Positions 1 through 64,000 of a DNA stretch of 64,000 nt are shown here, piece after piece. The stretch is from Cytophagaceae bacterium (GTDB taxonomy: Bacteria > Bacteroidota > Bacteroidia > Cytophagales > Spirosomataceae). The stretch lies in the NCBI GenBank assembly GCA_027491195.1, contig JAIXWQ010000008.1, positions 310,001 through 374,000 on the forward strand. Direction: 5' to 3'. Both the position numbers and the translations under genes were made by a program. Each line of letters starts with the position of its first letter. Position 1 is the first letter of the stretch. Below the pieces are notes generated by a model. That model was not told the origin of the DNA. It was given only the letters and a program-made list of their open reading frames with translations, and ran no database searches.

Positions 1-416
1 CAAATAAAGGTCTTGCTCCTAAACCCTTCAAGCAAATTGCTTCTGGTGGTGAGATGAGCCGCTTGATGTTATCCATCAAACATTTATTAGCTAAGAAAAG
101 AGTGCTACCTACCCTCATTCTCGACGAAATCGATACAGGTGTTTCGGGTGAGATTGCGATCAAAATGGGCCAAATGCTCAGCCAAATGGGACAAGGTCAC
201 CAAATTATTGCCATCACCCACCTGCCTCAAATCGCTGCCGCGGGATCCAAGCACTGGTTTGTTTACAAAGATCACGCTGGATCGAAAACTGTTTCGAACC
301 TTCGCGAGTTACAAGAAGAGGAACGTGTGGAAGAAATTGCCAAGATGATCGGTGGGCAACAAGGCTACAAAGATCTATTAGGTAATGTTCGGAATTTAAT
401 ACAGTCACATAAATGA
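1..416 (+). CDS. recN: DNA repair protein RecN, C-terminal part (5' end outside window)
   Basis: The reading frame is open from base 3 and the gene begins before the window. RecN is an SMC-like ATPase that acts early in double-strand break repair. The visible part holds the ABC signature SGGEMSR and the Walker B stretch LILDEIDTGVSG, followed by ITHLPQIAA, which is the usual RecN C-terminal ATPase lobe with the D-loop and H-loop region. The coiled coil and Walker A lie upstream. The stop codon overlaps the ATG of the next lipoprotein gene (ATGA), so the two are probably cotranscribed. The identification rests on motifs that are highly conserved in RecN. Confidence 0.95.
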   Translation, partial: NKGLAPKPFKQIASGGEMSRLMLSIKHLLAKKRVLPTLILDEIDTGVSGEIAIKMGQMLSQMGQGHQIIAITHLPQIAAAGSKHWFVYKDHAGSKTVSNLRELQEEERVEEIAKMIGGQQGYKDLLGNVRNLIQSHK

Positions 417-793
417 AAAAATTACTAGTCCTCCCATTTTTATTCCTGGGATGTTCTCAAGCCGAAAAAAAGCTGAGTGAAGAATTGCAAACAAAGGTCT
501 TAGGTTTACATGATGTGCTCATGCCACAAACGGAGCAAATCGTTTCCCTTAAATCGAAACTTGATAGCCTTTCGACTGGGGCAGATTCTGTTCACGTGAA
601 GAAACTGATCGGCGCTTTAGATAAAGCAGATCAATCCATGATGGATTGGATGCACCAGTTTTCCATCGACAGTTTGGATAAAATGGAGGTAGATGCCAAA
701 GTCATTTATCTGAAAAACCAGTACCAACAATTAACTGATCTTCAAAAATTGACAGATTCTACCCTACATGCGGCTCAAAATTATCGTCCTTAA
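413..793 (+). CDS. Small putative lipoprotein, unknown function
   Basis: This is a 126-residue protein with a lipoprotein signal: a lysine-rich start, a hydrophobic stretch and the lipobox FLGC with the lipidated Cys at residue 14. The rest is mostly helical and charged, with heptad-like spacing (residues 20-110), and could form a short coiled coil at the cell envelope. No enzyme motif is visible. It overlaps recN by 4 bases and the following SCO1 gene by 26 bases, so it is translationally packed between them. Its position next to SCO1 and a cytochrome c lipoprotein hints at an envelope role, but that is inference only. Confidence 0.7.
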   Translation: MKKLLVLPFLFLGCSQAEKKLSEELQTKVLGLHDVLMPQTEQIVSLKSKLDSLSTGADSVHVKKLIGALDKADQSMMDWMHQFSIDSLDKMEVDAKVIYLKNQYQQLTDLQKLTDSTLHAAQNYRP

Positions 794-1379
794 TTTTCTG
801 GTAGCCTTATTGGCATTTTCTTGTTCTCAAGAGAAGAAACTGCCTTTCTTAGGCCCTAAACAGGTGAATGCTCAAGGAGATACGGTATACCACCGAATCC
901 CTTCCTTCCGTTTTTTAAATCAAGACTCCGTTTTTGTTAGCGAAAAGGATGTCGAGGGAAAGGTCTATGTGGCCGACTTCTTTTTTACCACCTGCCCTAC
1001 CATTTGCCCTAAAATGAAAACGCAGATGTTGCGCATCTATGAGCGTTACAAGGACCGCGATGAGGTAAGAATCATTTCCCACAGTATTGACCCAGATTTT
1101 GACACGCCTAATGTATTAAAAGACTACGCGACTCGACTTCAAGTGAAAGCGCCTAAATGGAATTTATTAACAGGAGATAAGGCCGCGATTTATCAACTAG
1201 GCCAGAAAAGCTATATGGTTTCCGCCCAGGAAGACCCAAATGAAGCAGGTGGATTTGTGCACAGTGGTGCCTTTATTTTGGTAGATAAAAACCGACATGT
1301 TCGCGGTATATATGATGGCACAGTGGAAGCTGAGGTAAATCATTTGCTGGAGGATATGGAGGTGCTTTTAAAAGAATGA
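768..1379 (+). CDS. SCO1/SenC family copper-binding lipoprotein
   Basis: SCO proteins are membrane-anchored thioredoxin-fold proteins that deliver copper to the CuA site of cytochrome c oxidase or keep its cysteines reduced. This 203-residue protein has a lipobox (AFSC, Cys19), then the thioredoxin-like fold with the CxxxC motif TTCPTICP (Cys76, Cys80) and the distal metal-binding histidine in GGFVHSGAF (His165), the complete SCO ligand set. The start at 768 lies inside the preceding gene but gives a full signal peptide. The cytochrome c lipoprotein downstream supports a respiratory role. Confidence 0.9.
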   Translation: MRLKIIVLNFLVALLAFSCSQEKKLPFLGPKQVNAQGDTVYHRIPSFRFLNQDSVFVSEKDVEGKVYVADFFFTTCPTICPKMKTQMLRIYERYKDRDEVRIISHSIDPDFDTPNVLKDYATRLQVKAPKWNLLTGDKAAIYQLGQKSYMVSAQEDPNEAGGFVHSGAFILVDKNRHVRGIYDGTVEAEVNHLLEDMEVLLKE

Positions 1380-1383
1380 TAAA

Positions 1384-1428
1384 TGGTGAATGGTAAATGA
1401 TTTTTGATTTACCATTTACCATTCACCA
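1384..1428. repeat. Inverted repeat of 'ATGGTAAAT' words between SCO1 and cytochrome c
   Basis: TGGTGAATGGTAAAT at 1384-1398 is exactly complementary to ATTTACCATTCACCA at 1414-1428, with further partial copies (ATTTACC, CTTACCAT, CATTTACCAT) up to about 1455. It could fold into a hairpin at the end of the SCO1 transcript, but there is no T-run typical of a rho-independent terminator. It belongs to the short-word repeats seen in several chromosomal gaps of this window. Confidence 0.6.
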
Positions 1429-1466
1429 CTTACCATTATTACGCCATTTACCATAAAATACAGAAC

Positions 1467-1838
1467 ATGAAAAATCTAGCCCTATTAATATTCGCCTCCT
1501 TTTTTTTCTCTTGCACCAGCAAAGAGGAAATCCTACAACAACAATATTCTGTTGAAGGAATGGCCTTGTATCAAACACACTGTGAAAATTGCCACCAGGC
1601 AGATGGAGCAGGATTGAGAAATTTATATCCTTCAATTCAAAAGACCCAACTAAGTCCAGAGGCATTAGCTTGCCTGATGAGATACGGAAAAAAAGGGAAT
1701 GGATATATGCCTGCGAATTCCAAATTACAAGCATTGGATGTAGCTGAATTAGTAACCTACATGCGAGAGAAGTGGGGAAATAAAAAGCAAGTTTTTCCGA
1801 CGGATAGCGCTAAAATGGCTTTGCAGAATTGTCGTTAA
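1467..1838 (+). CDS. Class I-type cytochrome c lipoprotein
   Basis: This is a 123-residue monohaem cytochrome c. The chosen ATG at 1467 gives a compact lipoprotein signal (FFFSC, Cys16); an upstream in-frame ATG at 1404 would only add translated repeat sequence. The haem attachment motif is CENCH (residues 39-43) and the likely axial Met is Met81 in GNGYMPA. The LNxxAxLVTYxR-like ending (VAELVTYMREKWG) is typical of small c-type cytochrome domains. It is probably an envelope electron carrier, consistent with the adjacent SCO1 gene. Its stop overlaps the convergent lptC stop by 4 bases. Confidence 0.88.
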   Translation: MKNLALLIFASFFFSCTSKEEILQQQYSVEGMALYQTHCENCHQADGAGLRNLYPSIQKTQLSPEALACLMRYGKKGNGYMPANSKLQALDVAELVTYMREKWGNKKQVFPTDSAKMALQNCR

Positions 1839-2377
1839 TTAGTGGGTAAGCCGTCCACTTGTACGACCGAATTACGTACTTTTCGAAGGGAATAACTGGA
1901 GAAATCTTGGGCCGCATCTAGGCCTACCCCATTCACTAATTCGGTTCTTGTTCGTAATTGAACTGCTTTATCTGTAAATATTCGTTTTTCTACGGGAAGC
2001 CAATTGAATTCATCCGTTTTCATGATCTCCCCTTTTTCGATGTTGTGAATCACCACATGACCGATCAGTTTGTAGGTATTTTTTTGGCGATAAAAATGAG
2101 CTGAATCACCACGTACTTCGGAGCTTATTTTACCCGTCTTATCATAAAACCAAAGTTTCATTTCTTTCGGATAAATACGATCTTCAGAGGCCAACGTAAG
2201 TTGAGTTTCTGTCACCATTCGAACGACTTTGCGCGCAGAATCAGAATAAATCATGTCGATGCCGTGCAACTCTGATTTTGGGCCTGTGTAAACAGCCTTC
2301 GAATCGTCTGCTTTTTCTCGACAAGAAAAGAAAAGACTAATAATAGAGAGCAAAAAGAGAAGGCTCGAATTGCGCAT
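1835..2377 (-). CDS. lptC: LPS export periplasmic protein LptC (lipoprotein form)
   Basis: This is a 180-residue lipoprotein (lipobox FFSC, Cys19) with the LptC/OstA-like beta-jellyroll pattern: GIDMIYSDSARKVVRMVTE, then ELWFYD-type strands and HVVIHNIEKGEIMKTDEFNWLPVEKRIFTDKAVQL. LptC passes lipopolysaccharide from the LptBFG transporter to the LptA bridge. In Bacteroidota it is often a lipoprotein rather than a membrane-helix protein, as here. The gene lies 9 bases downstream of an outer-membrane protein gene on the same strand and is probably cotranscribed with it. The family call rests on the strand pattern and is likely but not certain. Confidence 0.72.
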   Translation of the reverse strand: MRNSSLLFLLSIISLFFSCREKADDSKAVYTGPKSELHGIDMIYSDSARKVVRMVTETQLTLASEDRIYPKEMKLWFYDKTGKISSEVRGDSAHFYRQKNTYKLIGHVVIHNIEKGEIMKTDEFNWLPVEKRIFTDKAVQLRTRTELVNGVGLDAAQDFSSYSLRKVRNSVVQVDGLPTN

Positions 2378-2386
2378 GCGAGAAAA

Positions 2387-3694
2387 TTAGTTGATTTTCT
2401 GCTTTTGGAACCACAAATCACTAAACGTCAAACCAAGAGTCAAGCGATGGTATTGTTCTTCCATCCCATTGTCCGTGATTAGTCCACGACGACCCACTTG
2501 ATACGCAATATTCAACAAGGAAAGATTGCGCAATGGTAAGGCAACACCGAAGCTCAGGTTCTTATCGACCGCATAACTACCATTACCTAAAAAATCGTAA
2601 GGTGTCTTCTCATAGGAAGCACCTACACGGTAAGTCGTACGCTTAAAATAATTTGAAATCGACTCGATATCCGGGGTATATTCGCCACCTATCGCTACTT
2701 TATGGGATGCTGGGAGTGTGGAAGATCTACCTAAATTATTATTCACTTTAGACCAATCAGTATAGGTATAATCTACACCAACCATCCATTTAGCTAACTT
2801 TTCAACACTTAAACCAAAACGCTTAGCCACAGGAATCTGCTGAGTAAATGCAGCTGATTTCTCTAAGGTGTCCGCATTAATGACGGTAATACCAGATAAA
2901 TCCATCGTTGCAAATCGCTTCACCTGATTCGCATTTAACGTAGAATTCAAATCAAGCGTGGCACCCATATTTAAAAATAAGTCATTTTTCAAATTAGCTC
3001 TGTAAGCAAATCCTGCCTTGAATTGGAAGTCAGAATAGGAGGTTAAATCTTCTAATTGCACCTTGTAATATTGGCCATCTGACATGTTTTGGGTAGCTAC
3101 ATTTCGGTTCACTTGTCCGAATAAGTAGTCCATTTGCAAGCCTAGATACAACTCTTTTGAAATACGAACGCCGTTCGAAATAGTCACCTTACTCACACCA
3201 CCGCTTCCTTTATAGGAATAAATTAAGCTGTCAACTCCAAGTAAATTAAGGCGACGATACGATCTCGTTTCATACTCAACAGCAGAATGTGGGCGAATAC
3301 CAACAGACATCGTCCAGCGATTCGAAATCGGTAAAGTTAAGTTCAACGATTGATAATTACCTCCAAAAACCTTTTGTTGCTGACGGTAATCTTGTAATGT
3401 CTTGTATTCCGTATTAACTCCAACCTCTAAATTTGTATAGCGGTTTCTGGCCAAAAGGGCTGGATTAACCGTATTGGTATAGATACCATTCGAGTTCGAA
3501 ACCCCGATTCCACCCATCATCATCTGAGTCACGTTATCGCCCGTTTGAATTTCACCCATACCTAAATAAGAATAGGGAGAATTCAGAATAGTTTGCGCCC
3601 AAACCATCGGAGATATCGACAATAAGAATACAAGAATTAGAGAACGAGACGTTTTCGAAAGAAGGGAAGGCTTATACAAAGAAATGAAATTCAT
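2387..3694 (-). CDS. FadL/OmpP1-like outer-membrane beta-barrel protein
   Basis: The start at 3694 gives a 435-residue protein with a clear signal peptide ending SISPMVWAQ; a longer in-frame start at 3787 would overlap the divergent gene's promoter and adds no plausible sequence. The mature N-terminus NSPYSYLGMGE... followed by MMMGGIGVS...NTVNPALLA is the pattern of Bacteroidota FadL/PorV-like barrels, where an NPA turn follows the N-terminal hatch. The remainder alternates strands rich in Tyr, Asn and Gly and ends with an aromatic-rich strand. It is probably an outer-membrane channel for a hydrophobic substrate; the substrate is unknown. Confidence 0.7.
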   Translation of the reverse strand: MNFISLYKPSLLSKTSRSLILVFLLSISPMVWAQTILNSPYSYLGMGEIQTGDNVTQMMMGGIGVSNSNGIYTNTVNPALLARNRYTNLEVGVNTEYKTLQDYRQQQKVFGGNYQSLNLTLPISNRWTMSVGIRPHSAVEYETRSYRRLNLLGVDSLIYSYKGSGGVSKVTISNGVRISKELYLGLQMDYLFGQVNRNVATQNMSDGQYYKVQLEDLTSYSDFQFKAGFAYRANLKNDLFLNMGATLDLNSTLNANQVKRFATMDLSGITVINADTLEKSAAFTQQIPVAKRFGLSVEKLAKWMVGVDYTYTDWSKVNNNLGRSSTLPASHKVAIGGEYTPDIESISNYFKRTTYRVGASYEKTPYDFLGNGSYAVDKNLSFGVALPLRNLSLLNIAYQVGRRGLITDNGMEEQYHRLTLGLTFSDLWFQKQKIN

Positions 3695-3772
3695 AAATTT
3701 AAAATCGTCCCTTTTGGGAATACTAGTGTGTAAAGGTCGTAATTTTATTTCACATTCGACTAAGTTATTAGC

Positions 3773-3780
3773 TATATTTG
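3773..3780 (+). promoter_or_regulatory. Putative -7 promoter box of the MscS gene
   Basis: TATATTTG matches the Bacteroidota -7 consensus TAnnTTTG and lies 21 bases before the chosen start codon at 3802. A clear -33 TTG element at the right spacing is not obvious. Confidence 0.5.
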
Positions 3781-3801
3781 AGGTCAAAATACTGGATAAA
3801 A

Positions 3802-4869
3802 ATGATCGAAGAATTAAAAAATGGAATCTATTGGGACAATTCAGCTTGGGATTTACTCCTTTTCGGCGGAATTATTGTCATCGGGTTTATCTTAAGACGC
3901 TTTTTCTCCAATTCGTTTTCTAAAATTGTATTTCGATTTATTCCAGAAGAATCCATTTCCATTCAAGATTGTGTTCAACTGATTAGAAAACCATTTGAAT
4001 TACTCATATTCTGGATTTTCTTATTCTTTGCCGTCCAAAACCTGCACGTTCCAACTGCCTGGCACATGGAGCCGATGGATCATTTTGGCCTACTGTATTT
4101 TATCGAAAAATTATTCGAAACAGCGGTCATTTTCACCGTCACCTGGGTCATAGTTCGCTTAATGAAAGTAGTCATTCTCGTCGCACAGGAAAAATGGAAC
4201 GGTGCTGACCAAAAATCCAAACAACAATTCATTCCCTTCCTTAACGACCTGTCCATGGTCTTTATTATTACAGCGGCTGGATTTGTTTTTTTAGGACGCG
4301 TTTTTGAAGTAGATGTCGTAGCACTTATCACAGGTCTTGGAATTGGAGGTTTAGCTTTAGCCCTAGCTGCACGCGAGACGCTAGAAAACCTTTTTGCCTC
4401 GTTCACCATTTTCCTAGACCTGCCCTTCGTGGTGGGCGATAATATCCAAATAGGATCCATCAGCGGCGACATCGAAAAGATTGGATTTAGAAGCACTCGA
4501 ATTCGAGGTGCGGATGGTAATTTAATCTTAGTTCCCAATCGTTTGCTCACTTCACAATCGCTGGAAAACATGAGTGAACGTGATTATAGACGGGCTAAAT
4601 ACACCATTCAGTGTGAATTGAATACGAAACCCGCTCAAATCGAAGCAGCTATTTCAGCTATTGAAAGCTTCATACTAGAGGAACCACTTTGCAAGAAAAA
4701 AGCACCGAAGGTCATTTTTGAAGGATTTGGGGCCTATTCTATCGACATATCAGTCACCTATTTCGTCCAAACAAAGGACTTCGCTAAATTCCAGGCTACT
4801 AAACAATCCATCAATTTAGGGATTTTGAAGGCGCTGGAGAAGGAGAAGATTGTGATGGCTAGGTCTTAG
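3802..4869 (+). CDS. MscS-family mechanosensitive ion channel
   Basis: This is a 355-residue membrane protein. About four hydrophobic segments (roughly residues 12-30, 70-90, 110-130, 150-175) precede the pore helix GLGIGGLALALAARETLENLFASF, whose Gly/Ala pattern is diagnostic of MscS TM3. The cytosolic beta domain follows with PFVVGDNIQIGSISGDIEKIGFRSTRIRG...NLILVPNRLL. Such channels open under membrane tension and protect against hypo-osmotic shock. The ATG at 3802 is preferred over the upstream TTG at 3778, which overlaps the promoter box. It is convergent with leuA across a repeat-rich gap. Confidence 0.93.
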   Translation: MIEELKNGIYWDNSAWDLLLFGGIIVIGFILRRFFSNSFSKIVFRFIPEESISIQDCVQLIRKPFELLIFWIFLFFAVQNLHVPTAWHMEPMDHFGLLYFIEKLFETAVIFTVTWVIVRLMKVVILVAQEKWNGADQKSKQQFIPFLNDLSMVFIITAAGFVFLGRVFEVDVVALITGLGIGGLALALAARETLENLFASFTIFLDLPFVVGDNIQIGSISGDIEKIGFRSTRIRGADGNLILVPNRLLTSQSLENMSERDYRRAKYTIQCELNTKPAQIEAAISAIESFILEEPLCKKKAPKVIFEGFGAYSIDISVTYFVQTKDFAKFQATKQSINLGILKALEKEKIVMARS

Positions 4870-4881
4870 CTTTGCTACGAC

Positions 4882-5060
4882 AGTAGTCAGTGGTCAGTGG
4901 TCAGTAGAATGGAGAGTAGAGAGTAGAGATTATAGAGTAGAGAATAAAGAATAAAGAATAAAGAATAAAGAATAAAGAATAAAGTAGGTATCCCCTGCAG
5001 GGATGAATTCAGGAAATATTTCCTACGGACTCGTTTCCTTAGGACTAACTGCCTTCGGAC
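4882..5060. repeat. Degenerate short-word repeat tract between mscS-like gene and leuA
   Basis: The tract is built of serial near-identical words: GTCAGTG units (about 4887-4905), GAGAGTAGAG units (about 4911-4942), six exact AATAAAG heptamers (4943-4984) and three to four copies of a word like CCTTCGGACT (about 5018-5068). The same GAGTAGAG and TTCGGACT words recur at 17,005-17,085. There is no coding potential. The biological role is unknown. Confidence 0.75.
4943..4991. repeat. Six AATAAAG heptamers followed by TAGGTAT (left arm of a large inverted repeat)
   Basis: The six heptamers at 4943-4984 and TAGGTAT at 4985-4991 are mirrored by ATACCTA (5129-5135) and about five CTTTATT heptamers (5136-5170, two degenerate). 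The two arrays are in inverted orientation around the terminator hairpin at 5098-5129. Confidence 0.8.
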
Positions 5061-5097
5061 TCCTTTCCTTCGGACTCATTCACATTTCATATGATAA

Positions 5098-5129
5098 TTA
5101 AAAAAGGGAACCTCGGTTCCCTTTTTTAA
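5098..5129. terminator. Bidirectional rho-independent terminator, mscS-like / leuA
   Basis: A perfect 15-bp stem (TTAAAAAAGGGAACC and its complement) closes on the dinucleotide TC, with A and T runs on either side. It lies between two convergent genes and can serve both strands. Confidence 0.85.
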
Positions 5130-5179
5130 TACCTACTTTATTCTTTGTGCTTTATTCTTTATTCTTTATACTTAAAATA

Positions 5180-6319
5180 TCAACCAACGAGTTCACGAAG
5201 ATCCTCATCATGAATCATCTTTCTTTCATCCGCCATTAACAAGAAGCGAGTGTAGATCTTATCCAATTCTGGTTTCTCGAAATCAAAGCCTAATAAAGTC
5301 AAACGGTGACGTAAGGCAGCACGACCCGAACGAGACGTTAATAAGATAGCTGAAGAGGATACACCTACGTCCTCAGGGTTCATGATTTCATAGTTTTGGG
5401 CATGCTTCAAGAAACCATCTTGGTGAATACCAGAGGAGTGAGCAAACGCATTCGCACCTACGACAGCCTTATTAGGTTGAACGTGCATCCCCATTAAGTT
5501 CGATACCAGGGTGCTAGTCGGGTATAAATATTTGGGATTAATTCCTGTCGTAAATCCTAAATCTTTGTGAACGTTCAGAATCATGGCAACTTCTTCCAAA
5601 GAGGTATTTCCAGCACGCTCTCCAATTCCATTAATTGTAACCTCCACTTGGCGTGCACCGGCCTGAATACCCGCAATCGTGTTCGCTGTAGCCAGACCTA
5701 AATCATTGTGATTGTGCATGGAGATGGTCGCCTGGTGAATGTTGTCTACATTTTCGTATAAATATTTGATGCGCTCATGCATGACGTGCGGCAATAAATA
5801 TCCGGTTGTATCTGGAAGATTGACAACGGTGGCACCTGCTTTGATTACTTCGCGGGTTAATTGAGCTAAGAAAGCTAAGTCTGCACGACCTGCATCTTCA
5901 GCGAAAAACTCGACGTCCTCTACAAAGGATTTGGCATATTTAACTGCCCAAACGCCGCGTTCTATAATTTCCTCGCGAGTTGAATTAAATTTATGTTTGA
6001 TGTGAACATCGGATGAACCGATTCCAGTATGAATACGAGGCTTACGAGCTGTTTTTAAGGCTGCAACGGCCGCATCGATATCTTCTTTTTTAGCACGGGT
6101 TAAAGCGCAAACTGTGGGCTCTTTTACGGCATCACAAATAGCTTGAACAGAGGCGAAATCACCAGGAGAGGAGATTGGAAAACCCGCTTCAATAATGTCT
6201 ACCCCTAACAACTCGAGTTGTTTCGCTACTTCTACTTTTTCCTCGCGGTTTAATTGACAGCCAGGAACTTGTTCTCCGTCGCGTAGGGTGGTATCAAAAA
6301 TTTGAATGCGGTTACTCAT
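5180..6319 (-). CDS. leuA: 2-isopropylmalate synthase, short form without regulatory domain
   Basis: LeuA condenses acetyl-CoA with 2-oxoisovalerate, the first step of leucine synthesis. The N-terminus has the HMGL-like signature [16 protein letters not shown]; the metal-binding [12 protein letters not shown] and the second signature [16 protein letters not shown] follow, then the HSSGIHQDG segment. At 379 residues it ends soon after the catalytic TIM barrel and short linker, so the C-terminal LeuA allosteric domain of roughly 500-residue enzymes is absent. Short forms are known, but they imply weak or different leucine feedback. It lies 210 bases downstream of ilvA on the same strand, separated by AT-rich sequence. 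Confidence 0.92.
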
Positions 6320-6529
6320 CTTGTAGGTGTTTTATTTCGGTGTGAAATTACAAGAATTCCGTGTTGGAAACAAGGAGATAAGAGAGTATAGAGTAGAGAG
6401 TATAGATTATTAATCTTTGGAATAACAATATTAAGATAAATAAACTATATAAAATCTATAATTAAACTAATTGTAAGATTATTAATCTAAAATGCAAAAC
6501 ACTGGCAGAATATAAAATTTTGTATTTTT
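6320..6529. other. Intergenic gap, ilvA to leuA
   Basis: This is AT-rich sequence with a short GAGAGTATAGAGTAGAGAGTATAG word tract (about 6378-6403, broken by single-base changes) of the same family as the other chromosomal gaps. No gene, strong terminator or TAnnTTTG box was recognised. Confidence 0.5.
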
Positions 6530-7513
6530 TTAAGAGGACGCCAGTAATTTAATTTCTGGAAAGCGTTTGGGATCGAAATTTCCGCCGGAGATAACACAAA
6601 CCACTGTCTTACCCTTGATTTCATCGGCCATCTGGGCGAGCCCAGCGACACTTAAAGCTCCTGCGGGCTCGACTATCATACTCTTGAGCGCGTAGAGGTC
6701 TAACATGGTTTGGCATAAATCCTTCTTCGAAACCGTTAACATGCGCGAAAGACCTTGCTGGCAAATAGAAAAGGTTTTCAAACCTACTTGCTTCACGGAT
6801 GCACCGTCCACAAATCGATCAATTTCCGGAAGAACAACCACCTCAGACGCCGCTAAACTCTGTTGCATAGAGGGCGCACCCGCTGGCTCCACCCCAATCA
6901 ACGAGGTCGATGCGGGCAAAACCAAGGCCGCCCCAGCAGCCAAGCCGCCTCCTCCTATCGCCACAAAAAGAAAGTCTGGAACCTGAGCCGCCAAAATCTC
7001 CAGCGTAACCGTCGCTTGACCCGCAATAATATCAAAATCATCAAAGGGAGGAATGTAAATGGCGCCGTTAGTTTCGCAAAACTTCCGAGAGGCAGCAAAG
7101 GCCTCATCGTAGGTCTCCCCTACTAAATAGATGCGCACCTTTTCTTTTCCGAAAAAGCGAACAGCCTCCACCTTTTGTAAGGGTGTCGACTTTGGCATAA
7201 AAATATGCGCTTGAATATCGAGCAAAGCACAAGCAAGGGCAACACCTTGTGCATGGTTTCCAGCTGATGCCGCGACCACTCCTTTAGACCTTAACTCAGA
7301 AGGAATATTCGAAATTTTGTGGTAGGCACCCCTGATTTTATAGGAGCGAACGACCTGCAAATCTTCGCGCTTTAAATAGATTTTTGCCCCATAGCGCGCA
7401 GAAAGAGAGGCCGAGTATTCTAAAGGAGTCTCTGAAATCACCCCCTTTAGCTGCTCCGCAACCTGTTTTATTTCTGTGACGCTTGGAACGTGTTTTAGTT
7501 TGTTGAATTCCAT
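6530..7513 (-). CDS. ilvA: Threonine deaminase (threonine ammonia-lyase), catalytic domain only
   Basis: This PLP enzyme converts threonine to 2-oxobutyrate, the first step of isoleucine synthesis. The Schiff-base lysine lies in REDLQVVRSYKIRGAY, and SAGNHAQGVA and the glycine loop AIGGGGLAAGAA bind PLP phosphate. The chosen start at 7513 (MEFNKLKHVPS) yields 327 residues; a longer start at 7555 only adds sequence without support. The C-terminal ACT-like regulatory domain of biosynthetic IlvA is missing, giving the length of catabolic TdcB-type enzymes. Its place directly behind ilvC in the ilv cluster argues for a biosynthetic role. Confidence 0.88.
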   Translation of the reverse strand: MEFNKLKHVPSVTEIKQVAEQLKGVISETPLEYSASLSARYGAKIYLKREDLQVVRSYKIRGAYHKISNIPSELRSKGVVAASAGNHAQGVALACALLDIQAHIFMPKSTPLQKVEAVRFFGKEKVRIYLVGETYDEAFAASRKFCETNGAIYIPPFDDFDIIAGQATVTLEILAAQVPDFLFVAIGGGGLAAGAALVLPASTSLIGVEPAGAPSMQQSLAASEVVVLPEIDRFVDGASVKQVGLKTFSICQQGLSRMLTVSKKDLCQTMLDLYALKSMIVEPAGALSVAGLAQMADEIKGKTVVCVISGGNFDPKRFPEIKLLASS

Positions 7514-7583
7514 GCGACCCAAAATTAACAAAAAAAGGGTAGACACCTGAAGCATCTACCCTTTTTCAATCTATTAGCGAAAA

Positions 7584-8627
7584 CTAGTTGTTTTCAGGAC
7601 GTAGGCTACGTACCGCAGCACCAGCTCTCCACATTTCCATATCTGCCATTTCTTTCAATTCAGCATCTAATTTCACACGGTAATCCGGTTGAGAATTCAA
7701 GGTAATTGAGCGCTCTGCTTCAGCTTGCGTCTTAACTGAGTTGTATAATTGCTCGAATACAGGCTTAGTTGCATCACGGAAAGGCTTCCACCAATCCAAT
7801 GCACCACGTTGCGCCGTAGTTGAACAGTTTGCATACATCCAGTCCATACCGTTCTCCGCCACTAAAGGCATTAACGATTGCGTTAATTCCTCTACTGTTT
7901 CGTTGAATGCTTCTGATGGAGAGTGACCATTCGCGCGTAATACTTCGTATTGTGCTGCGAAAATACCTTGGATAGCTCCCATTAAAGTTCCACGCTCACC
8001 TGTTAAGTCAGACGTTACTTCTTTGTAGAAATCTGTTTCAAATAAATAACCCGATCCTACACCGATAGCCATCGCGATACATTTCTCACGCGCTTTTCCT
8101 GTAGCATCTTGGTACACAGCGAACGAAGAGTTCAAACCTTTACCTGCTACGAATAAACGACGTAATGAAGTACCTGAACCTTTAGGTGCAGCTAAGAATA
8201 CGTCTACATCTGCTGGAGGAACGATTCCTGTTTTTTCTTTGTACGTGATACCGAATCCATGAGAGAAATAAAGTGACTTTCCAGCCGTTAAATATTTCTT
8301 CACTGTAGGCCATAACTCGATTTGAGCGGCATCAGAAAGTAAGTAACAGATGATTGTTCCTTTTTCCAAAGCTTCTTCGATTTCAAATAAAGTTACACCT
8401 GGAACCCAACCGTCAGCGACAGCTTTGTCATAAGTTTTTCCTTTACGTTGACCTACGATTACATTCAGACCATTGTCTTTCATGTTTAACGCTTGTCCAG
8501 GACCTTGAACTCCATATCCGATCACAGCGATCGTTTGGTCAGCTAATACTTGTCTAGCTTTCTCTAATGGAAACTCTTCTCTTGTTACGATGTCTTCAAC
8601 AACTCCACCGAAATTAATCTTTGCCAT
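7584..8627 (-). CDS. ilvC: Ketol-acid reductoisomerase
   Basis: This enzyme converts acetolactate or acetohydroxybutyrate to the dihydroxy acids, using NAD(P)H and Mg2+. The Rossmann loop is IAVIGYGVQGPGQALNMKDNG with RKGKTYDKA behind it as the cofactor phosphate-binding region. The metal-binding knotted domain shows the SDLTGERGTLMGAIQG segment with its conserved acidic residues, and the later VEELTQSLMPL stretch. The 347-residue length fits a class I enzyme. The gene lies 33 bases behind ilvN on the same strand. Confidence 0.95.
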   Translation of the reverse strand: MAKINFGGVVEDIVTREEFPLEKARQVLADQTIAVIGYGVQGPGQALNMKDNGLNVIVGQRKGKTYDKAVADGWVPGVTLFEIEEALEKGTIICYLLSDAAQIELWPTVKKYLTAGKSLYFSHGFGITYKEKTGIVPPADVDVFLAAPKGSGTSLRRLFVAGKGLNSSFAVYQDATGKAREKCIAMAIGVGSGYLFETDFYKEVTSDLTGERGTLMGAIQGIFAAQYEVLRANGHSPSEAFNETVEELTQSLMPLVAENGMDWMYANCSTTAQRGALDWWKPFRDATKPVFEQLYNSVKTQAEAERSITLNSQPDYRVKLDAELKEMADMEMWRAGAAVRSLRPENN

Positions 8628-8660
8628 TTTTTTGTTATTTAATTTATATTCTTTTTTCGA

Positions 8661-9197
8661 TTATACGATTTCCCAATTGCCTTCTTCCGGCAAGAACTCC
8701 ACTAAGCCTTTCTCCGTTTTTCCTACGGCAACACGACCTGACTTAACGTACTCTAAAATTTCCCATTTCTTCAAATAGGTATAGAACTCTTGAATTTCTT
8801 CTTCTGAGCCATTCTTTTCAACGACTACATAATCTAGGCCAAAGTGCACAATCTTCGCATTCCAATCTAAATTAATCGTCTTCACATCCACTGGAACGCC
8901 CCCTAGAGGTGTCGCAATTTTAAATAGACCGATTTCGTTAAACACGATTTCGTCATCTAGGTATCCAAATACCGCGAGAACGTCTGTTACTTTACGGATT
9001 TGGCGAACTAATTTTTCTACGAATTCCCGATTTTCGTGTTTAATCACAATCGTGAAACGAGATACGCCTTTACGCTCTGTCTCTGAAACCGTCAAACTCT
9101 CAATATTTACTCTTCTTCGAGTAAAAATGATCGTGATGCGATTCAGTAAACCGACCGTATTCATCGTAAAAACCGAGATGGTATAATTTGTCAACAT
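8661..9197 (-). CDS. ilvN: Acetolactate synthase small (regulatory) subunit
   Basis: This is a 178-residue protein starting with an ACT domain: YTISVFTMNTVGLLNRITIIFTRRRVNIESL, the canonical valine-binding fold of the acetohydroxyacid synthase regulatory subunit. The C-terminal half (roughly 85-170) is the second ACT-like domain that contacts and activates the catalytic subunit. It begins 2 bases after the end of ilvB, so the subunits are translationally coupled. Valine feedback is the known role of the family and may be the main remaining control point of this pathway, since IlvA and LeuA lack regulatory domains. Confidence 0.93.
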   Translation of the reverse strand: MLTNYTISVFTMNTVGLLNRITIIFTRRRVNIESLTVSETERKGVSRFTIVIKHENREFVEKLVRQIRKVTDVLAVFGYLDDEIVFNEIGLFKIATPLGGVPVDVKTINLDWNAKIVHFGLDYVVVEKNGSEEEIQEFYTYLKKWEILEYVKSGRVAVGKTEKGLVEFLPEEGNWEIV

Positions 9198-9199
9198 AA

Positions 9200-10942
9200 T
9201 TATTCTAGCCTCACACTTGTTACACAGCCACCCGCAGGTACCATGGGGAATACATTTTCCTCTTTTTCACAAATGATTTCTAACAGATAAGGCTTATCTG
9301 AATTCAATAAAGTATCTAATGAATCGCTCAAATTAGCCCGATCTGAAACCGTATGTCCAGCAATGCCAAAGCCCTTAGCGATCGTTATAAAGTCAGGATT
9401 CTGCAATTCAACGAATGAATAACGGTTATCAAAGAACAATTGCTGCCACTGGCGAACCATACCTAAGAAGTTGTTATTCAAGATGATGATTTTGACTGGC
9501 AAACCGCTTTGAGCGATGGTACCTAGTTCTTGTAAAGTCATCTGGAAACCACCATCACCGATAATGGCAACTACTTCGCGTTCTGGAACCGCCACTTTCG
9601 CGCCAAAAGCCGCAGGAAGGGCAAAGCCCATCGTTCCCGCGCCACCAGAGGTAACGATCGAATTGCGTTTTTTGAAACGGTAATAGCGATTAGTAATCAT
9701 TTGGTGTTGCCCTACGTCTGTTACGACTACGGCCTCCCCTTTTGTTTTATCAGACAAGAGATTTACTGCCTCACCCATCTTGATCTTATCCCCTTCGTGG
9801 AACAAGTCTTTCTTCGTGATTTTCTCGTATTCTTCGTCGTCGTATTTCTTAAATTCTGCTCTCCACTCTTTGTGATCTGCCTTGTTCACTAAGGGCAATA
9901 AAGCCTTTAATGCAGCCTTCGCATCACCCACCACTGGTGCGTCCGCTTTCACGTTTTTATCTATCTCACTTGGATCAATCTCGATGTGAACCACTTTCGC
10001 TTGTTTCGCGTAGGTGCTTAAATCACCCGTAATACGGTCATCGAAACGCATCCCGATCGCGATCAATACGTCACATGAGTTAGTTAATACGTTCGCACCA
10101 TAATTTCCGTGCATGCCCGGCCAGCCCACATAAGAAGGATGATCTGCATCCATCGAAGACATTCCTAACAAGGTAGTTGCTACTGGAATACCCGTCTTGT
10201 CTACGAAATCGTTTAATTCTTTCTCTGCACCTGCAATGATGATACCGTGACCGGCTAAAATATAGGGGCGTTTAGCTCCGTTAATTAATTTCGCTGCTGC
10301 CTCCACGTGTTCTGCCTTCGGCTCCACGCGTGGCTTGTAGGAAATAATGGATGTACAAGGCTTGTATTCAAAAGGCACAGTCATCAAATCTGTTTGAGCT
10401 GTACGTGTAATATCAATTAAAACAGGACCAGGACGACCAGTTTCTGCAATGTAGAAGGCTTTCGCCATGATCTCTGGGATCTCATTTGCATCTAAAACTT
10501 GGTAATTCCATTTCGTAACTGGCATTGAGATACCGATCAAATCGCATTCTTGGAACGCATCCGTTCCTAAAAGATTTCCTTTCACCTGGCCTACGATGCA
10601 CACTAAGGGCGTTGAATCCAACATCGCATCTGCGATAGGCGTAATCAAGTTCGTCGCACCTGGACCAGAGGTTACCATGCAAACGCCTGCCTTATTCAGC
10701 ATGCGCGCATAACCCTGAGCCGCATGACCAGCTCCTTGTTCATGGCGAACTAAGATGTGTTTTAGGCGATCTTGGTAATCGTATAGCGCATCATATGTGG
10801 GCATAATCGCACCACCAGGATAGCCAAAAATTGTATCCACCCCCTGCTCTACCAATGATTGCATGATAGCTTGGGCGCCTGACAAAAATTTCTTTTTATC
10901 GGCTTGATTAGCTGCTTCGGTTTGAGTTTGGGTTTGTCCCAT
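9200..10942 (-). CDS. ilvB: Acetolactate synthase large (catalytic) subunit
   Basis: This 580-residue ThDP-dependent enzyme makes acetolactate from pyruvate, or acetohydroxybutyrate from pyruvate and 2-oxobutyrate. The activating glutamate lies in VRHEQGAGHAAQGYAR, the FAD-binding middle domain includes the RFDDRITG segment, and the ThDP motif is IIGDGGFQMTLQELGTIAQ...NNNFLG. The N-terminal 15 residues are Gln/Thr-rich and poorly conserved, so translation might start slightly later. It is followed directly by ilvN and preceded by ilvD. Confidence 0.95.
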   Translation of the reverse strand: MGQTQTQTEAANQADKKKFLSGAQAIMQSLVEQGVDTIFGYPGGAIMPTYDALYDYQDRLKHILVRHEQGAGHAAQGYARMLNKAGVCMVTSGPGATNLITPIADAMLDSTPLVCIVGQVKGNLLGTDAFQECDLIGISMPVTKWNYQVLDANEIPEIMAKAFYIAETGRPGPVLIDITRTAQTDLMTVPFEYKPCTSIISYKPRVEPKAEHVEAAAKLINGAKRPYILAGHGIIIAGAEKELNDFVDKTGIPVATTLLGMSSMDADHPSYVGWPGMHGNYGANVLTNSCDVLIAIGMRFDDRITGDLSTYAKQAKVVHIEIDPSEIDKNVKADAPVVGDAKAALKALLPLVNKADHKEWRAEFKKYDDEEYEKITKKDLFHEGDKIKMGEAVNLLSDKTKGEAVVVTDVGQHQMITNRYYRFKKRNSIVTSGGAGTMGFALPAAFGAKVAVPEREVVAIIGDGGFQMTLQELGTIAQSGLPVKIIILNNNFLGMVRQWQQLFFDNRYSFVELQNPDFITIAKGFGIAGHTVSDRANLSDSLDTLLNSDKPYLLEIICEKEENVFPMVPAGGCVTSVRLE

Positions 10943-11025
10943 GGTTAACGTGTATTCAAAAATTTTGTCTCAACGCAATAGAAAGCTCAATTTAAGCCTT
11001 CTGGATAGATAAAAAAATAATTTTC

Positions 11026-12702
11026 TTATAAATCCGTAACGCAACCCTGACTCGCAGAGGAAACGTTTTTAATATATTTACGTAGAACGCCTTGCTTAAA
11101 TGGAGACTCAATTGGCTTCCAAAGTTTCTTGCGTTCTGCTAATTCTTCGTCCGATACGTGCAATACTAAGGTATTATTCACCGCATCAATCGTGATTTTA
11201 TCTCCGTCTTTTACTAGACCAATCGGTCCGCCTTCTTGTGCCTCTGGAGTCACGTGACCCACTACGAATCCGTGTGTTCCTCCTGAGAAACGACCATCTG
11301 TGATCATCGCCACTGAGTTTCCTAAGCCAGCACCGATCACGGCAGAAGTTGGTTTTAACATTTCTGGCATACCAGGGCCTCCTTTAGGTCCTTCGTTTCT
11401 GATCACGATAACGTGACCCGGTTTGATTTCGCCTTTAGAGATGTATTCGATTACCTCTTCCTCGCGCTCACATACTTTGGCAATACCCTCAAAACGCTCG
11501 CCTTCCTTACCCGTAATCTTCGCCACAGCACCACCAGGAGCTAAATTACCATAGATAATTTGCAAGTGACCCGTCGGTTTTAACGGCTGCGTGATAGGGA
11601 AAATGATTTTTTGTGTGTCAAAATTCAAGTCCGGAGCCTCCGCTAGATTTTCCGCCATTGTTTTACCCGTTACTGTCAAGCAATCGCCGTGTAACAAGCC
11701 AACGCTTAATAAATACTTCAAAATCGCCGGCATTCCACCGATCGCTAACACATCCTCCATGTAGTATTTACCACTTGGTTTCAAGTCAGCGATTAAAGGA
11801 GTAAGATCCGAAATAGCTTGAATATCTTTTAACGTAAAGTCGATTCCTGCCGCGTGCGCAATAGCTAAATAGTGCAACACGGCATTTGTCGAACCACCCA
11901 AGGCCATCACCACGGTCATTGCATTTTCGAATGCTTTGCGCGTCATGATGTCACGAGTACAAATGTTTTTCTCTAATAAAACTTTCATCGCCGCACCTAT
12001 CGCTAGGCACTCCTCTTTCTTTCCTTCGTGTGTCGCTGGATAAGTCGATGAATTAGGTAGTACTAAGCCCATCGCTTCCATCGATGAAGCCATCGTATTC
12101 GCTGTGTACATACCGCCGCAAGCACCTGCTCCTGGGATCGAATTGCGAATAACGCCTTCGTAATCCTCGTCAGAGATGGTTCCTGCATATTTTTTTCCCA
12201 AAGCTTCGAACGCCGAAACGATGTCTAATTTTTCTCCTTTGTAAGATCCGCTGCGAATCGTTCCGCCGTACACTAACATACCTGGACGATTCAAACGAGC
12301 CATCGCCATCATAGCGCCTGGCATATTCTTGTCACAACCTACGACCGCGATAACGCCATCGTACCATTGTGCCCCTACGACGTTTTCGATTGAATCCGCG
12401 ATGATATCACGTGATGGCAACGAATAGCTCATCCCGTCATTTCCATTGGTCATTCCATCAGAAACCCCGATCGTGTGGAAGATCAAACCGACCATTCCGT
12501 TCTCTTGGATCCCTTTTTTTACGTGGACAGAAAGTCCATTCAAGTGCATATTACAGGTATTACCTTCATAACCAGTACTTGCGATACCGATTTGAGCTTT
12601 GTTCATATCCTCGCTAGTTAAGCCGATACCGTAAAGCATCGCTTTCGCAGCAGGGTTAGATACTTCCTGAGTTAATGTCCGTGAATACTTATTTAATGAC
12701 AT
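11026..12702 (-). CDS. ilvD: Dihydroxy-acid dehydratase
   Basis: IlvD is an iron-sulfur enzyme that dehydrates dihydroxy acids to 2-oxoacids in valine and isoleucine synthesis. Three cysteines in the right places ([36 protein letters not shown]) are the cluster ligands. The C-terminus has [22 protein letters not shown], the substrate-binding Ser loop. At 558 residues it is full length. It is the first gene of the leftward ilv cluster and has a TAnnTTTG box 26 bases upstream, so it probably carries the main promoter for ilvD-ilvB-ilvN-ilvC-ilvA. Confidence 0.96.
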
Positions 12703-12728
12703 AGGGTTTAAGAAATTTTTTCAAACAA

Positions 12729-12736
12729 CAAATATA
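12729..12736 (-). promoter_or_regulatory. Putative -7 promoter box for the ilv cluster
   Basis: On the minus strand this reads TATATTTG (consensus TAnnTTTG), 26 bases before the ilvD start codon. No convincing -33 element was found at the expected spacing. Confidence 0.5.
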
Positions 12737-12806
12737 CACAATTGGATTTGTAGGCAGGTTAATTATGCCAAAGAATCTTTGGCAATTATAGAAAAAGCAA
12801 AATTAA

Positions 12807-14555
12807 TTATTTGTTTTCTCCTACCTGCTGTCTCCACATCGCAAAATACAATCCTTTGCTCGCCACTAAATCGTCGTGCGAGCCCTCTTCCACAATCTGT
12901 CCTTTCTCTAATACATAGATTCTTGTCGCATGCATCACCGTCGATAATCGGTGAGCGATCAAGATCGTAAGGTGCTCCGTATCAACGGATAAAGAACGAA
13001 TCGTTTCGGAAATTTCTTCTTCGGTCAAGGAATCTAAAGCAGAGGTCGCCTCATCGAAAACCAATAAGTTCGGATCGCGTAACAAAGCGCGCGCAATACT
13101 TAAACGTTGCTTCTCTCCACCCGACACTTTTACGCCACCTTCTCCGATCAAGGAATCAAGACCTTTGTCGGCTCTGGCTAGAAGGCTTTGGCAAGCGGCC
13201 TTTTCTAACACCTCCATGCACTGAGCATCCGTGGCATTCGGATTCACGAATAACAAGTTCTCGCGAATCGATCCGGAGAACAATTGCGTGTCTTGCGTCA
13301 CGAAACCGATTTTCTTGCGCAATTGATCGAAATCGATCGCATCACTCGGCTCGCCGTTATAATAGACTTGACCCTTTTTAGGACGGTACAGACCTACTAA
13401 CAATTTAACTAAGGTCGACTTTCCAGCACCCGAAGGTCCTACAAAAGCAATGGTCTCGCCTCCTTTAACGGAGAACGTGATTCCATTCAAAGCCTCGGTC
13501 GTTGCAGACTGGTGTTTGAAAGAAACCTGATCGAATTTCAATTCCTGAATCGATGAAATCGCTTTCGGATTCGTCGGCTTCTTCTCCGAAGGAATACTTA
13601 ATACCTGCTCAAAATTCTGTAGGGAAACCTCCGCCTCGCGGTAGGTATTCACCACATTTCCAATCTCTTGCAATGGGTTGAATAAGAAGAAGGAGTAGAT
13701 ATTCAACGAATAGAACTGACCGATCGTAATCTTGCCTTCATAAATCAGGTAGATCAAAACGACCACCATTAACATACGCAATAGATTCACGCAGGTACCT
13801 TGAACGAAAGCCATGGAACGTACGTAGCGCACTTTCTTCAATTCTAATTTCAAGATTTTCTCTGTCGTCGCATTCAGGTGAGCGATTTCTTGTTCCGCTA
13901 ATCCTAAAGATTTCACTAACTCGATATTGCGCAACGATTCCGTCGTAGAACCGGCAAGGCCTGTCGATTCTTTCACGATTTCAATTTGAATCGTTTTAAT
14001 CTTCTTACTTAAAACGGATGAAACGTAGCCGATTAGGGGGCCGGTGATTAAGAACAACGGCATCACCATCCAATGCACCGAAAAGGCGTAGACCGAGATA
14101 AAAATCAAGGCGATGATGGATTGGAATAAAATGTTGATTCCTAAGGTGATCAGCTTTTCGACATCGGTGCGGACCTTTTGGAGCTTGCCCAGAGTTTCGC
14201 CAGATCTTTGGTCTTCAAAGGTTTCGTAAGGTAGCTCTAAGGAGTGGCGAATGCCATCGGAATAGAGGTTTGCCCCTACTTTTTGGGTTACTGTATTAAT
14301 GAAATAATCCTGAAAATTTTTCGCCACCCGACTCACGAACGCGACGCCCACAGAGGCTAGCGCTAAAGGCCAAATCGCCGCAACGAATTGGTCCATCGTG
14401 TGGGTATCCGAGCGATAGACCGCCGCGACATCGTCAATGATCTTCCGGAAAATATAGGGATCCATTAACGAGAAGATCTGATTCGTGGCTGCCAGGGCTA
14501 ATGCCCCCACCACGCGCCAGCGGTACACACTCAAATAATTCAGTAATAATTTCAT
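12807..14555 (-). CDS. ABC-type exporter, fused permease and ATPase (MsbA-like)
   Basis: This 582-residue half-transporter has an N-terminal six-helix membrane domain (about 1-310) and a C-terminal nucleotide-binding domain. Walker A is GPSGAGKSTLVKLL, the signature is VSGGEKQRLSIARALL, Walker B is LLVFDEATSALD, and the H-loop is ILIAHRLSTV. Proteins of this type export lipids, peptides or drugs as homo- or heterodimers; the substrate cannot be told from sequence. It begins 9 bases after the L-2-hydroxyglutarate oxidase gene on the same strand and is probably cotranscribed. Confidence 0.92.
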   Translation of the reverse strand: MKLLLNYLSVYRWRVVGALALAATNQIFSLMDPYIFRKIIDDVAAVYRSDTHTMDQFVAAIWPLALASVGVAFVSRVAKNFQDYFINTVTQKVGANLYSDGIRHSLELPYETFEDQRSGETLGKLQKVRTDVEKLITLGINILFQSIIALIFISVYAFSVHWMVMPLFLITGPLIGYVSSVLSKKIKTIQIEIVKESTGLAGSTTESLRNIELVKSLGLAEQEIAHLNATTEKILKLELKKVRYVRSMAFVQGTCVNLLRMLMVVVLIYLIYEGKITIGQFYSLNIYSFFLFNPLQEIGNVVNTYREAEVSLQNFEQVLSIPSEKKPTNPKAISSIQELKFDQVSFKHQSATTEALNGITFSVKGGETIAFVGPSGAGKSTLVKLLVGLYRPKKGQVYYNGEPSDAIDFDQLRKKIGFVTQDTQLFSGSIRENLLFVNPNATDAQCMEVLEKAACQSLLARADKGLDSLIGEGGVKVSGGEKQRLSIARALLRDPNLLVFDEATSALDSLTEEEISETIRSLSVDTEHLTILIAHRLSTVMHATRIYVLEKGQIVEEGSHDDLVASKGLYFAMWRQQVGENK

Positions 14556-14564
14556 GTTTGTTGT

Positions 14565-15764
14565 TTAAAATCGTGTCAACGCCATCTCCGAGATGGTTTT
14601 TCCAATCGCTAAAGAAGAGGTCGCTGCCGGACTAGGTGCATTTAATACATTGATCACTTTCGCGTCTTCTACGATCGAGAAATCGTCTAATAATCCGCCA
14701 TCGCGATCACAAGCTTGCGCTCTCACACCGGCTCCTCCTTCGACTAAATCGGTGATTTGAATCTCCGGAATTAATACTTGCAAGGCTTTCGTGAAGGCCT
14801 CTTTTGAGAAGCTGCGGTACATTTCGCCTAAACCGGTTTCCCAGTATTTCATGGCTACTTTTTGGAAGCCAGGCCACGTTAAGGTGTCCCAAAGTTCCTT
14901 CGCATCAATTCCTAATTTCTTGTATCCCTCTTTCTTGAATGCCAAAACCGCATTCGGTCCTGCCTCCACGCCACCTTTCATCATACGAGTAAAGTGAACG
15001 CCTAAGAAAGGGAAATTCGGATCTGGGACCGGATAAATCAAGTTCTTAACTAAGTATTCTTTGTCTTTTCTTAATTTGAAATATTCGCCGCGGAATGGCA
15101 CAATACGCACATCCAATGGCTCTTTTTGAGTCATCTGCGCTACTTTATCGGAATAAAGTCCGGCACAGTTGATCACTAATTTTGCCTCGTAAACTGACTT
15201 CGTCGTTTCTACGATTGAGAAGGTCAAGCCTTTCTTGATGTCAATTACCTTTTCGCCTAGGTGCATTTCGCAACCCTTGATTTGCGTTCCCACCGCTAAT
15301 TTTGCAGCCACTGCTCGGTAATCTACGATCCCCGTTTGTGGAACAAACATCCCCTCTACCCCCGTCACGTGCGGTTCGTATTCCTGCATTTCTGCCAGGC
15401 TCAATTTTTTCAATCCATCCAGGCCATTTTGCTGACCTCTTTGGTATAAAGTCTCTAATTGCGCCCGTTGCTCGTGAGTGGAAGCAACAACGATTTTACC
15501 CGTTAATTCAAACGGAATATTCTCCTGTGTACAATAATCAATTAATTGGTGGTAGCCTTCGATACAGTTTTTGGCCTTTAACGAACCCGGCTTATAATAC
15601 AATCCGGAGTGGATAACGCCGGAATTATTGCCTGTTTGGTGCATCGAAACCATGTTTTCTTTCTCAAACAAAGCGATGTGAAGATCAGGTCGCGCCTCTA
15701 ACAAACGATGCGCTGTTGCGAGGCCCACGATGCCGCCGCCTACGATGATTACGTCTAATGCCAT
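14565..15764 (-). CDS. lhgO: L-2-hydroxyglutarate oxidase/dehydrogenase
   Basis: This FAD enzyme of the DAO fold oxidises L-2-hydroxyglutarate to 2-oxoglutarate, a metabolite-repair step. The start at 15764 (MALDVIIVGGGIVGLATAHRL) places the dinucleotide-binding motif at the extreme N-terminus as usual; a longer frame to 15935 runs into the divergent anmK gene. The segment MHQTGNNSGVIHSGLYYKPGSLKA is characteristic of LhgO. The 399-residue length fits the family. It shares a 68-bp divergent promoter region with anmK. Confidence 0.9.
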   Translation of the reverse strand: MALDVIIVGGGIVGLATAHRLLEARPDLHIALFEKENMVSMHQTGNNSGVIHSGLYYKPGSLKAKNCIEGYHQLIDYCTQENIPFELTGKIVVASTHEQRAQLETLYQRGQQNGLDGLKKLSLAEMQEYEPHVTGVEGMFVPQTGIVDYRAVAAKLAVGTQIKGCEMHLGEKVIDIKKGLTFSIVETTKSVYEAKLVINCAGLYSDKVAQMTQKEPLDVRIVPFRGEYFKLRKDKEYLVKNLIYPVPDPNFPFLGVHFTRMMKGGVEAGPNAVLAFKKEGYKKLGIDAKELWDTLTWPGFQKVAMKYWETGLGEMYRSFSKEAFTKALQVLIPEIQITDLVEGGAGVRAQACDRDGGLLDDFSIVEDAKVINVLNAPSPAATSSLAIGKTISEMALTRF

Positions 15765-15782
15765 AAAATGAAATTTGAACAA

Positions 15783-15790
15783 CAAATATA
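15783..15790 (-). promoter_or_regulatory. Putative -7 promoter box of lhgO
   Basis: On the minus strand this reads TATATTTG, 18 bases before the lhgO start. The same octamer precedes the MscS-like gene and ilvD, which supports a real promoter element. Confidence 0.5.
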
Positions 15791-15820
15791 CGTCGAATCG
15801 ATGGTAAAAAGAATTATTCG

Positions 15821-15828
15821 TAGCTTTG
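15821..15828 (+). promoter_or_regulatory. Putative -7 promoter box of anmK, nearly at the start codon
   Basis: TAGCTTTG fits TAnnTTTG but ends only 4 bases before the ATG at 15833. If it is used, the transcript would be leaderless or nearly so. Confidence 0.4.
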
Positions 15829-15832
15829 AAGA

Positions 15833-16984
15833 ATGAATCCACGGATCGAACGTCTGTATCAGATTGCCAAAGCCCCGACGCGCACCATTTTAGGTTTGAT
15901 GTCGGGAACGTCATTGGACGGATTGGACTTAGCACTGGTTCGTTTCACGGGTTTTGGGCTGGACACGTCTTATGAGATTTTGCATTACGACACCCGCCCC
16001 TATCCAGCAGATTTTAAGGAGTCGATTCGTTCGGTTTTTGCCAAAGAAAACATTCATTTCCCCACCCTTTCCACGCTTAACGCCCAAATTGGACGTTTGC
16101 ACGCTTCCCTAATTTTAGAAGTATTAGCGGCATGGGGTGTGGATCCATCTGAAGTAGACGCGATCGCCTCACACGGCCAAACCGTCATGCACCGCCCCGA
16201 CAGAACCGGCAAACTCCCGCACTCGACCTTGCAAATAGGCGACGGCGATCACATCGCCCAACTAACCGGCATCATTACCCTTTCCGACTTCCGCCAAAAA
16301 CACATTGCGGCAGGTGGCGAAGGTGCTCCTTTAGCGATGTTTGGCGACTATTTTTTGTTCTCGAAAAAAGGGGAAAATAGAATACTTTTAAACATCGGTG
16401 GCATCGGAAATTTCACCTATTTACCTGCTTCGGGAGATCCAGCAGGCATCTTAGTAACAGATACGGGTCCCGGAAATACCCTGATCGACGCAGCGGTTCG
16501 CCGCTATTTCAATAAGGCGTACGACGAAGATGGCGCCATCGCCCGCTCCGGAAAAATCGATACAGGAATTTTAGCCGAACTCATGAGCCTGAGCTTTTTC
16601 AAGGATTCATTCCCTAAAAGCACCGGCCCAGAATATTTTAATTTAGACATTGTCCACGCGTCCATCAGCCCAGCTGATTTAATCGCGACCTTAACAGAAT
16701 TCACCGCCCAAAGCATTGCCCTCGCCATGAAAACCTACATTCCATCTTCTGTGGAGGGATCCGTTTACGTAAGTGGTGGTGGTAGCAAAAATCCGGTGAT
16801 CATGGCACGACTAGCCGAGCTTCTTCCCTTCCGCGTTTGCGAAAGTGATGAGTTAGGAATGCCATCAGCTGCGAAAGAGGCCGTATTGTTTGCTTTACTG
16901 GCGAATGAGACCTTGGCGGATTCGCCTAGTTCGGAGAGATTGGGGGATTCGCCGTGGGAAAATTTTGGAAAAATATCGTTATGA
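15833..16984 (+). CDS. anmK: Anhydro-N-acetylmuramic acid kinase
   Basis: AnmK phosphorylates and opens anhydro-MurNAc during peptidoglycan recycling, giving MurNAc-6-phosphate. The family N-terminus is plain: TRTILGLMSGTSLDGLDLALV, followed by the phosphate and hydrolytic-water region GIITLSDFRQKHIAAGGEGAPL and DTGPGNTLID. YVSGGGSKNP is the C-terminal adenosine loop. It has 383 residues, about normal. The final codons are part of a 20-bp perfect hairpin, with the stop codon in its loop, so the tail ENFGKISL is shaped by the terminator rather than by the enzyme family. Confidence 0.95.
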   Translation: MNPRIERLYQIAKAPTRTILGLMSGTSLDGLDLALVRFTGFGLDTSYEILHYDTRPYPADFKESIRSVFAKENIHFPTLSTLNAQIGRLHASLILEVLAAWGVDPSEVDAIASHGQTVMHRPDRTGKLPHSTLQIGDGDHIAQLTGIITLSDFRQKHIAAGGEGAPLAMFGDYFLFSKKGENRILLNIGGIGNFTYLPASGDPAGILVTDTGPGNTLIDAAVRRYFNKAYDEDGAIARSGKIDTGILAELMSLSFFKDSFPKSTGPEYFNLDIVHASISPADLIATLTEFTAQSIALAMKTYIPSSVEGSVYVSGGGSKNPVIMARLAELLPFRVCESDELGMPSAAKEAVLFALLANETLADSPSSERLGDSPWENFGKISL

Positions 16985-17004
16985 CGATATTTTTCCAAAA
17001 TTTT
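16959..17004 (+). terminator. 20-bp perfect hairpin spanning the anmK stop codon
   Basis: The arms at 16959-16978 and 16985-17004 are exactly complementary. The 6-base loop TTATGA contains the anmK stop. The right arm ends in TTTTCCAAAATTTT. It probably ends or stabilises the anmK transcript; termination is not certain because the arm is AT-rich and no long T-run follows. Confidence 0.65.
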
Positions 17005-17142
17005 AGAGTAGAGATTATAGAGTAGAGAGTAGAGATTATAGAGTAGAGAGTAGAGATAATGTCCTCCGGACTAATTCCCTTCGGACTATCGACTAGTGAC
17101 TAGCGACTGACCACTAACAACTGACGACTAACGAGCCACAGC
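17005..17142. repeat. Degenerate short-word repeat tract before the RluA-type gene
   Basis: Serial words fill the gap: AGAGTAGAGATTATAG units three times (about 17004-17058), then CCGGACT/TTCGGACT words, then GACTAGTGACTAGCGACTGACC-like words (broken by changes), ending with the small hairpin GCCACAGCGTGGC (17135-17147). The GAGTAGAG and TTCGGACT words match those at 4911-5068. Confidence 0.75.
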
Positions 17143-17154
17143 GTGGCGAGATTT

Positions 17155-17871
17155 ATGAAATACAAATTTACCGATTCCATCCTGTTCGAGGATGCTGATT
17201 TTATTGTGATTAACAAGCCCTCTGGCATTTCGACGCTAGATGAGCGGAAGGATGATTTAGCGCCGGCGATCCTGCGTTTAGCGAAGGAATATTCGTCGGA
17301 TGCGCAGGTGGGTCACCGTTTAGATAAGGAAACTTCGGGGGCTTTGGTGATTGCCAAAAACCCAGATGCCTATCGCCACATCTCCATGCAATTCGAGCAC
17401 CGCGAAACGGCGAAGCGCTACCACGCGGTCGTAGAGGGAATGCAAGATTGGGATGGCTTTTTAGTGAATTTACCTATACTTCCATTGAAAGATGGAAAGG
17501 TCGTGATCGATCGGGCCAAAGGAAAACACGCCGAAACCTGGTTCCGCACGTTGAAGGTATTCCGCGGCTATACTTTGGTAGAATGTATGCCTATAACTGG
17601 ACGTATGCACCAAATCCGGATTCACCTCACCTGTCTAAAAGCGCCGATCGTTTCGGATGTGATGTATGGCGGGCCCGAGATTTACCTGTCTGATTTAAAA
17701 CGCAATTTCCACCTGAAAAAGGACACCGAAGAACTTCCTGTGATGCGCCGCGTCGCGCTCCATGCCCATAGTTTATCCTTCAATCTGATGAATGGCGACC
17801 CCATTACCGTCGAGGCCCCGTATCCAAAAGATTTCAATGTGCTGGTCAAGACTTTGGAGAAGTATTCGTAA
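17155..17871 (+). CDS. RluA-family RNA pseudouridine synthase
   Basis: The protein isomerises uridine in rRNA or tRNA. The catalytic aspartate lies in GHRLDKETSGALVIAKN, the RluA-family signature, and ITGRMHQIRIHL is the second conserved motif. There is no N-terminal S4 domain, and the 238 residues resemble RluA or TruC more than RluC/D, so the exact target is open. ATG 17155 is preferred to GTG 17143, which begins inside the repeat hairpin. It lies just upstream of tRNA-Arg on the same strand. Confidence 0.9.
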   Translation: MKYKFTDSILFEDADFIVINKPSGISTLDERKDDLAPAILRLAKEYSSDAQVGHRLDKETSGALVIAKNPDAYRHISMQFEHRETAKRYHAVVEGMQDWDGFLVNLPILPLKDGKVVIDRAKGKHAETWFRTLKVFRGYTLVECMPITGRMHQIRIHLTCLKAPIVSDVMYGGPEIYLSDLKRNFHLKKDTEELPVMRRVALHAHSLSFNLMNGDPITVEAPYPKDFNVLVKTLEKYS

Positions 17872-17883
17872 TTTTACATCCCT

Positions 17884-17955
17884 GGCTCCGTAGTTCAATG
17901 GATAGAATGTAGGTTTCCGGTACCTAAGATGAAGGTTCGATTCCTTCCGGGGCTA
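17884..17955 (+). tRNA. tRNA-Arg (anticodon CCG)
   Basis: A cloverleaf can be drawn. The acceptor GGCTCCG pairs with CGGGGCT, the D arm is GTTC...GAAT, the anticodon stem TAGGT/ACCTA encloses the loop TTCCGGT with anticodon CCG, and the T arm is GAAGG-TTCGATT-CCTTC. The discriminator is A and no CCA is encoded. This is the only complete copy; two 3' fragments of it lie at 57,256 and 59,614, marking it as an integration site. Confidence 0.93.
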
Positions 17956-17957
17956 CT
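17906..17957 (+). other. attL: tRNA 3' half repeated downstream
   Basis: 52 bases of the tRNA (17906-17957) recur exactly at 59614-59665, and the last 26 of them (17932-17957) recur at 57256-57281. This is the pattern left by site-specific integration into a tRNA 3' end. Confidence 0.88.
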
Positions 17958-17969
17958 TAATTACAAGAT

Positions 17970-18002
17970 AAACCCTTCTAAATCAAACAATTAGAAGGGT
18001 TT
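17970..18002 (+). terminator. Terminator supplied by the island to tRNA-Arg
   Basis: AAACCCTTCTAA pairs with TTAGAAGGGTTT across a 9-base loop, followed by TTTAATTTT. It replaces the tRNA's original terminator, which now sits at 57,286 and 59,671. Confidence 0.85.
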
Positions 18003-18012
18003 TTAATTTTAA

Positions 18013-18033
18013 GGTGCAACATAGGTACAACAA
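18013..18033 (+). repeat. Left copy of 21-bp island end repeat (probable integrase arm sites)
   Basis: It contains two GGTrCAACA units 11 bases apart (GGTGCAACA, GGTACAACA). The right copy at 57132-57152 matches 20 of 21 bases in the same orientation. Confidence 0.7.
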
Positions 18034-18201
18034 ATTCCAGTTTTATTCTATTTTCATCCAGTTACTTTCGATTACACAATACAGCTTCAATACTAAATAA
18101 AAGTTATTTGTGTGTAGAAGAGAAGAGGTGTACTCACTCCCCTACTAAATATGTCCTTGTAGCGTCTAATCTAATTTGCTTACAGTTATATATATATAGC
18201 A

Positions 18202-19599
18202 TTATGTTTTGCTGTTTGTGCTTTTATCTTTAACTAATGGCTTTAACAGTTTATTTAGATTGTAGAAATTCATAGAATTTGAAATTCGAAATAATTCCAT
18301 TAAAATATCATTCGGGATTTCGTGTTTTCTAGAATTCCAAGTGCTATCTGCTTCATATGAATCCCCTTTCCTTTTTCCAATATATGAGGCGAGTTTGTTT
18401 AAGTTGTAGGCAAACATTTCTAGAAGTACAGGTGAAATAGAAATTTTATATGAAAATTTGAAAATATCTAAATGAATCTTCAAATTATAGTTGTAAGCGT
18501 AAAATGCATTATCAATCGATGCAAGTCGCCATGCCTCATCCATTAATTTTTGATATAATACAAATAAAAGGGTGTCGGGTGATGTTTCTAAAGAGAATAG
18601 AATTTCGAATAAATCTAAACGGAGTTTATCATTTTTAAGTAAATCAAAAATTGTTTGATCGGACATTTCAGATATTTTCTTTATTAAATCATTGAGTTTT
18701 TCATCATCTTTATCCCTATCATGCTTAACTTTTTTTATAGTTTCACCCAATTCCTTTAAAATAGTTTTCAATTCTGTAAACTCAACAAGTATAATGCCAT
18801 TATGATCTATATAGGGATCTTGTCGAACATTTCTTGCTTCTGATACATACAAAAATTGGTAAATGTTATTTGGATAATTTTTACTACTTTCTTGGTAAAC
18901 ATTTTTTGACCAATCCAATGCGGTCAATACATTTATGTCATTTAAGCTGTATCCAATTAATAATGTCGTAGATTCTTTAATTAGCAATGGTAATTTTAGC
19001 TGTCTATAATTATTCGGTCTAAAAAGTTTAATGGAATCTTCATCCGAAATAATGATTGAATTAGGAATCGTCCTTATTCCATGCAAATGATATATTGGAA
19101 TTTTACCCTCCGCTGCAATAAATATTTGATTTTCTGCTGAAATTGATTCTCCTTTAGTAAATATTAATGATTCAATTACTAAATCAAAGTTTGTAGTTAT
19201 TATCCATTTAGGATCAATTTTAAGAATTAACTCCCCATATTCTTTTCTAGTATTTTTATCTGGTATCCATGATGTTTTGTCAGCAATTTTTTGTTTTAAA
19301 TCCAAAGAAGCATCTTCAAAACTTATTCTTTTTTTTTCTGCAATATTTTTAGTCAAAATCGTTACCATTCTTGGATATGAAGCACCTGGATTTTGATTTA
19401 CAATATCTTTTTCAAAATCAATGTCATATTCAAATGCGACGCTTATTAATAAATCTGACCAATTCAATGCAGGCGATTCCCATAATTGATTCATTACTCC
19501 AATTGAAAAGCCCGAACCCAGAAATAACCCCAAATTGCCATACAATGTAGATTTAGCAATTTCTTCCAATACATTTTCGCGTGTAAGCATTTCCTTCAT
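18202..19599 (-). CDS. SIR2-like domain protein, probable anti-phage defence
   Basis: This 465-residue protein has SIR2_2-type NADase features: FLGSGFS (residues 27-32) as the NAD-binding glycine loop, TTNFD (135-139), and the catalytic-type histidine in YHLHG (170-174), followed by LLIGYSLNDINV. The C-terminal half (about 285-465) is helical and not recognised; it may be the sensor. Proteins of this kind act in defence systems that deplete NAD+ on phage infection (Thoeris ThsA and DSR families); that role is inferred here from domain and location. It stands alone at the island edge and is AT-rich. A start three codons later (19590) is equally possible. Confidence 0.75.
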   Translation of the reverse strand: MKEMLTRENVLEEIAKSTLYGNLGLFLGSGFSIGVMNQLWESPALNWSDLLISVAFEYDIDFEKDIVNQNPGASYPRMVTILTKNIAEKKRISFEDASLDLKQKIADKTSWIPDKNTRKEYGELILKIDPKWIITTNFDLVIESLIFTKGESISAENQIFIAAEGKIPIYHLHGIRTIPNSIIISDEDSIKLFRPNNYRQLKLPLLIKESTTLLIGYSLNDINVLTALDWSKNVYQESSKNYPNNIYQFLYVSEARNVRQDPYIDHNGIILVEFTELKTILKELGETIKKVKHDRDKDDEKLNDLIKKISEMSDQTIFDLLKNDKLRLDLFEILFSLETSPDTLLFVLYQKLMDEAWRLASIDNAFYAYNYNLKIHLDIFKFSYKISISPVLLEMFAYNLNKLASYIGKRKGDSYEADSTWNSRKHEIPNDILMELFRISNSMNFYNLNKLLKPLVKDKSTNSKT

Positions 19600-19700
19600 G
19601 ATATATCAATAAATTAATTAAAGCAATTTCAACAAAATTTTCAAATTCTACATTTTTCTTGTGTATCCCCCCATAACGTCTATTCCAGACTGCAACCCCT

Positions 19701-19735
19701 CCCAGGTCCTGGGCAGGCGGGTGTCTGCCCCTGGG
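19701..19735. other. GC-rich hairpin upstream of the island's rightward gene set
   Basis: GGGCAG (19711-19716) pairs with CTGCCC (19725-19730), extended outside by CCCAG/CTGGG with a 5-base bulge. It is an isolated GC-rich patch in AT-rich DNA, 45 bases before a start codon. It could be a leader RNA structure, a single-strand origin or a protein-binding site; nothing decides between them. Confidence 0.5.
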
Positions 19736-19779
19736 TCAATTCAGGCCTATCATTTTTCACATTCTTAATTATTAACGTT

Positions 19780-20160
19780 ATGGTAATTGTATCAGATTAC
19801 TTCGAGAAGGTCAACTCATCTAATGGCCAAACATTTGTTCTTCTTGAGCTTTCAGGAGGATTAGAACTCGTTCAATCTCAGGCTACGGGTAAGTTCTATG
19901 CTACCAGTCGAAAGTGCAGGATTCCTTCCACTTTCTCAGCTGATGTAGCTAAACTTATGATCGGTCAACAGATTGAGGGAGACATTGTACGGATTGAATC
20001 AGATCCTTATGAGTACACCAACAAAACTACGGGTGAAATCATCACACTAGCTCACAGCTATGCTTACCGACCAAAAGGAAGTATGGAACTACTTGGTGAA
20101 TCTCGGCTTGAAGTGGTTGAGGAGAAGATTAATCAAAATAGTTATAAACTAGCTATCTAA
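19780..20160 (+). CDS. Small island protein, unknown (possible OB-fold)
   Basis: This 126-residue soluble protein is mostly beta by pattern (FVLLELSGGLELVQ, KFYATSRKCRIP, GQQIEGDIVRIESDPYEYT). It shows no catalytic motif. The short strands with a Lys/Arg/Tyr-rich middle would fit an OB-fold, and single-strand-binding proteins often accompany RecA-like phage ATPases as here, but no known family is claimed. It is separated from the ATPase gene by a strong terminator, so it is probably its own transcription unit. Codon use and GC resemble the next three genes and differ from the AT-rich SIR2 gene. Confidence 0.65.
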   Translation: MVIVSDYFEKVNSSNGQTFVLLELSGGLELVQSQATGKFYATSRKCRIPSTFSADVAKLMIGQQIEGDIVRIESDPYEYTNKTTGEIITLAHSYAYRPKGSMELLGESRLEVVEEKINQNSYKLAI

Positions 20161-20184
20161 TCAAGTTAGTTATTTCTTCGCATT

Positions 20185-20217
20185 AAGGGGTGTAGCAAGT
20201 TGCTATGCCCCTTTTTT
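20185..20217 (+). terminator. Rho-independent terminator
   Basis: AAGGGGTGTAGCAA pairs with TTGCTATGCCCCTT (14 bp including two G-T pairs) and is followed by a run of T. It separates the 126-residue gene from the ATPase gene. Confidence 0.85.
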
Positions 20218-20242
20218 CATTTATACCTAAACTATATATGTT

Positions 20243-21118
20243 ATGGAATTTCAAACTGCCCAAAGAAAACGGGCTAAAATTAAGATGGCTATACAGGGTC
20301 ATAGCGGTAGCGGTAAGACATATTCTGCCTTGCTTGTTGCTCACGGATTATCTCAATCTTGGGAAAAGGTGGCTGTTATAGATACAGAGAATGAATCATC
20401 TCATCTATACGCTCATCTAGGAGGATACAAGGTATTAGGTATCTCATCCCCATTCGAACCAGAGAAGTACATAGAGGCCATTGATTTCTGTGTTGTTTCG
20501 GGGATTGAAGTGGTGGTTATTGATAGTCTAAGTCATGAGTGGGAATTCTTACTTGATTACCATGGTTCTCTTTCTGGTAATTCATTTACCAATTGGAATA
20601 AGGTTACACCGCGGCACAATGCCTTTGTACAGAAGATCTTGCAAGCACCTGTTCACATCATTGCTACCATACGAACCAAACAGGATTACGTACTAACTGA
20701 AAAGAACGGTAAAACCATACCTGAAAAGGTAGGGCTGAAATCTGTGCAGCGGGATGGTTTAGATTATGAGTTCACACTCGTGTTTGATTTAGACAACAAG
20801 AACCTGGCACATGCTAGCAAAGACCGTACAGGATTGTTCTTTGGAAAGCCAGAACATAAGCTTACCGCTACGACAGGAAACATCATCTCCAAATGGTGCA
20901 TGGAGGAATTAGAGCCTCAAATTGATTACGTGAAAGATCGAATCAATAACGCATCCACCATCATCGAATTACTAGGTCTATACAACCAATTTACCCAATT
21001 TAATGACCTGCTTTTGCCTTATTATGAGAAGAGAAAGCAAGAGCTAAGACAAGCTAAAAATCGTGCCTTGGAAGGCAACTTAAACCCCATTCAATATGAA
21101 CAATCAACTAATAGTTAA
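20243..21118 (+). CDS. RecA-like AAA ATPase of phage type (Sak4-like)
   Basis: This 291-residue P-loop protein has Walker A GHSGSGKT (residues 19-26) and Walker B VVVIDSLSHEW (about 91-101). The early placing of the P-loop, the sequence AVIDTENESSHLYAH after strand 2 and the later IIATIRTKQDY match small phage recombinases of the Sak4/NTP-binding type that pair or anneal single-stranded DNA. The C-terminal 60 residues are helical and charged. It overlaps the DUF3871-like gene by 23 bases. It is probably part of the island's replication or recombination module. Confidence 0.75.
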   Translation: MEFQTAQRKRAKIKMAIQGHSGSGKTYSALLVAHGLSQSWEKVAVIDTENESSHLYAHLGGYKVLGISSPFEPEKYIEAIDFCVVSGIEVVVIDSLSHEWEFLLDYHGSLSGNSFTNWNKVTPRHNAFVQKILQAPVHIIATIRTKQDYVLTEKNGKTIPEKVGLKSVQRDGLDYEFTLVFDLDNKNLAHASKDRTGLFFGKPEHKLTATTGNIISKWCMEELEPQIDYVKDRINNASTIIELLGLYNQFTQFNDLLLPYYEKRKQELRQAKNRALEGNLNPIQYEQSTNS

Positions 21119-22100
21119 TCCATCTATAGAGGTAGAAGAATTCGCTTCTTATATCGAAATAGAAGAGCAAGTAATTGAATCTAGTAGCTCAGCATTTATA
21201 GGAGCTAATACCATCGAGGTAAACCTGCAAGAGATTCAAAGACAACACATCATTCCTGTCTTTAGTAAGGACAATGAACCGCTCATTAGTCACGGGGATT
21301 TTATCCAAACCACATACGATGTGATTAACCATTGCTTCAAGGGGGAAGATATTTTGTCTCCAAGCATCCGTGTTTCTCATCCTATTAAAGGAAGAACACC
21401 TGAAGCACGCTATAAACCAGCTAGTCAACTTGAAGATCACGAAAGAACCATCTATTATGAAAGGGCAATGTTTGTATTCGAGATACCTAGCATCCAACGA
21501 ACCATTGATGGGCAGACGCTCAGTCTAACCATTGGGGGAGTTAAATGCTACGGGGATGATAAACTCAACAACAAGAAAGGATCAGCGGAGCATTTCAAGA
21601 TCTTCATTGGGTTCTCAGTGAAAGTGTGCAGTAACCTTTGTGTTTGGTCAGACGGTGCACAGGTTAAGCTTGTGGTTAGAAGCCAAGGAGAGTTAATGGA
21701 TGCAATAATGAATATGATTAGCATATATAACCCGGAATCACACTTAAGAGCTATGCAGCGGCTTACAGAACACAATCTAACCGAGGCTCAATTTGCACAG
21801 GTGTTAGGTCGTGCGCGATTGTATAATTACCTGCCAATTGAGGTTAAGAAGCTGATACCTCCTCTTTTGTTCACTGATACACAGCTAGGTTCAGTTGCTA
21901 AGGACTACTTTCAAGACAATAGCTTCTGTCGCAATGATGCAGGGGATATTAACCTTTGGAGGATGTACAATCTGTTCACAGGTGCTAACAAGTCAAGTTA
22001 CGTGGATAGCTTCCTAGAACGCAGCGTGAATGCTTTTGAGTTCACACACCAGCTTCAATCAGGTCTTTCTGGAGTAAGCACAAACTGGTACTTAAATTAG
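21096..22100 (+). CDS. DUF3871-like protein
   Basis: This 334-residue protein resembles the Bacteroidota DUF3871 family as I recall it: HIIPVFSKDNEPLISHGDFI near the N-terminus, then the central FKIFIGFSVKVCSNLCVWSDGA with a Cys-Asn-Leu-Cys core reminiscent of the DUF932 family. Members occur on phages, plasmids and integrated elements; no activity is established. It overlaps the ATPase gene and is followed after one base by a 78-residue gene, so the three are cotranscribed. Confidence in the family name is moderate. Confidence 0.6.
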   Translation: MNNQLIVNPSIEVEEFASYIEIEEQVIESSSSAFIGANTIEVNLQEIQRQHIIPVFSKDNEPLISHGDFIQTTYDVINHCFKGEDILSPSIRVSHPIKGRTPEARYKPASQLEDHERTIYYERAMFVFEIPSIQRTIDGQTLSLTIGGVKCYGDDKLNNKKGSAEHFKIFIGFSVKVCSNLCVWSDGAQVKLVVRSQGELMDAIMNMISIYNPESHLRAMQRLTEHNLTEAQFAQVLGRARLYNYLPIEVKKLIPPLLFTDTQLGSVAKDYFQDNSFCRNDAGDINLWRMYNLFTGANKSSYVDSFLERSVNAFEFTHQLQSGLSGVSTNWYLN

Positions 22101-22101
22101 C

Positions 22102-22338
22102 ATGGCAAAGAAACAGCAAGTCGAGTTTCTGCATCCTAATGTACTGTTAGTTATCACTCCCAAGGGAATCATCCTTGAATTGTATACACCTATACGAGCT
22201 GAAGTGATTCGGGAGATTGGGAATCTTCCAAAGGGCACAAAGGTGTACATCGATGCTATCCTAAAGGATAACAAATATAAAATACTCTACTGCATAGGAA
22301 GCAAATGGTATGCCTACCACCATTTTAAGGTAGGTTAA
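22102..22338 (+). CDS. Small island protein, unknown
   Basis: This 78-residue basic protein (MAKKQQVEFLHPNVLL...) starts one base after the DUF3871-like stop, which argues for translation. A beta-rich pattern with VLLVITPKGIILELY and KVYIDAILKDNKYKILY is visible. No family was recognised. Confidence 0.6.
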   Translation: MAKKQQVEFLHPNVLLVITPKGIILELYTPIRAEVIREIGNLPKGTKVYIDAILKDNKYKILYCIGSKWYAYHHFKVG

Positions 22339-22366
22339 TTAAATGCCTTGTCTTAAAAAAACAAAA

Positions 22367-22393
22367 AACCTCCCGGGAATATCTCGGGAGGTT
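22367..22393 (-). terminator. Terminator of the gal operon
   Basis: AACCTCCCG (22367-22375) pairs with CGGGAGGTT (22385-22393). Read leftward it is followed by TTTTGTTTTTTT, about 140 bases past galE. It may also stop the rightward phage-like set. Confidence 0.85.
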
Positions 22394-22533
22394 ATAATTC
22401 AATAGAATCAAAATTGCACTTATTCAACCTTAATTTAAAACTAACTATTCTTACTAAATCCAAAAATCTGTCATACTTTGTATATTGTAGAGTATATAGT
22501 CTATTTAATCTACCTCTTAAATCAAGTTAATAA

Positions 22534-23547
22534 TCAAGAAATATTTACTTGCCAGTTCCATGCATCTCGTACCATGTCGTCTAAGGTTAATTCCGCTTTC
22601 CATTTAAGGACATTGTATGCCTTATCAACAGATCCATAAATCACCTCAGCATCCCCTAATCTGCGATTTCCAATTTTATAATTCAATTTGACATGATTAA
22701 CTTCTTCAAATTTTGTTATTAACTCCAATACAGAATTTGCCTTTCCTGTTCCGATATTTATCGCATCAAATGATTTAACATTTTTGTCTTCAAGAAGAAA
22801 AATACAAGATCTTACATGTGCTTTAGCTAGATCCACAACATGAATATAATCTCTTAAACATGTACCATCTTTTGTTGAATAATCATTTCCATAAACAGTG
22901 AAATTGTCTAGTTTATTTGCCGCAAACTGAGTCAAATAAGGCATAAGGTTATTGGGTTTCCCTATAGGAAGTTCTCCCAATAATCCTGATGGATGTGCTC
23001 CAACAGGATTGAAATACCTCAAGGCTATTGATTTAAGACAGGAGCTGTTACTTACCTTTTCTAAAATATCTTCTCCAAATTGTTTTGTACTGCCATAAGC
23101 AGATAGAGATTGTTTGAATAAAAACGTTTCATCAATGGGAAATTTATCCGAATCACCATATACCGTTGCAGATGATGAAAATACGATAAACGAACAATCG
23201 AATTTTTCCATTAAACTCAAAATGGATAATAAAGAATTGATATTGTTTCTATAATATTTTATGGGTTTTTCCACCGATTCACCTACAGCCTTTAGGGCAG
23301 CAAAATGAATAACAGCATCAATTTGATGGTTTTCAAAAATTTGTTTGATTACTAATTCATCACAAACATCAGCAAAATAATACATTGGTAAATAACCAGT
23401 AATCTGTTCAATTCTATCTAGAATAAAAGACTCTGAATTAACTAGGTTATCTACAATAACTACATCAAATCCTTCTTTTATTAACTCAACAGCTGTATGA
23501 GATCCAATAAACCCTAAACCTCCAGTAATTAAAATGGTCTTTTTCAT
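22534..23547 (-). CDS. galE: UDP-glucose 4-epimerase
   Basis: GalE interconverts UDP-galactose and UDP-glucose in the Leloir pathway. This extended SDR has the N-terminal NAD motif ILITGGLGFIGSHTA, the catalytic Ser/Thr region FSSSATVYGD and the YxxxK motif in LSAYGSTKQFGEDIL. ALRYFNPVGAHPSG is a further GalE hallmark. At 337 residues it is full length. It is last in the run galK-galT-galE and overlaps galT by 4 bases, so it is cotranscribed. Confidence 0.95.
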   Translation of the reverse strand: MKKTILITGGLGFIGSHTAVELIKEGFDVVIVDNLVNSESFILDRIEQITGYLPMYYFADVCDELVIKQIFENHQIDAVIHFAALKAVGESVEKPIKYYRNNINSLLSILSLMEKFDCSFIVFSSSATVYGDSDKFPIDETFLFKQSLSAYGSTKQFGEDILEKVSNSSCLKSIALRYFNPVGAHPSGLLGELPIGKPNNLMPYLTQFAANKLDNFTVYGNDYSTKDGTCLRDYIHVVDLAKAHVRSCIFLLEDKNVKSFDAINIGTGKANSVLELITKFEEVNHVKLNYKIGNRRLGDAEVIYGSVDKAYNVLKWKAELTLDDMVRDAWNWQVNIS

Positions 23548-24593
23548 ACATGTTCTTTATAATGGATGCTGCTTACTTTTTTGAGCGTTTCTGCCGCCAT
23601 TTCAGGAGTTATGTCTCGTTGAGGATTAGCTAGCAACTCATATCCAACCATAAATTTTTTTACAGTCGCTGACCTTAATAATGGTGGGTAAAAATGCATA
23701 TGCCAGTGCCATTCTGCACAATTACCTTCATTAACCGGTGCCTGATGAATCCCTGATGAATATGGAAATGAAATCTGAAACAAGTTGTCATATCTGGTTG
23801 TAATTTCTTTAATAGCAATCGCTAAATCTCTTCTTTCAGAAGTATTGAATTCAACCAGATTTGTTACGTGGCGTTTTGAAATCAATATAGTTTCATACGG
23901 CCAAATAGCCCAAAATGGAACAATGACCACAAAAGAATTATTTTCATATACAACTCGATCTTTCTGTTTCAATTCAACATTTAAGTATGCTGACAAAAGA
24001 CTTTCACCATGCTTTTCGTAATATAATTTTTGTTGTTTCGATTCCTTGGCTACTTCCAACGGTATTGAGTTTTGTGCCCAAATTTGACCGTGTGGATGAG
24101 GGTTACTACAACCCATTATTTCACCTTTGTTCTCAAAAATTTGAATATATTTTATCGTTTTATCTTTCGAGATATCAATTATTTCCTCGCACCATAATTC
24201 TATGATTTTTTCGATTTCAAAAACCTTTAATTCAGGTAAAGTCAATTTATGATTTGGTGAAAAAACAACAACTTTACATATACCTGAACTACTTTCAGCA
24301 AGTAACATGTCATCAACATTCATATTCCCATCAGGTGCGTCCTTTATAAGTGACGCAAAATCATTTACAAATGTAAATGGATCATGATATTTAGGATTTG
24401 TTTGATCACCTGCACGTTTATTTCCAGGACATAAATAACAAAACTCATCATACTCTGGACGAATATTTTGTTGTAAATCCTCTACTTTACCTTGCCATGG
24501 ACGTTTCGTTCTATGTGGAGAAACTAATATCCACTCACCTGTTAATAAATTTTTACGAGTATGCGTATGTTCACTAATATTAAAAGAATCCAT
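23544..24593 (-). CDS. galT: Galactose-1-phosphate uridylyltransferase
   Basis: GalT exchanges UMP between UDP-glucose and galactose-1-phosphate. The HIT-type active site is GCSNPHPHGQIWAQ, with the middle His as the uridylylated nucleophile. EFCYLCPGNKRAGDQTNPKY is the zinc-binding N-terminal region and WHWHMHFYPPLLRS the C-terminal metal site. It has 349 residues, as expected. It begins 6 bases after galK and overlaps galE by 4 bases. Confidence 0.95.
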   Translation of the reverse strand: MDSFNISEHTHTRKNLLTGEWILVSPHRTKRPWQGKVEDLQQNIRPEYDEFCYLCPGNKRAGDQTNPKYHDPFTFVNDFASLIKDAPDGNMNVDDMLLAESSSGICKVVVFSPNHKLTLPELKVFEIEKIIELWCEEIIDISKDKTIKYIQIFENKGEIMGCSNPHPHGQIWAQNSIPLEVAKESKQQKLYYEKHGESLLSAYLNVELKQKDRVVYENNSFVVIVPFWAIWPYETILISKRHVTNLVEFNTSERRDLAIAIKEITTRYDNLFQISFPYSSGIHQAPVNEGNCAEWHWHMHFYPPLLRSATVKKFMVGYELLANPQRDITPEMAAETLKKVSSIHYKEHV

Positions 24594-24599
24594 TTTTTG

Positions 24600-25745
24600 T
24601 CAGACAACTATTTCTGTTCCGTTTACAGTTTGAACTTTAATTACTTCTAAATGAAGACCCGTAGTTTTTAAATAGTTTACTTTCAAACTATCAATCAGCT
24701 CTGAAATAGCTTCATCTTTTACAATGTTAATGGTACAACCACCAAATCCTCCTCCCATCATGCGAGCTCCTAAAACATTTGAATTACCTTTAACTTCATC
24801 GATTAAAAAATCTAATTCAAAACAACTCACTTCATACTCTAAACTCAAACCGTCATGTGTAGCATATAAAAGTTGGCCGAGCGCTTGTAAATTCCCATTT
24901 GCAAGATGTTGACATGCTTCATTTAAGCGTTGAATTTCTTTAACGACATACAGGCATCGTGTAAATATTTCTTTATCAAAAGGTAAAATATACTCGATGA
25001 GGTTGCTTTCGGTTACATCCCTAAATGTGTTAACCTTGGGTAAAAAATGTTTAATTCTATTTAATCCTATCTCACATTGTCTTCTCCGAACATTATATGC
25101 TGAAGATGCCAAAGAATGTTTCACATTAGAATTAAATAAAACAAGACTGTATCCATCTAATACCAATGGCATGTATTCAAATTGTAGTGAATTACAATCG
25201 AGTTTTATCGCAAAATCTTTTTGACCATATATGCTAGCAAACATATCCATTACACCACAATTCACACCAGCAAAAGTACTTTCGGCAGATTGTGCAATTG
25301 AGACCAATTCGAGTTTTGAAATCCCTAACTGATATACTTCATTAATTGCAAACGCAACAGCTGATTCCAATGCAGCAGAGGAAGATAAGCCTGCCCCGAC
25401 TGGAATATCTCCATATATCACAATATTGAAACCAGATATCGAATATCCTCTTTTTATTACCTGATCTACTACACCAAAAACATAAGTAGAGAAATCATTC
25501 GATGGTTTTAAATTATTTAATTCAATTTCAATTTTAACATCAAAATTGACAGAATATAGTCCTATAATCCCGTCATTCCTTTTATCTATTGCCACATAAA
25601 TGTATTTATCGATGGCAGCTGGTAGTACATATCCACCATTATAATCTACGTGTTCTCCAATAAAATTAATTCTACCGGGTGATCGAACAATTAATGGTTT
25701 ACCCTCAAATTTTTGGTGAAATATTGACTCTATTTTCGTCTTCAT
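24600..25745 (-). CDS. galK: Galactokinase
   Basis: GalK phosphorylates galactose at C1. The substrate signature is SPGRINFIGEHVDYNGGYVLPAA, the ATP-binding GHMP loop is IPVGAGLSSSAALESAVA, and motif 3 is ARMMGGGFGGCTINIV. At 381 residues it is full length. It lies 18 bases after the esterase gene, on the same strand as the whole SusCD run, so galactose is probably a product of that locus. No galactose mutarotase gene is visible nearby. Confidence 0.95.
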   Translation of the reverse strand: MKTKIESIFHQKFEGKPLIVRSPGRINFIGEHVDYNGGYVLPAAIDKYIYVAIDKRNDGIIGLYSVNFDVKIEIELNNLKPSNDFSTYVFGVVDQVIKRGYSISGFNIVIYGDIPVGAGLSSSAALESAVAFAINEVYQLGISKLELVSIAQSAESTFAGVNCGVMDMFASIYGQKDFAIKLDCNSLQFEYMPLVLDGYSLVLFNSNVKHSLASSAYNVRRRQCEIGLNRIKHFLPKVNTFRDVTESNLIEYILPFDKEIFTRCLYVVKEIQRLNEACQHLANGNLQALGQLLYATHDGLSLEYEVSCFELDFLIDEVKGNSNVLGARMMGGGFGGCTINIVKDEAISELIDSLKVNYLKTTGLHLEVIKVQTVNGTEIVV

Positions 25746-25763
25746 TAGAATGATTTACCCAGT

Positions 25764-26573
25764 TTACTTTAACAACTTAGATACCATATTACCTACCTCA
25801 AAACCAATTTCATTTAACCCATTTTGATTGTAATGAACATGATCTTTCATTAAATTTCGATCAAAGAAAGATGTGGTTTTGTCGTAAGCAATAAATACAT
25901 ACTCCAATTCCTTAGCAATCTCTTGTTGCATTTTCCGAACATGATTATTACCCAAAATAGGTCTACCGGATTGGTATCCCGTTTGGACAATATAAAAAGG
26001 CACATTCTTCCCTAATTCTTTTCTAAATCGGCTAATCAATGAGATAAGGGATTGTTTGTATTCTTTATCACTTAAAATTCCATCATTAATTGCATTGGCA
26101 TCTCGCTCTCCTTGCATCCAAATAATTGCACTTAATTCAGACTTTGTGATTTTCAAAGCGGCTAATACTTTTTCATGCGTTTGATGAAATAATTTGCCAG
26201 TAATATCCCAGGTCCCATAATTACTCAATTCAGCTTTTTGATGGCATGAACTACCACCACGGGCTGCTGAGATAACGACAACGGGTATATTTGTTTTTTG
26301 ATTCAATGCGTAAACAAAAGCGGGCAAAATAGATCCTGAATTGGCTGGCTCTAAATCTTTCCATCTTTGTCCTACGGGATCTTTCAACAACTTAATCGAA
26401 TCTGTTAAAACATCATATTCAAAACCTTTTTCAGTTTTAAAAAGTGAATTACTTACCATTTTATCTCCTTGACCAGTTGCATTGCTTTGACCTGCTAAAA
26501 GAATAACATGTTGACTCAAAGCTGGAAATGACATAAAAAAACTAATTAGGCAAAAAATTATGAATCGAAACAT
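25764..26573 (-). CDS. Secreted SGNH-type carbohydrate acetylesterase (sialate O-acetylesterase-like)
   Basis: This 269-residue protein has a signal peptide (ends SFPALSQ). The nucleophile block VILLAGQSNATGQG (Ser30) is the family's GQSN motif, IIWMQGERDA is the second conserved block, and the catalytic Asp/His dyad is near DHVHYNQNGLNEIG at the C-terminus. The family (SASA, formerly DUF303) removes acetyl groups from sugars; the position in the locus suggests deacetylation of a glycan so that hydrolases can act. The substrate is not known. Confidence 0.82.
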   Translation of the reverse strand: MFRFIIFCLISFFMSFPALSQHVILLAGQSNATGQGDKMVSNSLFKTEKGFEYDVLTDSIKLLKDPVGQRWKDLEPANSGSILPAFVYALNQKTNIPVVVISAARGGSSCHQKAELSNYGTWDITGKLFHQTHEKVLAALKITKSELSAIIWMQGERDANAINDGILSDKEYKQSLISLISRFRKELGKNVPFYIVQTGYQSGRPILGNNHVRKMQQEIAKELEYVFIAYDKTTSFFDRNLMKDHVHYNQNGLNEIGFEVGNMVSKLLK

Positions 26574-26574
26574 T

Positions 26575-27609
26575 CTAATTTTTCTTTAGAGGAATAGCTA
26601 TATTGTAATTATCTCCTTTATCATATACGGCACAATAAAGTGAAATCGGAATACCATTTACAAATAATAATTGTGGCCTCTCTAACTTCTCAACTAATTT
26701 ATCTCCAGATTTGAAAGGAATAATTGTCTTACTAACTAGTGCATATTTACCAGGCTTCCAGTCCAAACCATTAGGAGATTCAAAAAGGGCTAAACTTAAT
26801 CCTGAGTTAGTAAATGACCCTTTAAAATCTTTAACTATTGCCCAATATTTACCCTTTTGATACCAGATATATGGATCCTCAGCAGCAAACCTAACCGTGT
26901 CTTTCACGAATATCCGTTGAGACTGCTTAATAAAAGGTCCAACAGGATTATTTGAAATAGCAGCCCCATGCAATACAATACCTCCAAAAGGCATTTTCCC
27001 TTCACTAACCCCTTTGTAAATCATCAGATACTTCCCATTGGGTTGTTTTACAACTGACGGATTGGAGGCAATCATATGATCAAAACTCTTATATGATGTA
27101 TCAACAATTGGTTTATCGAAGCGCTTCCAAGGTCCCAACGGATTTTTAGAAATAGCAACTCCAATGCGCTGATGATTTCGATGATCCCACCATTCACCAT
27201 TTCCATAATTACCCATATAATAGAGATAATAAGTGTCGCCAAATCGATGAATATTCGGGTTGTGCGTCACATCTGCGTCCCAGTATTTCTTTTCTCTTTT
27301 GGGTAAAACAACCTTTACATGTTTATATGGCCCGTTTGCTTTATTGGAAACAGCTACAGCTATTTCACTGTGTGTAGCCCAAGCTTGATGAGTCAAATTT
27401 CTTGGCCATCGACTATAAAACAAGTAGAATTTGCCATCTTTCCCTTTTATGGGACTACCACACCATACCATATAATTTTCTAAACGAAATACAGATTGTT
27501 TAGATAATGGCTGGATCAATTTATTTAGGTCTAAATCTTGACCATGGGTAAATTGGACTAAAATTAAAAACGCAAGTAGGCAGACAACCTTGTTTGTAAT
27601 GACCTTCAT
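26575..27609 (-). CDS. Secreted five-bladed beta-propeller glycoside hydrolase-like protein (copy 1)
   Basis: This 344-residue protein has a signal peptide (ends FTHGQ). Repeated blade motifs GKFYLFYSRWPR, DTYYLYYMGNY, GKYLMIYKGV and GKYWAIVKD, with acidic residues in HNPNIHRFGD and AAEDPYIWYQK, are typical of GH43/GH32-like propellers. The exact CAZy family is uncertain; I do not see a confident GH43 DPS triad start. It is a paralogue of the protein at 39694-40812, sharing the CGSxIKGKxGKxYxFYSRWPR block. It starts one base after the adjacent esterase gene's reading unit and 10 bases after the FAD oxidoreductase. Confidence 0.72.
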   Translation of the reverse strand: MKVITNKVVCLLAFLILVQFTHGQDLDLNKLIQPLSKQSVFRLENYMVWCGSPIKGKDGKFYLFYSRWPRNLTHQAWATHSEIAVAVSNKANGPYKHVKVVLPKREKKYWDADVTHNPNIHRFGDTYYLYYMGNYGNGEWWDHRNHQRIGVAISKNPLGPWKRFDKPIVDTSYKSFDHMIASNPSVVKQPNGKYLMIYKGVSEGKMPFGGIVLHGAAISNNPVGPFIKQSQRIFVKDTVRFAAEDPYIWYQKGKYWAIVKDFKGSFTNSGLSLALFESPNGLDWKPGKYALVSKTIIPFKSGDKLVEKLERPQLLFVNGIPISLYCAVYDKGDNYNIAIPLKKN

Positions 27610-27619
27610 TTCAGTTCCC

Positions 27620-29545
27620 TTAGGCTTGTTTTTTACCTGGTTTGCTAAGTAATTTTATTAATTCAGGTAAGTATTGCTCATAAACCTGACGAGGACTTGA
27701 AGAGTTTTTCACGCAGATCGAAGCTGCTTTACCTACAACTTCACCCATCATACCACATGTCCTCATGACGCGCACAGGTCCTAAACCAGTTTTGGTAACA
27801 CTAATATTTCTTCCTGCCATAAATAAATTGGAGATATTCCGACTATACAAAGTGCGATAGGGAGCCCAATATAAATTACCATATTGATACTCTTTGCCTC
27901 TTGTATAATCTGAAACAAATTCGTTTCCTTCAAATCCAGATTTAAACTCTGTTTTAGGCGTATGCAAGTCGACATGCCATGAACAAGGAAAAGCTCCATC
28001 CGAGAATTTCTTTTGAGTTTTAAAATCTTCCGCATCTAAAACTACATCTCCCATTAATCTTCTTGATTCTCTTTTACCAGCTATATATGCAGACCACCCT
28101 AAACGATGATTTGGATACATTTTGTCTACGTTTTTAATGGCATCCCACGCACCATACATCGCTCTAAAATTGTGATCGCGAATCAATTCGATATCGTTTA
28201 CTTGATCCTTATTAAATCCGCTCTCCCAATACCACATATTTGCAAATGACTGCAATCCCTCTGAACCAAAGGTTTTTACACCTTTTCTGCCAGGGAATGG
28301 CTTATCTGACAGATCCAACGCCCATGGACATTTTGGAAAAGGTTGCGCAAAATTGCCCACTTCACATTTTAATGCCAAAGCACTTTTATCTTTACATTCA
28401 CACTTGAGAACTTCTTCTTTATTGGTCGCATCAAGTACATTAAACAAGTTAGAACTACCCATTAAGTTCTCTACTTTATACTCATAATCCGCACCTGCTT
28501 TAAACCCTAAAGTAGCATCACCGGTACAATCTGCGAAATAAGGAGCTTTTAATTCTAAGTGTTTTGCAGTACGTAAATGTTGAATAACTATTGAGGTTAT
28601 TTTGTCACCTGTTTTCTTAACTTCAATTGCGCGATTCTCGATGAACAAAGTAATATTAGGTTCTTCTTTTACTTTTTGAAGTTTCAAATTATCATCATAG
28701 AATTCAGCACTTACGCCATTAAATACCTGGCCTGGTCCTTTAGATATATCTGGTAAAATTTCAGAAACAATATCGCCAATATGTGGATAAGGCTCTTTGT
28801 TTGTATGACCCTCAGGCCATACACGAACCTCAGAACTTCCATTACCACCTAAAACAGGTCTGTCCTGTACAAGAGCTACCTTAGCCCCATTTCTTGCCGC
28901 TGAAATTGCAGCACATGTACCAGCTAATCCACCACCTACAACGATAAAGTCAAATGATCCTCCAAATTCAGGATTATCAGGCAATCCGTTTAGCTTACGT
29001 CTAAATTTAGTTAATGCTTGAATATCATTAGTAGGTTCAAAATTCAGATCCTTGCAAAATAAAATAGCTTCACATCTTCCCTCAAATCCTGTCAAGTCAT
29101 GCAATGCCAATTTAGCACTTTTGCCTACTTTAATTGTTTTGCCATCGTGCCAATGCCAATCTGCCCCTTTTGTCCCGAAAATTTCTTTTATGGGTTTTCC
29201 GTTAACTTTTAATTGGAATTTCCCTGGTGCACCTGGAGCATTCCAAGGTGCCACCCAATCCTTTGTACGTACCCATACGCGGTAAGTGCCTTCTGATGGG
29301 AAGGTTACCGTGGTAGTTGCATCTTCAACGGGAATACCTAATCCATGAGCTAATAAATAAGGACTTCCCATTCTCTCCATCGACTGTTGATCAATATTCC
29401 ACCCACCAAAATCCTTAAACTGTTCTGCTTCAACAAAAACAAATTCATTCGAATCAGATTTCGCTCCGAAAGCATTAGTCATACTGCCCGCTAATAATGC
29501 TAAGCTTGTATTACCTAATATGCCTATAAAATTTCTTCTTTTCAT
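27620..29545 (-). CDS. Exported FAD-dependent oxidoreductase with N-terminal carbohydrate-binding-like domain
   Basis: This 641-residue protein begins MKRRNFIGILGNTSLALLAG, a Tat-like twin-arginine signal consistent with export of a folded flavoprotein. Residues about 35-165 look like a beta-sandwich (VEAEQF...TYRVWVRTKDW...GKFQLKVNGK), as in CBM-type modules. The FAD-binding motif DFIVVGGGLAGTCAAISAARNGAKVALVQDRPVLGGNGSSEVRVW (broken here only by numbering, residues about 199-240) is of the FAD_oxidored (PF12831) type. The reaction is unknown. It is a paralogue of the protein at 31225-33501. Confidence 0.8.
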   Translation of the reverse strand: MKRRNFIGILGNTSLALLAGSMTNAFGAKSDSNEFVFVEAEQFKDFGGWNIDQQSMERMGSPYLLAHGLGIPVEDATTTVTFPSEGTYRVWVRTKDWVAPWNAPGAPGKFQLKVNGKPIKEIFGTKGADWHWHDGKTIKVGKSAKLALHDLTGFEGRCEAILFCKDLNFEPTNDIQALTKFRRKLNGLPDNPEFGGSFDFIVVGGGLAGTCAAISAARNGAKVALVQDRPVLGGNGSSEVRVWPEGHTNKEPYPHIGDIVSEILPDISKGPGQVFNGVSAEFYDDNLKLQKVKEEPNITLFIENRAIEVKKTGDKITSIVIQHLRTAKHLELKAPYFADCTGDATLGFKAGADYEYKVENLMGSSNLFNVLDATNKEEVLKCECKDKSALALKCEVGNFAQPFPKCPWALDLSDKPFPGRKGVKTFGSEGLQSFANMWYWESGFNKDQVNDIELIRDHNFRAMYGAWDAIKNVDKMYPNHRLGWSAYIAGKRESRRLMGDVVLDAEDFKTQKKFSDGAFPCSWHVDLHTPKTEFKSGFEGNEFVSDYTRGKEYQYGNLYWAPYRTLYSRNISNLFMAGRNISVTKTGLGPVRVMRTCGMMGEVVGKAASICVKNSSSPRQVYEQYLPELIKLLSKPGKKQA

Positions 29546-29570
29546 AATTGATGGTATTTAAAGGAATAAA

Positions 29571-31223
29571 TCAAACGCTTTTTGATGCAATCCATGTTGG
29601 TAATGATAATATGATAATAGAAATGCCGACAACAATTGATGGCATATTCATTGAGGCCATAAAACCCAATATTGCAATACCGAACCCAACGATTGCCATA
29701 GCAATTGCAATAACCCGGATGCCAAAAACATTTTGACTATTATCGCCACTATTAGTAGATTCATCGATCGGGTTCAAATGAGCAAAAGTTAATAATTCAT
29801 CTTTTACTGGGACATTTTTAATTAAATAATATGCCTCAAACAAGCAAATACATAAAATTGGAATTCCTACACCTAATGAAGTTTCGGCTATTCTAGGAAG
29901 TTTAAAACCAATTAAATCAACAGCGAATATTTTCAATGTTAAATTGATCAATAGTGATATTGAAGAAGTAAACACCAATGAAAAACTTGTTTGACGATTG
30001 GGGAATAATGTCCAGATGATTGGGATAAATAAAGCCCCCCCAGCAATTGAGGCCACACTTAATACAAGTTCTACTATTCCACCAACACGAGGAACGAGAA
30101 TTGCAATGTAAATTGTTAAAGCCCCAAATAAAACGGTAAAGATCCTAGCAACTAATATTAATTGAGATTCAGTAGCTTTTGTATGGAAAATAGATTTGTA
30201 CACATCTTTAGCAAAAACAGTCGCTACTAAATTTATTGTCGTATTTGCTTTACTTGCAGTTGCTGATACCATTCCTGAAAGAATTAATCCGATTAAGCCG
30301 GATGGCAACACTTTTTGACATAAAAGCATATAAGCTCCTTCAGATTCTAAACCAACTAAGTTAGGATTAATAACACGGTAAATCATTGGTGGAATCATCC
30401 AAATAAATGGTGAAACAAGGTATAATATGGAAAATAAATAACCCACTTTTCTTGACTCCATTTCATTGCGAACACTCGTGTATCGTTGTACATATGCCCA
30501 ATTACCACCAATGTAAGCTGTTTGGTAAATGAAAAATGCTCCAGCAAAAACTATACTATATTCATCATTAAAAAAATCAAAGAAATGTGGTGGTGATTTA
30601 TCAATAAAATTCGAAACCCCGCCTATATTCTCAAATGCAATGGGAATAACAATCAATACTGCCGCTGCTAACACAATGAATTGAACTACATCCGTTACCA
30701 AAACAGCCCATAAACCGCCTGCTGCAGTATATAGAATAATAATAACTCCAATAATGATGATACATGTTTCCAATGAAAAGGGGGTAGCCAATTGTACCAT
30801 CTTGCCCACTGGGTATAGTACAGAAGCAGTCATAAACAAACCATGTAACATAATTAGGTAGGTATAAAACTGTTGGGTTTTTGTTCCAAATCGAAGTCGA
30901 ATATATTCAGCTACTGTATGCGAACCCGTCCTCTTCCATCTAGAAACTAAAAAAAGGGAAGAGACTAATCCTGCAAAAACCATCGTTAACTGAATTCCGT
31001 TGGAGACTAATCCATATTTATAAGCAATGGAACCCCATACAACAAATGTGCCTGCAGAGAAATAACTAACAAAAAGCGAAAGTCCGTTAATCCACCATGG
31101 AATTTTCCCTCCACCTTCAAAAAATGATTGGCCATCTTTACTGCCCATCTTTGTGAATATCATCCCAATCGATAGAATGATTATCGCAAAAATTGACATA
31201 ACAATAAAATCTAAAGATGTCAT
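29571..31223 (-). CDS. Sodium:solute symporter family transporter
   Basis: This 550-residue protein has about 13-14 membrane segments. The SSS family pattern is clear: FFEGGGKIPWWINGLSLFVSYFSAGTFV near TM2, the YTAAGGLWAVLVTDVVQ block and ILSGMVSATASKANTTINLVATVFAKDVY with the sodium-site serines. Relatives carry sugars such as galactose or uronates with Na+. It starts one base from the stop of the second FAD oxidoreductase and is flanked by both paralogues, so it probably imports a mono- or oligosaccharide made by this locus. Confidence 0.9.
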   Translation of the reverse strand: MTSLDFIVMSIFAIIILSIGMIFTKMGSKDGQSFFEGGGKIPWWINGLSLFVSYFSAGTFVVWGSIAYKYGLVSNGIQLTMVFAGLVSSLFLVSRWKRTGSHTVAEYIRLRFGTKTQQFYTYLIMLHGLFMTASVLYPVGKMVQLATPFSLETCIIIIGVIIILYTAAGGLWAVLVTDVVQFIVLAAAVLIVIPIAFENIGGVSNFIDKSPPHFFDFFNDEYSIVFAGAFFIYQTAYIGGNWAYVQRYTSVRNEMESRKVGYLFSILYLVSPFIWMIPPMIYRVINPNLVGLESEGAYMLLCQKVLPSGLIGLILSGMVSATASKANTTINLVATVFAKDVYKSIFHTKATESQLILVARIFTVLFGALTIYIAILVPRVGGIVELVLSVASIAGGALFIPIIWTLFPNRQTSFSLVFTSSISLLINLTLKIFAVDLIGFKLPRIAETSLGVGIPILCICLFEAYYLIKNVPVKDELLTFAHLNPIDESTNSGDNSQNVFGIRVIAIAMAIVGFGIAILGFMASMNMPSIVVGISIIILSLPTWIASKSV

Positions 31224-31224
31224 A

Positions 31225-33501
31225 TTAATAAATTTGGATTGAAAATAATGAAACAGGAATATGTTCGTGAGTTTTTGAAAGTCGAATCACTAACTCATTT
31301 GTTAATAGCGGCGTTTGTAAATTAAGTTCAATTACTGTTTCGTAATTACCTGCCTTTTCATAAACCAAACGATTTTGATCGTCATAGATGCTAAAATCTT
31401 GAACACAAAAAGGAATAATAGATTCTGGATGATTAATTAGCACAGACTCTAAAGGGTGATCCCAATCCGGATCGAAACAAAGTTTCAATTCTTGAATAGA
31501 TTGTTTTTGATCCCATTTAATTCGCAATTCGGGGCTATCATCAAACAAGCTTGCAACCCAAGCATTGGTTTGGAAAGTGGGTCTCTGAACTAAACTTTTT
31601 AAGTTTGACAAATCAAAACCTGCAATTGGTTCACTTAAACTAAAAGCTAAGTTTTTGCCTTCAGGCCTTCTTTTGGGAACCCAAAACTCAAAACTATCTA
31701 TTCCTATGTTATCAGGAGCTTCCTGTTTTCCATAATTAGAAACAGCAACATTGATCGTGTTAAATACCGACAAGACTCCTGTAATTCGAATGTTTGAATA
31801 TTCGACTTTTACATTTGTATTTTTATGAATTATATAAAATACGTACTGATCTGCATCTAATTGGTAATCTGAACCGATTACCAATTCATTGCTACCAATA
31901 AATACTTTATGACTTTCCTTTGCAATAGTAACATCAGGAGTGAAATTCCCTATTTTAGAACTTAGGCGTATTTCAACTTCTATTTCTGTGTCTTTCAATC
32001 CTAGAATTGACAATTTCAAATCTGGAATTTTACCTGAATTAATTGGCAATAATTGAGCGATTGACTCATCCAAGATATTCCATTCTCCATTTCCCTGTAA
32101 TGATGAAAGCTGTAACACGGAAGAAGTTTCAATTGTAGCATGATTAATTAAATTATCATTGTCAGTTGACTCTACATCTGGAATAAAATGGCCCTTCTTA
32201 GCTAAATAAGATTGTAATTCACCGATATGATTCAATGTGTACAATTCTTTTGGTGAACAGTTTTTCTGCAAGCATAGATATGCCGCATTGCCTACTGCCT
32301 GACCTAAAAAAGCAGAAGTTGCCATTACTCGGGTAGATCCAAAAGCAACGTGACTTGCGCTTATAATTCTTCCTGCAAAAAATAGATTGCTAATATTTCT
32401 TGAATATAAACTTCGATAAGGAATTTGATAAATTCCCTTAGAATGCCATTGATTACAGCCAGGTTTTTCACTAAAAACTCCATCACCAGGATGCAAATCA
32501 ATACTCCATCCTCCGAATGCAACTGCATCATCATGCTTACGCTGATCAACAATATCTTGTTGGACAATCATATAATCCCCTTCAAATCTCCTACTCTCTC
32601 TTTTACCCGGTATGGTACCAACCCACTCCAAAGTTAAATTTTCTGCCTCAGGGAATTCTCCAGAGTTTTTAATATGATTCCAGACACCATAGACAATTTT
32701 CCATAATTCCCACTTAATCTCCTCCGTATCATGAACTGTATCCTTTCGTCCACCATACTCTATCCACCATAATCTACAACCGAAGTCTTTTGAATTAAAG
32801 GATTTATATCGAGGTATCTCTTTAGAAACATCAAGGGCAAAACTAGGTGGGTTGTATTTAACAGGACTTCCTGTATCCTTAGAATAAAAGTAAATGGAGT
32901 GTCCTAATAGCTCACCATATTCACTTGATGGCGCAAACTTCTCACCAAACTCATCACTAGATTCTGCACCCATGCGGAAAGCTGCTCCAGATAAAAATCC
33001 AACAATGCCATCACCTGAACAATCACAAAACAATTTAGAATTAAATGCGTATTTGGTTTCATTTTGACTACAGTAACCAATGACAGATGATATCGTGTCA
33101 TTATCTAATTTATCAACATGATAAACCGATGTATTTAGAAACAGCGAAATATTTTTCTCTTTTTTTACTTTGTCCAAAAGGATTGAATCGAATATGATTG
33201 GATTGCCCTCTTTATTTGAGAAAAGGTTTTCAATCATAATTTCATTAATAATCCCACTTTCACGAGCCCACCGATTGTTATTCCCCATATGAGAAGTTGC
33301 TCCTAAAATCCAAAGCCTTACTTCACTAGAAGAATTACCACCCAAAACTGGACGATCTTGTACTAAAGACACTTTTAAACCCGATCTAGCAGCACTAATA
33401 GCTGCACAAACACCAGCAAGTCCGCCGCCTACAACTACAAAATCAGATGAAATCTCAAGTAATTTTAATTCCCTACACTCTGATGGTTCTTCTTTAAACA
33501 T
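31225..33501 (-). CDS. FAD-dependent oxidoreductase with C-terminal beta-sandwich domain
   Basis: This 758-residue protein has its Rossmann motif almost at the N-terminus, at VVVGGGLAGVCAAIS (residues about 22-36), then QDRPVLGGNSSSEVRLW as in the exported paralogue at 27620-29545. No signal peptide is visible, so it may act in the cytoplasm. The C-terminal part (about 440-758) holds beta-rich segments ending in LNLQTPLLTNELVIRLSKTHEH, similar to sugar-binding sandwiches. The family is FAD_oxidored (PF12831) by motif. The substrate is unknown; two such enzymes around a sugar symporter suggest an oxidised sugar intermediate. Confidence 0.78.
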   Translation of the reverse strand: MFKEEPSECRELKLLEISSDFVVVGGGLAGVCAAISAARSGLKVSLVQDRPVLGGNSSSEVRLWILGATSHMGNNNRWARESGIINEIMIENLFSNKEGNPIIFDSILLDKVKKEKNISLFLNTSVYHVDKLDNDTISSVIGYCSQNETKYAFNSKLFCDCSGDGIVGFLSGAAFRMGAESSDEFGEKFAPSSEYGELLGHSIYFYSKDTGSPVKYNPPSFALDVSKEIPRYKSFNSKDFGCRLWWIEYGGRKDTVHDTEEIKWELWKIVYGVWNHIKNSGEFPEAENLTLEWVGTIPGKRESRRFEGDYMIVQQDIVDQRKHDDAVAFGGWSIDLHPGDGVFSEKPGCNQWHSKGIYQIPYRSLYSRNISNLFFAGRIISASHVAFGSTRVMATSAFLGQAVGNAAYLCLQKNCSPKELYTLNHIGELQSYLAKKGHFIPDVESTDNDNLINHATIETSSVLQLSSLQGNGEWNILDESIAQLLPINSGKIPDLKLSILGLKDTEIEVEIRLSSKIGNFTPDVTIAKESHKVFIGSNELVIGSDYQLDADQYVFYIIHKNTNVKVEYSNIRITGVLSVFNTINVAVSNYGKQEAPDNIGIDSFEFWVPKRRPEGKNLAFSLSEPIAGFDLSNLKSLVQRPTFQTNAWVASLFDDSPELRIKWDQKQSIQELKLCFDPDWDHPLESVLINHPESIIPFCVQDFSIYDDQNRLVYEKAGNYETVIELNLQTPLLTNELVIRLSKTHEHIPVSLFSIQIY

Positions 33502-33552
33502 ACTTAAACTGAAAACATACGTTTTCTATATAAATGATAAGACGATTTTTAA

Positions 33553-33592
33553 TTAATTGAGTTCATAATCAATCGATTATGAACTCAATTAA
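33553..33592. terminator. Perfect hairpin between susD and the downstream operon
   Basis: Arms of 18 bp (33553-33570 and 33575-33592), loop AATC. No T-run follows on the minus strand. Placed after susD, it may act as an mRNA 3'-end stabiliser or partial terminator that raises susCD over the downstream genes. Confidence 0.6.
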
Positions 33593-33618
33593 AATAATTC
33601 AATTCAATAAATTATACT

Positions 33619-35082
33619 TTACCAACCGGTATTTTGCATTAGTTTAGAATTAACTTGAATTTCACTAGCTGGTATTGGGAACCATCTATTTTTTTGTGCA
33701 ACAAGTCTTTTCGGATAGTAGGAATTTAACTGGTTAGCTACATTAATAAATTTACCAGTTCTAGTTAAATCATACCATCTGTCAGCTTCAAAACATAATT
33801 CCTTACTTCTTTCTTCAAGAATTAAATCTATAAAGCTATTTGTTGATACGCCAGCTGCAACATCATACTTGTCAGTAGAAGTATTGTACGCTCTTCTTCT
33901 CACTTTATTAATTGATAATAGTGCATCTGCAGTTACTCCTTTACTTCTTGCTTCAGCCTCAGCATGAATTAATAAAACATCAGCATAACGAAGGATTGGG
34001 AAGTTGTTTTCTAATTGGTTTGCACCTGTTCCCTGTGGATCTTCATATTTTCTAATAAAAGCACGATCGTAAATCACACCACCTGGTTTTCCTTGGCCAA
34101 CATATACTCCTTTAGGATCAACGAAAGAGGTATCCATTAATTTCTTTCTTAAATCATTAGAGTCAAATGATTTATAGAAATTAATGTACGCAAACTGAGA
34201 GCCATAGACCACAGGACAAAACTTTGGTGCTGAACCTGCAGGTGCATTAAATGCTGCAATATCCATACCAGCTCTAGTATTTGGAACACGAGTGTATTCC
34301 ACTGCAAAAATCATCTCTTTTCTATTTGCATCCTCTTTGTTAGGATCCCATAAAGAAACAACGTCAGGCATCAAATCATACACCTTACTGTCAATTGCTT
34401 TTTTTGCATAAGAACTTGCATTAGCATATTCCTCATTATAAAGATAAATTTTAGCCAATAATGCTGTAGCGGTCATATTGATGGGTCTACCTTTTACTGA
34501 GGTTGAAGCTGGTAAATTTGCTTCTGCGAAAAGTAGATCTTCAATTATGAACTTATAAACATCTTTTACCGGAGATTTTGCTATTTCGGTATCATTGACT
34601 CCCAATACAGGTAGTTTTCTAACTGGCACATCTCCAAAGTTTTTAGCTAAATGGAAATAATACAATGCTCTCATAAATTTAGCTTCAGCCTCAATTTGTT
34701 TTTTTCTAGTAGCATCCATATTTACAGACGCCATATTAGCCAATAATGCATTCGCATTACTTATGCCTGAGTAGCAATTGGACCAATAGGGTCCTAAAAA
34801 TGCTAATGTTGCATCGTAGTTAAAGGTTGTCAATAGGTCTCTACTTACTACTGCTCTAGGAAACATTTGATCTGCACTGTAGTCTGGCACTTGCCATCCC
34901 TCTCGGCCATAGAGTCCATTCAATGGACCGTATACTGCATTTAAAGCAGCCTCTGCATCTGAAGAAGTTTTATAAAATTGATCTGGAGAAAAAAAGGAAA
35001 AAGGTTGTTCCTTTAAATCGCTACATCCAAAAATTATGCTTAAGCCAATTATGAATGGTGTAAATATTTTTAAATTTTTCAT
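33619..35082 (-). CDS. SusD/RagB-family glycan-binding lipoprotein
   Basis: This 487-residue surface lipoprotein has the lipobox IFGC. The family start LKEQPFSFFSPDQFYKTSSDAEAALNAVYGPL is typical, and TPR-like helices follow: KFMRALYYFHLAKNFGDVPV and ATALLAKIYLYNEEYANASSYAKKAI. The C-terminal LEERSKELCFEADRWYDLTRTGKF is a SusD hallmark. SusD forms the lid over the SusC transporter and binds the polysaccharide. It lies 23 bases after susC and is cotranscribed with it. Confidence 0.95.
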   Translation of the reverse strand: MKNLKIFTPFIIGLSIIFGCSDLKEQPFSFFSPDQFYKTSSDAEAALNAVYGPLNGLYGREGWQVPDYSADQMFPRAVVSRDLLTTFNYDATLAFLGPYWSNCYSGISNANALLANMASVNMDATRKKQIEAEAKFMRALYYFHLAKNFGDVPVRKLPVLGVNDTEIAKSPVKDVYKFIIEDLLFAEANLPASTSVKGRPINMTATALLAKIYLYNEEYANASSYAKKAIDSKVYDLMPDVVSLWDPNKEDANRKEMIFAVEYTRVPNTRAGMDIAAFNAPAGSAPKFCPVVYGSQFAYINFYKSFDSNDLRKKLMDTSFVDPKGVYVGQGKPGGVIYDRAFIRKYEDPQGTGANQLENNFPILRYADVLLIHAEAEARSKGVTADALLSINKVRRRAYNTSTDKYDVAAGVSTNSFIDLILEERSKELCFEADRWYDLTRTGKFINVANQLNSYYPKRLVAQKNRWFPIPASEIQVNSKLMQNTGW

Positions 35083-35105
35083 GATAATAATATCTATTTT
35101 TTTAA

Positions 35106-38100
35106 TTAAAACGTCAATTGAAGTCCAGCAATTAATGATTTTGCTACAGGGAATCCACCATTGTCTATTCCATAATTAGTAACATCACTTTGACCTGCTG
35201 TATTAACTTCTGGATCAAAGCCCCAATACTTAGTGATAGTAAATAAGTTATTAGCTGAACAATACAATCTAATTTTAGATTGTGAATTTTGAACAACAGT
35301 ATATCCTATTGAGATGTTTTTTAATCTTAAGAATGACCCGTCCTCAATAAACTTATTTGATTGAGGTAGACGTTGTGATCTGGAAGCAACAACGTACGTG
35401 TTTGAAGGATTAGTAGGTGTCCAACGATTAACCATTTCAGCACGTTGATTACCACCACCACCAGCAGTTTCTAACAATCGGCTCACTACATTGAATACTT
35501 GATTTCCTTGAACTCCTTGCATAAACAGACTTAAATCAAATTTCTTATAAGTCATATTTGTTGAAAATGCATAAATGAAATCAGGGTTAGGATTTCCAAT
35601 GATTACACGATCAGCATCAGTTAATTTGTTGTCGCCATTAACGTCCTTGAATCTTGAGTTACCAGGAATTGAAGATGGCATATGACTTGCTGCGATATTA
35701 TCTGTCTTTTGCCAAATTCCATCAAATACATAACCGAAGAACGATCCAACCGGCTCTCCGATTCTCAAAATTGAATTATTTGAAAATGCAGCATTACCAC
35801 CACTATTTTCAGCAGGTATTATTTGTGTTTGTGTACCATCTAACTTGACCAATTTATTTCTGTTGAATGAAATGTTAGATGAAATATTCCAAGAAAAGTC
35901 TTTACTATTTGCTAAAACACCTGTTAAGCCAAATTCAAGTCCTTTATTTTCAACTTGTCCAAAATTTCCAAAGAAACTGCTAAATCCAGATGATGCAGGA
36001 ATTGTTCTTCCTAATAATAAATCACTAGTTAATTTATAATAAGCATCTACGTTAAAGTTTAATCTATTATTTAAAAGACTAAAATCTAAACCTGCGTTAT
36101 ACGATTCTGTATTTTCCCATTTTAAATCTGGATTAGGGATACCTTGTGCACCAATACCAACTGAACGAGAATTGTTAAATACGTAATCAAAATTACCTGT
36201 TGTACCTAACTTAAATAGCGATTGATATAATGGCACTTCAGCATTACCTGTGCGACCATAACTCAATCTAAGCTTTAAATCAGAGAAAGCATTTTGTTGT
36301 TTCATGAAATCCTCTTCAATTATACGCCATGCAAAGGCTAATGATGGGAAGAATCCATATTTGTTTCCATCTCCAAATCGGCTTGAACCATCTAGTCTAG
36401 TAGTTAAAGAAAGTAAATATCTTTCTTTGTAATTATAGTTTAATCTAGCTGTGTAAGAATCTAATCTCCATAAAGATTTATTTGTCGAAGTTGTTTGTGT
36501 AGCAGCTATACCTAAGTTATTCTCTCCTAATGCATCTGATGGGAAATTTGATGCACTTAAACCACTTCTATCTTGAGACTGCGACTGTGTTGAAAATACA
36601 CCGGTAACATTCAATACATGATTTACACCGATATTTGGCTTCCAATTTAATACACTTTCATGTAGGTATGTAAATTGATCTACTATTCCGCGACCACCTG
36701 AACCATTCACAACTTTACCTGCTTGAGTTGTACGTGGAATGAATACATTACGTGTATCATTATAAATATCAGAACCTAAAGAGAATCTATATGATAAATT
36801 TTTCAAGATTTGAACCTCTGAAAATACATTACCCAAAATTCGTAATGTATTGTAATCATTTTTAATATACTCTGCCATAGCCAAAGGATTCTCTGCGCTA
36901 CCTGTTCCTGCATAATAGGAATTGAATTCAACTGGATTAGTATAAAAGCCTGAAGAATTATAAACTGGTACTAATGGAGACATTAATAATGCTGTGAACG
37001 TAACTCCGTTCTCCTGAGCATTATTCACCACATTAGAATTTAACTTAGAAAGTGAAAGATTAGAACCAAATTTAACTTTAGAGTTTAATTGATGATCTAA
37101 GTTTACACGGAATGATCCTCTATTAAAATCAGACCCTTTAATAATACCATCCTGTGTGAAATAATTTGTTGCAATACTAAATTGTGTTTTCTCACTACCA
37201 CCTGATACTGTTAATTGATTACTAGAAATTGGGGCATCTTTGAATAATTCTTTCTGCCAATTTGTTCCTTCTCCATATTTTCCAACGTCAGGAAATCTTC
37301 CTGGAGTAAGCTCATTTTCAAAAGCTGCATATTCTTCACCATTCATAAGTGGTAAAATACGATTGACACTTTGCATACCATAGTAAGACTCAAATTCAAC
37401 CTTAGTTTTACCTGATTTACCTCTTTTAGTTGTTATAAGAACCACACCATTTGCACCTCTAGATCCGTAAATTGCAGTTGCTGCAGCATCTTTCAATACT
37501 TCTAATGATTCAATGTCATTTGGATTCAAACCAGCTAAAGCATTCATACCATTACTTTGATTTCCACCAAATCCCGGCCCACTTGGGGAAACAACCGCAC
37601 CCGAAACAGGGAAGCCATCAATAACATAAAGAGGTTCGTTTGAAGAAGAAATTGAGTTTCCTCCACGAATTCGAATACTTACCGCTCCACCAGGTGCACC
37701 TGAATTTTGAGTAACCTGAACGCCTGGAGCTCTTCCTTGTAAACCCTGATCTAGGGATACGATTGGCGTTTGCTTTAATTCAGTAGCTTTAATTGTAGAA
37801 ACAGAGCCTGTTAAATCACTTTTTTTAACAGAACCATAACCAACAACTACTACTTCATCTAAACCAATATCATCTCTTTTTAGAGAGACATCAACTTTGG
37901 ATTTTGATCCAATAGAAATATCCACTGATTTAAATCCGACAAAACTAAATCTTAATTTACTATTAGGCTTCACATTTTTAAGTGTGTAATCGCCATTTTT
38001 ATCTGAAACTGAACCTGCATTTGATCCAATTACAAAAATGTTAACCCCTGGAAGACTAGAGCCGTCTTCAGATGTAACATTGCCACTAACAGTTAGGCCC

Positions 38101-38177
38101 TGACCAAAAATTTTGGAAAGACCTAAGAACAGAATAATCCCAAAGGTTAGGGAGTACTTGAGTAGTAATTTATTCAT
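35106..38177 (-). CDS. SusC/RagA-family TonB-dependent transporter
   Basis: This is a 1023-residue outer-membrane protein. After a signal peptide (ends KIFGQ) comes a carboxypeptidase-D-like domain (about 27-110: VSGNVTSEDGSSLPGVNIFV), the TonB box region and LDEVVVVGYGSVKKSDLTGSV. The plug follows with SNEPLYVIDGFPVSG and GLNPNDIESLEVLKDAAATAIYG, then a 22-stranded barrel ending in the aromatic-terminated strand SLIAGLQLTF. It imports oligosaccharides with SusD. It is first in the long leftward operon, with the LacI-type gene divergent from it. Confidence 0.96.
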   Translation of the reverse strand: MNKLLLKYSLTFGIILFLGLSKIFGQGLTVSGNVTSEDGSSLPGVNIFVIGSNAGSVSDKNGDYTLKNVKPNSKLRFSFVGFKSVDISIGSKSKVDVSLKRDDIGLDEVVVVGYGSVKKSDLTGSVSTIKATELKQTPIVSLDQGLQGRAPGVQVTQNSGAPGGAVSIRIRGGNSISSSNEPLYVIDGFPVSGAVVSPSGPGFGGNQSNGMNALAGLNPNDIESLEVLKDAAATAIYGSRGANGVVLITTKRGKSGKTKVEFESYYGMQSVNRILPLMNGEEYAAFENELTPGRFPDVGKYGEGTNWQKELFKDAPISSNQLTVSGGSEKTQFSIATNYFTQDGIIKGSDFNRGSFRVNLDHQLNSKVKFGSNLSLSKLNSNVVNNAQENGVTFTALLMSPLVPVYNSSGFYTNPVEFNSYYAGTGSAENPLAMAEYIKNDYNTLRILGNVFSEVQILKNLSYRFSLGSDIYNDTRNVFIPRTTQAGKVVNGSGGRGIVDQFTYLHESVLNWKPNIGVNHVLNVTGVFSTQSQSQDRSGLSASNFPSDALGENNLGIAATQTTSTNKSLWRLDSYTARLNYNYKERYLLSLTTRLDGSSRFGDGNKYGFFPSLAFAWRIIEEDFMKQQNAFSDLKLRLSYGRTGNAEVPLYQSLFKLGTTGNFDYVFNNSRSVGIGAQGIPNPDLKWENTESYNAGLDFSLLNNRLNFNVDAYYKLTSDLLLGRTIPASSGFSSFFGNFGQVENKGLEFGLTGVLANSKDFSWNISSNISFNRNKLVKLDGTQTQIIPAENSGGNAAFSNNSILRIGEPVGSFFGYVFDGIWQKTDNIAASHMPSSIPGNSRFKDVNGDNKLTDADRVIIGNPNPDFIYAFSTNMTYKKFDLSLFMQGVQGNQVFNVVSRLLETAGGGGNQRAEMVNRWTPTNPSNTYVVASRSQRLPQSNKFIEDGSFLRLKNISIGYTVVQNSQSKIRLYCSANNLFTITKYWGFDPEVNTAGQSDVTNYGIDNGGFPVAKSLIAGLQLTF

Positions 38178-38348
38178 GATTAAATATTTAATAGGTATAA
38201 AAAAAATTATATTTTTAAGGTAGGCAGTTCTTGCTTTTGGGATAAAAATGAAATTTATGCGGTTTAACGCTTTATTAAATATATACCCATTAGAATGACA
38301 TCAACAAATTACAAAATGGCTATTTGTGTGAAATTGAGTAACAAAAAC

Positions 38349-38380
38349 TACCGGAATCGCTTCCGGAAAGGCTTCCGGTA
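38349..38380. promoter_or_regulatory. Candidate operator for the divergent LacI-type regulator
   Basis: The palindrome CCGGAATCGCTTCCGG (38351-38366) is followed after six bases by a third half-site, so that TACCGGAA (38349) and TTCCGGTA (38373-38380) also form an outer inverted pair. It is a GC-rich island in a very AT-rich gap, between susC and the regulator gene, 171 bases upstream of the susC start. Confidence 0.65.
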
Positions 38381-38404
38381 GATACAAAAAGTGTAATTAT
38401 TTAT

Positions 38405-38412
38405 TATTTTTG
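38405..38412 (+). promoter_or_regulatory. Putative -7 box for the LacI-type regulator
   Basis: TATTTTTG fits TAnnTTTG. It lies 24 bases right of the palindromic operator candidate, which would then cover or abut the -33 region, consistent with autoregulation. The leader would be about 90 bases. Confidence 0.35.
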
Positions 38413-38504
38413 TATAAAATAATTTCAGGACAGTTTATGGATTTTTTTTAAATTGCCGCGCATTGAATATTGAACAGTATTAGAAAAATACAATATAATA
38501 TCTT

Positions 38505-39653
38505 ATGATTAGATGTAAACATTGCAGCGAAATATCATTTATTCAAAAATCAGGATTCCAAAGAGGTAAACAGCGATTCTTATGCCAATCTTGCAATAAG
38601 TATTTTACTGAAGAATACGAGGATGATTCAGCAATTAAACCACGAAAAAAAGGGATTACAATATATGATATCGCTAAAGAATTAGGCGTTTCTATTTCAA
38701 CGGTTTCAAGAGCATTAAATGATAGTAATGAAATTAATATCAACACAAAAAATGCAATCTTAAAAATCGCTCAAGATTTAAAATACCAAGCCAATAGTTT
38801 GGCACTCAATTTAGCAAAGAGTCAAACCAAATTAATTGGCTTAGTTATTCCTGAATTATCTCACGTTTTTTTTCCTTCAATCATTATGGGGGCACAAGAA
38901 TATTTGAATAAATACAGATATAATTTGATTATTATGCAGTCAGATGAGGTTTATGCAAATGAGCTACTTAATATAAAAACCTTATTAGATACTCGTGTAG
39001 ATGGTTTACTGATTTCATTAACAAAAGAAACCAACAATTTCGATCATATACAAAATGCTATTGACTCTGGGGTTCCTGTCGTATTATTCAATCGAATAAC
39101 AGAACAGATTGAATGCAATAAAATTGTTGTGGATGATTATCAAGCAGCATTTAATGCAGTAGAGCATCTAATTACAAATGGATATAAGAAAATAGCCCAT
39201 TTGTCTGGTCCTCAAAATTTAGATTTATGCCAAAAGCGATTAAAAGGATATTTAGATGCATTAAAGAAACATAATCTTCCGATTCAAGATGAATATATTT
39301 TGTTTGGTGATTTAACAGATAATCAAGCTAAAATTTTTGCCAAATATTTACTTGACTTGCCAAACCCACCTGATTCAGTATTTGCCATTAATGACCCTTC
39401 TGCAATTGAGATATACAAATACGCAAAAGAGAAAAAAATGAAATTACCTGAGCAACTTGGTATCGTTGGGTTTAGTGACGATCCTATTTCGGAATACCTT
39501 GAACCTAGTTTAACAACTATCAAACAACCTACAAGAGAAATGGGACATGAAATTGCAAGTATGATTTTAGATCAGATTAAAACATCCAACCCCATATTTC
39601 AGACCAAAATATTAAATGCCGAATTAGTCATAAGAAATTCATCTATAAAGTAA
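38505..39653 (+). CDS. LacI-family regulator with N-terminal zinc ribbon
   Basis: This 382-residue protein has three parts. Residues 1-36 form a four-cysteine zinc ribbon (Cys4, Cys7, Cys27, Cys30; pattern CxxC-x19-CxxC with RFLCQSCNKYF), like the N-terminus of IS1-type InsA and related transposase ribbons. Residues about 50-100 are a LacI helix-turn-helix (ITIYDIAKELGVSISTVSRAL) with hinge. Residues 110-380 are the periplasmic-binding-protein-like sensor (KLIGLVIPEL, GLLISL, AFNAVEHLITNGYKKIAHLSG, SVFAINDPSA). It is divergent from susC and probably controls the cargo locus in response to a sugar ligand. The ribbon fusion is unusual for LacI proteins. Confidence 0.88.
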   Translation: MIRCKHCSEISFIQKSGFQRGKQRFLCQSCNKYFTEEYEDDSAIKPRKKGITIYDIAKELGVSISTVSRALNDSNEININTKNAILKIAQDLKYQANSLALNLAKSQTKLIGLVIPELSHVFFPSIIMGAQEYLNKYRYNLIIMQSDEVYANELLNIKTLLDTRVDGLLISLTKETNNFDHIQNAIDSGVPVVLFNRITEQIECNKIVVDDYQAAFNAVEHLITNGYKKIAHLSGPQNLDLCQKRLKGYLDALKKHNLPIQDEYILFGDLTDNQAKIFAKYLLDLPNPPDSVFAINDPSAIEIYKYAKEKKMKLPEQLGIVGFSDDPISEYLEPSLTTIKQPTREMGHEIASMILDQIKTSNPIFQTKILNAELVIRNSSIK

Positions 39654-39693
39654 ACTGATTATTTGGAATTAATAACGTTTAGCAGAATTTAGA

Positions 39694-40812
39694 CTACTCT
39701 TTCAATTTAATGGCCACATTAACTGAATAACTTCGCTTATTAATACCTAAAGCTCCAAATAGAACTTTGGGTTTTCCGTTATCAAAGTAAATCCATGGGC
39801 GTTCTAGTTTGTCATCAGACTTTGAACCATTTGAAAAATTGATACTATACGGTACCACTTGAGGATTTATAGTAGGTTCCCAATTAACGCCATCCTTTGA
39901 ATTTAAAAGGGCTAATGCGGCTTTCTTATTTGTAAATGCTCCAATTACATCAGTCACAATTGCATAAATTTTCCCCTTCGAACTCCATAAGAATGGGTCT
40001 TCAGCCATCATCCAAACATTTTCGTTATCCTTTTGCTTAGCTTGAAAGATTGGCTCCGGATGCTTTATAAAAGGCCCTAACATTGATTTGGAAAATGCTA
40101 CGCCAAATCGAACTTTGCCTCCCCGTAACGCCCCCGTTTTTTTAGCTACCTGTTTATAAACTAATACAACTTTGCCTTTGTTATCAACAGTTATAGCAGG
40201 ATTAGAAACCATTAAAGCATCATACGCAGTTGAGTCTCTAGATACATCCAAGACAGGTTTATCAAATCGCTGCCAATCACCTTCTAAATTAGTTGTAACC
40301 GCAACACCAATTCGTTGATTATTTCTATATTCCCACCAATTATTATCTTGCATTGAGGCAGGCATGTTTACAACTGAATTTCCAGTTGTACCCATATAAT
40401 ACAGATAGTATTTACCCTGATATGCTAGAACAGCAGGATTGTGCGTGCATATACCATCCCAATATTGCGAACCCCTTCTTTCGAAGACCACTTTCACATG
40501 CTTATATGGCCCATCAGGTTTATCAGCCTTAGCTAATGCAATTTCAGAATTAGGTATCCAGGCATAATGACCATATACTCGCGGCCATCGACTGTAGAAC
40601 ATATAATATTTTCCATTTTTACCTTTAATAACTGACCCACACCAAATGTTAAAAGTCGAATCACTAAAAATATTGTCTGATGCGATTGGAAGAATTTTTT
40701 GTGAAAAATCAATGTGATCAAATTCCGTAGAATTATCCTTGTTTTGAATTTTTCCTTGGCAAATCAAACGTTCAGGGATTATGACAAAAAGGAGCAGAAT
40801 TATAATTCTCAT
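39694..40812 (-). CDS. Secreted five-bladed beta-propeller glycoside hydrolase-like protein (copy 2)
   Basis: This 372-residue protein has a signal peptide (ends PERLICQ). It shares with the protein at 26575-27609 the blocks IWCGSVIKGKNGKYYMFYSRWPR, SEIALAKADKPDGPYKHVKVVFERR and the EYRNNQRIGVAVTT segment, so the two are paralogues in one cargo region. It differs by inserts around residues 130-150 and at the C-terminus. The fold and likely activity are those of GH43-like propellers; the substrate is not predictable. It overlaps the GH43 gene by 4 bases. Confidence 0.72.
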   Translation of the reverse strand: MRIIILLLFVIIPERLICQGKIQNKDNSTEFDHIDFSQKILPIASDNIFSDSTFNIWCGSVIKGKNGKYYMFYSRWPRVYGHYAWIPNSEIALAKADKPDGPYKHVKVVFERRGSQYWDGICTHNPAVLAYQGKYYLYYMGTTGNSVVNMPASMQDNNWWEYRNNQRIGVAVTTNLEGDWQRFDKPVLDVSRDSTAYDALMVSNPAITVDNKGKVVLVYKQVAKKTGALRGGKVRFGVAFSKSMLGPFIKHPEPIFQAKQKDNENVWMMAEDPFLWSSKGKIYAIVTDVIGAFTNKKAALALLNSKDGVNWEPTINPQVVPYSINFSNGSKSDDKLERPWIYFDNGKPKVLFGALGINKRSYSVNVAIKLKE

Positions 40813-42509
40813 TTGTAATCAGCTATTTTAAACCAATCAAAATCCGCTGGTATTTTATTTCCAGAACCTCGATTAAACGAATATAAACCAACCATCATAC
40901 CCATAAACCCCCAATTGGGAGTCCCTTGATCACTCAAATAGGACGCATCAAGTATTTCACCAGCACTTAACCAATTTTTGTTGTCATAGCTGTATTCAAA
41001 TACTCTTATTAGTTTATTTACCCGTAAACGCAAAAAAAGATGTGAGACTTTACGAATGGACGTTAGTTTACGAACAACCGGAATGCCATACTTCATTTCC
41101 TCTAATGATAGCTCCCAATCTCCATGTTTACCTTTTTGCCACCCTAATCTTGCGTAAGTTTTAGTATCATAATAACATGTCAATCCAGCCTGCTCAGTCG
41201 TTTTTGGTTCAAAACTTAATTTAGTAGATGCTGTATATTTCAACCAACGTTCTCTCTGTAAAATCAAATTACGACCTAGTAAGGTATCTATATCAAAATC
41301 TCCTGAATATAATCTCAAATTCCCCTTTTTCTCTGTTAAACTAAAATTAGCGTAAAGTGGATTTCTTCTAAATTGCCATGGAATATTTAGCTTAGGATTG
41401 TTAAACTCATCCGAATAATTATTAATCACTTTTGCTTCTTTCAATTTTGGTTTAATAGCAATATCAAGTGGTTGCCTACTAGGTTCATCTACTGGCCATC
41501 CATCCTGAGTCCAATTCAATCGAATTAATGAGGTTTCTCTCCCTAATTGGCTAACCCCTTTTTGATACCGCTTTTCGGTGGATGCAGATGGGAGCCACCT
41601 TTGAGATAAAACCATCGTAAACCATTCATCTAATTGTGTTTTAAAAAGCTTGCCATGTCCTTGGTGAAAATTGATCCCTGCAGTATTCTTCTGCGTAAGT
41701 AAAGGATTGTAAGGGGAATTTTCGTAAGGTCCTAGAACATTTTTAGACCTAGCAACTAGCATATGATGACCATTGAATAACCCACCAGATGCTGCCATTG
41801 TTAAGTAATAATATCCAGATTTATATAAGAGATGAGGGCCTTCTGGGGCAGCTTTTTTCCCTTCTGTTTCGATCCAATATGGGCCATCAACTATAGAATT
41901 AGCATCTTTATTTAACTTGACAATCTTTGTTCCATTTCCTTGTGGAATTCCTGCCGCATAAAGCATATAATGTTCGCCGTTCACGTCTACAAAATGAGAA
42001 GGGTCATTCCCATTATCAGTAATTTGAATTGGTTTTGACCATGGTCCTAATATGTTTTTTGATTTAACCATGTAATTACCACGCACATTATAACTTCTGT
42101 CTTTTTTTAATTGAACCATACAATAAAACACGTAGAACTCCCCGTTGTAATAAGATATATCTGGTGCCCACACGCCCATTCCATCCCAATATTTGGTCAA
42201 ATCAAACTCTTCGCTTTTAGTAAAAACATGTCCAATTTGTTTCCAGTTAATCAAATCTTTAGAATGCGAAATGATTATTCCAGGAAAATATTCAAATGTA
42301 GAATTAACACAATAATAATCTTCACCAACCCTCACAACAGAAGGGTCAGGAAAAAAACCTTGAATTACAGGGTTTACAAACTCATTTTTATTCAAGACAG
42401 GATTCCATCTTGTGTCAGTATTTTCTTGCGCCATTAAGTGCATCGAAAACCCTAATAGGCAAACTGCAGTCAATGAGTAAAACAATTGATTTTTTAAACT
42501 TTTTAACAT
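40809..42509 (-). CDS. Family 43 glycoside hydrolase (xylosidase/arabinofuranosidase type)
   Basis: This secreted protein of 566 residues starts at 42509 (signal peptide MLKSLKNQLFYSLTAVCLLG... ends LMAQ); a start seven codons upstream at 42530 would overlap the preceding gene by 11 bases and is also possible. The propeller begins with GFFPDPSVVRVGEDYYCVNSTFEYFPG, whose DPS aspartate is the catalytic base of GH43. WAPDISYYNGEFYVFY and the AAPEGPHLLYKSGYYYL block carry the other acidic residues. The C-terminal half (about 380-566) is a lectin-like GH43_C2 sandwich. Typical substrates are arabinosyl or xylosyl side chains. Confidence 0.9.
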   Translation of the reverse strand: MLKSLKNQLFYSLTAVCLLGFSMHLMAQENTDTRWNPVLNKNEFVNPVIQGFFPDPSVVRVGEDYYCVNSTFEYFPGIIISHSKDLINWKQIGHVFTKSEEFDLTKYWDGMGVWAPDISYYNGEFYVFYCMVQLKKDRSYNVRGNYMVKSKNILGPWSKPIQITDNGNDPSHFVDVNGEHYMLYAAGIPQGNGTKIVKLNKDANSIVDGPYWIETEGKKAAPEGPHLLYKSGYYYLTMAASGGLFNGHHMLVARSKNVLGPYENSPYNPLLTQKNTAGINFHQGHGKLFKTQLDEWFTMVLSQRWLPSASTEKRYQKGVSQLGRETSLIRLNWTQDGWPVDEPSRQPLDIAIKPKLKEAKVINNYSDEFNNPKLNIPWQFRRNPLYANFSLTEKKGNLRLYSGDFDIDTLLGRNLILQRERWLKYTASTKLSFEPKTTEQAGLTCYYDTKTYARLGWQKGKHGDWELSLEEMKYGIPVVRKLTSIRKVSHLFLRLRVNKLIRVFEYSYDNKNWLSAGEILDASYLSDQGTPNWGFMGMMVGLYSFNRGSGNKIPADFDWFKIADYK

Positions 42510-42519
42510 CTTTCCTAAT

Positions 42520-44967
42520 TTATATTCCATCTGCTTCTTTCAGTTCCCTTTCTGATGCCCCAATTTTGGGCAAACATATAATTTCTAGTTTTTTAAATTG
42601 ATCAAAATCATTACCTAATTGACCCTTAACGATATCTTTGAATTTTATTGGGTACTCAGACGTAATTCCAATTCTTCGCATATCGATATCCTTGAATCCT
42701 ATTTGATAAGCAGGCGAATTTTCATTTAATCGAAAATCTCCATTATTGATATCCCTAAAAAGAGGGTCGGCAATGATACTATTTGCATCAGCACCTCTTG
42801 TACGATAATATGAAACAGCAGACTTTCCGTGATCCGCCAAATTGACATCGAAGTATAAATTTTTATCAATATTACATTCCTCCAATTTCAATTCTGTCAA
42901 CTTCCCCTTAATACTTCCTTGTCTGTAAAAAGTATTATGAGATGTAACTTTATAAAAAATATTATTTTGTATGGTACAATTGGTGTAAGGTGGCATTTTG
43001 TCTCTCGTAAAGACATCCATAATACTAAAATAGCCTATAAACATCCGATTTGTTTTACCAGCCGAATTCTCATAGACGATGTCATGTATATCAGCTATGA
43101 TATTGTTATAAGCATTGTTTTCGTAATATTTAAGGTTTATTCCCCCTCCATTACAATTATAAATCACGTTTTCTGCAATCGTGGTATTTTTTATAAAAGC
43201 ATCTGTTCGAATCGCCTGTTGCATACCAACTCCATTCAAATGATGTATATAATTTCTTCGAATGATGTTCCCATCTCCGACATCTGAGAGGTAAATAGCA
43301 TTTCCATCAAAGCATTTTTGCATAACCAAAAAGACTTCATTGTCTTCAACTAAATTGTTGCGCGTATGGTAGTACGGGGATGATTTTGGCCACTGAGTAA
43401 AATAAACAAAATTGTTAAAATTATATTTCAATGTGTCATCTTGATATAATGCTTCAGGAGCTATTTCATCTGTTCTTAGTGAACCAACTTGTTCCCGATT
43501 TTGACCTTTTAACATGAAAAACATTGGACGTGTGCCGCTAAGAACAATCGCATCATAAGGCAGGTGATGTAGTTTATTATTTTGAATGATGTTTTCACCA
43601 CTTTGTGAAAGCATAATTCCATTTGATTGATAATAGAATTCGCCACAATGATGAATTTGATTGTTTAAAATCCGATTTGACTTATTGACATTCAACTTGC
43701 CTGGTCCGTAACCACAAAGTAATATGCCTGTGCCACCAACATAATCAATTAAATTATTTTTGATCAAATTACTTTGGGCGTGTAAATCAAGCCGAACACC
43801 TGCACTAGCTGAATTTGTTAGTCGGCAATTACTTAATTCGCAATATTCTACATCGCGAAATTGAACCATCGCATTTGACTTGTTCCACATATCCCACTCA
43901 TGCTGCAAGCCAATATCTTTTGATGATATAACCTCTCGTTCTGCACGCGTAAATGTCAAATCTTTAAAAGCGATATTTCGAACAATACCACCTGTTTCAT
44001 GGCCATCTACTATAATATAATTGGCCAATAGGGGGAACGTAACATTGCCTGGAGTTCCATTTTCTGGCCAATAATACACGAGTTTTTCTTTCGTATTAAC
44101 TACCCATTCCCCAGGTGTATCAAGATAATCAATTGCATTTTCCACACGGCAACTACCTCCATCCATAGCATGTAAATGTTTGTCAATTTTACCCATCGGG
44201 TAAGTGGCAGGGATTGTTGTGGTAGCAACACCACTTTTTTCATCAACTGAAGCCAAAGTCAAGTAATTCGTTACATAACCGACATTTGGTTGTACAAAAA
44301 TCTCTATGTCATTCAGGTTCTGCCAGCTTTTTATCATCCCAGTAGGAAACCAAAGCGAATTTCTATCTGCATTAATCATCCCTTTCCAATCTACACCCCC
44401 ACCGTCACCTCCTGATATTACTTTAGTTGGCTCAAATCCATTTGAACGCGCGCGCTTGAGTAATTTCCCATTATCATAAAGTGTATAAAATCGTTCCTTA
44501 CCGAGTGGCATTTCAGGCATCTTTGCAACAAAAACTTTGCCTTTTGCTTTTGCGGGGAGATTAGTTACGGATTTTGCTAATTGCCAACCATTAATCACCG
44601 CATCAGATGAAAAAACTGGATTTTCATTTGGATAAGCTTTGTAGACAATTTGAAATGAATCATAATGACTATCTAGTGGAGAAAAAATTTCAGTTTCTGA
44701 TAATTGATATTCACCTCCTCTAATTAGAATGAAAATATTTCGATACAAATCTTTTTTTATAAGCCTGACCTCATTTTTAGCTCTCCCTAAAGAAGCGAAT
44801 GGGCCATCAGTTTGTGTAGCATTCGGTTCAGGCAATTTACCACTCCATAAGTCATTGCCTTTGGTAGAAACATAGAAATCAGCAAAAGGGGGATCTTTCT
44901 TTTGAGCAACTAATTGATTAACTGAAATCAAACACGACCATAAAAATAAGTATGTTAAATTTTTCAT
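42520..44967 (-). CDS. Secreted right-handed beta-helix protein, possible glycan hydrolase (GH141-like)
   Basis: This 815-residue protein has a signal peptide (ends NQLVAQ). It starts with the DFYVSTKGNDLWSG...GPFASLGRAKNEVR pattern used by carbohydrate-active beta-helix proteins, then runs of Asn-rich coils (LIKNNLIDYVGGTGILLCG, RILNNQIHHCGEF, ENIIQNNKLHHL, TIAENVIYNCNGGGINL). Similar architecture is found in GH141 fucosidase/xylanase-type enzymes; the assignment is tentative. It sits in an operon with GH29 and GH43 genes, supporting a role in breaking a fucosylated polysaccharide. Confidence 0.7.
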   Translation of the reverse strand: MKNLTYLFLWSCLISVNQLVAQKKDPPFADFYVSTKGNDLWSGKLPEPNATQTDGPFASLGRAKNEVRLIKKDLYRNIFILIRGGEYQLSETEIFSPLDSHYDSFQIVYKAYPNENPVFSSDAVINGWQLAKSVTNLPAKAKGKVFVAKMPEMPLGKERFYTLYDNGKLLKRARSNGFEPTKVISGGDGGGVDWKGMINADRNSLWFPTGMIKSWQNLNDIEIFVQPNVGYVTNYLTLASVDEKSGVATTTIPATYPMGKIDKHLHAMDGGSCRVENAIDYLDTPGEWVVNTKEKLVYYWPENGTPGNVTFPLLANYIIVDGHETGGIVRNIAFKDLTFTRAEREVISSKDIGLQHEWDMWNKSNAMVQFRDVEYCELSNCRLTNSASAGVRLDLHAQSNLIKNNLIDYVGGTGILLCGYGPGKLNVNKSNRILNNQIHHCGEFYYQSNGIMLSQSGENIIQNNKLHHLPYDAIVLSGTRPMFFMLKGQNREQVGSLRTDEIAPEALYQDDTLKYNFNNFVYFTQWPKSSPYYHTRNNLVEDNEVFLVMQKCFDGNAIYLSDVGDGNIIRRNYIHHLNGVGMQQAIRTDAFIKNTTIAENVIYNCNGGGINLKYYENNAYNNIIADIHDIVYENSAGKTNRMFIGYFSIMDVFTRDKMPPYTNCTIQNNIFYKVTSHNTFYRQGSIKGKLTELKLEECNIDKNLYFDVNLADHGKSAVSYYRTRGADANSIIADPLFRDINNGDFRLNENSPAYQIGFKDIDMRRIGITSEYPIKFKDIVKGQLGNDFDQFKKLEIICLPKIGASERELKEADGI

Positions 44968-44978
44968 AGTTTTCGGAT

Positions 44979-47297
44979 TTATTGATTCATTATTAGTAAA
45001 TCAGGTTTTCTTGATACTGGCAATACCTGCAGGTATTGTAGTTTACCATCTTTTAAAATTCCCTCAATGGTAGTGTTGTATGGTGCATGCAACTTAAATG
45101 ATACATTCCAATCTTTAGGCCATGCAGGGAATAATAGCATCTTTTTACCATCTGTTTGTAATAACATTTCTTGAAGTCCAATCATACCGCTTCCTCCCCA
45201 ATTATGGTCAGGCACCCAGTCGTGCCCAGGTCCCCAAAATGTTGGAAATCTCCTGTCCGAGTCCTTTAATTTTTTTATGGTAATGCTTGCTGCTTCATCC
45301 GTTAAACCGAGTCGAGCGCAAAAGATTGCATCTTGATGCCAGCTAATATGATTTTTCTGAATTGGAAGATCATATCCATATTTCCATGTGTTTATTGCTA
45401 CATCTAAATCGGGTTTCCCTACTCCATAAATCCCATAAGGAAATACGGGGTATAATTGAGTGAGCTCTTGATTGTTTATCCTAGCCCAAGTAACGGCTGG
45501 AGAAATAACCTTAACCCCATTTTTTTCACGAAAGGAAATAGCTGGGATTCGTTTTAACATTCCTGTCCAATGATTTCTTTTATCCTCTGAAATGTATTGG
45601 GAGGGCAATTCAAGAAGTCTGGATAGCACAGTTTGCAAACCCGCGATCGTGGATGTTGAATTATAAGCCATTTTATAAGTTTCAGCACCAGTGCCTGGAT
45701 ATAAAATGAGTTTACCTTCGCTATCTAAGGCTTGACGTCCTCGCAACAAAGCTTCTCTCTGGTAGTGTTCATCAAAAAAAGTCAGACAACTTTCAATAAA
45801 TGGTATATACTTAGAAATATCCTCTCCGGTATATCTCTCTACATCTAACATCATTAAGCAAAATTCCATCTGTGTATCCCACAAATATTCAAGCCAATAA
45901 TTGTATTCTACACCTTTATTAAAAGAGTCCGGACGTTTCCAACCGTAAGATGTCGCTAGTGGAAGACCAAATTGCTCTAATTGCTCCGTAAATGATGCTC
46001 CTTTGTGCCCCCAATAAAACTCTGTTCGTTTTTCTGCGTTACCTAATGCCCTCAAATAAAAATTAAGTTGAGAAGGTAACATATCAAAATCCCCACTTTT
46101 AAACATTGGGAAATATACTAGCCTTTGATTTTGTGCAGTATGTGTGCCACCACCCCAATTTCTATGATCTGGTGTAAATGGTAAGTTTTTGTCCACATAA
46201 CTAGGATCAAAAGTGAAAAGACCCCCATTGAATTTGGTGGGGTATTTACCGTAAGCATTGCAACCTAGCTGATATCGAAAAAGTTGATAATTGCGGCCAA
46301 CTTGCCATTCTGATGAATTTTTATCAGTGTTTATGGAAATGTAACTTCTATTCCAGAATTCCCCCCACCACTTTTGGGAATTTAATGCGGCTTGCGATGA
46401 ATTCGTATAATCACCATTTTCCAGATTTTTCAATCCACTTTTCCAAGTATCTAAAGATTGTGCGTTGTCAATATGTAAATAGACTTTAATATGACTCTTT
46501 CTAGAAGGGCTTTTACTCACTAATTTCCAACCTTTGAATTCTGTATCTGCATATTTTCCATTAATTATATTGGATGATTTCATATTTTCACCAACCATCA
46601 TTCCGCCAAAAGTCAATTTGTCAAGTGGGTCCCAAAGTGAATCTTTTATGGAATTTAAACCTTGTTGTTTTACAGTAATATCAAAGAGAGATTCATCTCT
46701 ATTTCGATGATAAAACAGTACTTTATTATCTGAAAACTGAATGGAATCTTTACGTATAATAGCATTAATGGGGGCATCTCGAAATCCAAGACTTGCATTG
46801 GTCATCCGCGGATTTGTCCATTCTAAATCTTTAATACGCCAATTTTCATAAGTCACTTCAACTGTAACAGGATTATTACTCTCCGATTCCACATGAATCA
46901 CAGGCCTGAATACATCTACCCAAATTTTGATTAAAGATTTCCTGCCATTCTTTTTGCCAGAAATCTCAACATACCCTTCTTTTAGTTTCAACTCTTGTCG
47001 AAATTCAGTGCCATCAAAGGGGTTTGGAGATAATTTTAATCGAATTCTTCCAAATTTTGGGAATACATTGTTTTCGTCAAATGCTCCACTTCTTGACATA
47101 TAAAATAGAATTTCTCCATTTTCTGTCCATACATTTAAACCAATGTCTCCGCCACCGCAAGGCATTGATTCCGAAGAATTTTTACTTTGTGTATTCCAGG
47201 CTAAATTGTACTGATTTAATTCAAATTTTTGACCAATCAGATTATTGCAAACAATCAGAATAATAAATAAGCCAATTTGAAAAACTGAAGCTTTCAT
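44979..47297 (-). CDS. DUF5703 domain protein, probable (alpha/alpha)6 glycoside hydrolase
   Basis: This 772-residue secreted protein has a signal peptide (ends NNLIGQ). The N-terminus YNLAWNTQSKNSSESMPCGGGDIGLNVWTENGEILFYMSRSG (written as in residues about 30-70) matches the DUF5703 pattern. The middle region shows helical repeats with Trp and Tyr-rich loops (NWGGGTHTAQNQRL, WLEYLWDTQMEFCLMMLD) like GH95/GH65-type barrels, and a short beta domain ends it (MLLFPAWPKDWNVSFKLHAPYNTTIEG). Activity is not established; the neighbourhood suggests action on a fucosylated chain. A 116-bp gap without a clear promoter separates it from GH29. Confidence 0.72.
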   Translation of the reverse strand: MKASVFQIGLFIILIVCNNLIGQKFELNQYNLAWNTQSKNSSESMPCGGGDIGLNVWTENGEILFYMSRSGAFDENNVFPKFGRIRLKLSPNPFDGTEFRQELKLKEGYVEISGKKNGRKSLIKIWVDVFRPVIHVESESNNPVTVEVTYENWRIKDLEWTNPRMTNASLGFRDAPINAIIRKDSIQFSDNKVLFYHRNRDESLFDITVKQQGLNSIKDSLWDPLDKLTFGGMMVGENMKSSNIINGKYADTEFKGWKLVSKSPSRKSHIKVYLHIDNAQSLDTWKSGLKNLENGDYTNSSQAALNSQKWWGEFWNRSYISINTDKNSSEWQVGRNYQLFRYQLGCNAYGKYPTKFNGGLFTFDPSYVDKNLPFTPDHRNWGGGTHTAQNQRLVYFPMFKSGDFDMLPSQLNFYLRALGNAEKRTEFYWGHKGASFTEQLEQFGLPLATSYGWKRPDSFNKGVEYNYWLEYLWDTQMEFCLMMLDVERYTGEDISKYIPFIESCLTFFDEHYQREALLRGRQALDSEGKLILYPGTGAETYKMAYNSTSTIAGLQTVLSRLLELPSQYISEDKRNHWTGMLKRIPAISFREKNGVKVISPAVTWARINNQELTQLYPVFPYGIYGVGKPDLDVAINTWKYGYDLPIQKNHISWHQDAIFCARLGLTDEAASITIKKLKDSDRRFPTFWGPGHDWVPDHNWGGSGMIGLQEMLLQTDGKKMLLFPAWPKDWNVSFKLHAPYNTTIEGILKDGKLQYLQVLPVSRKPDLLIMNQ

Positions 47298-47413
47298 AAA
47301 TTTAATACAAGAAGTTAAACAAGGTTAGAATGCAACTATTACTTTCTAGTTCTTCAATTATAATCTGGATTTAGCCTTTCTCAACTCCTCAATCCACATT
47401 TTCAAATGTTAAA

Positions 47414-49108
47414 TTATTCCGATCGAAATAGAACAAATTCTCCAAGTGCCGGTGCTTCTTTTTGATTTTCTAGCAATAACCTGAATTTTCTGGCTTTAAT
47501 CGATTCAAATTGTTCAGTTACACCCGTACCTTCAGAGGTTTTTGAAATTATAGTTTTCCAATTCTTTCCGTCCCAAAATTGTAAACTATATGGTTGCTTA
47601 ACTCCCGACCAAGGATGCCATGGTTCAACTAATGAAAATGCATTAATAGAAAGTATTTCCCCTAAATCAACTTCCAAACTTGCTGTAGTTGATCCTTTTT
47701 TTGCTCGCCAATTTGAATTTGGATTACCATCATTTAAGCTGCTAATCTTCGTTAAGCTATCAGTAGAACTTGCCATAAATGTTTTACCTGCTGTTGGTAA
47801 TGGAGATACCTGAGGTTCTCCTTCAAATTCAATAGCGATGACAGAACTGATTTTGTCTGGAGCATAAGATGGCAATTGTAATTGATTGCTATTTTTGGAC
47901 GCGATTATTTTTAAATTTTTCTTCGGATCCGCCAATAAATAAGCCTTTTTTAATTTATTGCCTATAGGTACATCAAGCTTACCATTTTTAGGCCAGTCAA
48001 ATACATGAAGATAAATTACCTGACCTTTTCTAGTTGCCCTACCCCAAGATAAAAAATGAAAAGGACTTGCACTTGTACCATAAATAGACTCTCCATTTAA
48101 TTGTAACCATTCGCCAATTTCTAATAGGTTTTGTTGACACACTACAGGAATGATACCTTCTGCATTTGGGCCCACATTAAGCAAGAAATTACCTCCCTTA
48201 CTTACGATATCAACAAGCTTTTGCGTTAATTCTTTAGTTGATTTCCAGCGATCATCCCAAGCGTTAAATCCCCAGTGGCCATTCATGGTCATACATACTT
48301 CCCAATTTCTACCAGGAAATCCAGTTGCAGGTATAAATTGTTCAGGTGTTTCTAAATCACCACCCATACCTGCTCCTAATCGATTATTTGTGATTAATTG
48401 CGGATATTGTTTTACAACATTTGCCAGTTTTTGAGTCATACTCTTAGTCATATTTGTAGGAGTATCCCACCATAATACAGCGACATCACCATAATTGGAT
48501 AATATTTCTTTTACTTGTGGTAAAGCGATTTCATCTATATATTTATCCATATCACCTACATGAGAGCTATCCCACTCCTTATTTCCCGAGACAGCTCCGC
48601 CAGGGTGATACCAGTCTTGGGCTTGAGAATAATAGAACCCGAGTTTCATGTCATGTTTTCTGCAAGCGTCTGCTAATTCCTTTAGTATATCACGTTTAAA
48701 AGGCGTTGCATCAACGATATTGTAAGGGGATGCTTTAGTGCCAAACATTGCAAATCCATCATGGTGCTTGCTCGTAATTACTATATATTTTTGACCAGCA
48801 GATTTAGCTAATTTTACCCATTCCTCAGCATTAAATTTTGTTGGATTAAATTCTTTAGCCAAAGCGGAGTAAGTTGTTCTTGGTATTTTTGCCGTATGCA
48901 TAATCCATTCTCCATAAGTAGTTGTATTTTCCCATTTACCAGCTGGAACAGCATAAATACCCCAGTGAATAAACATGCCAAATTTTGCATCTTTCCACCA
49001 CATCATTTTTGGATTATTTTCTTCCGTTAATACTTTAGCATCAACATTTTGCGAGTTGGCACTAAGGGAAAACATCAATAGGAGTAGACTTGTGATGTAT
49101 TTTTTCAT
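47414..49108 (-). CDS. Alpha-L-fucosidase, family GH29
   Basis: This is a 564-residue secreted enzyme (signal ends LSANSQ). GH29 markers are WWKDAKFGMFIHWGIYAVPAG (about 37-57), YIVITSKHHDGFAMF (about 108-122) and the nucleophile Asp215 in GDVAVLWWDTP. The NFLLNVGPNAEGIIP block closes the catalytic barrel. Residues about 445-564 form an F5/8-type C (discoidin) carbohydrate-binding module (SSLNDGNPNSNWRA, LEVDLGEILSINAFSLVEP). It removes terminal fucose; no fucose catabolic genes are seen in the window, so fucose may be handled elsewhere or only trimmed away. Confidence 0.94.
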   Translation of the reverse strand: MKKYITSLLLLMFSLSANSQNVDAKVLTEENNPKMMWWKDAKFGMFIHWGIYAVPAGKWENTTTYGEWIMHTAKIPRTTYSALAKEFNPTKFNAEEWVKLAKSAGQKYIVITSKHHDGFAMFGTKASPYNIVDATPFKRDILKELADACRKHDMKLGFYYSQAQDWYHPGGAVSGNKEWDSSHVGDMDKYIDEIALPQVKEILSNYGDVAVLWWDTPTNMTKSMTQKLANVVKQYPQLITNNRLGAGMGGDLETPEQFIPATGFPGRNWEVCMTMNGHWGFNAWDDRWKSTKELTQKLVDIVSKGGNFLLNVGPNAEGIIPVVCQQNLLEIGEWLQLNGESIYGTSASPFHFLSWGRATRKGQVIYLHVFDWPKNGKLDVPIGNKLKKAYLLADPKKNLKIIASKNSNQLQLPSYAPDKISSVIAIEFEGEPQVSPLPTAGKTFMASSTDSLTKISSLNDGNPNSNWRAKKGSTTASLEVDLGEILSINAFSLVEPWHPWSGVKQPYSLQFWDGKNWKTIISKTSEGTGVTEQFESIKARKFRLLLENQKEAPALGEFVLFRSE

Positions 49109-49151
49109 TTTCTTAATAGGTTAAAATTTGTAATGTATTGTTTATTTATTT

Positions 49152-50381
49152 TTAATTCTCAATAAAATTCAAATCTCTACCATGGGTTTCTTCGATCGTA
49201 TAAATAGCTATACCGCCAAATATGAAACAAATTAATCCAACAATTGAACCTGAATAAATAACCCCAATACCTGGTTTAAGATTTCCGTATAACATAGTCA
49301 TAATCACAACTGTACCTCGAACCATATTAGGAATTGTAGTTGCAGCCGTTGCACGTAAATTAGTGCCAAACTGCTCAGCTCCAATCGTGACAAACATAGC
49401 CCAATAGCCGATTCCTATTCCCATTAGCAAGCATCCACCATAAAGTTGAGTTGATGTTTTAAGTCCACTAAAGAGATAAAGAATTGCAAAAAATAACGCA
49501 AAAACCATCATGATGCCTACAGCCTTTTTGCGTGAGTATAAAATATGGCTAAGAACTCCACTCAACAAATCACCTATCGACAAACCAACGTAACACCACA
49601 TAATTGACAAACCGGGTTTGACGTCTAGAATACCTAACGCTTTACCAAATTCATTACTAAAAGTTGTTAGTATACCAATGACAAACCAGGTGGGTAAACC
49701 GATAGCGATACATTTGAGATATTTCTTAAGCCGATTTTTGTTAGTAAAAAAAGAAAAGAAATCACCTCTTTGTACATGTTTTTGCACTTTAATTGCTTCA
49801 AAAGTTCCGGATTCAAAAACTCCAATTCTTAACAGCAATAAGGATATACCCATACCTCCGCCAATGAAATAAGAAGTCCTCCATTCAAATATTTCAACAG
49901 TAAAATAGGCAAAAACAGCACCTAATAGGCCAATTCCTGCTACCAAAGATGTTCCAATAGCACGTAGATGTTTTGGCAAACTCTCAGAAACTAAAGTTAT
50001 TCCAGCCCCTAACTCACCTGCCAAACCAATTCCTGCAACAAAACGAATAAGTTTATACATTTCCGGATTGTTCACAAATCCGCAAGCAATATTGGCTAAA
50101 GAGTAAGTCAAGATTGAACCAAATAGAACTGATAAACGTCCTTTTTTATCTCCTAATACTCCCCAAAGTATTCCTCCGAGCAAAAGGCCTGTCATTTGCC
50201 AATTAAGAATACTGGCTCCAACTGTGGAAACATCAGCTTCGCTCAACCCCAAATCTTTTAAACTAGGGATTCTTACGATACCAAAAAGAAGCAAATCATA
50301 TATATCTACAAAATATCCTAATGCAGCAACAATTACAGGAATGCTGAATAACTGATTAAATGTAGAATTCTTAGATGACAT
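49152..50381 (-). CDS. MFS transporter (sugar or organic acid type)
   Basis: This 409-residue protein has 12 predicted membrane segments. The motif A loop GVLGDKKGRLSVLFGS between TM2 and TM3 is typical of the major facilitator superfamily, and ELGAGITLVSESLPKHLRAIGTS matches the TM4-TM5 region of the sugar/aromatic acid:H+ groups. The second half has GTNLRATAATTIPNMVRG as its equivalent. Being first in the leftward fucosidase operon, it probably imports a released sugar. Substrate not determined. Confidence 0.85.
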   Translation of the reverse strand: MSSKNSTFNQLFSIPVIVAALGYFVDIYDLLLFGIVRIPSLKDLGLSEADVSTVGASILNWQMTGLLLGGILWGVLGDKKGRLSVLFGSILTYSLANIACGFVNNPEMYKLIRFVAGIGLAGELGAGITLVSESLPKHLRAIGTSLVAGIGLLGAVFAYFTVEIFEWRTSYFIGGGMGISLLLLRIGVFESGTFEAIKVQKHVQRGDFFSFFTNKNRLKKYLKCIAIGLPTWFVIGILTTFSNEFGKALGILDVKPGLSIMWCYVGLSIGDLLSGVLSHILYSRKKAVGIMMVFALFFAILYLFSGLKTSTQLYGGCLLMGIGIGYWAMFVTIGAEQFGTNLRATAATTIPNMVRGTVVIMTMLYGNLKPGIGVIYSGSIVGLICFIFGGIAIYTIEETHGRDLNFIEN

Positions 50382-50558
50382 TATGTTATTTGTGATATAT
50401 ACAACGAATGGTATAACCGTAATGGCTAACTTTCATCACAAAATTAGGAGGCAATCAATACAGCGGATATTGAAATTTTATTAAAAACCAATGATATATT
50501 ATTAATAAATCAGACAAATGCATAAATAAATATCAATTTTTCTGAATTTCAAAAATGA

Positions 50559-51416
50559 TTATTCTAAATGGAATGATTTTCGATAGGAAAGAGGAGTCAT
50601 TTGTTTCGTTAATTTAAACGCCCGATTAAAATTAGACATATTTACAAAGCCTGATTCAAAGGCAATTTGATGAACCGATAACTTATTTTCGATTAATAAT
50701 TTACAAGACATTCCAATTCGGACTTCCGTTAGATATTGAACATAAGTCTTCTTCATTCGTCCTTTGAAGTATTTACAAAAATTTGATACAGACATATTTG
50801 ATAATGAGGCAATGTCTTCCAGGGTAATTCTAGCTGCAAAATTTGTAATTGTATAATCGATGACCTGATTTAAGCGATCTACATTTTGCTTATCAACTTT
50901 TACCATAAACAAACTTTTAGACATAGGTATGAGATCCGAAGAAGTACCTAACAGATCTAATATTCTAATCAATGTAATTAACCGATCTAATGAGTTATTA
51001 GCATTAAAGAGAACGTCTAAATAAACCAAAACCTGGTCTTTGGTAATGCCAACAATTTTTAGTCCATACGAAGATTGTGTTATTAAATTTTGAACGTTCT
51101 TGAATTCAATCTTTTTCAGCATATCGTTCCCTAAAAAGCTAGGTAAGAATTGAACCACTTGCGCAACCGCTAACTCAGAATCATCATTCTGATTTTTCCA
51201 AACATGAGGTAAATTAGAACCTACCAATATCAAATCGCCATCCTCAAAATATTCTATGTGATCGCCTATAAATCGCGTTCCTCTTCCCTTAACAATATGT
51301 GTTAATTCTAACTCTGGATGAAAGTGCCATTTATTATAAAACTGTGAAAATTGGTCGATTTTTGCAACGAAAGCTTCCTCTGACTGAGATTCTACTTTCT
51401 TAAATATAGGCTTCAT
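50559..51416 (-). CDS. AraC-family transcriptional regulator
   Basis: This 285-residue protein has an N-terminal cupin sensor (KWHFHPELELTHIVKGRGTRFIGDHIEYFEDGDLILVGSNLPHVWKN, residues about 28-75) and a C-terminal HTH_18 domain: ITLEDIASLSNMSVSNFCKYFKGRMKKTYVQYLTEVRI and VHQIAFESGFVNMSNFNRAFKLTKQMTPLSYRK. The histidines of the cupin may bind a sugar or metal. It lies upstream of the MFS-fucosidase run in the same direction, 177 bp away, and is likely its activator. Confidence 0.92.
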   Translation of the reverse strand: MKPIFKKVESQSEEAFVAKIDQFSQFYNKWHFHPELELTHIVKGRGTRFIGDHIEYFEDGDLILVGSNLPHVWKNQNDDSELAVAQVVQFLPSFLGNDMLKKIEFKNVQNLITQSSYGLKIVGITKDQVLVYLDVLFNANNSLDRLITLIRILDLLGTSSDLIPMSKSLFMVKVDKQNVDRLNQVIDYTITNFAARITLEDIASLSNMSVSNFCKYFKGRMKKTYVQYLTEVRIGMSCKLLIENKLSVHQIAFESGFVNMSNFNRAFKLTKQMTPLSYRKSFHLE

Positions 51417-51549
51417 ATTGAATGATATTTACTGAATGTAATGCTATATTAATAATATATCATTACAATTTGCTAAGATTTGGTAAATTTCACCTTCCTG
51501 TAACGTCTAATTTTGGCATGTTGATTTACAATTACCTACCACCAAACAT

Positions 51550-52119
51550 ATGACTGCTGCGCAAGAATCATTCTACATTCAACAATTTAAACGCGGTGAT
51601 AATAGTGCGTTTCAAATCTTATATCAACATCATTACAAGAGAATTATACAGTATGGGCGCTCTAACTTTCCTAACAATGAGGATGATATTAAAGATGCCT
51701 ATCAGGACATATTCATGTCCATATGGAAAGCAAGGGAGCGCTTGCATGATGATGTTGTTTTAGATCATTACCTAAAGAGAAGTCTAAAAAACAATTTGAT
51801 TAAAGTAAAGAAAAAGGAATTGAAATTCCATAAAATTCCTGTCTCTAACGAATTAGAAGGTAAAGAGTTTCAAGAGGAAGAGAACTACATAACAACAATT
51901 ATTAAGGACGAAATACAATTTAATAAAGATGAAATTTATAATAAAAGATTAGATCTCCTTACTAAAAGACAGCGGTTTTTGTTCACCGAAAGATTCATAA
52001 ATGAGAAGTCTCCAGAAGAAATTATGGAAGAACATAACTTAGCTCGACAAACCGTTTACAATACAATATATAACTGCCTCACAATTCTTAGGACAGGTAA
52101 GAAATTGAAGAAATATTAA
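51550..52119 (+). CDS. ECF-type RNA polymerase sigma factor, without partner anti-sigma gene
   Basis: This 189-residue protein has sigma region 2 (NEDDIKDAYQDIFMSIWKARERL, core-binding and -10 recognition) and region 4 (LLTKRQRFLFTERFINEKSPEEIMEEHNLARQTVYNTIYNCL, helix-turn-helix). It resembles the SusCD-type ECF factors of Bacteroidota, but no FecR-like anti-sigma or TonB receptor is adjacent. In its place is a convergent mobile-element module, so it may serve the island's own genes. It lies between the cargo and the right module. Confidence 0.8.
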   Translation: MTAAQESFYIQQFKRGDNSAFQILYQHHYKRIIQYGRSNFPNNEDDIKDAYQDIFMSIWKARERLHDDVVLDHYLKRSLKNNLIKVKKKELKFHKIPVSNELEGKEFQEEENYITTIIKDEIQFNKDEIYNKRLDLLTKRQRFLFTERFINEKSPEEIMEEHNLARQTVYNTIYNCLTILRTGKKLKKY

Positions 52120-52151
52120 CAACTCATTTAAAGTTTAGACCAATGTTACAC

Positions 52152-52182
52152 AAACCCCTAGTAAATTACTAGAGGGTTTTTT
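52152..52182 (+). terminator. Terminator of the sigma factor gene
   Basis: AACCCCTAGTAA pairs with TTACTAGAGGGTT (one mismatch), followed by TTTTTG. Confidence 0.8.
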
Positions 52183-52213
52183 GTTTAATTTCATTGATAT
52201 TTCGCTTAAAATG

Positions 52214-52239
52214 AATGGAGGGACATCAGCCCCTCCATT
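52214..52239. terminator. Hairpin between convergent units
   Basis: AATGGAGGG (52214-52222) pairs with CCCTCCATT (52231-52239), bordered by TTTTCA on one side and AAAATG on the other. Likely a leftward terminator behind the DUF5131 remnant, possibly bidirectional. Confidence 0.65.
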
Positions 52240-52251
52240 TTCAATAATAAA

Positions 52252-52311
52252 CTACTGCGGAAATTCCCGAATCTGCAAACTAGTTGGCCACTCCGCCAGT
52301 TCGCCACCAAA
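52252..52311 (-). pseudogene. 3' fragment of a second DUF5131 gene
   Basis: Read on the minus strand, 18 codons plus a stop encode GGELAEWPTSLQIREFPQ. This closely matches the last 18 residues of the intact DUF5131 protein at 53805-54569 (GGEIENWPEHLQIREFPD), with the stop in the same place. The fragment is too short for function, and the DNA identity is only partial, so it is an old paralogous remnant rather than a recent duplication. Confidence 0.75.
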
Positions 52312-52319
52312 ACACTAAT

Positions 52320-53747
52320 TTATTCCCATTTTTCAAGACCCAATTTGGGCACAATCCCTAGGTAATTATTGAACTCTTCTCTGATCACGTGCCTTACATA
52401 ATCCACTTCTGAGGGAATTGTTGCTATGCTATCATGAACAGTAAAGAATGGCAAACTAGGCTTCTCTGCTGTGATTCTCTTTGCAACCACTTCAATGATT
52501 AAAGTGCTCTCTAAACGCTGCATAATGTGTGACAATAGCACGTAATCTTCCTTCTTTAGAAATTCAAATAAGCGCGTTACGGAAGGGAATGCCTTGCTGA
52601 TAAGCTTTTTCTCATCCCAATAATCCTGCTCATTAGAAGAATAAATGTACTGAAAGAAGCTACTTTTTACCTTTCGCTTGTCAAACGGTTTACCAGGATA
52701 GATTTTCCTAAATACTTTTTTGTAAAAAAGGGAAGATTTTGCAAATGAAATATACTCCATACTGTCTTTATTCAACGATTTTAACAAAAAAGTTACACAC
52801 ATAGTATATTGTTTTATGCTGTCCATCAATTCATCAACATGTTCATATGCTTGTATACCATGTATTTTGATGTCTTGTTTAGGTATTTTATAACCAGCTA
52901 TGATGTTCATAGCACTAGGTATCTTGTAAATGTTTAATCCATGGTGTCCATAGGTCCAAAATTCGGCTCTTAAAAGACATGTGCTCAGGAATGGTTGCGA
53001 GTTCCTAACGTCTATATTCACTAGTTTTTGGCCATCATACGTAATGCATGACCTTAGCTCCTTTTTGAGGTTGGTCAAGTTACTGTGAAACCTTCCGATG
53101 TTATTATCCACGTCGCAATAGAAATGCTGCGCTTCAAGTTCTTCAACAACACCAAGGTTCTTTAGGAGTTTGCTTTTGGCTTTTGTTAATTCCTTAGGTT
53201 TGTAATTCTCTTTATTTGCCTCTACTTCAGCGTACATTTTCTTTAGGATCTTTCGCGCGCGTTTTGCTTCAATCTTTAATAAAGGATTAAACCATTTACC
53301 CAAATAAGAATAATTGGTTGCACCAGGAGAAAAAATCACTTTGTAGAATTGGTCAGATTCAATTTTTGCCCTAATGACATTATCCTTAATTGGGATCTCT
53401 TGGAAAGGACATTCGAAATCAATCATTCCTAGGTTGATGCAATATCCGTATGATTTCTCTTCAGGGATGTAATAATCCGTATCAATTATTCCATGGATTT
53501 TAAGATATTCGATATACTCCTTGTAATCATGGTGGAAATTTCGAAAATAGGCAGAATTAATGTTTACAAAGCCTTCAAATTGTTCAGATGTTGATTTGTA
53601 GCTTCGCGCCGTGATTAAATCTATGATGTAATAAAATACATCGATTTTAACCTTCTTTTTGAAAGCAGGTGGATGTTGCTCTAATAATGTAGGAATGGAT
53701 AACCCTGAGGGTATCACCCAAAAGTATATGCCGTGTTTGTTAATCAT
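52320..53747 (-). CDS. Compact family A DNA/RNA polymerase-like protein
   Basis: This 475-residue protein carries the PolA-superfamily motif set in order. Motif A is LVNIDVRNSQPF (Asp246 in the place of the catalytic metal ligand). Motif B is KRKVKSSFFQYIYS (Lys361, Phe365 and Tyr369 line up with Lys758, Phe762 and Tyr766 of E. coli Pol I). IMQRLESTLII (Met409, Gln410) resembles the Pol I region before motif C. Motif C is FFTVHDSIATIPSE (His438, Asp439), also close to the HDSFGTIPAD segment of T7 RNA polymerase. No exonuclease domain is present; residues 1-200 are unrecognised. It sits between the DUF5131 gene and a DUF5131 remnant. The likely role is island replication or priming; DNA versus RNA synthesis cannot be told. 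Confidence 0.75.
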   Translation of the reverse strand: MINKHGIYFWVIPSGLSIPTLLEQHPPAFKKKVKIDVFYYIIDLITARSYKSTSEQFEGFVNINSAYFRNFHHDYKEYIEYLKIHGIIDTDYYIPEEKSYGYCINLGMIDFECPFQEIPIKDNVIRAKIESDQFYKVIFSPGATNYSYLGKWFNPLLKIEAKRARKILKKMYAEVEANKENYKPKELTKAKSKLLKNLGVVEELEAQHFYCDVDNNIGRFHSNLTNLKKELRSCITYDGQKLVNIDVRNSQPFLSTCLLRAEFWTYGHHGLNIYKIPSAMNIIAGYKIPKQDIKIHGIQAYEHVDELMDSIKQYTMCVTFLLKSLNKDSMEYISFAKSSLFYKKVFRKIYPGKPFDKRKVKSSFFQYIYSSNEQDYWDEKKLISKAFPSVTRLFEFLKKEDYVLLSHIMQRLESTLIIEVVAKRITAEKPSLPFFTVHDSIATIPSEVDYVRHVIREEFNNYLGIVPKLGLEKWE

Positions 53748-53767
53748 GGTTCTAAAAGTTAAATAAA

Positions 53768-53796
53768 GCCCCCTAGGATAATCCTTCCTAGAGGGC
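53768..53796 (-). terminator. Terminator between DUF5131 and the polymerase-like gene
   Basis: GCCCCCTAGGA pairs with TCCTAGAGGGC (one C-A mismatch), followed leftward by TTTATTTAAC. The polymerase-like gene may thus need its own promoter. Confidence 0.7.
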
Positions 53797-53804
53797 TCAA
53801 ATTG

Positions 53805-54569
53805 TTAATCAGGGAATTCGCGAATCTGCAAATGTTCTGGCCAATTTTCAATCTCACCACCGTGGCGATCTTTCTTGAATTGGAGCTCTTTGGACAAATG
53901 TGTCCCGAGTTGTTTCATGAATACGGCAGCATCAGTTTGCGTTTTTAAATCTTTGATAGCCTTCTCATACCATTCAATTTGAGATGGTCTGTAACGGAAT
54001 TTACCTGTATCATTTCCTGATTCACCTCCAAGGATAACCCATTGAAAAGCATCAATGATTCGTTCCCCTTCTGCATTTTTAACTAGGAAATCCATTTCCT
54101 CCAAAAGAGGTTCTGCTGAGATGAACCTTACTGCAGCTGGAATTTTAGCTAAATCCTCTGCTCGCTTAAATGAGCTTTGAACCCCAGCAGTGACTCCTAA
54201 CCACACGTTAGGATAACCATCTCCCCAGTCATCTGGTAGACATTGCTTAATCCGCTCAGGTCTCTTTGTAAGAATCAACCAGGTGTGATGTGGGGTTTTG
54301 CGTATAATATCCCACGCTTCTATACGCCATTCGTCAGCATCTTGTATAAAAAAGTCTGACATGGAACACGTGAAGATCCGTTTAGGTTCTTTCCATTTCA
54401 ATGCAGCATTAAACGTTACTTTACCTGTCTTGCGTACCTTTGTTCCGTCACGTCCATAACGTGCTTCTTGGCGCATCATATAACAATGTAAACATTCGAC
54501 AGAAACCTTTTGGCATGCAATCCAGAAATTGACGGTTGCATCCGTCCATTGAATAGTGGACTCTCTCAT
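53805..54569 (-). CDS. DUF5131 / phage Gp37-Gp68 family protein
   Basis: This 254-residue protein has the family N-terminus ESTIQWTDATVNFWIACQKVSVECLHCYMM with Cys19, Cys26 and Cys29 (a radical-SAM-like cysteine cluster), then FTCSMSDFF, WLILTKRPERI, NVWLGVTAG, FISAEPLL and WVILGGESG, all hallmarks of Gp37/Gp68 proteins. The biochemical function is unknown; a radical SAM-like fold and action on nucleic acid have been proposed for relatives. It is one of the commonest phage and island genes. It is followed by the polymerase-like gene and preceded by Xis 4 bases away. Confidence 0.88.
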   Translation of the reverse strand: MRESTIQWTDATVNFWIACQKVSVECLHCYMMRQEARYGRDGTKVRKTGKVTFNAALKWKEPKRIFTCSMSDFFIQDADEWRIEAWDIIRKTPHHTWLILTKRPERIKQCLPDDWGDGYPNVWLGVTAGVQSSFKRAEDLAKIPAAVRFISAEPLLEEMDFLVKNAEGERIIDAFQWVILGGESGNDTGKFRYRPSQIEWYEKAIKDLKTQTDAAVFMKQLGTHLSKELQFKKDRHGGEIENWPEHLQIREFPD

Positions 54570-54573
54570 AATT

Positions 54574-54807
54574 TTAATTATTTATTTTGAAAAAATTAAG
54601 CATCGCAATTACATCGCTGTGCCGATAATAACATTTTGAACCAATTTGACTGAAGATAATCACTCCTGTATCTCTCCATTTTTGGAGCGTCTTTCGAGAC
54701 ACTTTCAAGAGCTCCATTAATTGTTCGGTATTATAGATTGGTTCAACCACCTCCGAACTTAGATTTGCTCGACTTATTTCTGCGAGCCTTGCATTAGAAA
54801 TTTTCAT
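54574..54807 (-). CDS. Excisionase-like helix-turn-helix protein
   Basis: This 77-residue protein has a winged-helix/MerR-type HTH_17: YNTEQLMELLKVSRKTLQKWRDTGVIIFSQIGSKCYYRHSDVIAMLNFF. Small proteins of this type next to tyrosine integrases bend attachment-site DNA and direct excision, or act as element regulators. It ends 4 bases before DUF5131 begins, so it is cotranscribed with it. Confidence 0.82.
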   Translation of the reverse strand: MKISNARLAEISRANLSSEVVEPIYNTEQLMELLKVSRKTLQKWRDTGVIIFSQIGSKCYYRHSDVIAMLNFFKINN

Positions 54808-54991
54808 TTGTTGGAAAATTTTAGTTTAACAAACGTTCCAACGGATTTTCCGTGGAAGTCCATAAATCGAATGGGTGTGTTGAAATAACCGCAGGAGGCC
54901 ACACTTAACCTTTAGTCATTTCCATTCGCTGAATGAACGACACAAAAGTATGGAGCATACAAGTGTAAATACCTGTAAATGAGTGAGTAGA

Positions 54992-55013
54992 CTAGAACAG
55001 AATTGTGTTCTAG
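54992..55013. repeat. Palindrome upstream of the Xis-like gene
   Basis: CTAGAACA (54992-54999) and TGTTCTAG (55006-55013) flank GAATTG. It lies between the 289-residue gene's 3' end and the Xis leader, and may be an operator or a weak terminator. Confidence 0.45.
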
Positions 55014-55041
55014 TTAATTTCAGAAAGAATTAGGAATTTTA

Positions 55042-55911
55042 TTAATCGAAGTCTAGGAAGTCATTAATTTTTCCTGCATTAATTGCATCAATTAATTCGT
55101 CCGTTTTATTAAGTATCTCCTTTAACCCAGCACCCTCATGCTTTTTCATTTTAATTTTACGATGGGAGGCGTGAATTTGCTTTAATTCGACTTGCTTGGG
55201 TTTTTTCTTATCCCAAATTTCAAATACGTTTGAAAAGTGGCTAAAGAGATCTAATCTCTGATTCTTTGTTAATCCAGACACTGAACTTAAATACGTTGCT
55301 AATGCGGAAAGCTGTTCAATATTTAATTTAAGAGGAAAACGATCATAATTAGGAGGAGACGAGCTTTGGCCTGCGTCATATTCATATTTATATTTTGAGA
55401 AAATTTCATTCTCTAACTCCTTATAAAACCGAACTAACGTTTTGCTATATAATTCATCATCGACTAAACCTGAATTTTCATCTAATTCATCTTTAATTAG
55501 AGCTAATGTCCTATCAATAAACACCTTAAAATCAAATGATGGAGGTAACTTATCCGCAATTTTCGTTATTGCTTTTATGATTTTTCTTTTGACTTCATTC
55601 AAACCAGATAATGCACCAAACTGTTCATCATCAAAAGAGCCTGTATTAGTTAATTGTAAAGCTGTATCTAGGTCTTCAACACATTTTTCAGAGCAAAATA
55701 CATACGCATCAAAATCAAATTTTACGTTGATTTTCGATATTGTGCTATCCTGTCCTAGATGTAACTCCTCAATCTCTCCATTAAATTCAACAAATGATTT
55801 ATCTGAAGAGAGATAAGGTAGGCTCATGAACTCTTCATTTTTCCCTTTCCACCAATCTAATCCAATATCACATAGCGTCTCGCTAATATAGTTATCTAAT
55901 TTTATCCCCAT
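55042..55911 (-). CDS. Integrase-associated protein, unknown
   Basis: This 289-residue soluble protein starts 6 bases after the integrase stop, so the two are cotranscribed. The middle is helical (LNEVKRKIIKAITKIADKLPPSFDFKVFIDRTLALIKDEL) and the C-terminus lysine-rich (RKIKMKKHEGAGLKEILNKTDELIDAI). One CSEKC pair (about residue 73) is the only cysteine motif. No known family was recognised. Proteins of similar size and place occur beside Bacteroidota integrases, but no function is claimed. Confidence 0.7.
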   Translation of the reverse strand: MGIKLDNYISETLCDIGLDWWKGKNEEFMSLPYLSSDKSFVEFNGEIEELHLGQDSTISKINVKFDFDAYVFCSEKCVEDLDTALQLTNTGSFDDEQFGALSGLNEVKRKIIKAITKIADKLPPSFDFKVFIDRTLALIKDELDENSGLVDDELYSKTLVRFYKELENEIFSKYKYEYDAGQSSSPPNYDRFPLKLNIEQLSALATYLSSVSGLTKNQRLDLFSHFSNVFEIWDKKKPKQVELKQIHASHRKIKMKKHEGAGLKEILNKTDELIDAINAGKINDFLDFD

Positions 55912-55917
55912 TGCTGA

Positions 55918-57111
55918 TTAGTTAAACACTTCCATTGCATCATCTAAATCCTTGTTAACGATCTTAGCATAGATCATTGTCGTGGAAAGATTAGAATGGG
56001 ACATTAATTTGCTTACGTGCGCGATGTTCATTCCTTTTTTCAATGCTAACGTTCCAAAGGTATGTCGTGAAGTATGCGCTGTTACACGTTTTGAAATATT
56101 TGCTTTTGCCGTAATGATTTTTAAGTTTCTATTGATTAAAGCTGTTTTTGCAGATATTTGTTGTTTTAATACATTATTGGGAGCAGAATTTAATGCTTCA
56201 TCCAATACCGGAAAAATAAAGCCTGTCGATTGATTACCTTTTCTGTACTTTGATAAAATCTCTAAAGCGATATTAGGAACTTTTATTGATAAATGGGATT
56301 TCGTCTTTTGAACAAACAAACTTAGGTTGATTCCATCAAAATCCTCCCATCGCAATGTTAAAAGATCAGAAACGCGTATTCCACCTGTAAAACTAGCAAA
56401 CACAAACATATCTTGATGCACCTCCATGAGAGACCCCCTTTTAACACCTACCTTTTGCATTGCAAGAATTTCATCTTCTGTTAAAAAAACTTTTTCTACA
56501 TTTTCCCATTTAAATGAATATTTAGTGAATGGGTTATTTTGCATCTCTATTACTCCTTCCTTAACAGCTTTATTACAAAGCATTTTAAATACTTTAAGAT
56601 TGGAATGTATAGTATTGTTTGCATTGCCGATTGCCTGTAAATGCTTCACATACGTCTTTATAAATTCTACAGTCAATCCTCCAAAAGGCAATGATTTTCC
56701 TTTCAAAAAAAACTTCAGTTTATTTAACATTGAAACGGATTTCCTATGCGTATTATAATGTTCGACTGAATCCAATCCGTCTAAATAACCTTGAAAATAA
56801 TCAAGAAAACTATCTGATCTTTTAGAAACTAGAGATTGCTTCACCTCACTAATTGGAATCGATGGATCACTCAGTTCCAACATCTTTGATTGCGCCTTCG
56901 AAAACATCGTAGCTAGGTGATTATTTGCCCTTGCAGAATTTGGGAATTTGCTTTTAAGACGCTTATTTTTTTCATCCCACATTTCTTCCTTTACCCAGAT
57001 ATCTAGTGAAATGAATGCTGAGGTTCTGTTTTTAGTTAACCTAATAAACAAAGGGCATTCACCATTGGGCTTATGCTTTTCTCGCTTTAAAACAATAGAT
57101 ACGCTTGACAT
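55918..57111 (-). CDS. Tyrosine-type site-specific integrase
   Basis: This is a 397-residue recombinase. The N-terminal arm-binding part (about 1-95) is followed by a SAM-like core-binding domain (about 97-200) and the catalytic domain. Catalytic residues visible: Arg246 (GGIRVSDLLTLRW), Lys271, His346 and Arg349 in TAHTSRHTFGTLAL, His372 (SHSNLST) and the nucleophile Tyr381 (MIYAKI). It lies next to the right attachment site, transcribed inwards from the island end, as usual for elements of this type. It is the probable agent of insertion into tRNA-Arg. Confidence 0.95.
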   Translation of the reverse strand: MSSVSIVLKREKHKPNGECPLFIRLTKNRTSAFISLDIWVKEEMWDEKNKRLKSKFPNSARANNHLATMFSKAQSKMLELSDPSIPISEVKQSLVSKRSDSFLDYFQGYLDGLDSVEHYNTHRKSVSMLNKLKFFLKGKSLPFGGLTVEFIKTYVKHLQAIGNANNTIHSNLKVFKMLCNKAVKEGVIEMQNNPFTKYSFKWENVEKVFLTEDEILAMQKVGVKRGSLMEVHQDMFVFASFTGGIRVSDLLTLRWEDFDGINLSLFVQKTKSHLSIKVPNIALEILSKYRKGNQSTGFIFPVLDEALNSAPNNVLKQQISAKTALINRNLKIITAKANISKRVTAHTSRHTFGTLALKKGMNIAHVSKLMSHSNLSTTMIYAKIVNKDLDDAMEVFN

Positions 57112-57131
57112 ATATTCAGATTACCCCCAAA

Positions 57132-57152
57132 GGTACAACATAGGTACAACAA
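57132..57152 (+). repeat. Right copy of the 21-bp island end repeat
   Basis: Two GGTACAACA units spaced 11 bases apart, matching 20 of 21 bases with the left copy at 18013. It lies just upstream of the integrase start and 104 bp inside the right attachment core. Probable integrase arm-binding sites. Confidence 0.7.
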
Positions 57153-57255
57153 TAGCCTCATTCATTTACGTATATTTTCATTCAAATACACATAAAAAAT
57201 AACTAAAATAGTCGAATTTTGTGCAATTAAGAGTAAAAATGGGCAACTCAGAGAA

Positions 57256-57317
57256 AAGGTTCGATTCCTTCCGGGGCTACTCCATTAAAAAGGACATTTC
57301 GAAAGATGTGTCCTTTT
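57256..57317 (+). other. attR of the large island: tRNA-Arg 3' end plus original terminator
   Basis: The first 26 bases repeat the tRNA 3' end (17932-17957). All 62 bases recur exactly at 59640-59701, including the terminator hairpin AAAAAGGACA/TGTCC with T-run. So this copy is both the right end of the large island and the left end of the second element. Confidence 0.85.
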
Positions 57318-57338
57318 GTATTTTAAGAAAAACTGAAC

Positions 57339-57361
57339 TTGTGTAGCAGATTTGTGTAGCA
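57339..57361 (+). repeat. Two TTGTGTAGCA sites, left end of the second element
   Basis: Exact copies at 57339-57348 and 57352-57361, 13 bases apart, 22 bases inside the repeat. Matched by related sites near the right end at 59513, 59524 and 59556. Confidence 0.65.
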
Positions 57362-57461
57362 AGTGAAAATTATAATAAAAAAACTGTCTATTATTTTGGG
57401 ACACTTACACGTAGAACTCAATTTAGAGGATTATTCTATTAATGATTTAGATGACTAGCGA

Positions 57462-59234
57462 TTATGGTTTTATACTTTTTGCATACTCATCATATTGATA
57501 AAAGTCTTGTTCAAAAAATATGTCCGTAAGTCTAATAAATACGGATTTGTTGGTCAAAGTTTTACTAAAATTCTCACTATCAATGTATGAAAAATCTTTT
57601 CTCCCATCACCATTGAAGTCATAAAGTACTAACCATGGTTTCCAAAATCCAGGGGACTTACCTACTTTACGAATTACATTGTTGGAATAAAAAATTTTAT
57701 CCTCTCCTATTTTGAATGACCCATCTTTTTGTTGAATATGCAGAACGAAGTAATAATTATCATAAGCAACAGAACCAGCCACTAAAATGTCTTTCAACCC
57801 ATCTCCATTGAAATCAAAGGCTCGCATGTCATGATTCGTTGCTGCGGTGCTATTTGCAACAGGAGTACTAAAATATGGTTGTAATAACTTTAGTCCATTT
57901 TTATTGAAAACACCGTTCCCTTGATTTATGAGTACTCGATTCTGCAGGTCAAATGGCAAAGTTGTCTCTATCGTTTTAGAGTTTTCATTACTCCCTTCAA
58001 TAATGTCATTCCAACCATCATTATTAACATCGGCGATGGTAATATTATTTACTCCACCGGCAGCTTCAGGAAACGAGTTGTTATTATCCCAAATATTGAA
58101 CATTGTTATATTAGTACCGAAGTAAGGATAGTTAGGTATTCCCCATGTGATATAAACAATACTACCTGTGGCTACAACTAAATCGAAATTTCCATCATTA
58201 TTAAGGTCACCAATATCTCCTCCATGATTGTACATAAGACTTGGCGTAACACTTATTTCCTTTAGGTCATATCCACCTCTTCCATCAGATAAAACTATTC
58301 TAATTGGCTGAAGTGGTGCATTCGAAAGAACATCATCACCATGGTCAAGAATTATGGCGTCAGTGTAACCGTCTTTGTTAAGGTCAACAGATATGGTTCT
58401 TCTTGGATTACCTCCAAAAGATGTTAAATTGTTATTAAGCAAGTTCTTATTTTCATAGGTTTTAAGAGTAGGATTCCAAATTAACCATTGGTTATTATCT
58501 ACAACTTTACCATTAAATGAGCCTGTGCCCGGGTTATATATGTCTATCCATCCATCTTTATTAAAATCTCCAGCAATGACCTGAGGAAAGAAGCAAGACC
58601 CTGTTGTACCGTTGGGTTTTTTAAAGAATTTGTCACCAATTACATCCCACATAACACCACAATCTCTCCAATAATTAGGTTCATCAGATTTTGTAAACGG
58701 CTGAACTTTATAACCTGGAAAAACTAATGGTTTAAAAGTAGCTTTAAGGTTGACAGGTTTATCAACAACTACTTCAAATGGGTTAGCAGGACTTATTAAA
58801 TCACCAGACCATCCTACAAATACATTGTTAAGGTCCGGTTGAGCAGTTATTCTTACAAGAGTATTATGTGGATATAGAGATTGAGGTGCGACCGCTGAAA
58901 TCTCTTCTTTGACCGTTCCATTACCTTCTATTGTCAACGTTAATGGATATTGCCTTTTTTCAAATACACCTGTCACCTGTTTATCCGTGTCCATTGTAAT
59001 TGAAGTCGGATTATTGGTGCCAGAAACACCACCCTGCCATTGTTTGAAGATGTATTCAGGTGCCGGAGTTGCAACCAATGACACTATTGTACCTTTTTCA
59101 AACGCATTAGTAAGTGGTGAAACAGCACCTCCTCTAATTGGAGTAACATCAACTGTTAATTTCTGTTGAATAATCTCCTTTGAACATGCTAGAAACAGCA
59201 AAGAGAAAAATAAGAATAAGATGTTTTTAAACAT
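57462..59234 (-). CDS. Surface lipoprotein with InlB-type B repeats and FG-GAP/VCBS repeats
   Basis: This 590-residue protein has the lipobox FLACS (Cys17). Residues about 22-170 hold two bacterial B-repeat-like modules (VTPIRGGAVSPLTNAFEKGTIVSL...FKQWQGGVSG; EGNGTVKEEI...FVGWSGDLIS). After a linker come at least six FG-GAP/VCBS-type calcium motifs of the DxNxDG form: DFNKDGWIDIY, DLNKDGYTDAI, DLNNDGNFDLV, DVNNDGWNDII, DFNGDGLKDIL and DFNGDGRKDFS, which would make a beta-propeller. It is probably an adhesin or surface-binding protein. It is the only intact gene of the second element. Confidence 0.85.
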   Translation of the reverse strand: MFKNILFLFFSLLFLACSKEIIQQKLTVDVTPIRGGAVSPLTNAFEKGTIVSLVATPAPEYIFKQWQGGVSGTNNPTSITMDTDKQVTGVFEKRQYPLTLTIEGNGTVKEEISAVAPQSLYPHNTLVRITAQPDLNNVFVGWSGDLISPANPFEVVVDKPVNLKATFKPLVFPGYKVQPFTKSDEPNYWRDCGVMWDVIGDKFFKKPNGTTGSCFFPQVIAGDFNKDGWIDIYNPGTGSFNGKVVDNNQWLIWNPTLKTYENKNLLNNNLTSFGGNPRRTISVDLNKDGYTDAIILDHGDDVLSNAPLQPIRIVLSDGRGGYDLKEISVTPSLMYNHGGDIGDLNNDGNFDLVVATGSIVYITWGIPNYPYFGTNITMFNIWDNNNSFPEAAGGVNNITIADVNNDGWNDIIEGSNENSKTIETTLPFDLQNRVLINQGNGVFNKNGLKLLQPYFSTPVANSTAATNHDMRAFDFNGDGLKDILVAGSVAYDNYYFVLHIQQKDGSFKIGEDKIFYSNNVIRKVGKSPGFWKPWLVLYDFNGDGRKDFSYIDSENFSKTLTNKSVFIRLTDIFFEQDFYQYDEYAKSIKP

Positions 59235-59312
59235 TATTATAAGTTGTATTACTTTAACATTAGTTCAACTAAGTTTAAAGTTAGAGGATTATTTATAAAG
59301 AGGAATACCTAA

Positions 59313-59450
59313 TTATAAATTCCAAACAACATAATTCACCACACCCTCTATTTGATTCTCCGCTCTATCTTCCAATTGTGGGAAGAAATCGATTCCTGTC
59401 CTTTTCTCTATCTCATCAACTGATACTTCGAAACAATCTTCCAACCTCAT
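59313..59450 (-). pseudogene. C-terminal fragment of a DNA/RNA non-specific endonuclease
   Basis: A 45-codon stretch on the minus strand encodes FEVSVDEIEKRTGIDFFPQL, then EDRAENQIEG. The VSVDEIE-x-x-TGIDFFPxL pattern is the C-terminal signature of NucA/NUC1-type endonucleases. The catalytic DRGH region is absent, and the frame is closed just upstream, so this is a remnant. Confidence 0.6.
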
Positions 59451-59512
59451 CAAACAAATTTATTGAGCTCTGAAACATCCCCCAAATTACAAGACGTTTT
59501 GGAAGTTGAAAT

Positions 59513-59565
59513 TTGTGCAGCACTTGTGAAGCAAAACACTTAAAAACTACCATTTTGCTACACAA
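59513..59565. repeat. Arm-like sites at the right end of the second element
   Basis: TTGTGCAGCA (59513), TTGTGAAGCA (59524) and TGCTACACAA (59556, inverted exact copy of TTGTGTAGCA) lie 49-101 bp inside the right attachment copy. Confidence 0.6.
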
Positions 59566-59613
59566 AAAGACCCAAATATGGTCTTTAAGTGAAATAAACA
59601 CATGTTTTGTAAT

Positions 59614-59701
59614 AATGTAGGTTTCCGGTACCTAAGATGAAGGTTCGATTCCTTCCGGGGCTACTCCATTAAAAAGGACATTTCGAAAGATGTGTCCTTT
59701 T
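59614..59701 (+). other. Rightmost attachment copy: tRNA-Arg 3' half plus terminator
   Basis: Bases 59614-59665 equal 17906-17957 of the tRNA gene; 59640-59701 equal 57256-57317. It lacks the tRNA 5' half and cannot be functional. The chromosome resumes to its right. Confidence 0.85.
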
Positions 59702-59706
59702 TTTGT
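59671..59706 (+). terminator. Original tRNA-Arg terminator
   Basis: AAAAAGGACA (59671-59680) pairs with TGTCCTTTTT (59693-59702), followed by TTTTG. A copy lies at 57287-57317. Confidence 0.85.
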
Positions 59707-59747
59707 TATTAAATGGCTAAATTACAAGAAATAACCACTAATAACTC

Positions 59748-60485
59748 GTGAATTCAAGCCTCCATGTGCCCAAGCACACATACCACCGTTTTTTAGACGA
59801 AGCAGGTGACACAACCTTTTTTGGGAAGAATAAAACACCCATTTTAGGCACGCATGGTGTATCAAATTATTTCATACTTGGAATGCTTACGCTTCATGAA
59901 CCTTTGGAAATAGTTCGTGAAAAAATACTTGCGCTACAACAAGCGATTATTGTGGACCCCTACTTTGACCAAATTCCAAGTATTCGAAAAAAAGAAAATT
60001 TATCAGGTTATTTCTTGCATGCTAAAGATGATATTCCTGAAGTTAGAAAAATGGCATTTGAAATGATTAAATCGATAGATGCGACCTTTGATGTGGTCAT
60101 TGAGAAAAAAGACTATCAGATTTATGAGAAGAAACACAATGGTAATCAGTCTGAATTTTACGCTGACATGCTTTCTAGATTAATTCACAATATGATAGAC
60201 AATCAACCAAAAATCGTCTTAAATATTGCTCATCGAAGCAGATGTACGACTCATAATAACCTAGAAAAAGGTTTACAAAAAGCAATTATAATTGCTAGGA
60301 ATAAAAATATCGTATTCAACGCAAATGCGAATGTGGTATTTAATGTTCAACAACCTACGGGAGAACCCATTATAAATATGGCAGACTATTACCTGTGGGC
60401 CATTCAGAGGTGGGTAGAAAGAAAAGAAGATAGATATGTGAATTTTCTGGAGGATAAGATTAAATCCTACCAGTTCGATTTATAG
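59748..60485 (+). CDS. DUF3800 domain protein
   Basis: This 245-residue protein has the DUF3800 N-terminal motif FLDEAGD (residues about 15-21), an acidic core also seen in RNase H-like nucleases, and the C-terminal NMADYYLWAIQRWVE helix of the family. Function is unproven; DUF3800 genes often lie in defence or mobile regions. The start is GTG at 59748 because an in-frame stop precedes it and the core motif follows at once; a second GTG at 59766 is an alternative. It begins 46 bases after the rightmost attachment copy, just outside the elements. Confidence 0.75.
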   Translation: MNSSLHVPKHTYHRFLDEAGDTTFFGKNKTPILGTHGVSNYFILGMLTLHEPLEIVREKILALQQAIIVDPYFDQIPSIRKKENLSGYFLHAKDDIPEVRKMAFEMIKSIDATFDVVIEKKDYQIYEKKHNGNQSEFYADMLSRLIHNMIDNQPKIVLNIAHRSRCTTHNNLEKGLQKAIIIARNKNIVFNANANVVFNVQQPTGEPIINMADYYLWAIQRWVERKEDRYVNFLEDKIKSYQFDL

Positions 60486-60579
60486 ACATAAAAAAATGCC
60501 CATCAACACACTAAGAAGGATACCCTTCAACGGCATGGAGCCGACCTTCATGTGAAACAGGCGATGTAAATCTACACAT

Positions 60580-60587
60580 TAAATTTG
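60580..60587 (+). promoter_or_regulatory. Putative -7 box upstream of nnrD
   Basis: TAAATTTG fits TAnnTTTG, 83 bases before the nnrD start. Weak evidence alone. Confidence 0.3.
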
Positions 60588-60670
60588 TTTAAATAAGCTA
60601 AGGCATTGTTAATAAATATAATGTTCTCGTGTAAATTTCATTACATTGCCCTCCACAAACCTAAGAGAAC

Positions 60671-61483
60671 ATGAATCAGATCGACGCAAACTGGGTAGCC
60701 GCCCACACAAAACACCGCCTACAAAAAGGACACAAGAAAACTTTCGGACACGTCTTAGTCATCGCGGGTAGTCCGGGTAAAGTAGGATCTGGAATTCTTA
60801 GTGCACGCGCTGCGCTGCATGCGGGTTGTGGTCTAGTGACAGCGATGATCCCTTCTGAAGGGGTGTCTGCTTTGTTAACAGGTAGTCCCGAAATCATGTA
60901 TACTTCTGCTAGTCTGAGCGAACTAGATTTGAGTAGTTTTGACGCCATCGCAATCGGACCGGGAATCGGATTTTCAGAAGACGCGGTGAACAATGTTCGT
61001 TATTTATTAGAGACCTATTTGGGTCCATTAGTGATTGATGCGGATGCGCTGAGTATTTTGGGATTGAACCCTGACTTATTGAATCTATTGAATGAACGTC
61101 ATATTTTAACGCCGCATATTGGGGAGTTTGCTCGAATCCAAAAATTCTCCGGCAACAGCGAGCAGCAGAGTTTTGCCTTTGCGCATGCACACAACACAAA
61201 CCTTATCTTGAAGTCCTCCCCTACCTTGGTTTCTTTGCCATCAGGTCAGCAATTCGTGAACACAACAGGAAATGACGGAATGGCGACAGCGGGTTCCGGA
61301 GATGTATTAACTGGAATCACGGCTGCTCTTTGCGCACAAGGTTATGAGAATGCAGACGCTGCTTGCTTAGCCGTTTATGTGCATGGATTAGCGGCGGATA
61401 TAGCCATAGAAACGCAATCGAAATCAAGTTTAGTGGCTTCGGATATTATTGCGAATCTAGGTAAAACCAGACTCCTTGACTAA
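60671..61483 (+). CDS. nnrD: ADP-dependent NAD(P)H-hydrate dehydratase, stand-alone
   Basis: NnrD repairs hydrated NAD(P)H (NAD(P)HX) using ADP. This 270-residue protein is the YjeF C-terminal (ribokinase-like) domain only: FGHVLVIAGSPGKVGSGILSARAALHAGCGLVTA, then DAIAIGPGIG and the nucleotide-binding NDGMATAGSGDVLTGITAAL. In most bacteria it is fused to the NAD(P)HX epimerase NnrE; here that half is missing and not seen nearby. The stop codon is the first word of a tandem repeat tract. Confidence 0.9.
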   Translation: MNQIDANWVAAHTKHRLQKGHKKTFGHVLVIAGSPGKVGSGILSARAALHAGCGLVTAMIPSEGVSALLTGSPEIMYTSASLSELDLSSFDAIAIGPGIGFSEDAVNNVRYLLETYLGPLVIDADALSILGLNPDLLNLLNERHILTPHIGEFARIQKFSGNSEQQSFAFAHAHNTNLILKSSPTLVSLPSGQQFVNTTGNDGMATAGSGDVLTGITAALCAQGYENADAACLAVYVHGLAADIAIETQSKSSLVASDIIANLGKTRLLD

Positions 61484-61549
61484 GCCGCGTAGCCTCGACT
61501 AAATCGCGAAGCGATGACTAAGCTGTGAAGCAGCGACTAAGACGAAGTC
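61478..61549. repeat. 19-bp tandem repeats with mini-hairpins at the nnrD stop
   Basis: Units GACTAAGCCGCGTAGCCTC, GACTAAATCGCGAAGCGAT and GACTAAGCTGTGAAGCAGC are followed by a 15-bp unit GACTAAGACGAAGTC. Three of them hold a small inverted repeat around GAA (ATCGC-GAA-GCGAT, GCTG-TGAA-CAGC, GAC-GAA-GTC). The first unit includes the last codon and stop of nnrD. Confidence 0.8.
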
Positions 61550-61562
61550 GATTAAACCTAAT

Positions 61563-63917
61563 TTAGTCAATTAAAACCAGATGGTGTTTCCCCATTTTTA
61601 GTCGAAGACCTGGTCTACCATCAATCATTCTCGGTTTCACGATTTCGCCGTTTAAAACCCAGCGTTTGTATGCTCCGGTTTTGGGACTAAAATAGATCGT
61701 CCAGTTTTTCCTCTGCTGTAGAATATAGGTGGATTTATGCGCATTGCGCTCGTAAGAAACGGCTACTGAATTATCGCCTATTTTCACCTCTTTAATCGAC
61801 CCGGAAGTTAAAGAATCCGGCCAGGATGGCTGTAAATGAATCTCTTTTTTATAGGCCAAAGGCTGCAATCCGAAAAACTGTTGAATCACGGGTACCTCGA
61901 AAGCGAAACTATTCCAGGCTTGTGTCATCATCCCGTAATCAGGTGAAACTTCGTAGATGGAACCCGGAAGAGCAAAAGAAAAGGTGCGCAACATCCGTTG
62001 AACCAAATCGTACGCTTCGTTGGGATGTCCATACTTGTTCTCTGAAATAGTTTGAACTCCGGTGGGCAAGGTCATGACGGTTCCGGTGTAAGTGAATTCG
62101 GACTTGCCTACTTTGGCAGCATAGGATTCCGCTTTCTCTGAATTCGCAGAACGATCGATTCCCGTCACATACATCCCGAATTTATTGCGGAACTTTTCAG
62201 CCGTTTTCAATGCTTGAGACGCTTTCTCAGGATCTGCTAAGCCCATTTCCATGGGCGTATTCACCACCCAATTATGATGCAAAACAAAGCCGCGTTTCGA
62301 CGTGTCTGGATCCGCCACTATTTTCTTTTCCAAAGCCTGTAATTCCTCGACGGCCCAGTCATTTTTCAAACCTTTTGCCCGTTCAATTGCCTCTTTCGTT
62401 AAGGTCAGGGCCTGCGCTTTGGTGCCTCTAAAATCAGCATAGGAATTCGCAGAGGGTACCCAAAAATCGCTATTGATTTTCGATCGAATGGCTTCGTAAT
62501 TTGCTGCATATTGACGTGCTAGGTCAGCTCGACCTAATTCAGAGGCCATCTTCGATGCATCTAAAAAGGCCTTCGCGCTATAAGCCGCTACATCAATCAT
62601 CTCCGAATCCAATCCCTGGATTTCCATCATGCCATTTCCATCCGGAATCAAATTATGGTCTTTGTCTTGCTTCATTAGCCATTCGAGGCCTTTTTCAACC
62701 AGGGGAAAATATTTCTCTAAAAAAGCCTGATCACCCGTCCAACAGTATACCTTGTAAATTAAGGAGGCAAACTGGGGTGTTTCATTCACGTTCCCAGGAT
62801 TAAAGACAGATCCATTTGAACTAACCTCGTGGACGATACGGCCGTTGCCGTTGGTCTTTTCAGAAAGTTTCGCGATCAGATCGATGGTGCTGTAGGCAAC
62901 GTCTTTTCGGCCAGAGGAGATCAATCCTTGCAATGAATAGGTCATATCACCGCCAAAAAACCAAGGGTAATCTGGCATCCCCGCCGTGATTCCTCGACCG
63001 ATGCCGTCCACGTCGTTGATTAACCAATCCGCATTGTACTTTAACCAGCGCATTGCTTGGGTTAAGGCAGGATCAGAAAGTTGGATTTCAGATTGCAAGG
63101 CTAATTTTTCGTAACGCTCCTTTTTTGCTTTTGCATACACGAACCCATTGGCTAAAACATCCGAATTGGTTCCGATTGCCGCTTCTTTACTGACGGAGGA
63201 TCCGCTGAATACAAAGGAAATAGACTGTTTATTATGCGCCGGAATTTGTAAGGCGTAAGATGTTCGTGCCAAAGCCGTGTTTTGTTTCTTCCCTCCTTCC
63301 ATTACATTGGCAATTGCTTTTTGTGAAGCGCCCATGACGGCGAACCAAGAGTTCTTTGCGTCTTTGGCCAACACCTGATTATTTTCATAAATCAGCTGAT
63401 CCGCCCCATCTTCCATCCCCGTTCTCTCTCCTAACCAAACCGGACGAAGATTCGAAATCGCTTCCATCGAAAACTGAATCTCTTGTGTCTGATTCGTCTT
63501 ATTCTCTAACACATATTCCACGTAAACGGCCGCTTTGCCATCCGGTACAAACTGAAATCTTCTCACTTGGATGTCAGCACCTTCATAGAGATGCTCATTC
63601 GCGAAAGGATGATTCACGAATTCGTTCGCACGATCTAAAACGACACGCTTTCCGCCCACGGTATAAGAAGCCGTGAATCCATCCCACAGTTTTATCGGAT
63701 GCGCCCAGATTCCTCCCATTTCATCTTTCACATGCCAGCCCAGTGGAGGAAAAGTGCCATCCTGGTGACCCACGAGATACAATTTATCCCCAGCGGTCAC
63801 GAAAGGAGTATGCAAAAACTCCGCCTTGCCCTTGATGGCCTCCGAAGATTGAATAAGGGGTGCGATGGATTGTTGGGCGAAAGCCGCAAAAGAGCATAAT
63901 AAAAGTAGGTACTTCAT
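61563..63917 (-). CDS. Secreted (alpha/alpha)6 glycoside hydrolase, debranching-enzyme-like
   Basis: This is a 784-residue protein with a signal peptide (MKYLLLLCSFAAFAQQ). N-terminal beta region (about 20-260) then a helical barrel: ALTQAMRWLKYNADWLINDVDGIGRGITAGMPDYPWFFGGDMTYSLQGLI (residues about 280-330) is like the amylo-alpha-1,6-glucosidase/MGH-type fold, with acidic residues in DYPWFFGGDM and NLIPDGNGMMEIQGLDSEMIDVAAYSAKAF. It ends with a short beta domain. The substrate is not clear. It is outside the island and begins inside the stop codon of an upstream gene on the same strand. Confidence 0.75.
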   Translation of the reverse strand: MKYLLLLCSFAAFAQQSIAPLIQSSEAIKGKAEFLHTPFVTAGDKLYLVGHQDGTFPPLGWHVKDEMGGIWAHPIKLWDGFTASYTVGGKRVVLDRANEFVNHPFANEHLYEGADIQVRRFQFVPDGKAAVYVEYVLENKTNQTQEIQFSMEAISNLRPVWLGERTGMEDGADQLIYENNQVLAKDAKNSWFAVMGASQKAIANVMEGGKKQNTALARTSYALQIPAHNKQSISFVFSGSSVSKEAAIGTNSDVLANGFVYAKAKKERYEKLALQSEIQLSDPALTQAMRWLKYNADWLINDVDGIGRGITAGMPDYPWFFGGDMTYSLQGLISSGRKDVAYSTIDLIAKLSEKTNGNGRIVHEVSSNGSVFNPGNVNETPQFASLIYKVYCWTGDQAFLEKYFPLVEKGLEWLMKQDKDHNLIPDGNGMMEIQGLDSEMIDVAAYSAKAFLDASKMASELGRADLARQYAANYEAIRSKINSDFWVPSANSYADFRGTKAQALTLTKEAIERAKGLKNDWAVEELQALEKKIVADPDTSKRGFVLHHNWVVNTPMEMGLADPEKASQALKTAEKFRNKFGMYVTGIDRSANSEKAESYAAKVGKSEFTYTGTVMTLPTGVQTISENKYGHPNEAYDLVQRMLRTFSFALPGSIYEVSPDYGMMTQAWNSFAFEVPVIQQFFGLQPLAYKKEIHLQPSWPDSLTSGSIKEVKIGDNSVAVSYERNAHKSTYILQQRKNWTIYFSPKTGAYKRWVLNGEIVKPRMIDGRPGLRLKMGKHHLVLID

Positions 63918-64000
63918 TATAAAAACGGCTTAGGATGCACCTCTTCGTGCCCCGTATGATCCTGGTAAAATTGTGCGATACGCAACAAAGTACCTTCATC
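63917..64000 (-). CDS. Amidase-like protein, C-terminal fragment (continues beyond window)
   Basis: The minus strand is open from the window edge for 27 codons and ends TAA, overlapping the next ATG by one base (TAATG). The sequence TLLRIAQFYQDHTGHEEVHPK with its LLRIA-x-x-YxxxT pattern resembles the C-terminus of amidase-signature enzymes. So little is visible that the family is a guess. Confidence 0.45.
   Translation of the reverse strand, partial: DEGTLLRIAQFYQDHTGHEEVHPKPFL

Follow-up and report, generated by a model that had tools for sequence, protein, structure and literature searches.

The window, that is, the whole 64,000-nucleotide stretch analysed here (positions 310,001 to 374,000 of contig JAIXWQ010000008.1 of a Cytophagaceae bacterium), carries on the minus strand at 52320–53747 an intact, full-length frame with an ATG start that encodes a polymerase of 475 aa, designated TV-Pol-like on the basis of conserved columns, a structural model and a profile alignment. 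The frame, the motifs quoted for it in the first-pass annotation and their residue numbering are all present in the sequence. The gene lies within an integrated element of 39.3 kb (17957–57280), which carries a large set of sugar-utilisation genes and is bounded on both sides by the end of a tRNA gene.

The element starts directly behind an intact tRNA-Arg(CCG) gene (17884–17956, plus strand), which is the target of integration and the 3' end of which represents the left attachment copy. The right attachment copy (57256–57280, plus strand) repeats the last 25 bp of this tRNA and is located about 145 bp from the integrase gene. The 3' end of the tRNA, GGTTCGATTCCTTCCGGGGCTAC, occurs in three copies in the window, while none is expected (0 in 100 shuffles). 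In the relatives G019 and G008 the element is absent at this site, and the tRNA is joined directly to the sequence that follows 57256 in the window; the 39.3 kb in between are therefore a precise insert. The integrative island proposed earlier is thus confirmed, but its size is far larger than the gene neighbourhood of the polymerase frame. The last of the three copies spans 51 bp (59614–59664) and closes an older unit of 2.4 kb (57281–59613), the 590-aa gene of which is present in both G019 and G008, and the closing tRNA copy of which aligns in G008 only. This gene (57465–59234) was considered as a part of the island and rejected because it adjoins the empty site in both relatives, outside the 39.3-kb insert.

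The far end of the element is arranged in the order polymerase, DUF5131, HTH, 289-aa protein and integrase, all on the minus strand. Between the HTH gene and the polymerase lies a DUF5131 protein of 254 aa (53805–54569; PF07505, E = 3.1e-56), which also matches the PADLOC candidate defence families PDC-M41B and PDC-M30B and, far below the cut-off, a radical SAM mobile pair family. It is followed by an excisionase-like HTH_17 protein of 77 aa (54574–54807), by the 289-aa protein (55042–55911), for which no family was found and whose place in the sister elements is mostly taken by proteins of 277–319 aa, and by a tyrosine recombinase (integrase) of 397 aa (55918–57111). At the opposite end, near the tRNA gene, a SIR2_2-domain protein of 465 aa (18202–19599, minus strand), a relative of which is found in the element of G030, precedes the second core of the island. 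This core is encoded on the plus strand and comprises a 126-aa SSB-like protein (19780–20160), an AAA_24/RecA-like ATPase of 291 aa (20243–21118), which we take to be Sak4-like, and a DUF3871 protein of 334 aa (21096–22100). The model of the 126-aa protein is OB-like (b-b-b-a-b-b; pLDDT 78.3, with 48 of the 126 residues at 90 or above and the last 22 below 50) and is nearest to SSB and PriB, one or the other of which appears in 42 of the best 50 rows against PDB (lowest E = 0.013, no row reaching 0.001). The SSB-like gene lies about 32 kb from the polymerase on the integrated map and about 5.4 kb from it across the attachment site on the circle. The cargo stretch (22534–49108), of which 10 proteins were scanned, is a sugar-utilisation cluster with an epimerase, GalT, GalK, two GH43 proteins, a Na/solute symporter, SusD, a SusC-like receptor, a DUF5703 protein and an alpha-L-fucosidase.

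Relatives of the 475-aa protein were detected in 18 of the 149 genomes around the source genome. A 20-row profile detected them in 18 of 395 genomes from the phylum as a whole; the two hit lists overlap, with 4 genomes in both. For 36 fetched loci, each with one family member, we built an alignment of 34 rows, leaving out two short members (L065, 257 aa, and L094, 315 aa). Two columns are invariant (R219 and D439, 34/34 each), four are kept in 33 of 34 rows (D246, Y342, K361 and E413), three in 31 of 34 (R232, Q410 and H438) and Q251 in 28 of 34; the conservation of R219, D246, K361 and D439 indicates that the motif set noticed at first is more than a chance resemblance. The Tyr369 column is occupied by Tyr in 8 and by Phe in 22 of 34 rows. 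In the 33-row set, 21 rows have Phe and 7 have Tyr eight residues beyond Lys361; four residues before this fingers Lys there is Arg in 25 rows and Lys in 5, the window protein having Lys-xxx-Lys. The member at L082:9522–11582 is a fusion of 686 aa with C-terminal NUMOD1 and sub-cut-off GIY-YIG homing-endonuclease parts. That the window gene is a decaying relic without function is barely credible: a remnant of another gene adjoins it, so the region has been rearranged, but the frame is full-length, the catalytic residues are kept, and dN/dS against the 88% identical copy of G030 is 0.056 (at a dS of 1.2, which is near saturation).

In the Pfam scan, the sole match of the 475-aa protein was RNA_pol (PF00940) at motif C (E = 0.003), which is sub-threshold with 16.9 bits against a cut-off of 22, and PF00476 (DNA_pol_A) gave no match at E 1. 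Two PHROG families named RNA polymerase (414 and 2051) matched at E = 0.008–0.009. NCBIfam had no match for the polymerase, the sequence search of PDB returned unrelated chains only (best E = 0.23 with the single protein and 0.38 with the 20-row profile), and the scan of IMG/VR with the window protein gave three pattern matches, none of them a relative. By tblastn, six huge-phage records match the polymerase, and two of them (L140 and L141; 595 and 735 kb) were confirmed by profile. The phage family phrog_4756, which has no function assigned, is matched by 9 of the 34 members, the window protein not being among them, and could be annotated as TV-Pol-like. The named matches would fit a T7-type single-subunit RNA polymerase that transcribes the island's own genes, which we consider very unlikely: they span only 32–55 residues around the HDS motif, the Pfam one lies below its cut-off, and the predicted fold points elsewhere.

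The AlphaFold model of the protein (pLDDT 88.9, pTM 0.87) places Asp246 in the strand 243–247 and Asp439 in the turn between the strands 434–437 and 440–443. Foldseek comparison of this model with PDB, a check of the kind suggested by the first-pass annotation, gave 85 matches at E ≤ 0.001. Each of the best 50 is a family A DNA polymerase (lowest E = 6.0e-6), which counts against an RNA polymerase. In the same best 50 of 85 matches, the TM-scores are 0.19–0.36 and the rmsd is 12–21 Å, so whole chains do not superpose. The closest viral models are A0A516L5C2 (E = 2.6e-22) and A0A8D9FR19 (E = 1.2e-17), the latter annotated as a putative DNA polymerase I and coming from an uncultured marine phage. 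Five residues downstream of the motif A Asp, 28 of 33 rows have Gln and 3 have His; this position presumably corresponds to Glu710 in E. coli Pol I and to Gly542 in T7 RNA polymerase, and a bulky side chain here fits DNA synthesis, which is a further point against transcription. We infer from this column that the polymerase would make DNA rather than RNA. Conserved columns and the model together support the earlier description of a compact polymerase of the PolA superfamily, with no recognised exonuclease domain, on an integrative island.

The first-pass annotation knew of no named family for this protein, but such proteins are covered by the transposon-virus polymerases (TV-Pols) of Iyer, Abhiman and Aravind (2008; PMC2579912). 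TV-Pols have 400–600 residues, reside in mobile elements, including those of bacteroidetes, and were proposed to be primase-polymerases; they lack a nuclease and have a two-helix antiparallel thumb, a hairpin with an absolutely conserved Arg, an Asp pair in an RRM-type palm, and fingers with an RxxxK motif and a conserved Asp (PMC2579912). They are linked to a D5 helicase or, in another subset, to an integrase or resolvase (PMC2579912). The window family resembles them in size, in the absence of a nuclease domain, in putative thumb helices, hairpin Arg, palm Asp pair and fingers RxxxK, and in its location on mobile elements with an integrase, Bacteroidetes members being named in that description (PMC2579912). 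In the model, the helices 161–177 and 184–205, the strands 211–213 and 220–222 (the Arg219 hairpin) and the palm strands follow each other in an order that fits the predicted TV-Pol architecture.

For a profile comparison, four TV-Pol references were used (the LMM01 protein, two Polaromonas plasmid proteins and one Calothrix protein) together with a family profile of 33 rows, from which the 686-aa fusion was left out. The hhalign probability for the family against these references was 94.6 (E = 7.2e-8) over 357 columns, which does not support the view that a named family is lacking. Against 6 rows of T7-type RNA polymerases the probability was 4.9, and against 20 Pol I rows it was 2.2, a weak test as these rows come from one order; both alignments cover motif C only. 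The controls did not exceed 0.1; these were the reversed profile, compared with each of the three sets, and 20 column shuffles, compared with TV-Pol only. With the same small sets, known relatives scored 0.2 (Pol I against T7-type RNA polymerase) and 31.4 (TV-Pol against Pol I); since hhalign fails here on known relatives, low scores exclude little, and the difference between 4.9 and 94.6 speaks against the RNA polymerase as an argument that is weak for distant kin. In the joint alignment, Arg219, Asp246 and Lys361 are shared by 4/4 references, Gln410, Glu413 and His438 by 3/3 of those reaching this region, and Asp439 by 2/3. Of the RxxxK motif, Lys is kept in 4/4 and Arg in 0/4 references. 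The protein at L098:22746–24266, which we take to be the LMM01 TV-Pol, has Asn instead of Asp in motif C and may be inactive. The fingers Asp of the 2008 description has no corresponding column in the 33 family rows and none common to the four references, and because of this we regard the family as a branch related to TV-Pol and not as a proven member.

To place the island among its relatives, we turn to the second core. Among the 149 genomes, the 126-aa gene is present in 13 and DUF3871 in 17, and a tRNA gene lies within 1.5 kb of the 126-aa/DUF3871 module in 9 of 16 fetched places. Five of 11 cases showed a copy of the tRNA end that is 14 bases or longer: the window, the G030 element (16 bp of tRNA-Arg(ACG), beside the integrase), two G015 elements (45 bp of tRNA-Thr and 17 bp of tRNA-Val, also beside integrases) and contig 44 of G017. 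In the same 11 cases, no copy was found in G031, G011, G019, G067 and G137, and G084 had only an internal match of 15 bases. The G030 element has the same two ends as the window element, with an 88% identical polymerase and different genes between. In L201, two tRNA-Phe ends (359–415 and 14744–14817) flank a stretch of 14.3 kb that contains the SSB-like/AAA_24/DUF3871 core and an integrase match, and in which no replication gene was recognised.

The slot for the replication gene near the integrase and HTH genes could be read in 7 of the 11 places of the genus that carry the 126-aa gene; omitted from this count were G011 (polymerase on another contig), G016 (outside the fetched set), G017 contig 44 (replication gene unrecognised) and G019 (contig end). 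We define the slot as the gene right after the HTH gene, except that in the two TV-Pol elements it is the second one, with DUF5131 between. The HTH protein precedes the slot in 6 of the 7 places, the D5 element of G015 having an unlabelled 107-aa ORF there. TV-Pol occupies the slot in 2/7 (G000, the window element, and G030), a D5 helicase in 4/7 (G031, G010, G017 and one G015 element) and DUF3987 in 1/7 (the other G015 element). Three of the D5 proteins were checked for the Pfam domains D5_N/DUF5906; the fourth, that of G031, matches the G017 one (phmmer, 1.5e-171). Neither the polymerase nor D5 was found in the fetched stretches of seven DUF3871 places outside the genus (G084, G067, G061, G078, G051, G137 and G138). 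Judging by these gene arrangements, sister elements of one genus share a core and differ in the putative replication gene, which is TV-Pol, D5 helicase or DUF3987. The integrase of the G030 element, which has TV-Pol, shares 77.6% identity with the integrase of the DUF3987 element and 52–54% with those of G000, G010 and G017; the integrases of G031 and of the G015 D5 element are distant from it, the G031 one being without a phmmer label and recognised by blastp alone (about 24%). The SSB-like gene is also present in the D5 and DUF3987 elements, and for this reason a special polymerase–SSB pair of the CCPol-MP type was rejected.

The occupation of the slot by a D5 helicase in sister elements is one more point against an RNA polymerase. 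It also bears on the possibility that the gene is cargo and encodes a polymerase for repair, recombination or defence that is dispensable for replication of the element. Such a role would be in line with the SIR2_2 and DUF5131 proteins of the element (the latter through its PDC-M41B candidate defence match), with restriction-modification genes that recur near family members, and with a Hymenobacter plasmid that has its own Rep. We nevertheless find it quite unlikely, as the slot holds D5 or DUF3987 in the sisters, whereas the cargo of the window and G030 elements differs, and PADLOC has no match for the polymerase. The link to defence in PMC10853773 is confined to a mention in the reference list.

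Directly behind the polymerase lies a remnant of 96 bp (52214–52309, minus strand), which is 80.2% identical (E = 2e-20) to the 3' end of the DUF5131 gene of G031 and the 37 bp that follow this gene. The remnant also resembles the end of the DUF5131 gene of the window itself, with 70% identity over 50 nt without gaps, of which blastn aligns 21 bases only. In G030, a longer stretch of this kind, of at least 243 bp (78.6%, E = 2e-53), is found about 0.9 kb behind the polymerase, and in 1.87 Mb of loci there was no match at E 0.001 beyond the remnant itself, G031 and G030. In G031 the D5 helicase is followed by the DUF5131 gene, while in the window DUF5131 comes before the polymerase. We take the remnant as a probable footprint of gene exchange, in which a DUF5131–TV-Pol cassette would have replaced an older segment ending in a DUF5131 gene of the D5 type. 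The remnant indicates this former DUF5131 gene and not the helicase itself, which is likely to have once occupied the slot of the window element. Since the polymerase is found where the sisters keep a helicase, with a gene scrap behind it of the kind seen in a helicase-type element, elements integrated at tRNA sites appear to exchange the gene that copies them.

In the family as a whole, 19 of 36 loci have an ORF from the BLAST cluster of the integrase no more than 7 kb from the polymerase (in L081 as a 189-aa piece only), against about 0.8 of 36 expected from 123 matches in 29 genomes of about 87 Mb, a different genome set in which split matches were counted; in 17 of the 36 loci no such integrase lies within 7 kb. 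A D5 relative better than E 0.75 was not found in the 36 loci (up to 20 kb each, searched with a four-sequence profile). Relatives of AAA_24 occur in 5, of DUF3871 in 3 and of the 126-aa gene in 2 of these loci, and in L082 the core forms one run (integrase, two ORFs, 126-aa relative, AAA_24, DUF3871, an 83-aa ORF and the polymerase). Among the 133 nearest neighbours (25 of 56 families listed) there are at least one DUF3987 and at least two BT4734-like_N proteins, so a few loci may pair the polymerase with another replication protein. The Hymenobacter plasmid, which carries a profile-confirmed family member, was rejected as a case of the polymerase being the sole replicator because a replication initiation protein is annotated there.

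The tRNA-directed integrase, the Sak4-like ATPase, the SSB-like protein and the D5-type helicase of the sisters are phage-like genes, and nine of the 34 family members (the window protein not included) match a phage family, as mentioned above. The element might consequently be regarded as a phage satellite of the P4 or PICI kind, or as a degraded prophage, the polymerase of which copies it after helper induction. We think this unlikely: capsid, terminase and packaging genes were not recognised among the ORFs read by eye, part of which were also profile-scanned, and an element of 39.3 kb that includes sugar-utilisation genes is large for a phage satellite.

The explanation that we prefer, with a probability of roughly two in three, is that the gene product is an exonuclease-less family A polymerase of the TV-Pol type, which acts as replication protein for a cargo element that integrates at tRNA genes. 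It brings together the precision of the insertion, the set of core genes, the conservation of catalytic residues, the palm-type model and the presence of D5 helicase or DUF3987 in the same slot of sister elements. The best reading is a predicted replication protein of the primase-polymerase type; its likeliest function would be replication of the excised element, and priming is possible. The genomic context thus points in the direction of the earlier proposal that the enzyme is used for the island's own copying. The integrase, aided by the HTH protein, would excise the element at the tRNA-Arg repeats, and the polymerase would then prime and/or extend DNA on the excised circle, presumably assisted by the SSB-like protein and the Sak4-like ATPase of the element and by a host helicase. 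As a result, the excised circle would not be lost, or could spread. Priming, use on the circle and reliance on the host helicase are the parts of this scheme that we infer.

A more far-reaching version, possible but doubtful, is that TV-Pol is a self-sufficient replication initiator which displaced the D5 helicase gene by recombination next to DUF5131. One protein would then recognise the origin, prime and copy the circle, with the host helicase only; the order of secondary-structure elements, on which alone this point is based, suggests a winged-helix-like region at the N-terminus of the polymerase. If so, these elements would form an exchange system that exists in nature, with initiators of the helicase and polymerase kind as cassettes that can replace one another.

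Several known systems resemble the element under the preferred reading, that is, replication by a TV-Pol-type polymerase. Compared with the TV-Pols described so far, the window family has no conserved fingers Asp, no D5 helicase was found in its 36 loci (four-sequence profile), and TV-Pol sits here in a slot where sisters have a helicase, in an element with an SSB-like/Sak4-like/DUF3871 core and sugar cargo. The D5-type sister elements have the same core and integrase, the HTH protein in most cases and a tRNA-end copy in G015 contig 15, but a D5 helicase in place of TV-Pol. In the available text of the reports on CCPol-MP, or PolA-SSB primases, of SCC elements (PMC7581432, PMC10061031), a family A polymerase is combined with an OB-fold ssDNA-binding protein. 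The likeness concerns a family A polymerase on an integrative element, an OB-fold partner (an OB-like model in our case) and a role in a replication module. As far as that text goes, CCPol is described as close to Pol I, whereas the window family aligns with Pol I rows at motif C only, and the polymerase, SSB and helicase genes of CCPol are adjacent, whereas here the SSB-like gene is found at the opposite end of the element, and helicase-type elements have it too. The PolA-SSB arrangement, with an OB-fold gene between polymerase and helicase, is not seen at the window, where the polymerase is flanked by the remnant and DUF5131. Tycheposons, compared by the description available in PMC10872708, share a tRNA border, a tyrosine recombinase and large metabolic cargo, and are reported there from other phyla.

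TV-Pol, its place in mobile elements and the primase action of CCPol-MP were known before. As far as our literature searches show, Bacteroidota tRNA elements that combine sugar cargo with TV-Pol are new, and so is the proposed exchange of helicase and polymerase in one slot. In the literature surveyed, CCPol is the only related enzyme with reported biochemistry, and its authors, writing in 2020, knew of no other TV-Pol that had been characterised (PMC7581432). The element described here is a vehicle with defined ends, integrated at a tRNA gene, that carries a sugar-utilisation cluster in Bacteroidota. As its sisters share the core and differ in the replication gene, the question of whether TV-Pol is a primase-polymerase may become testable by exchange.
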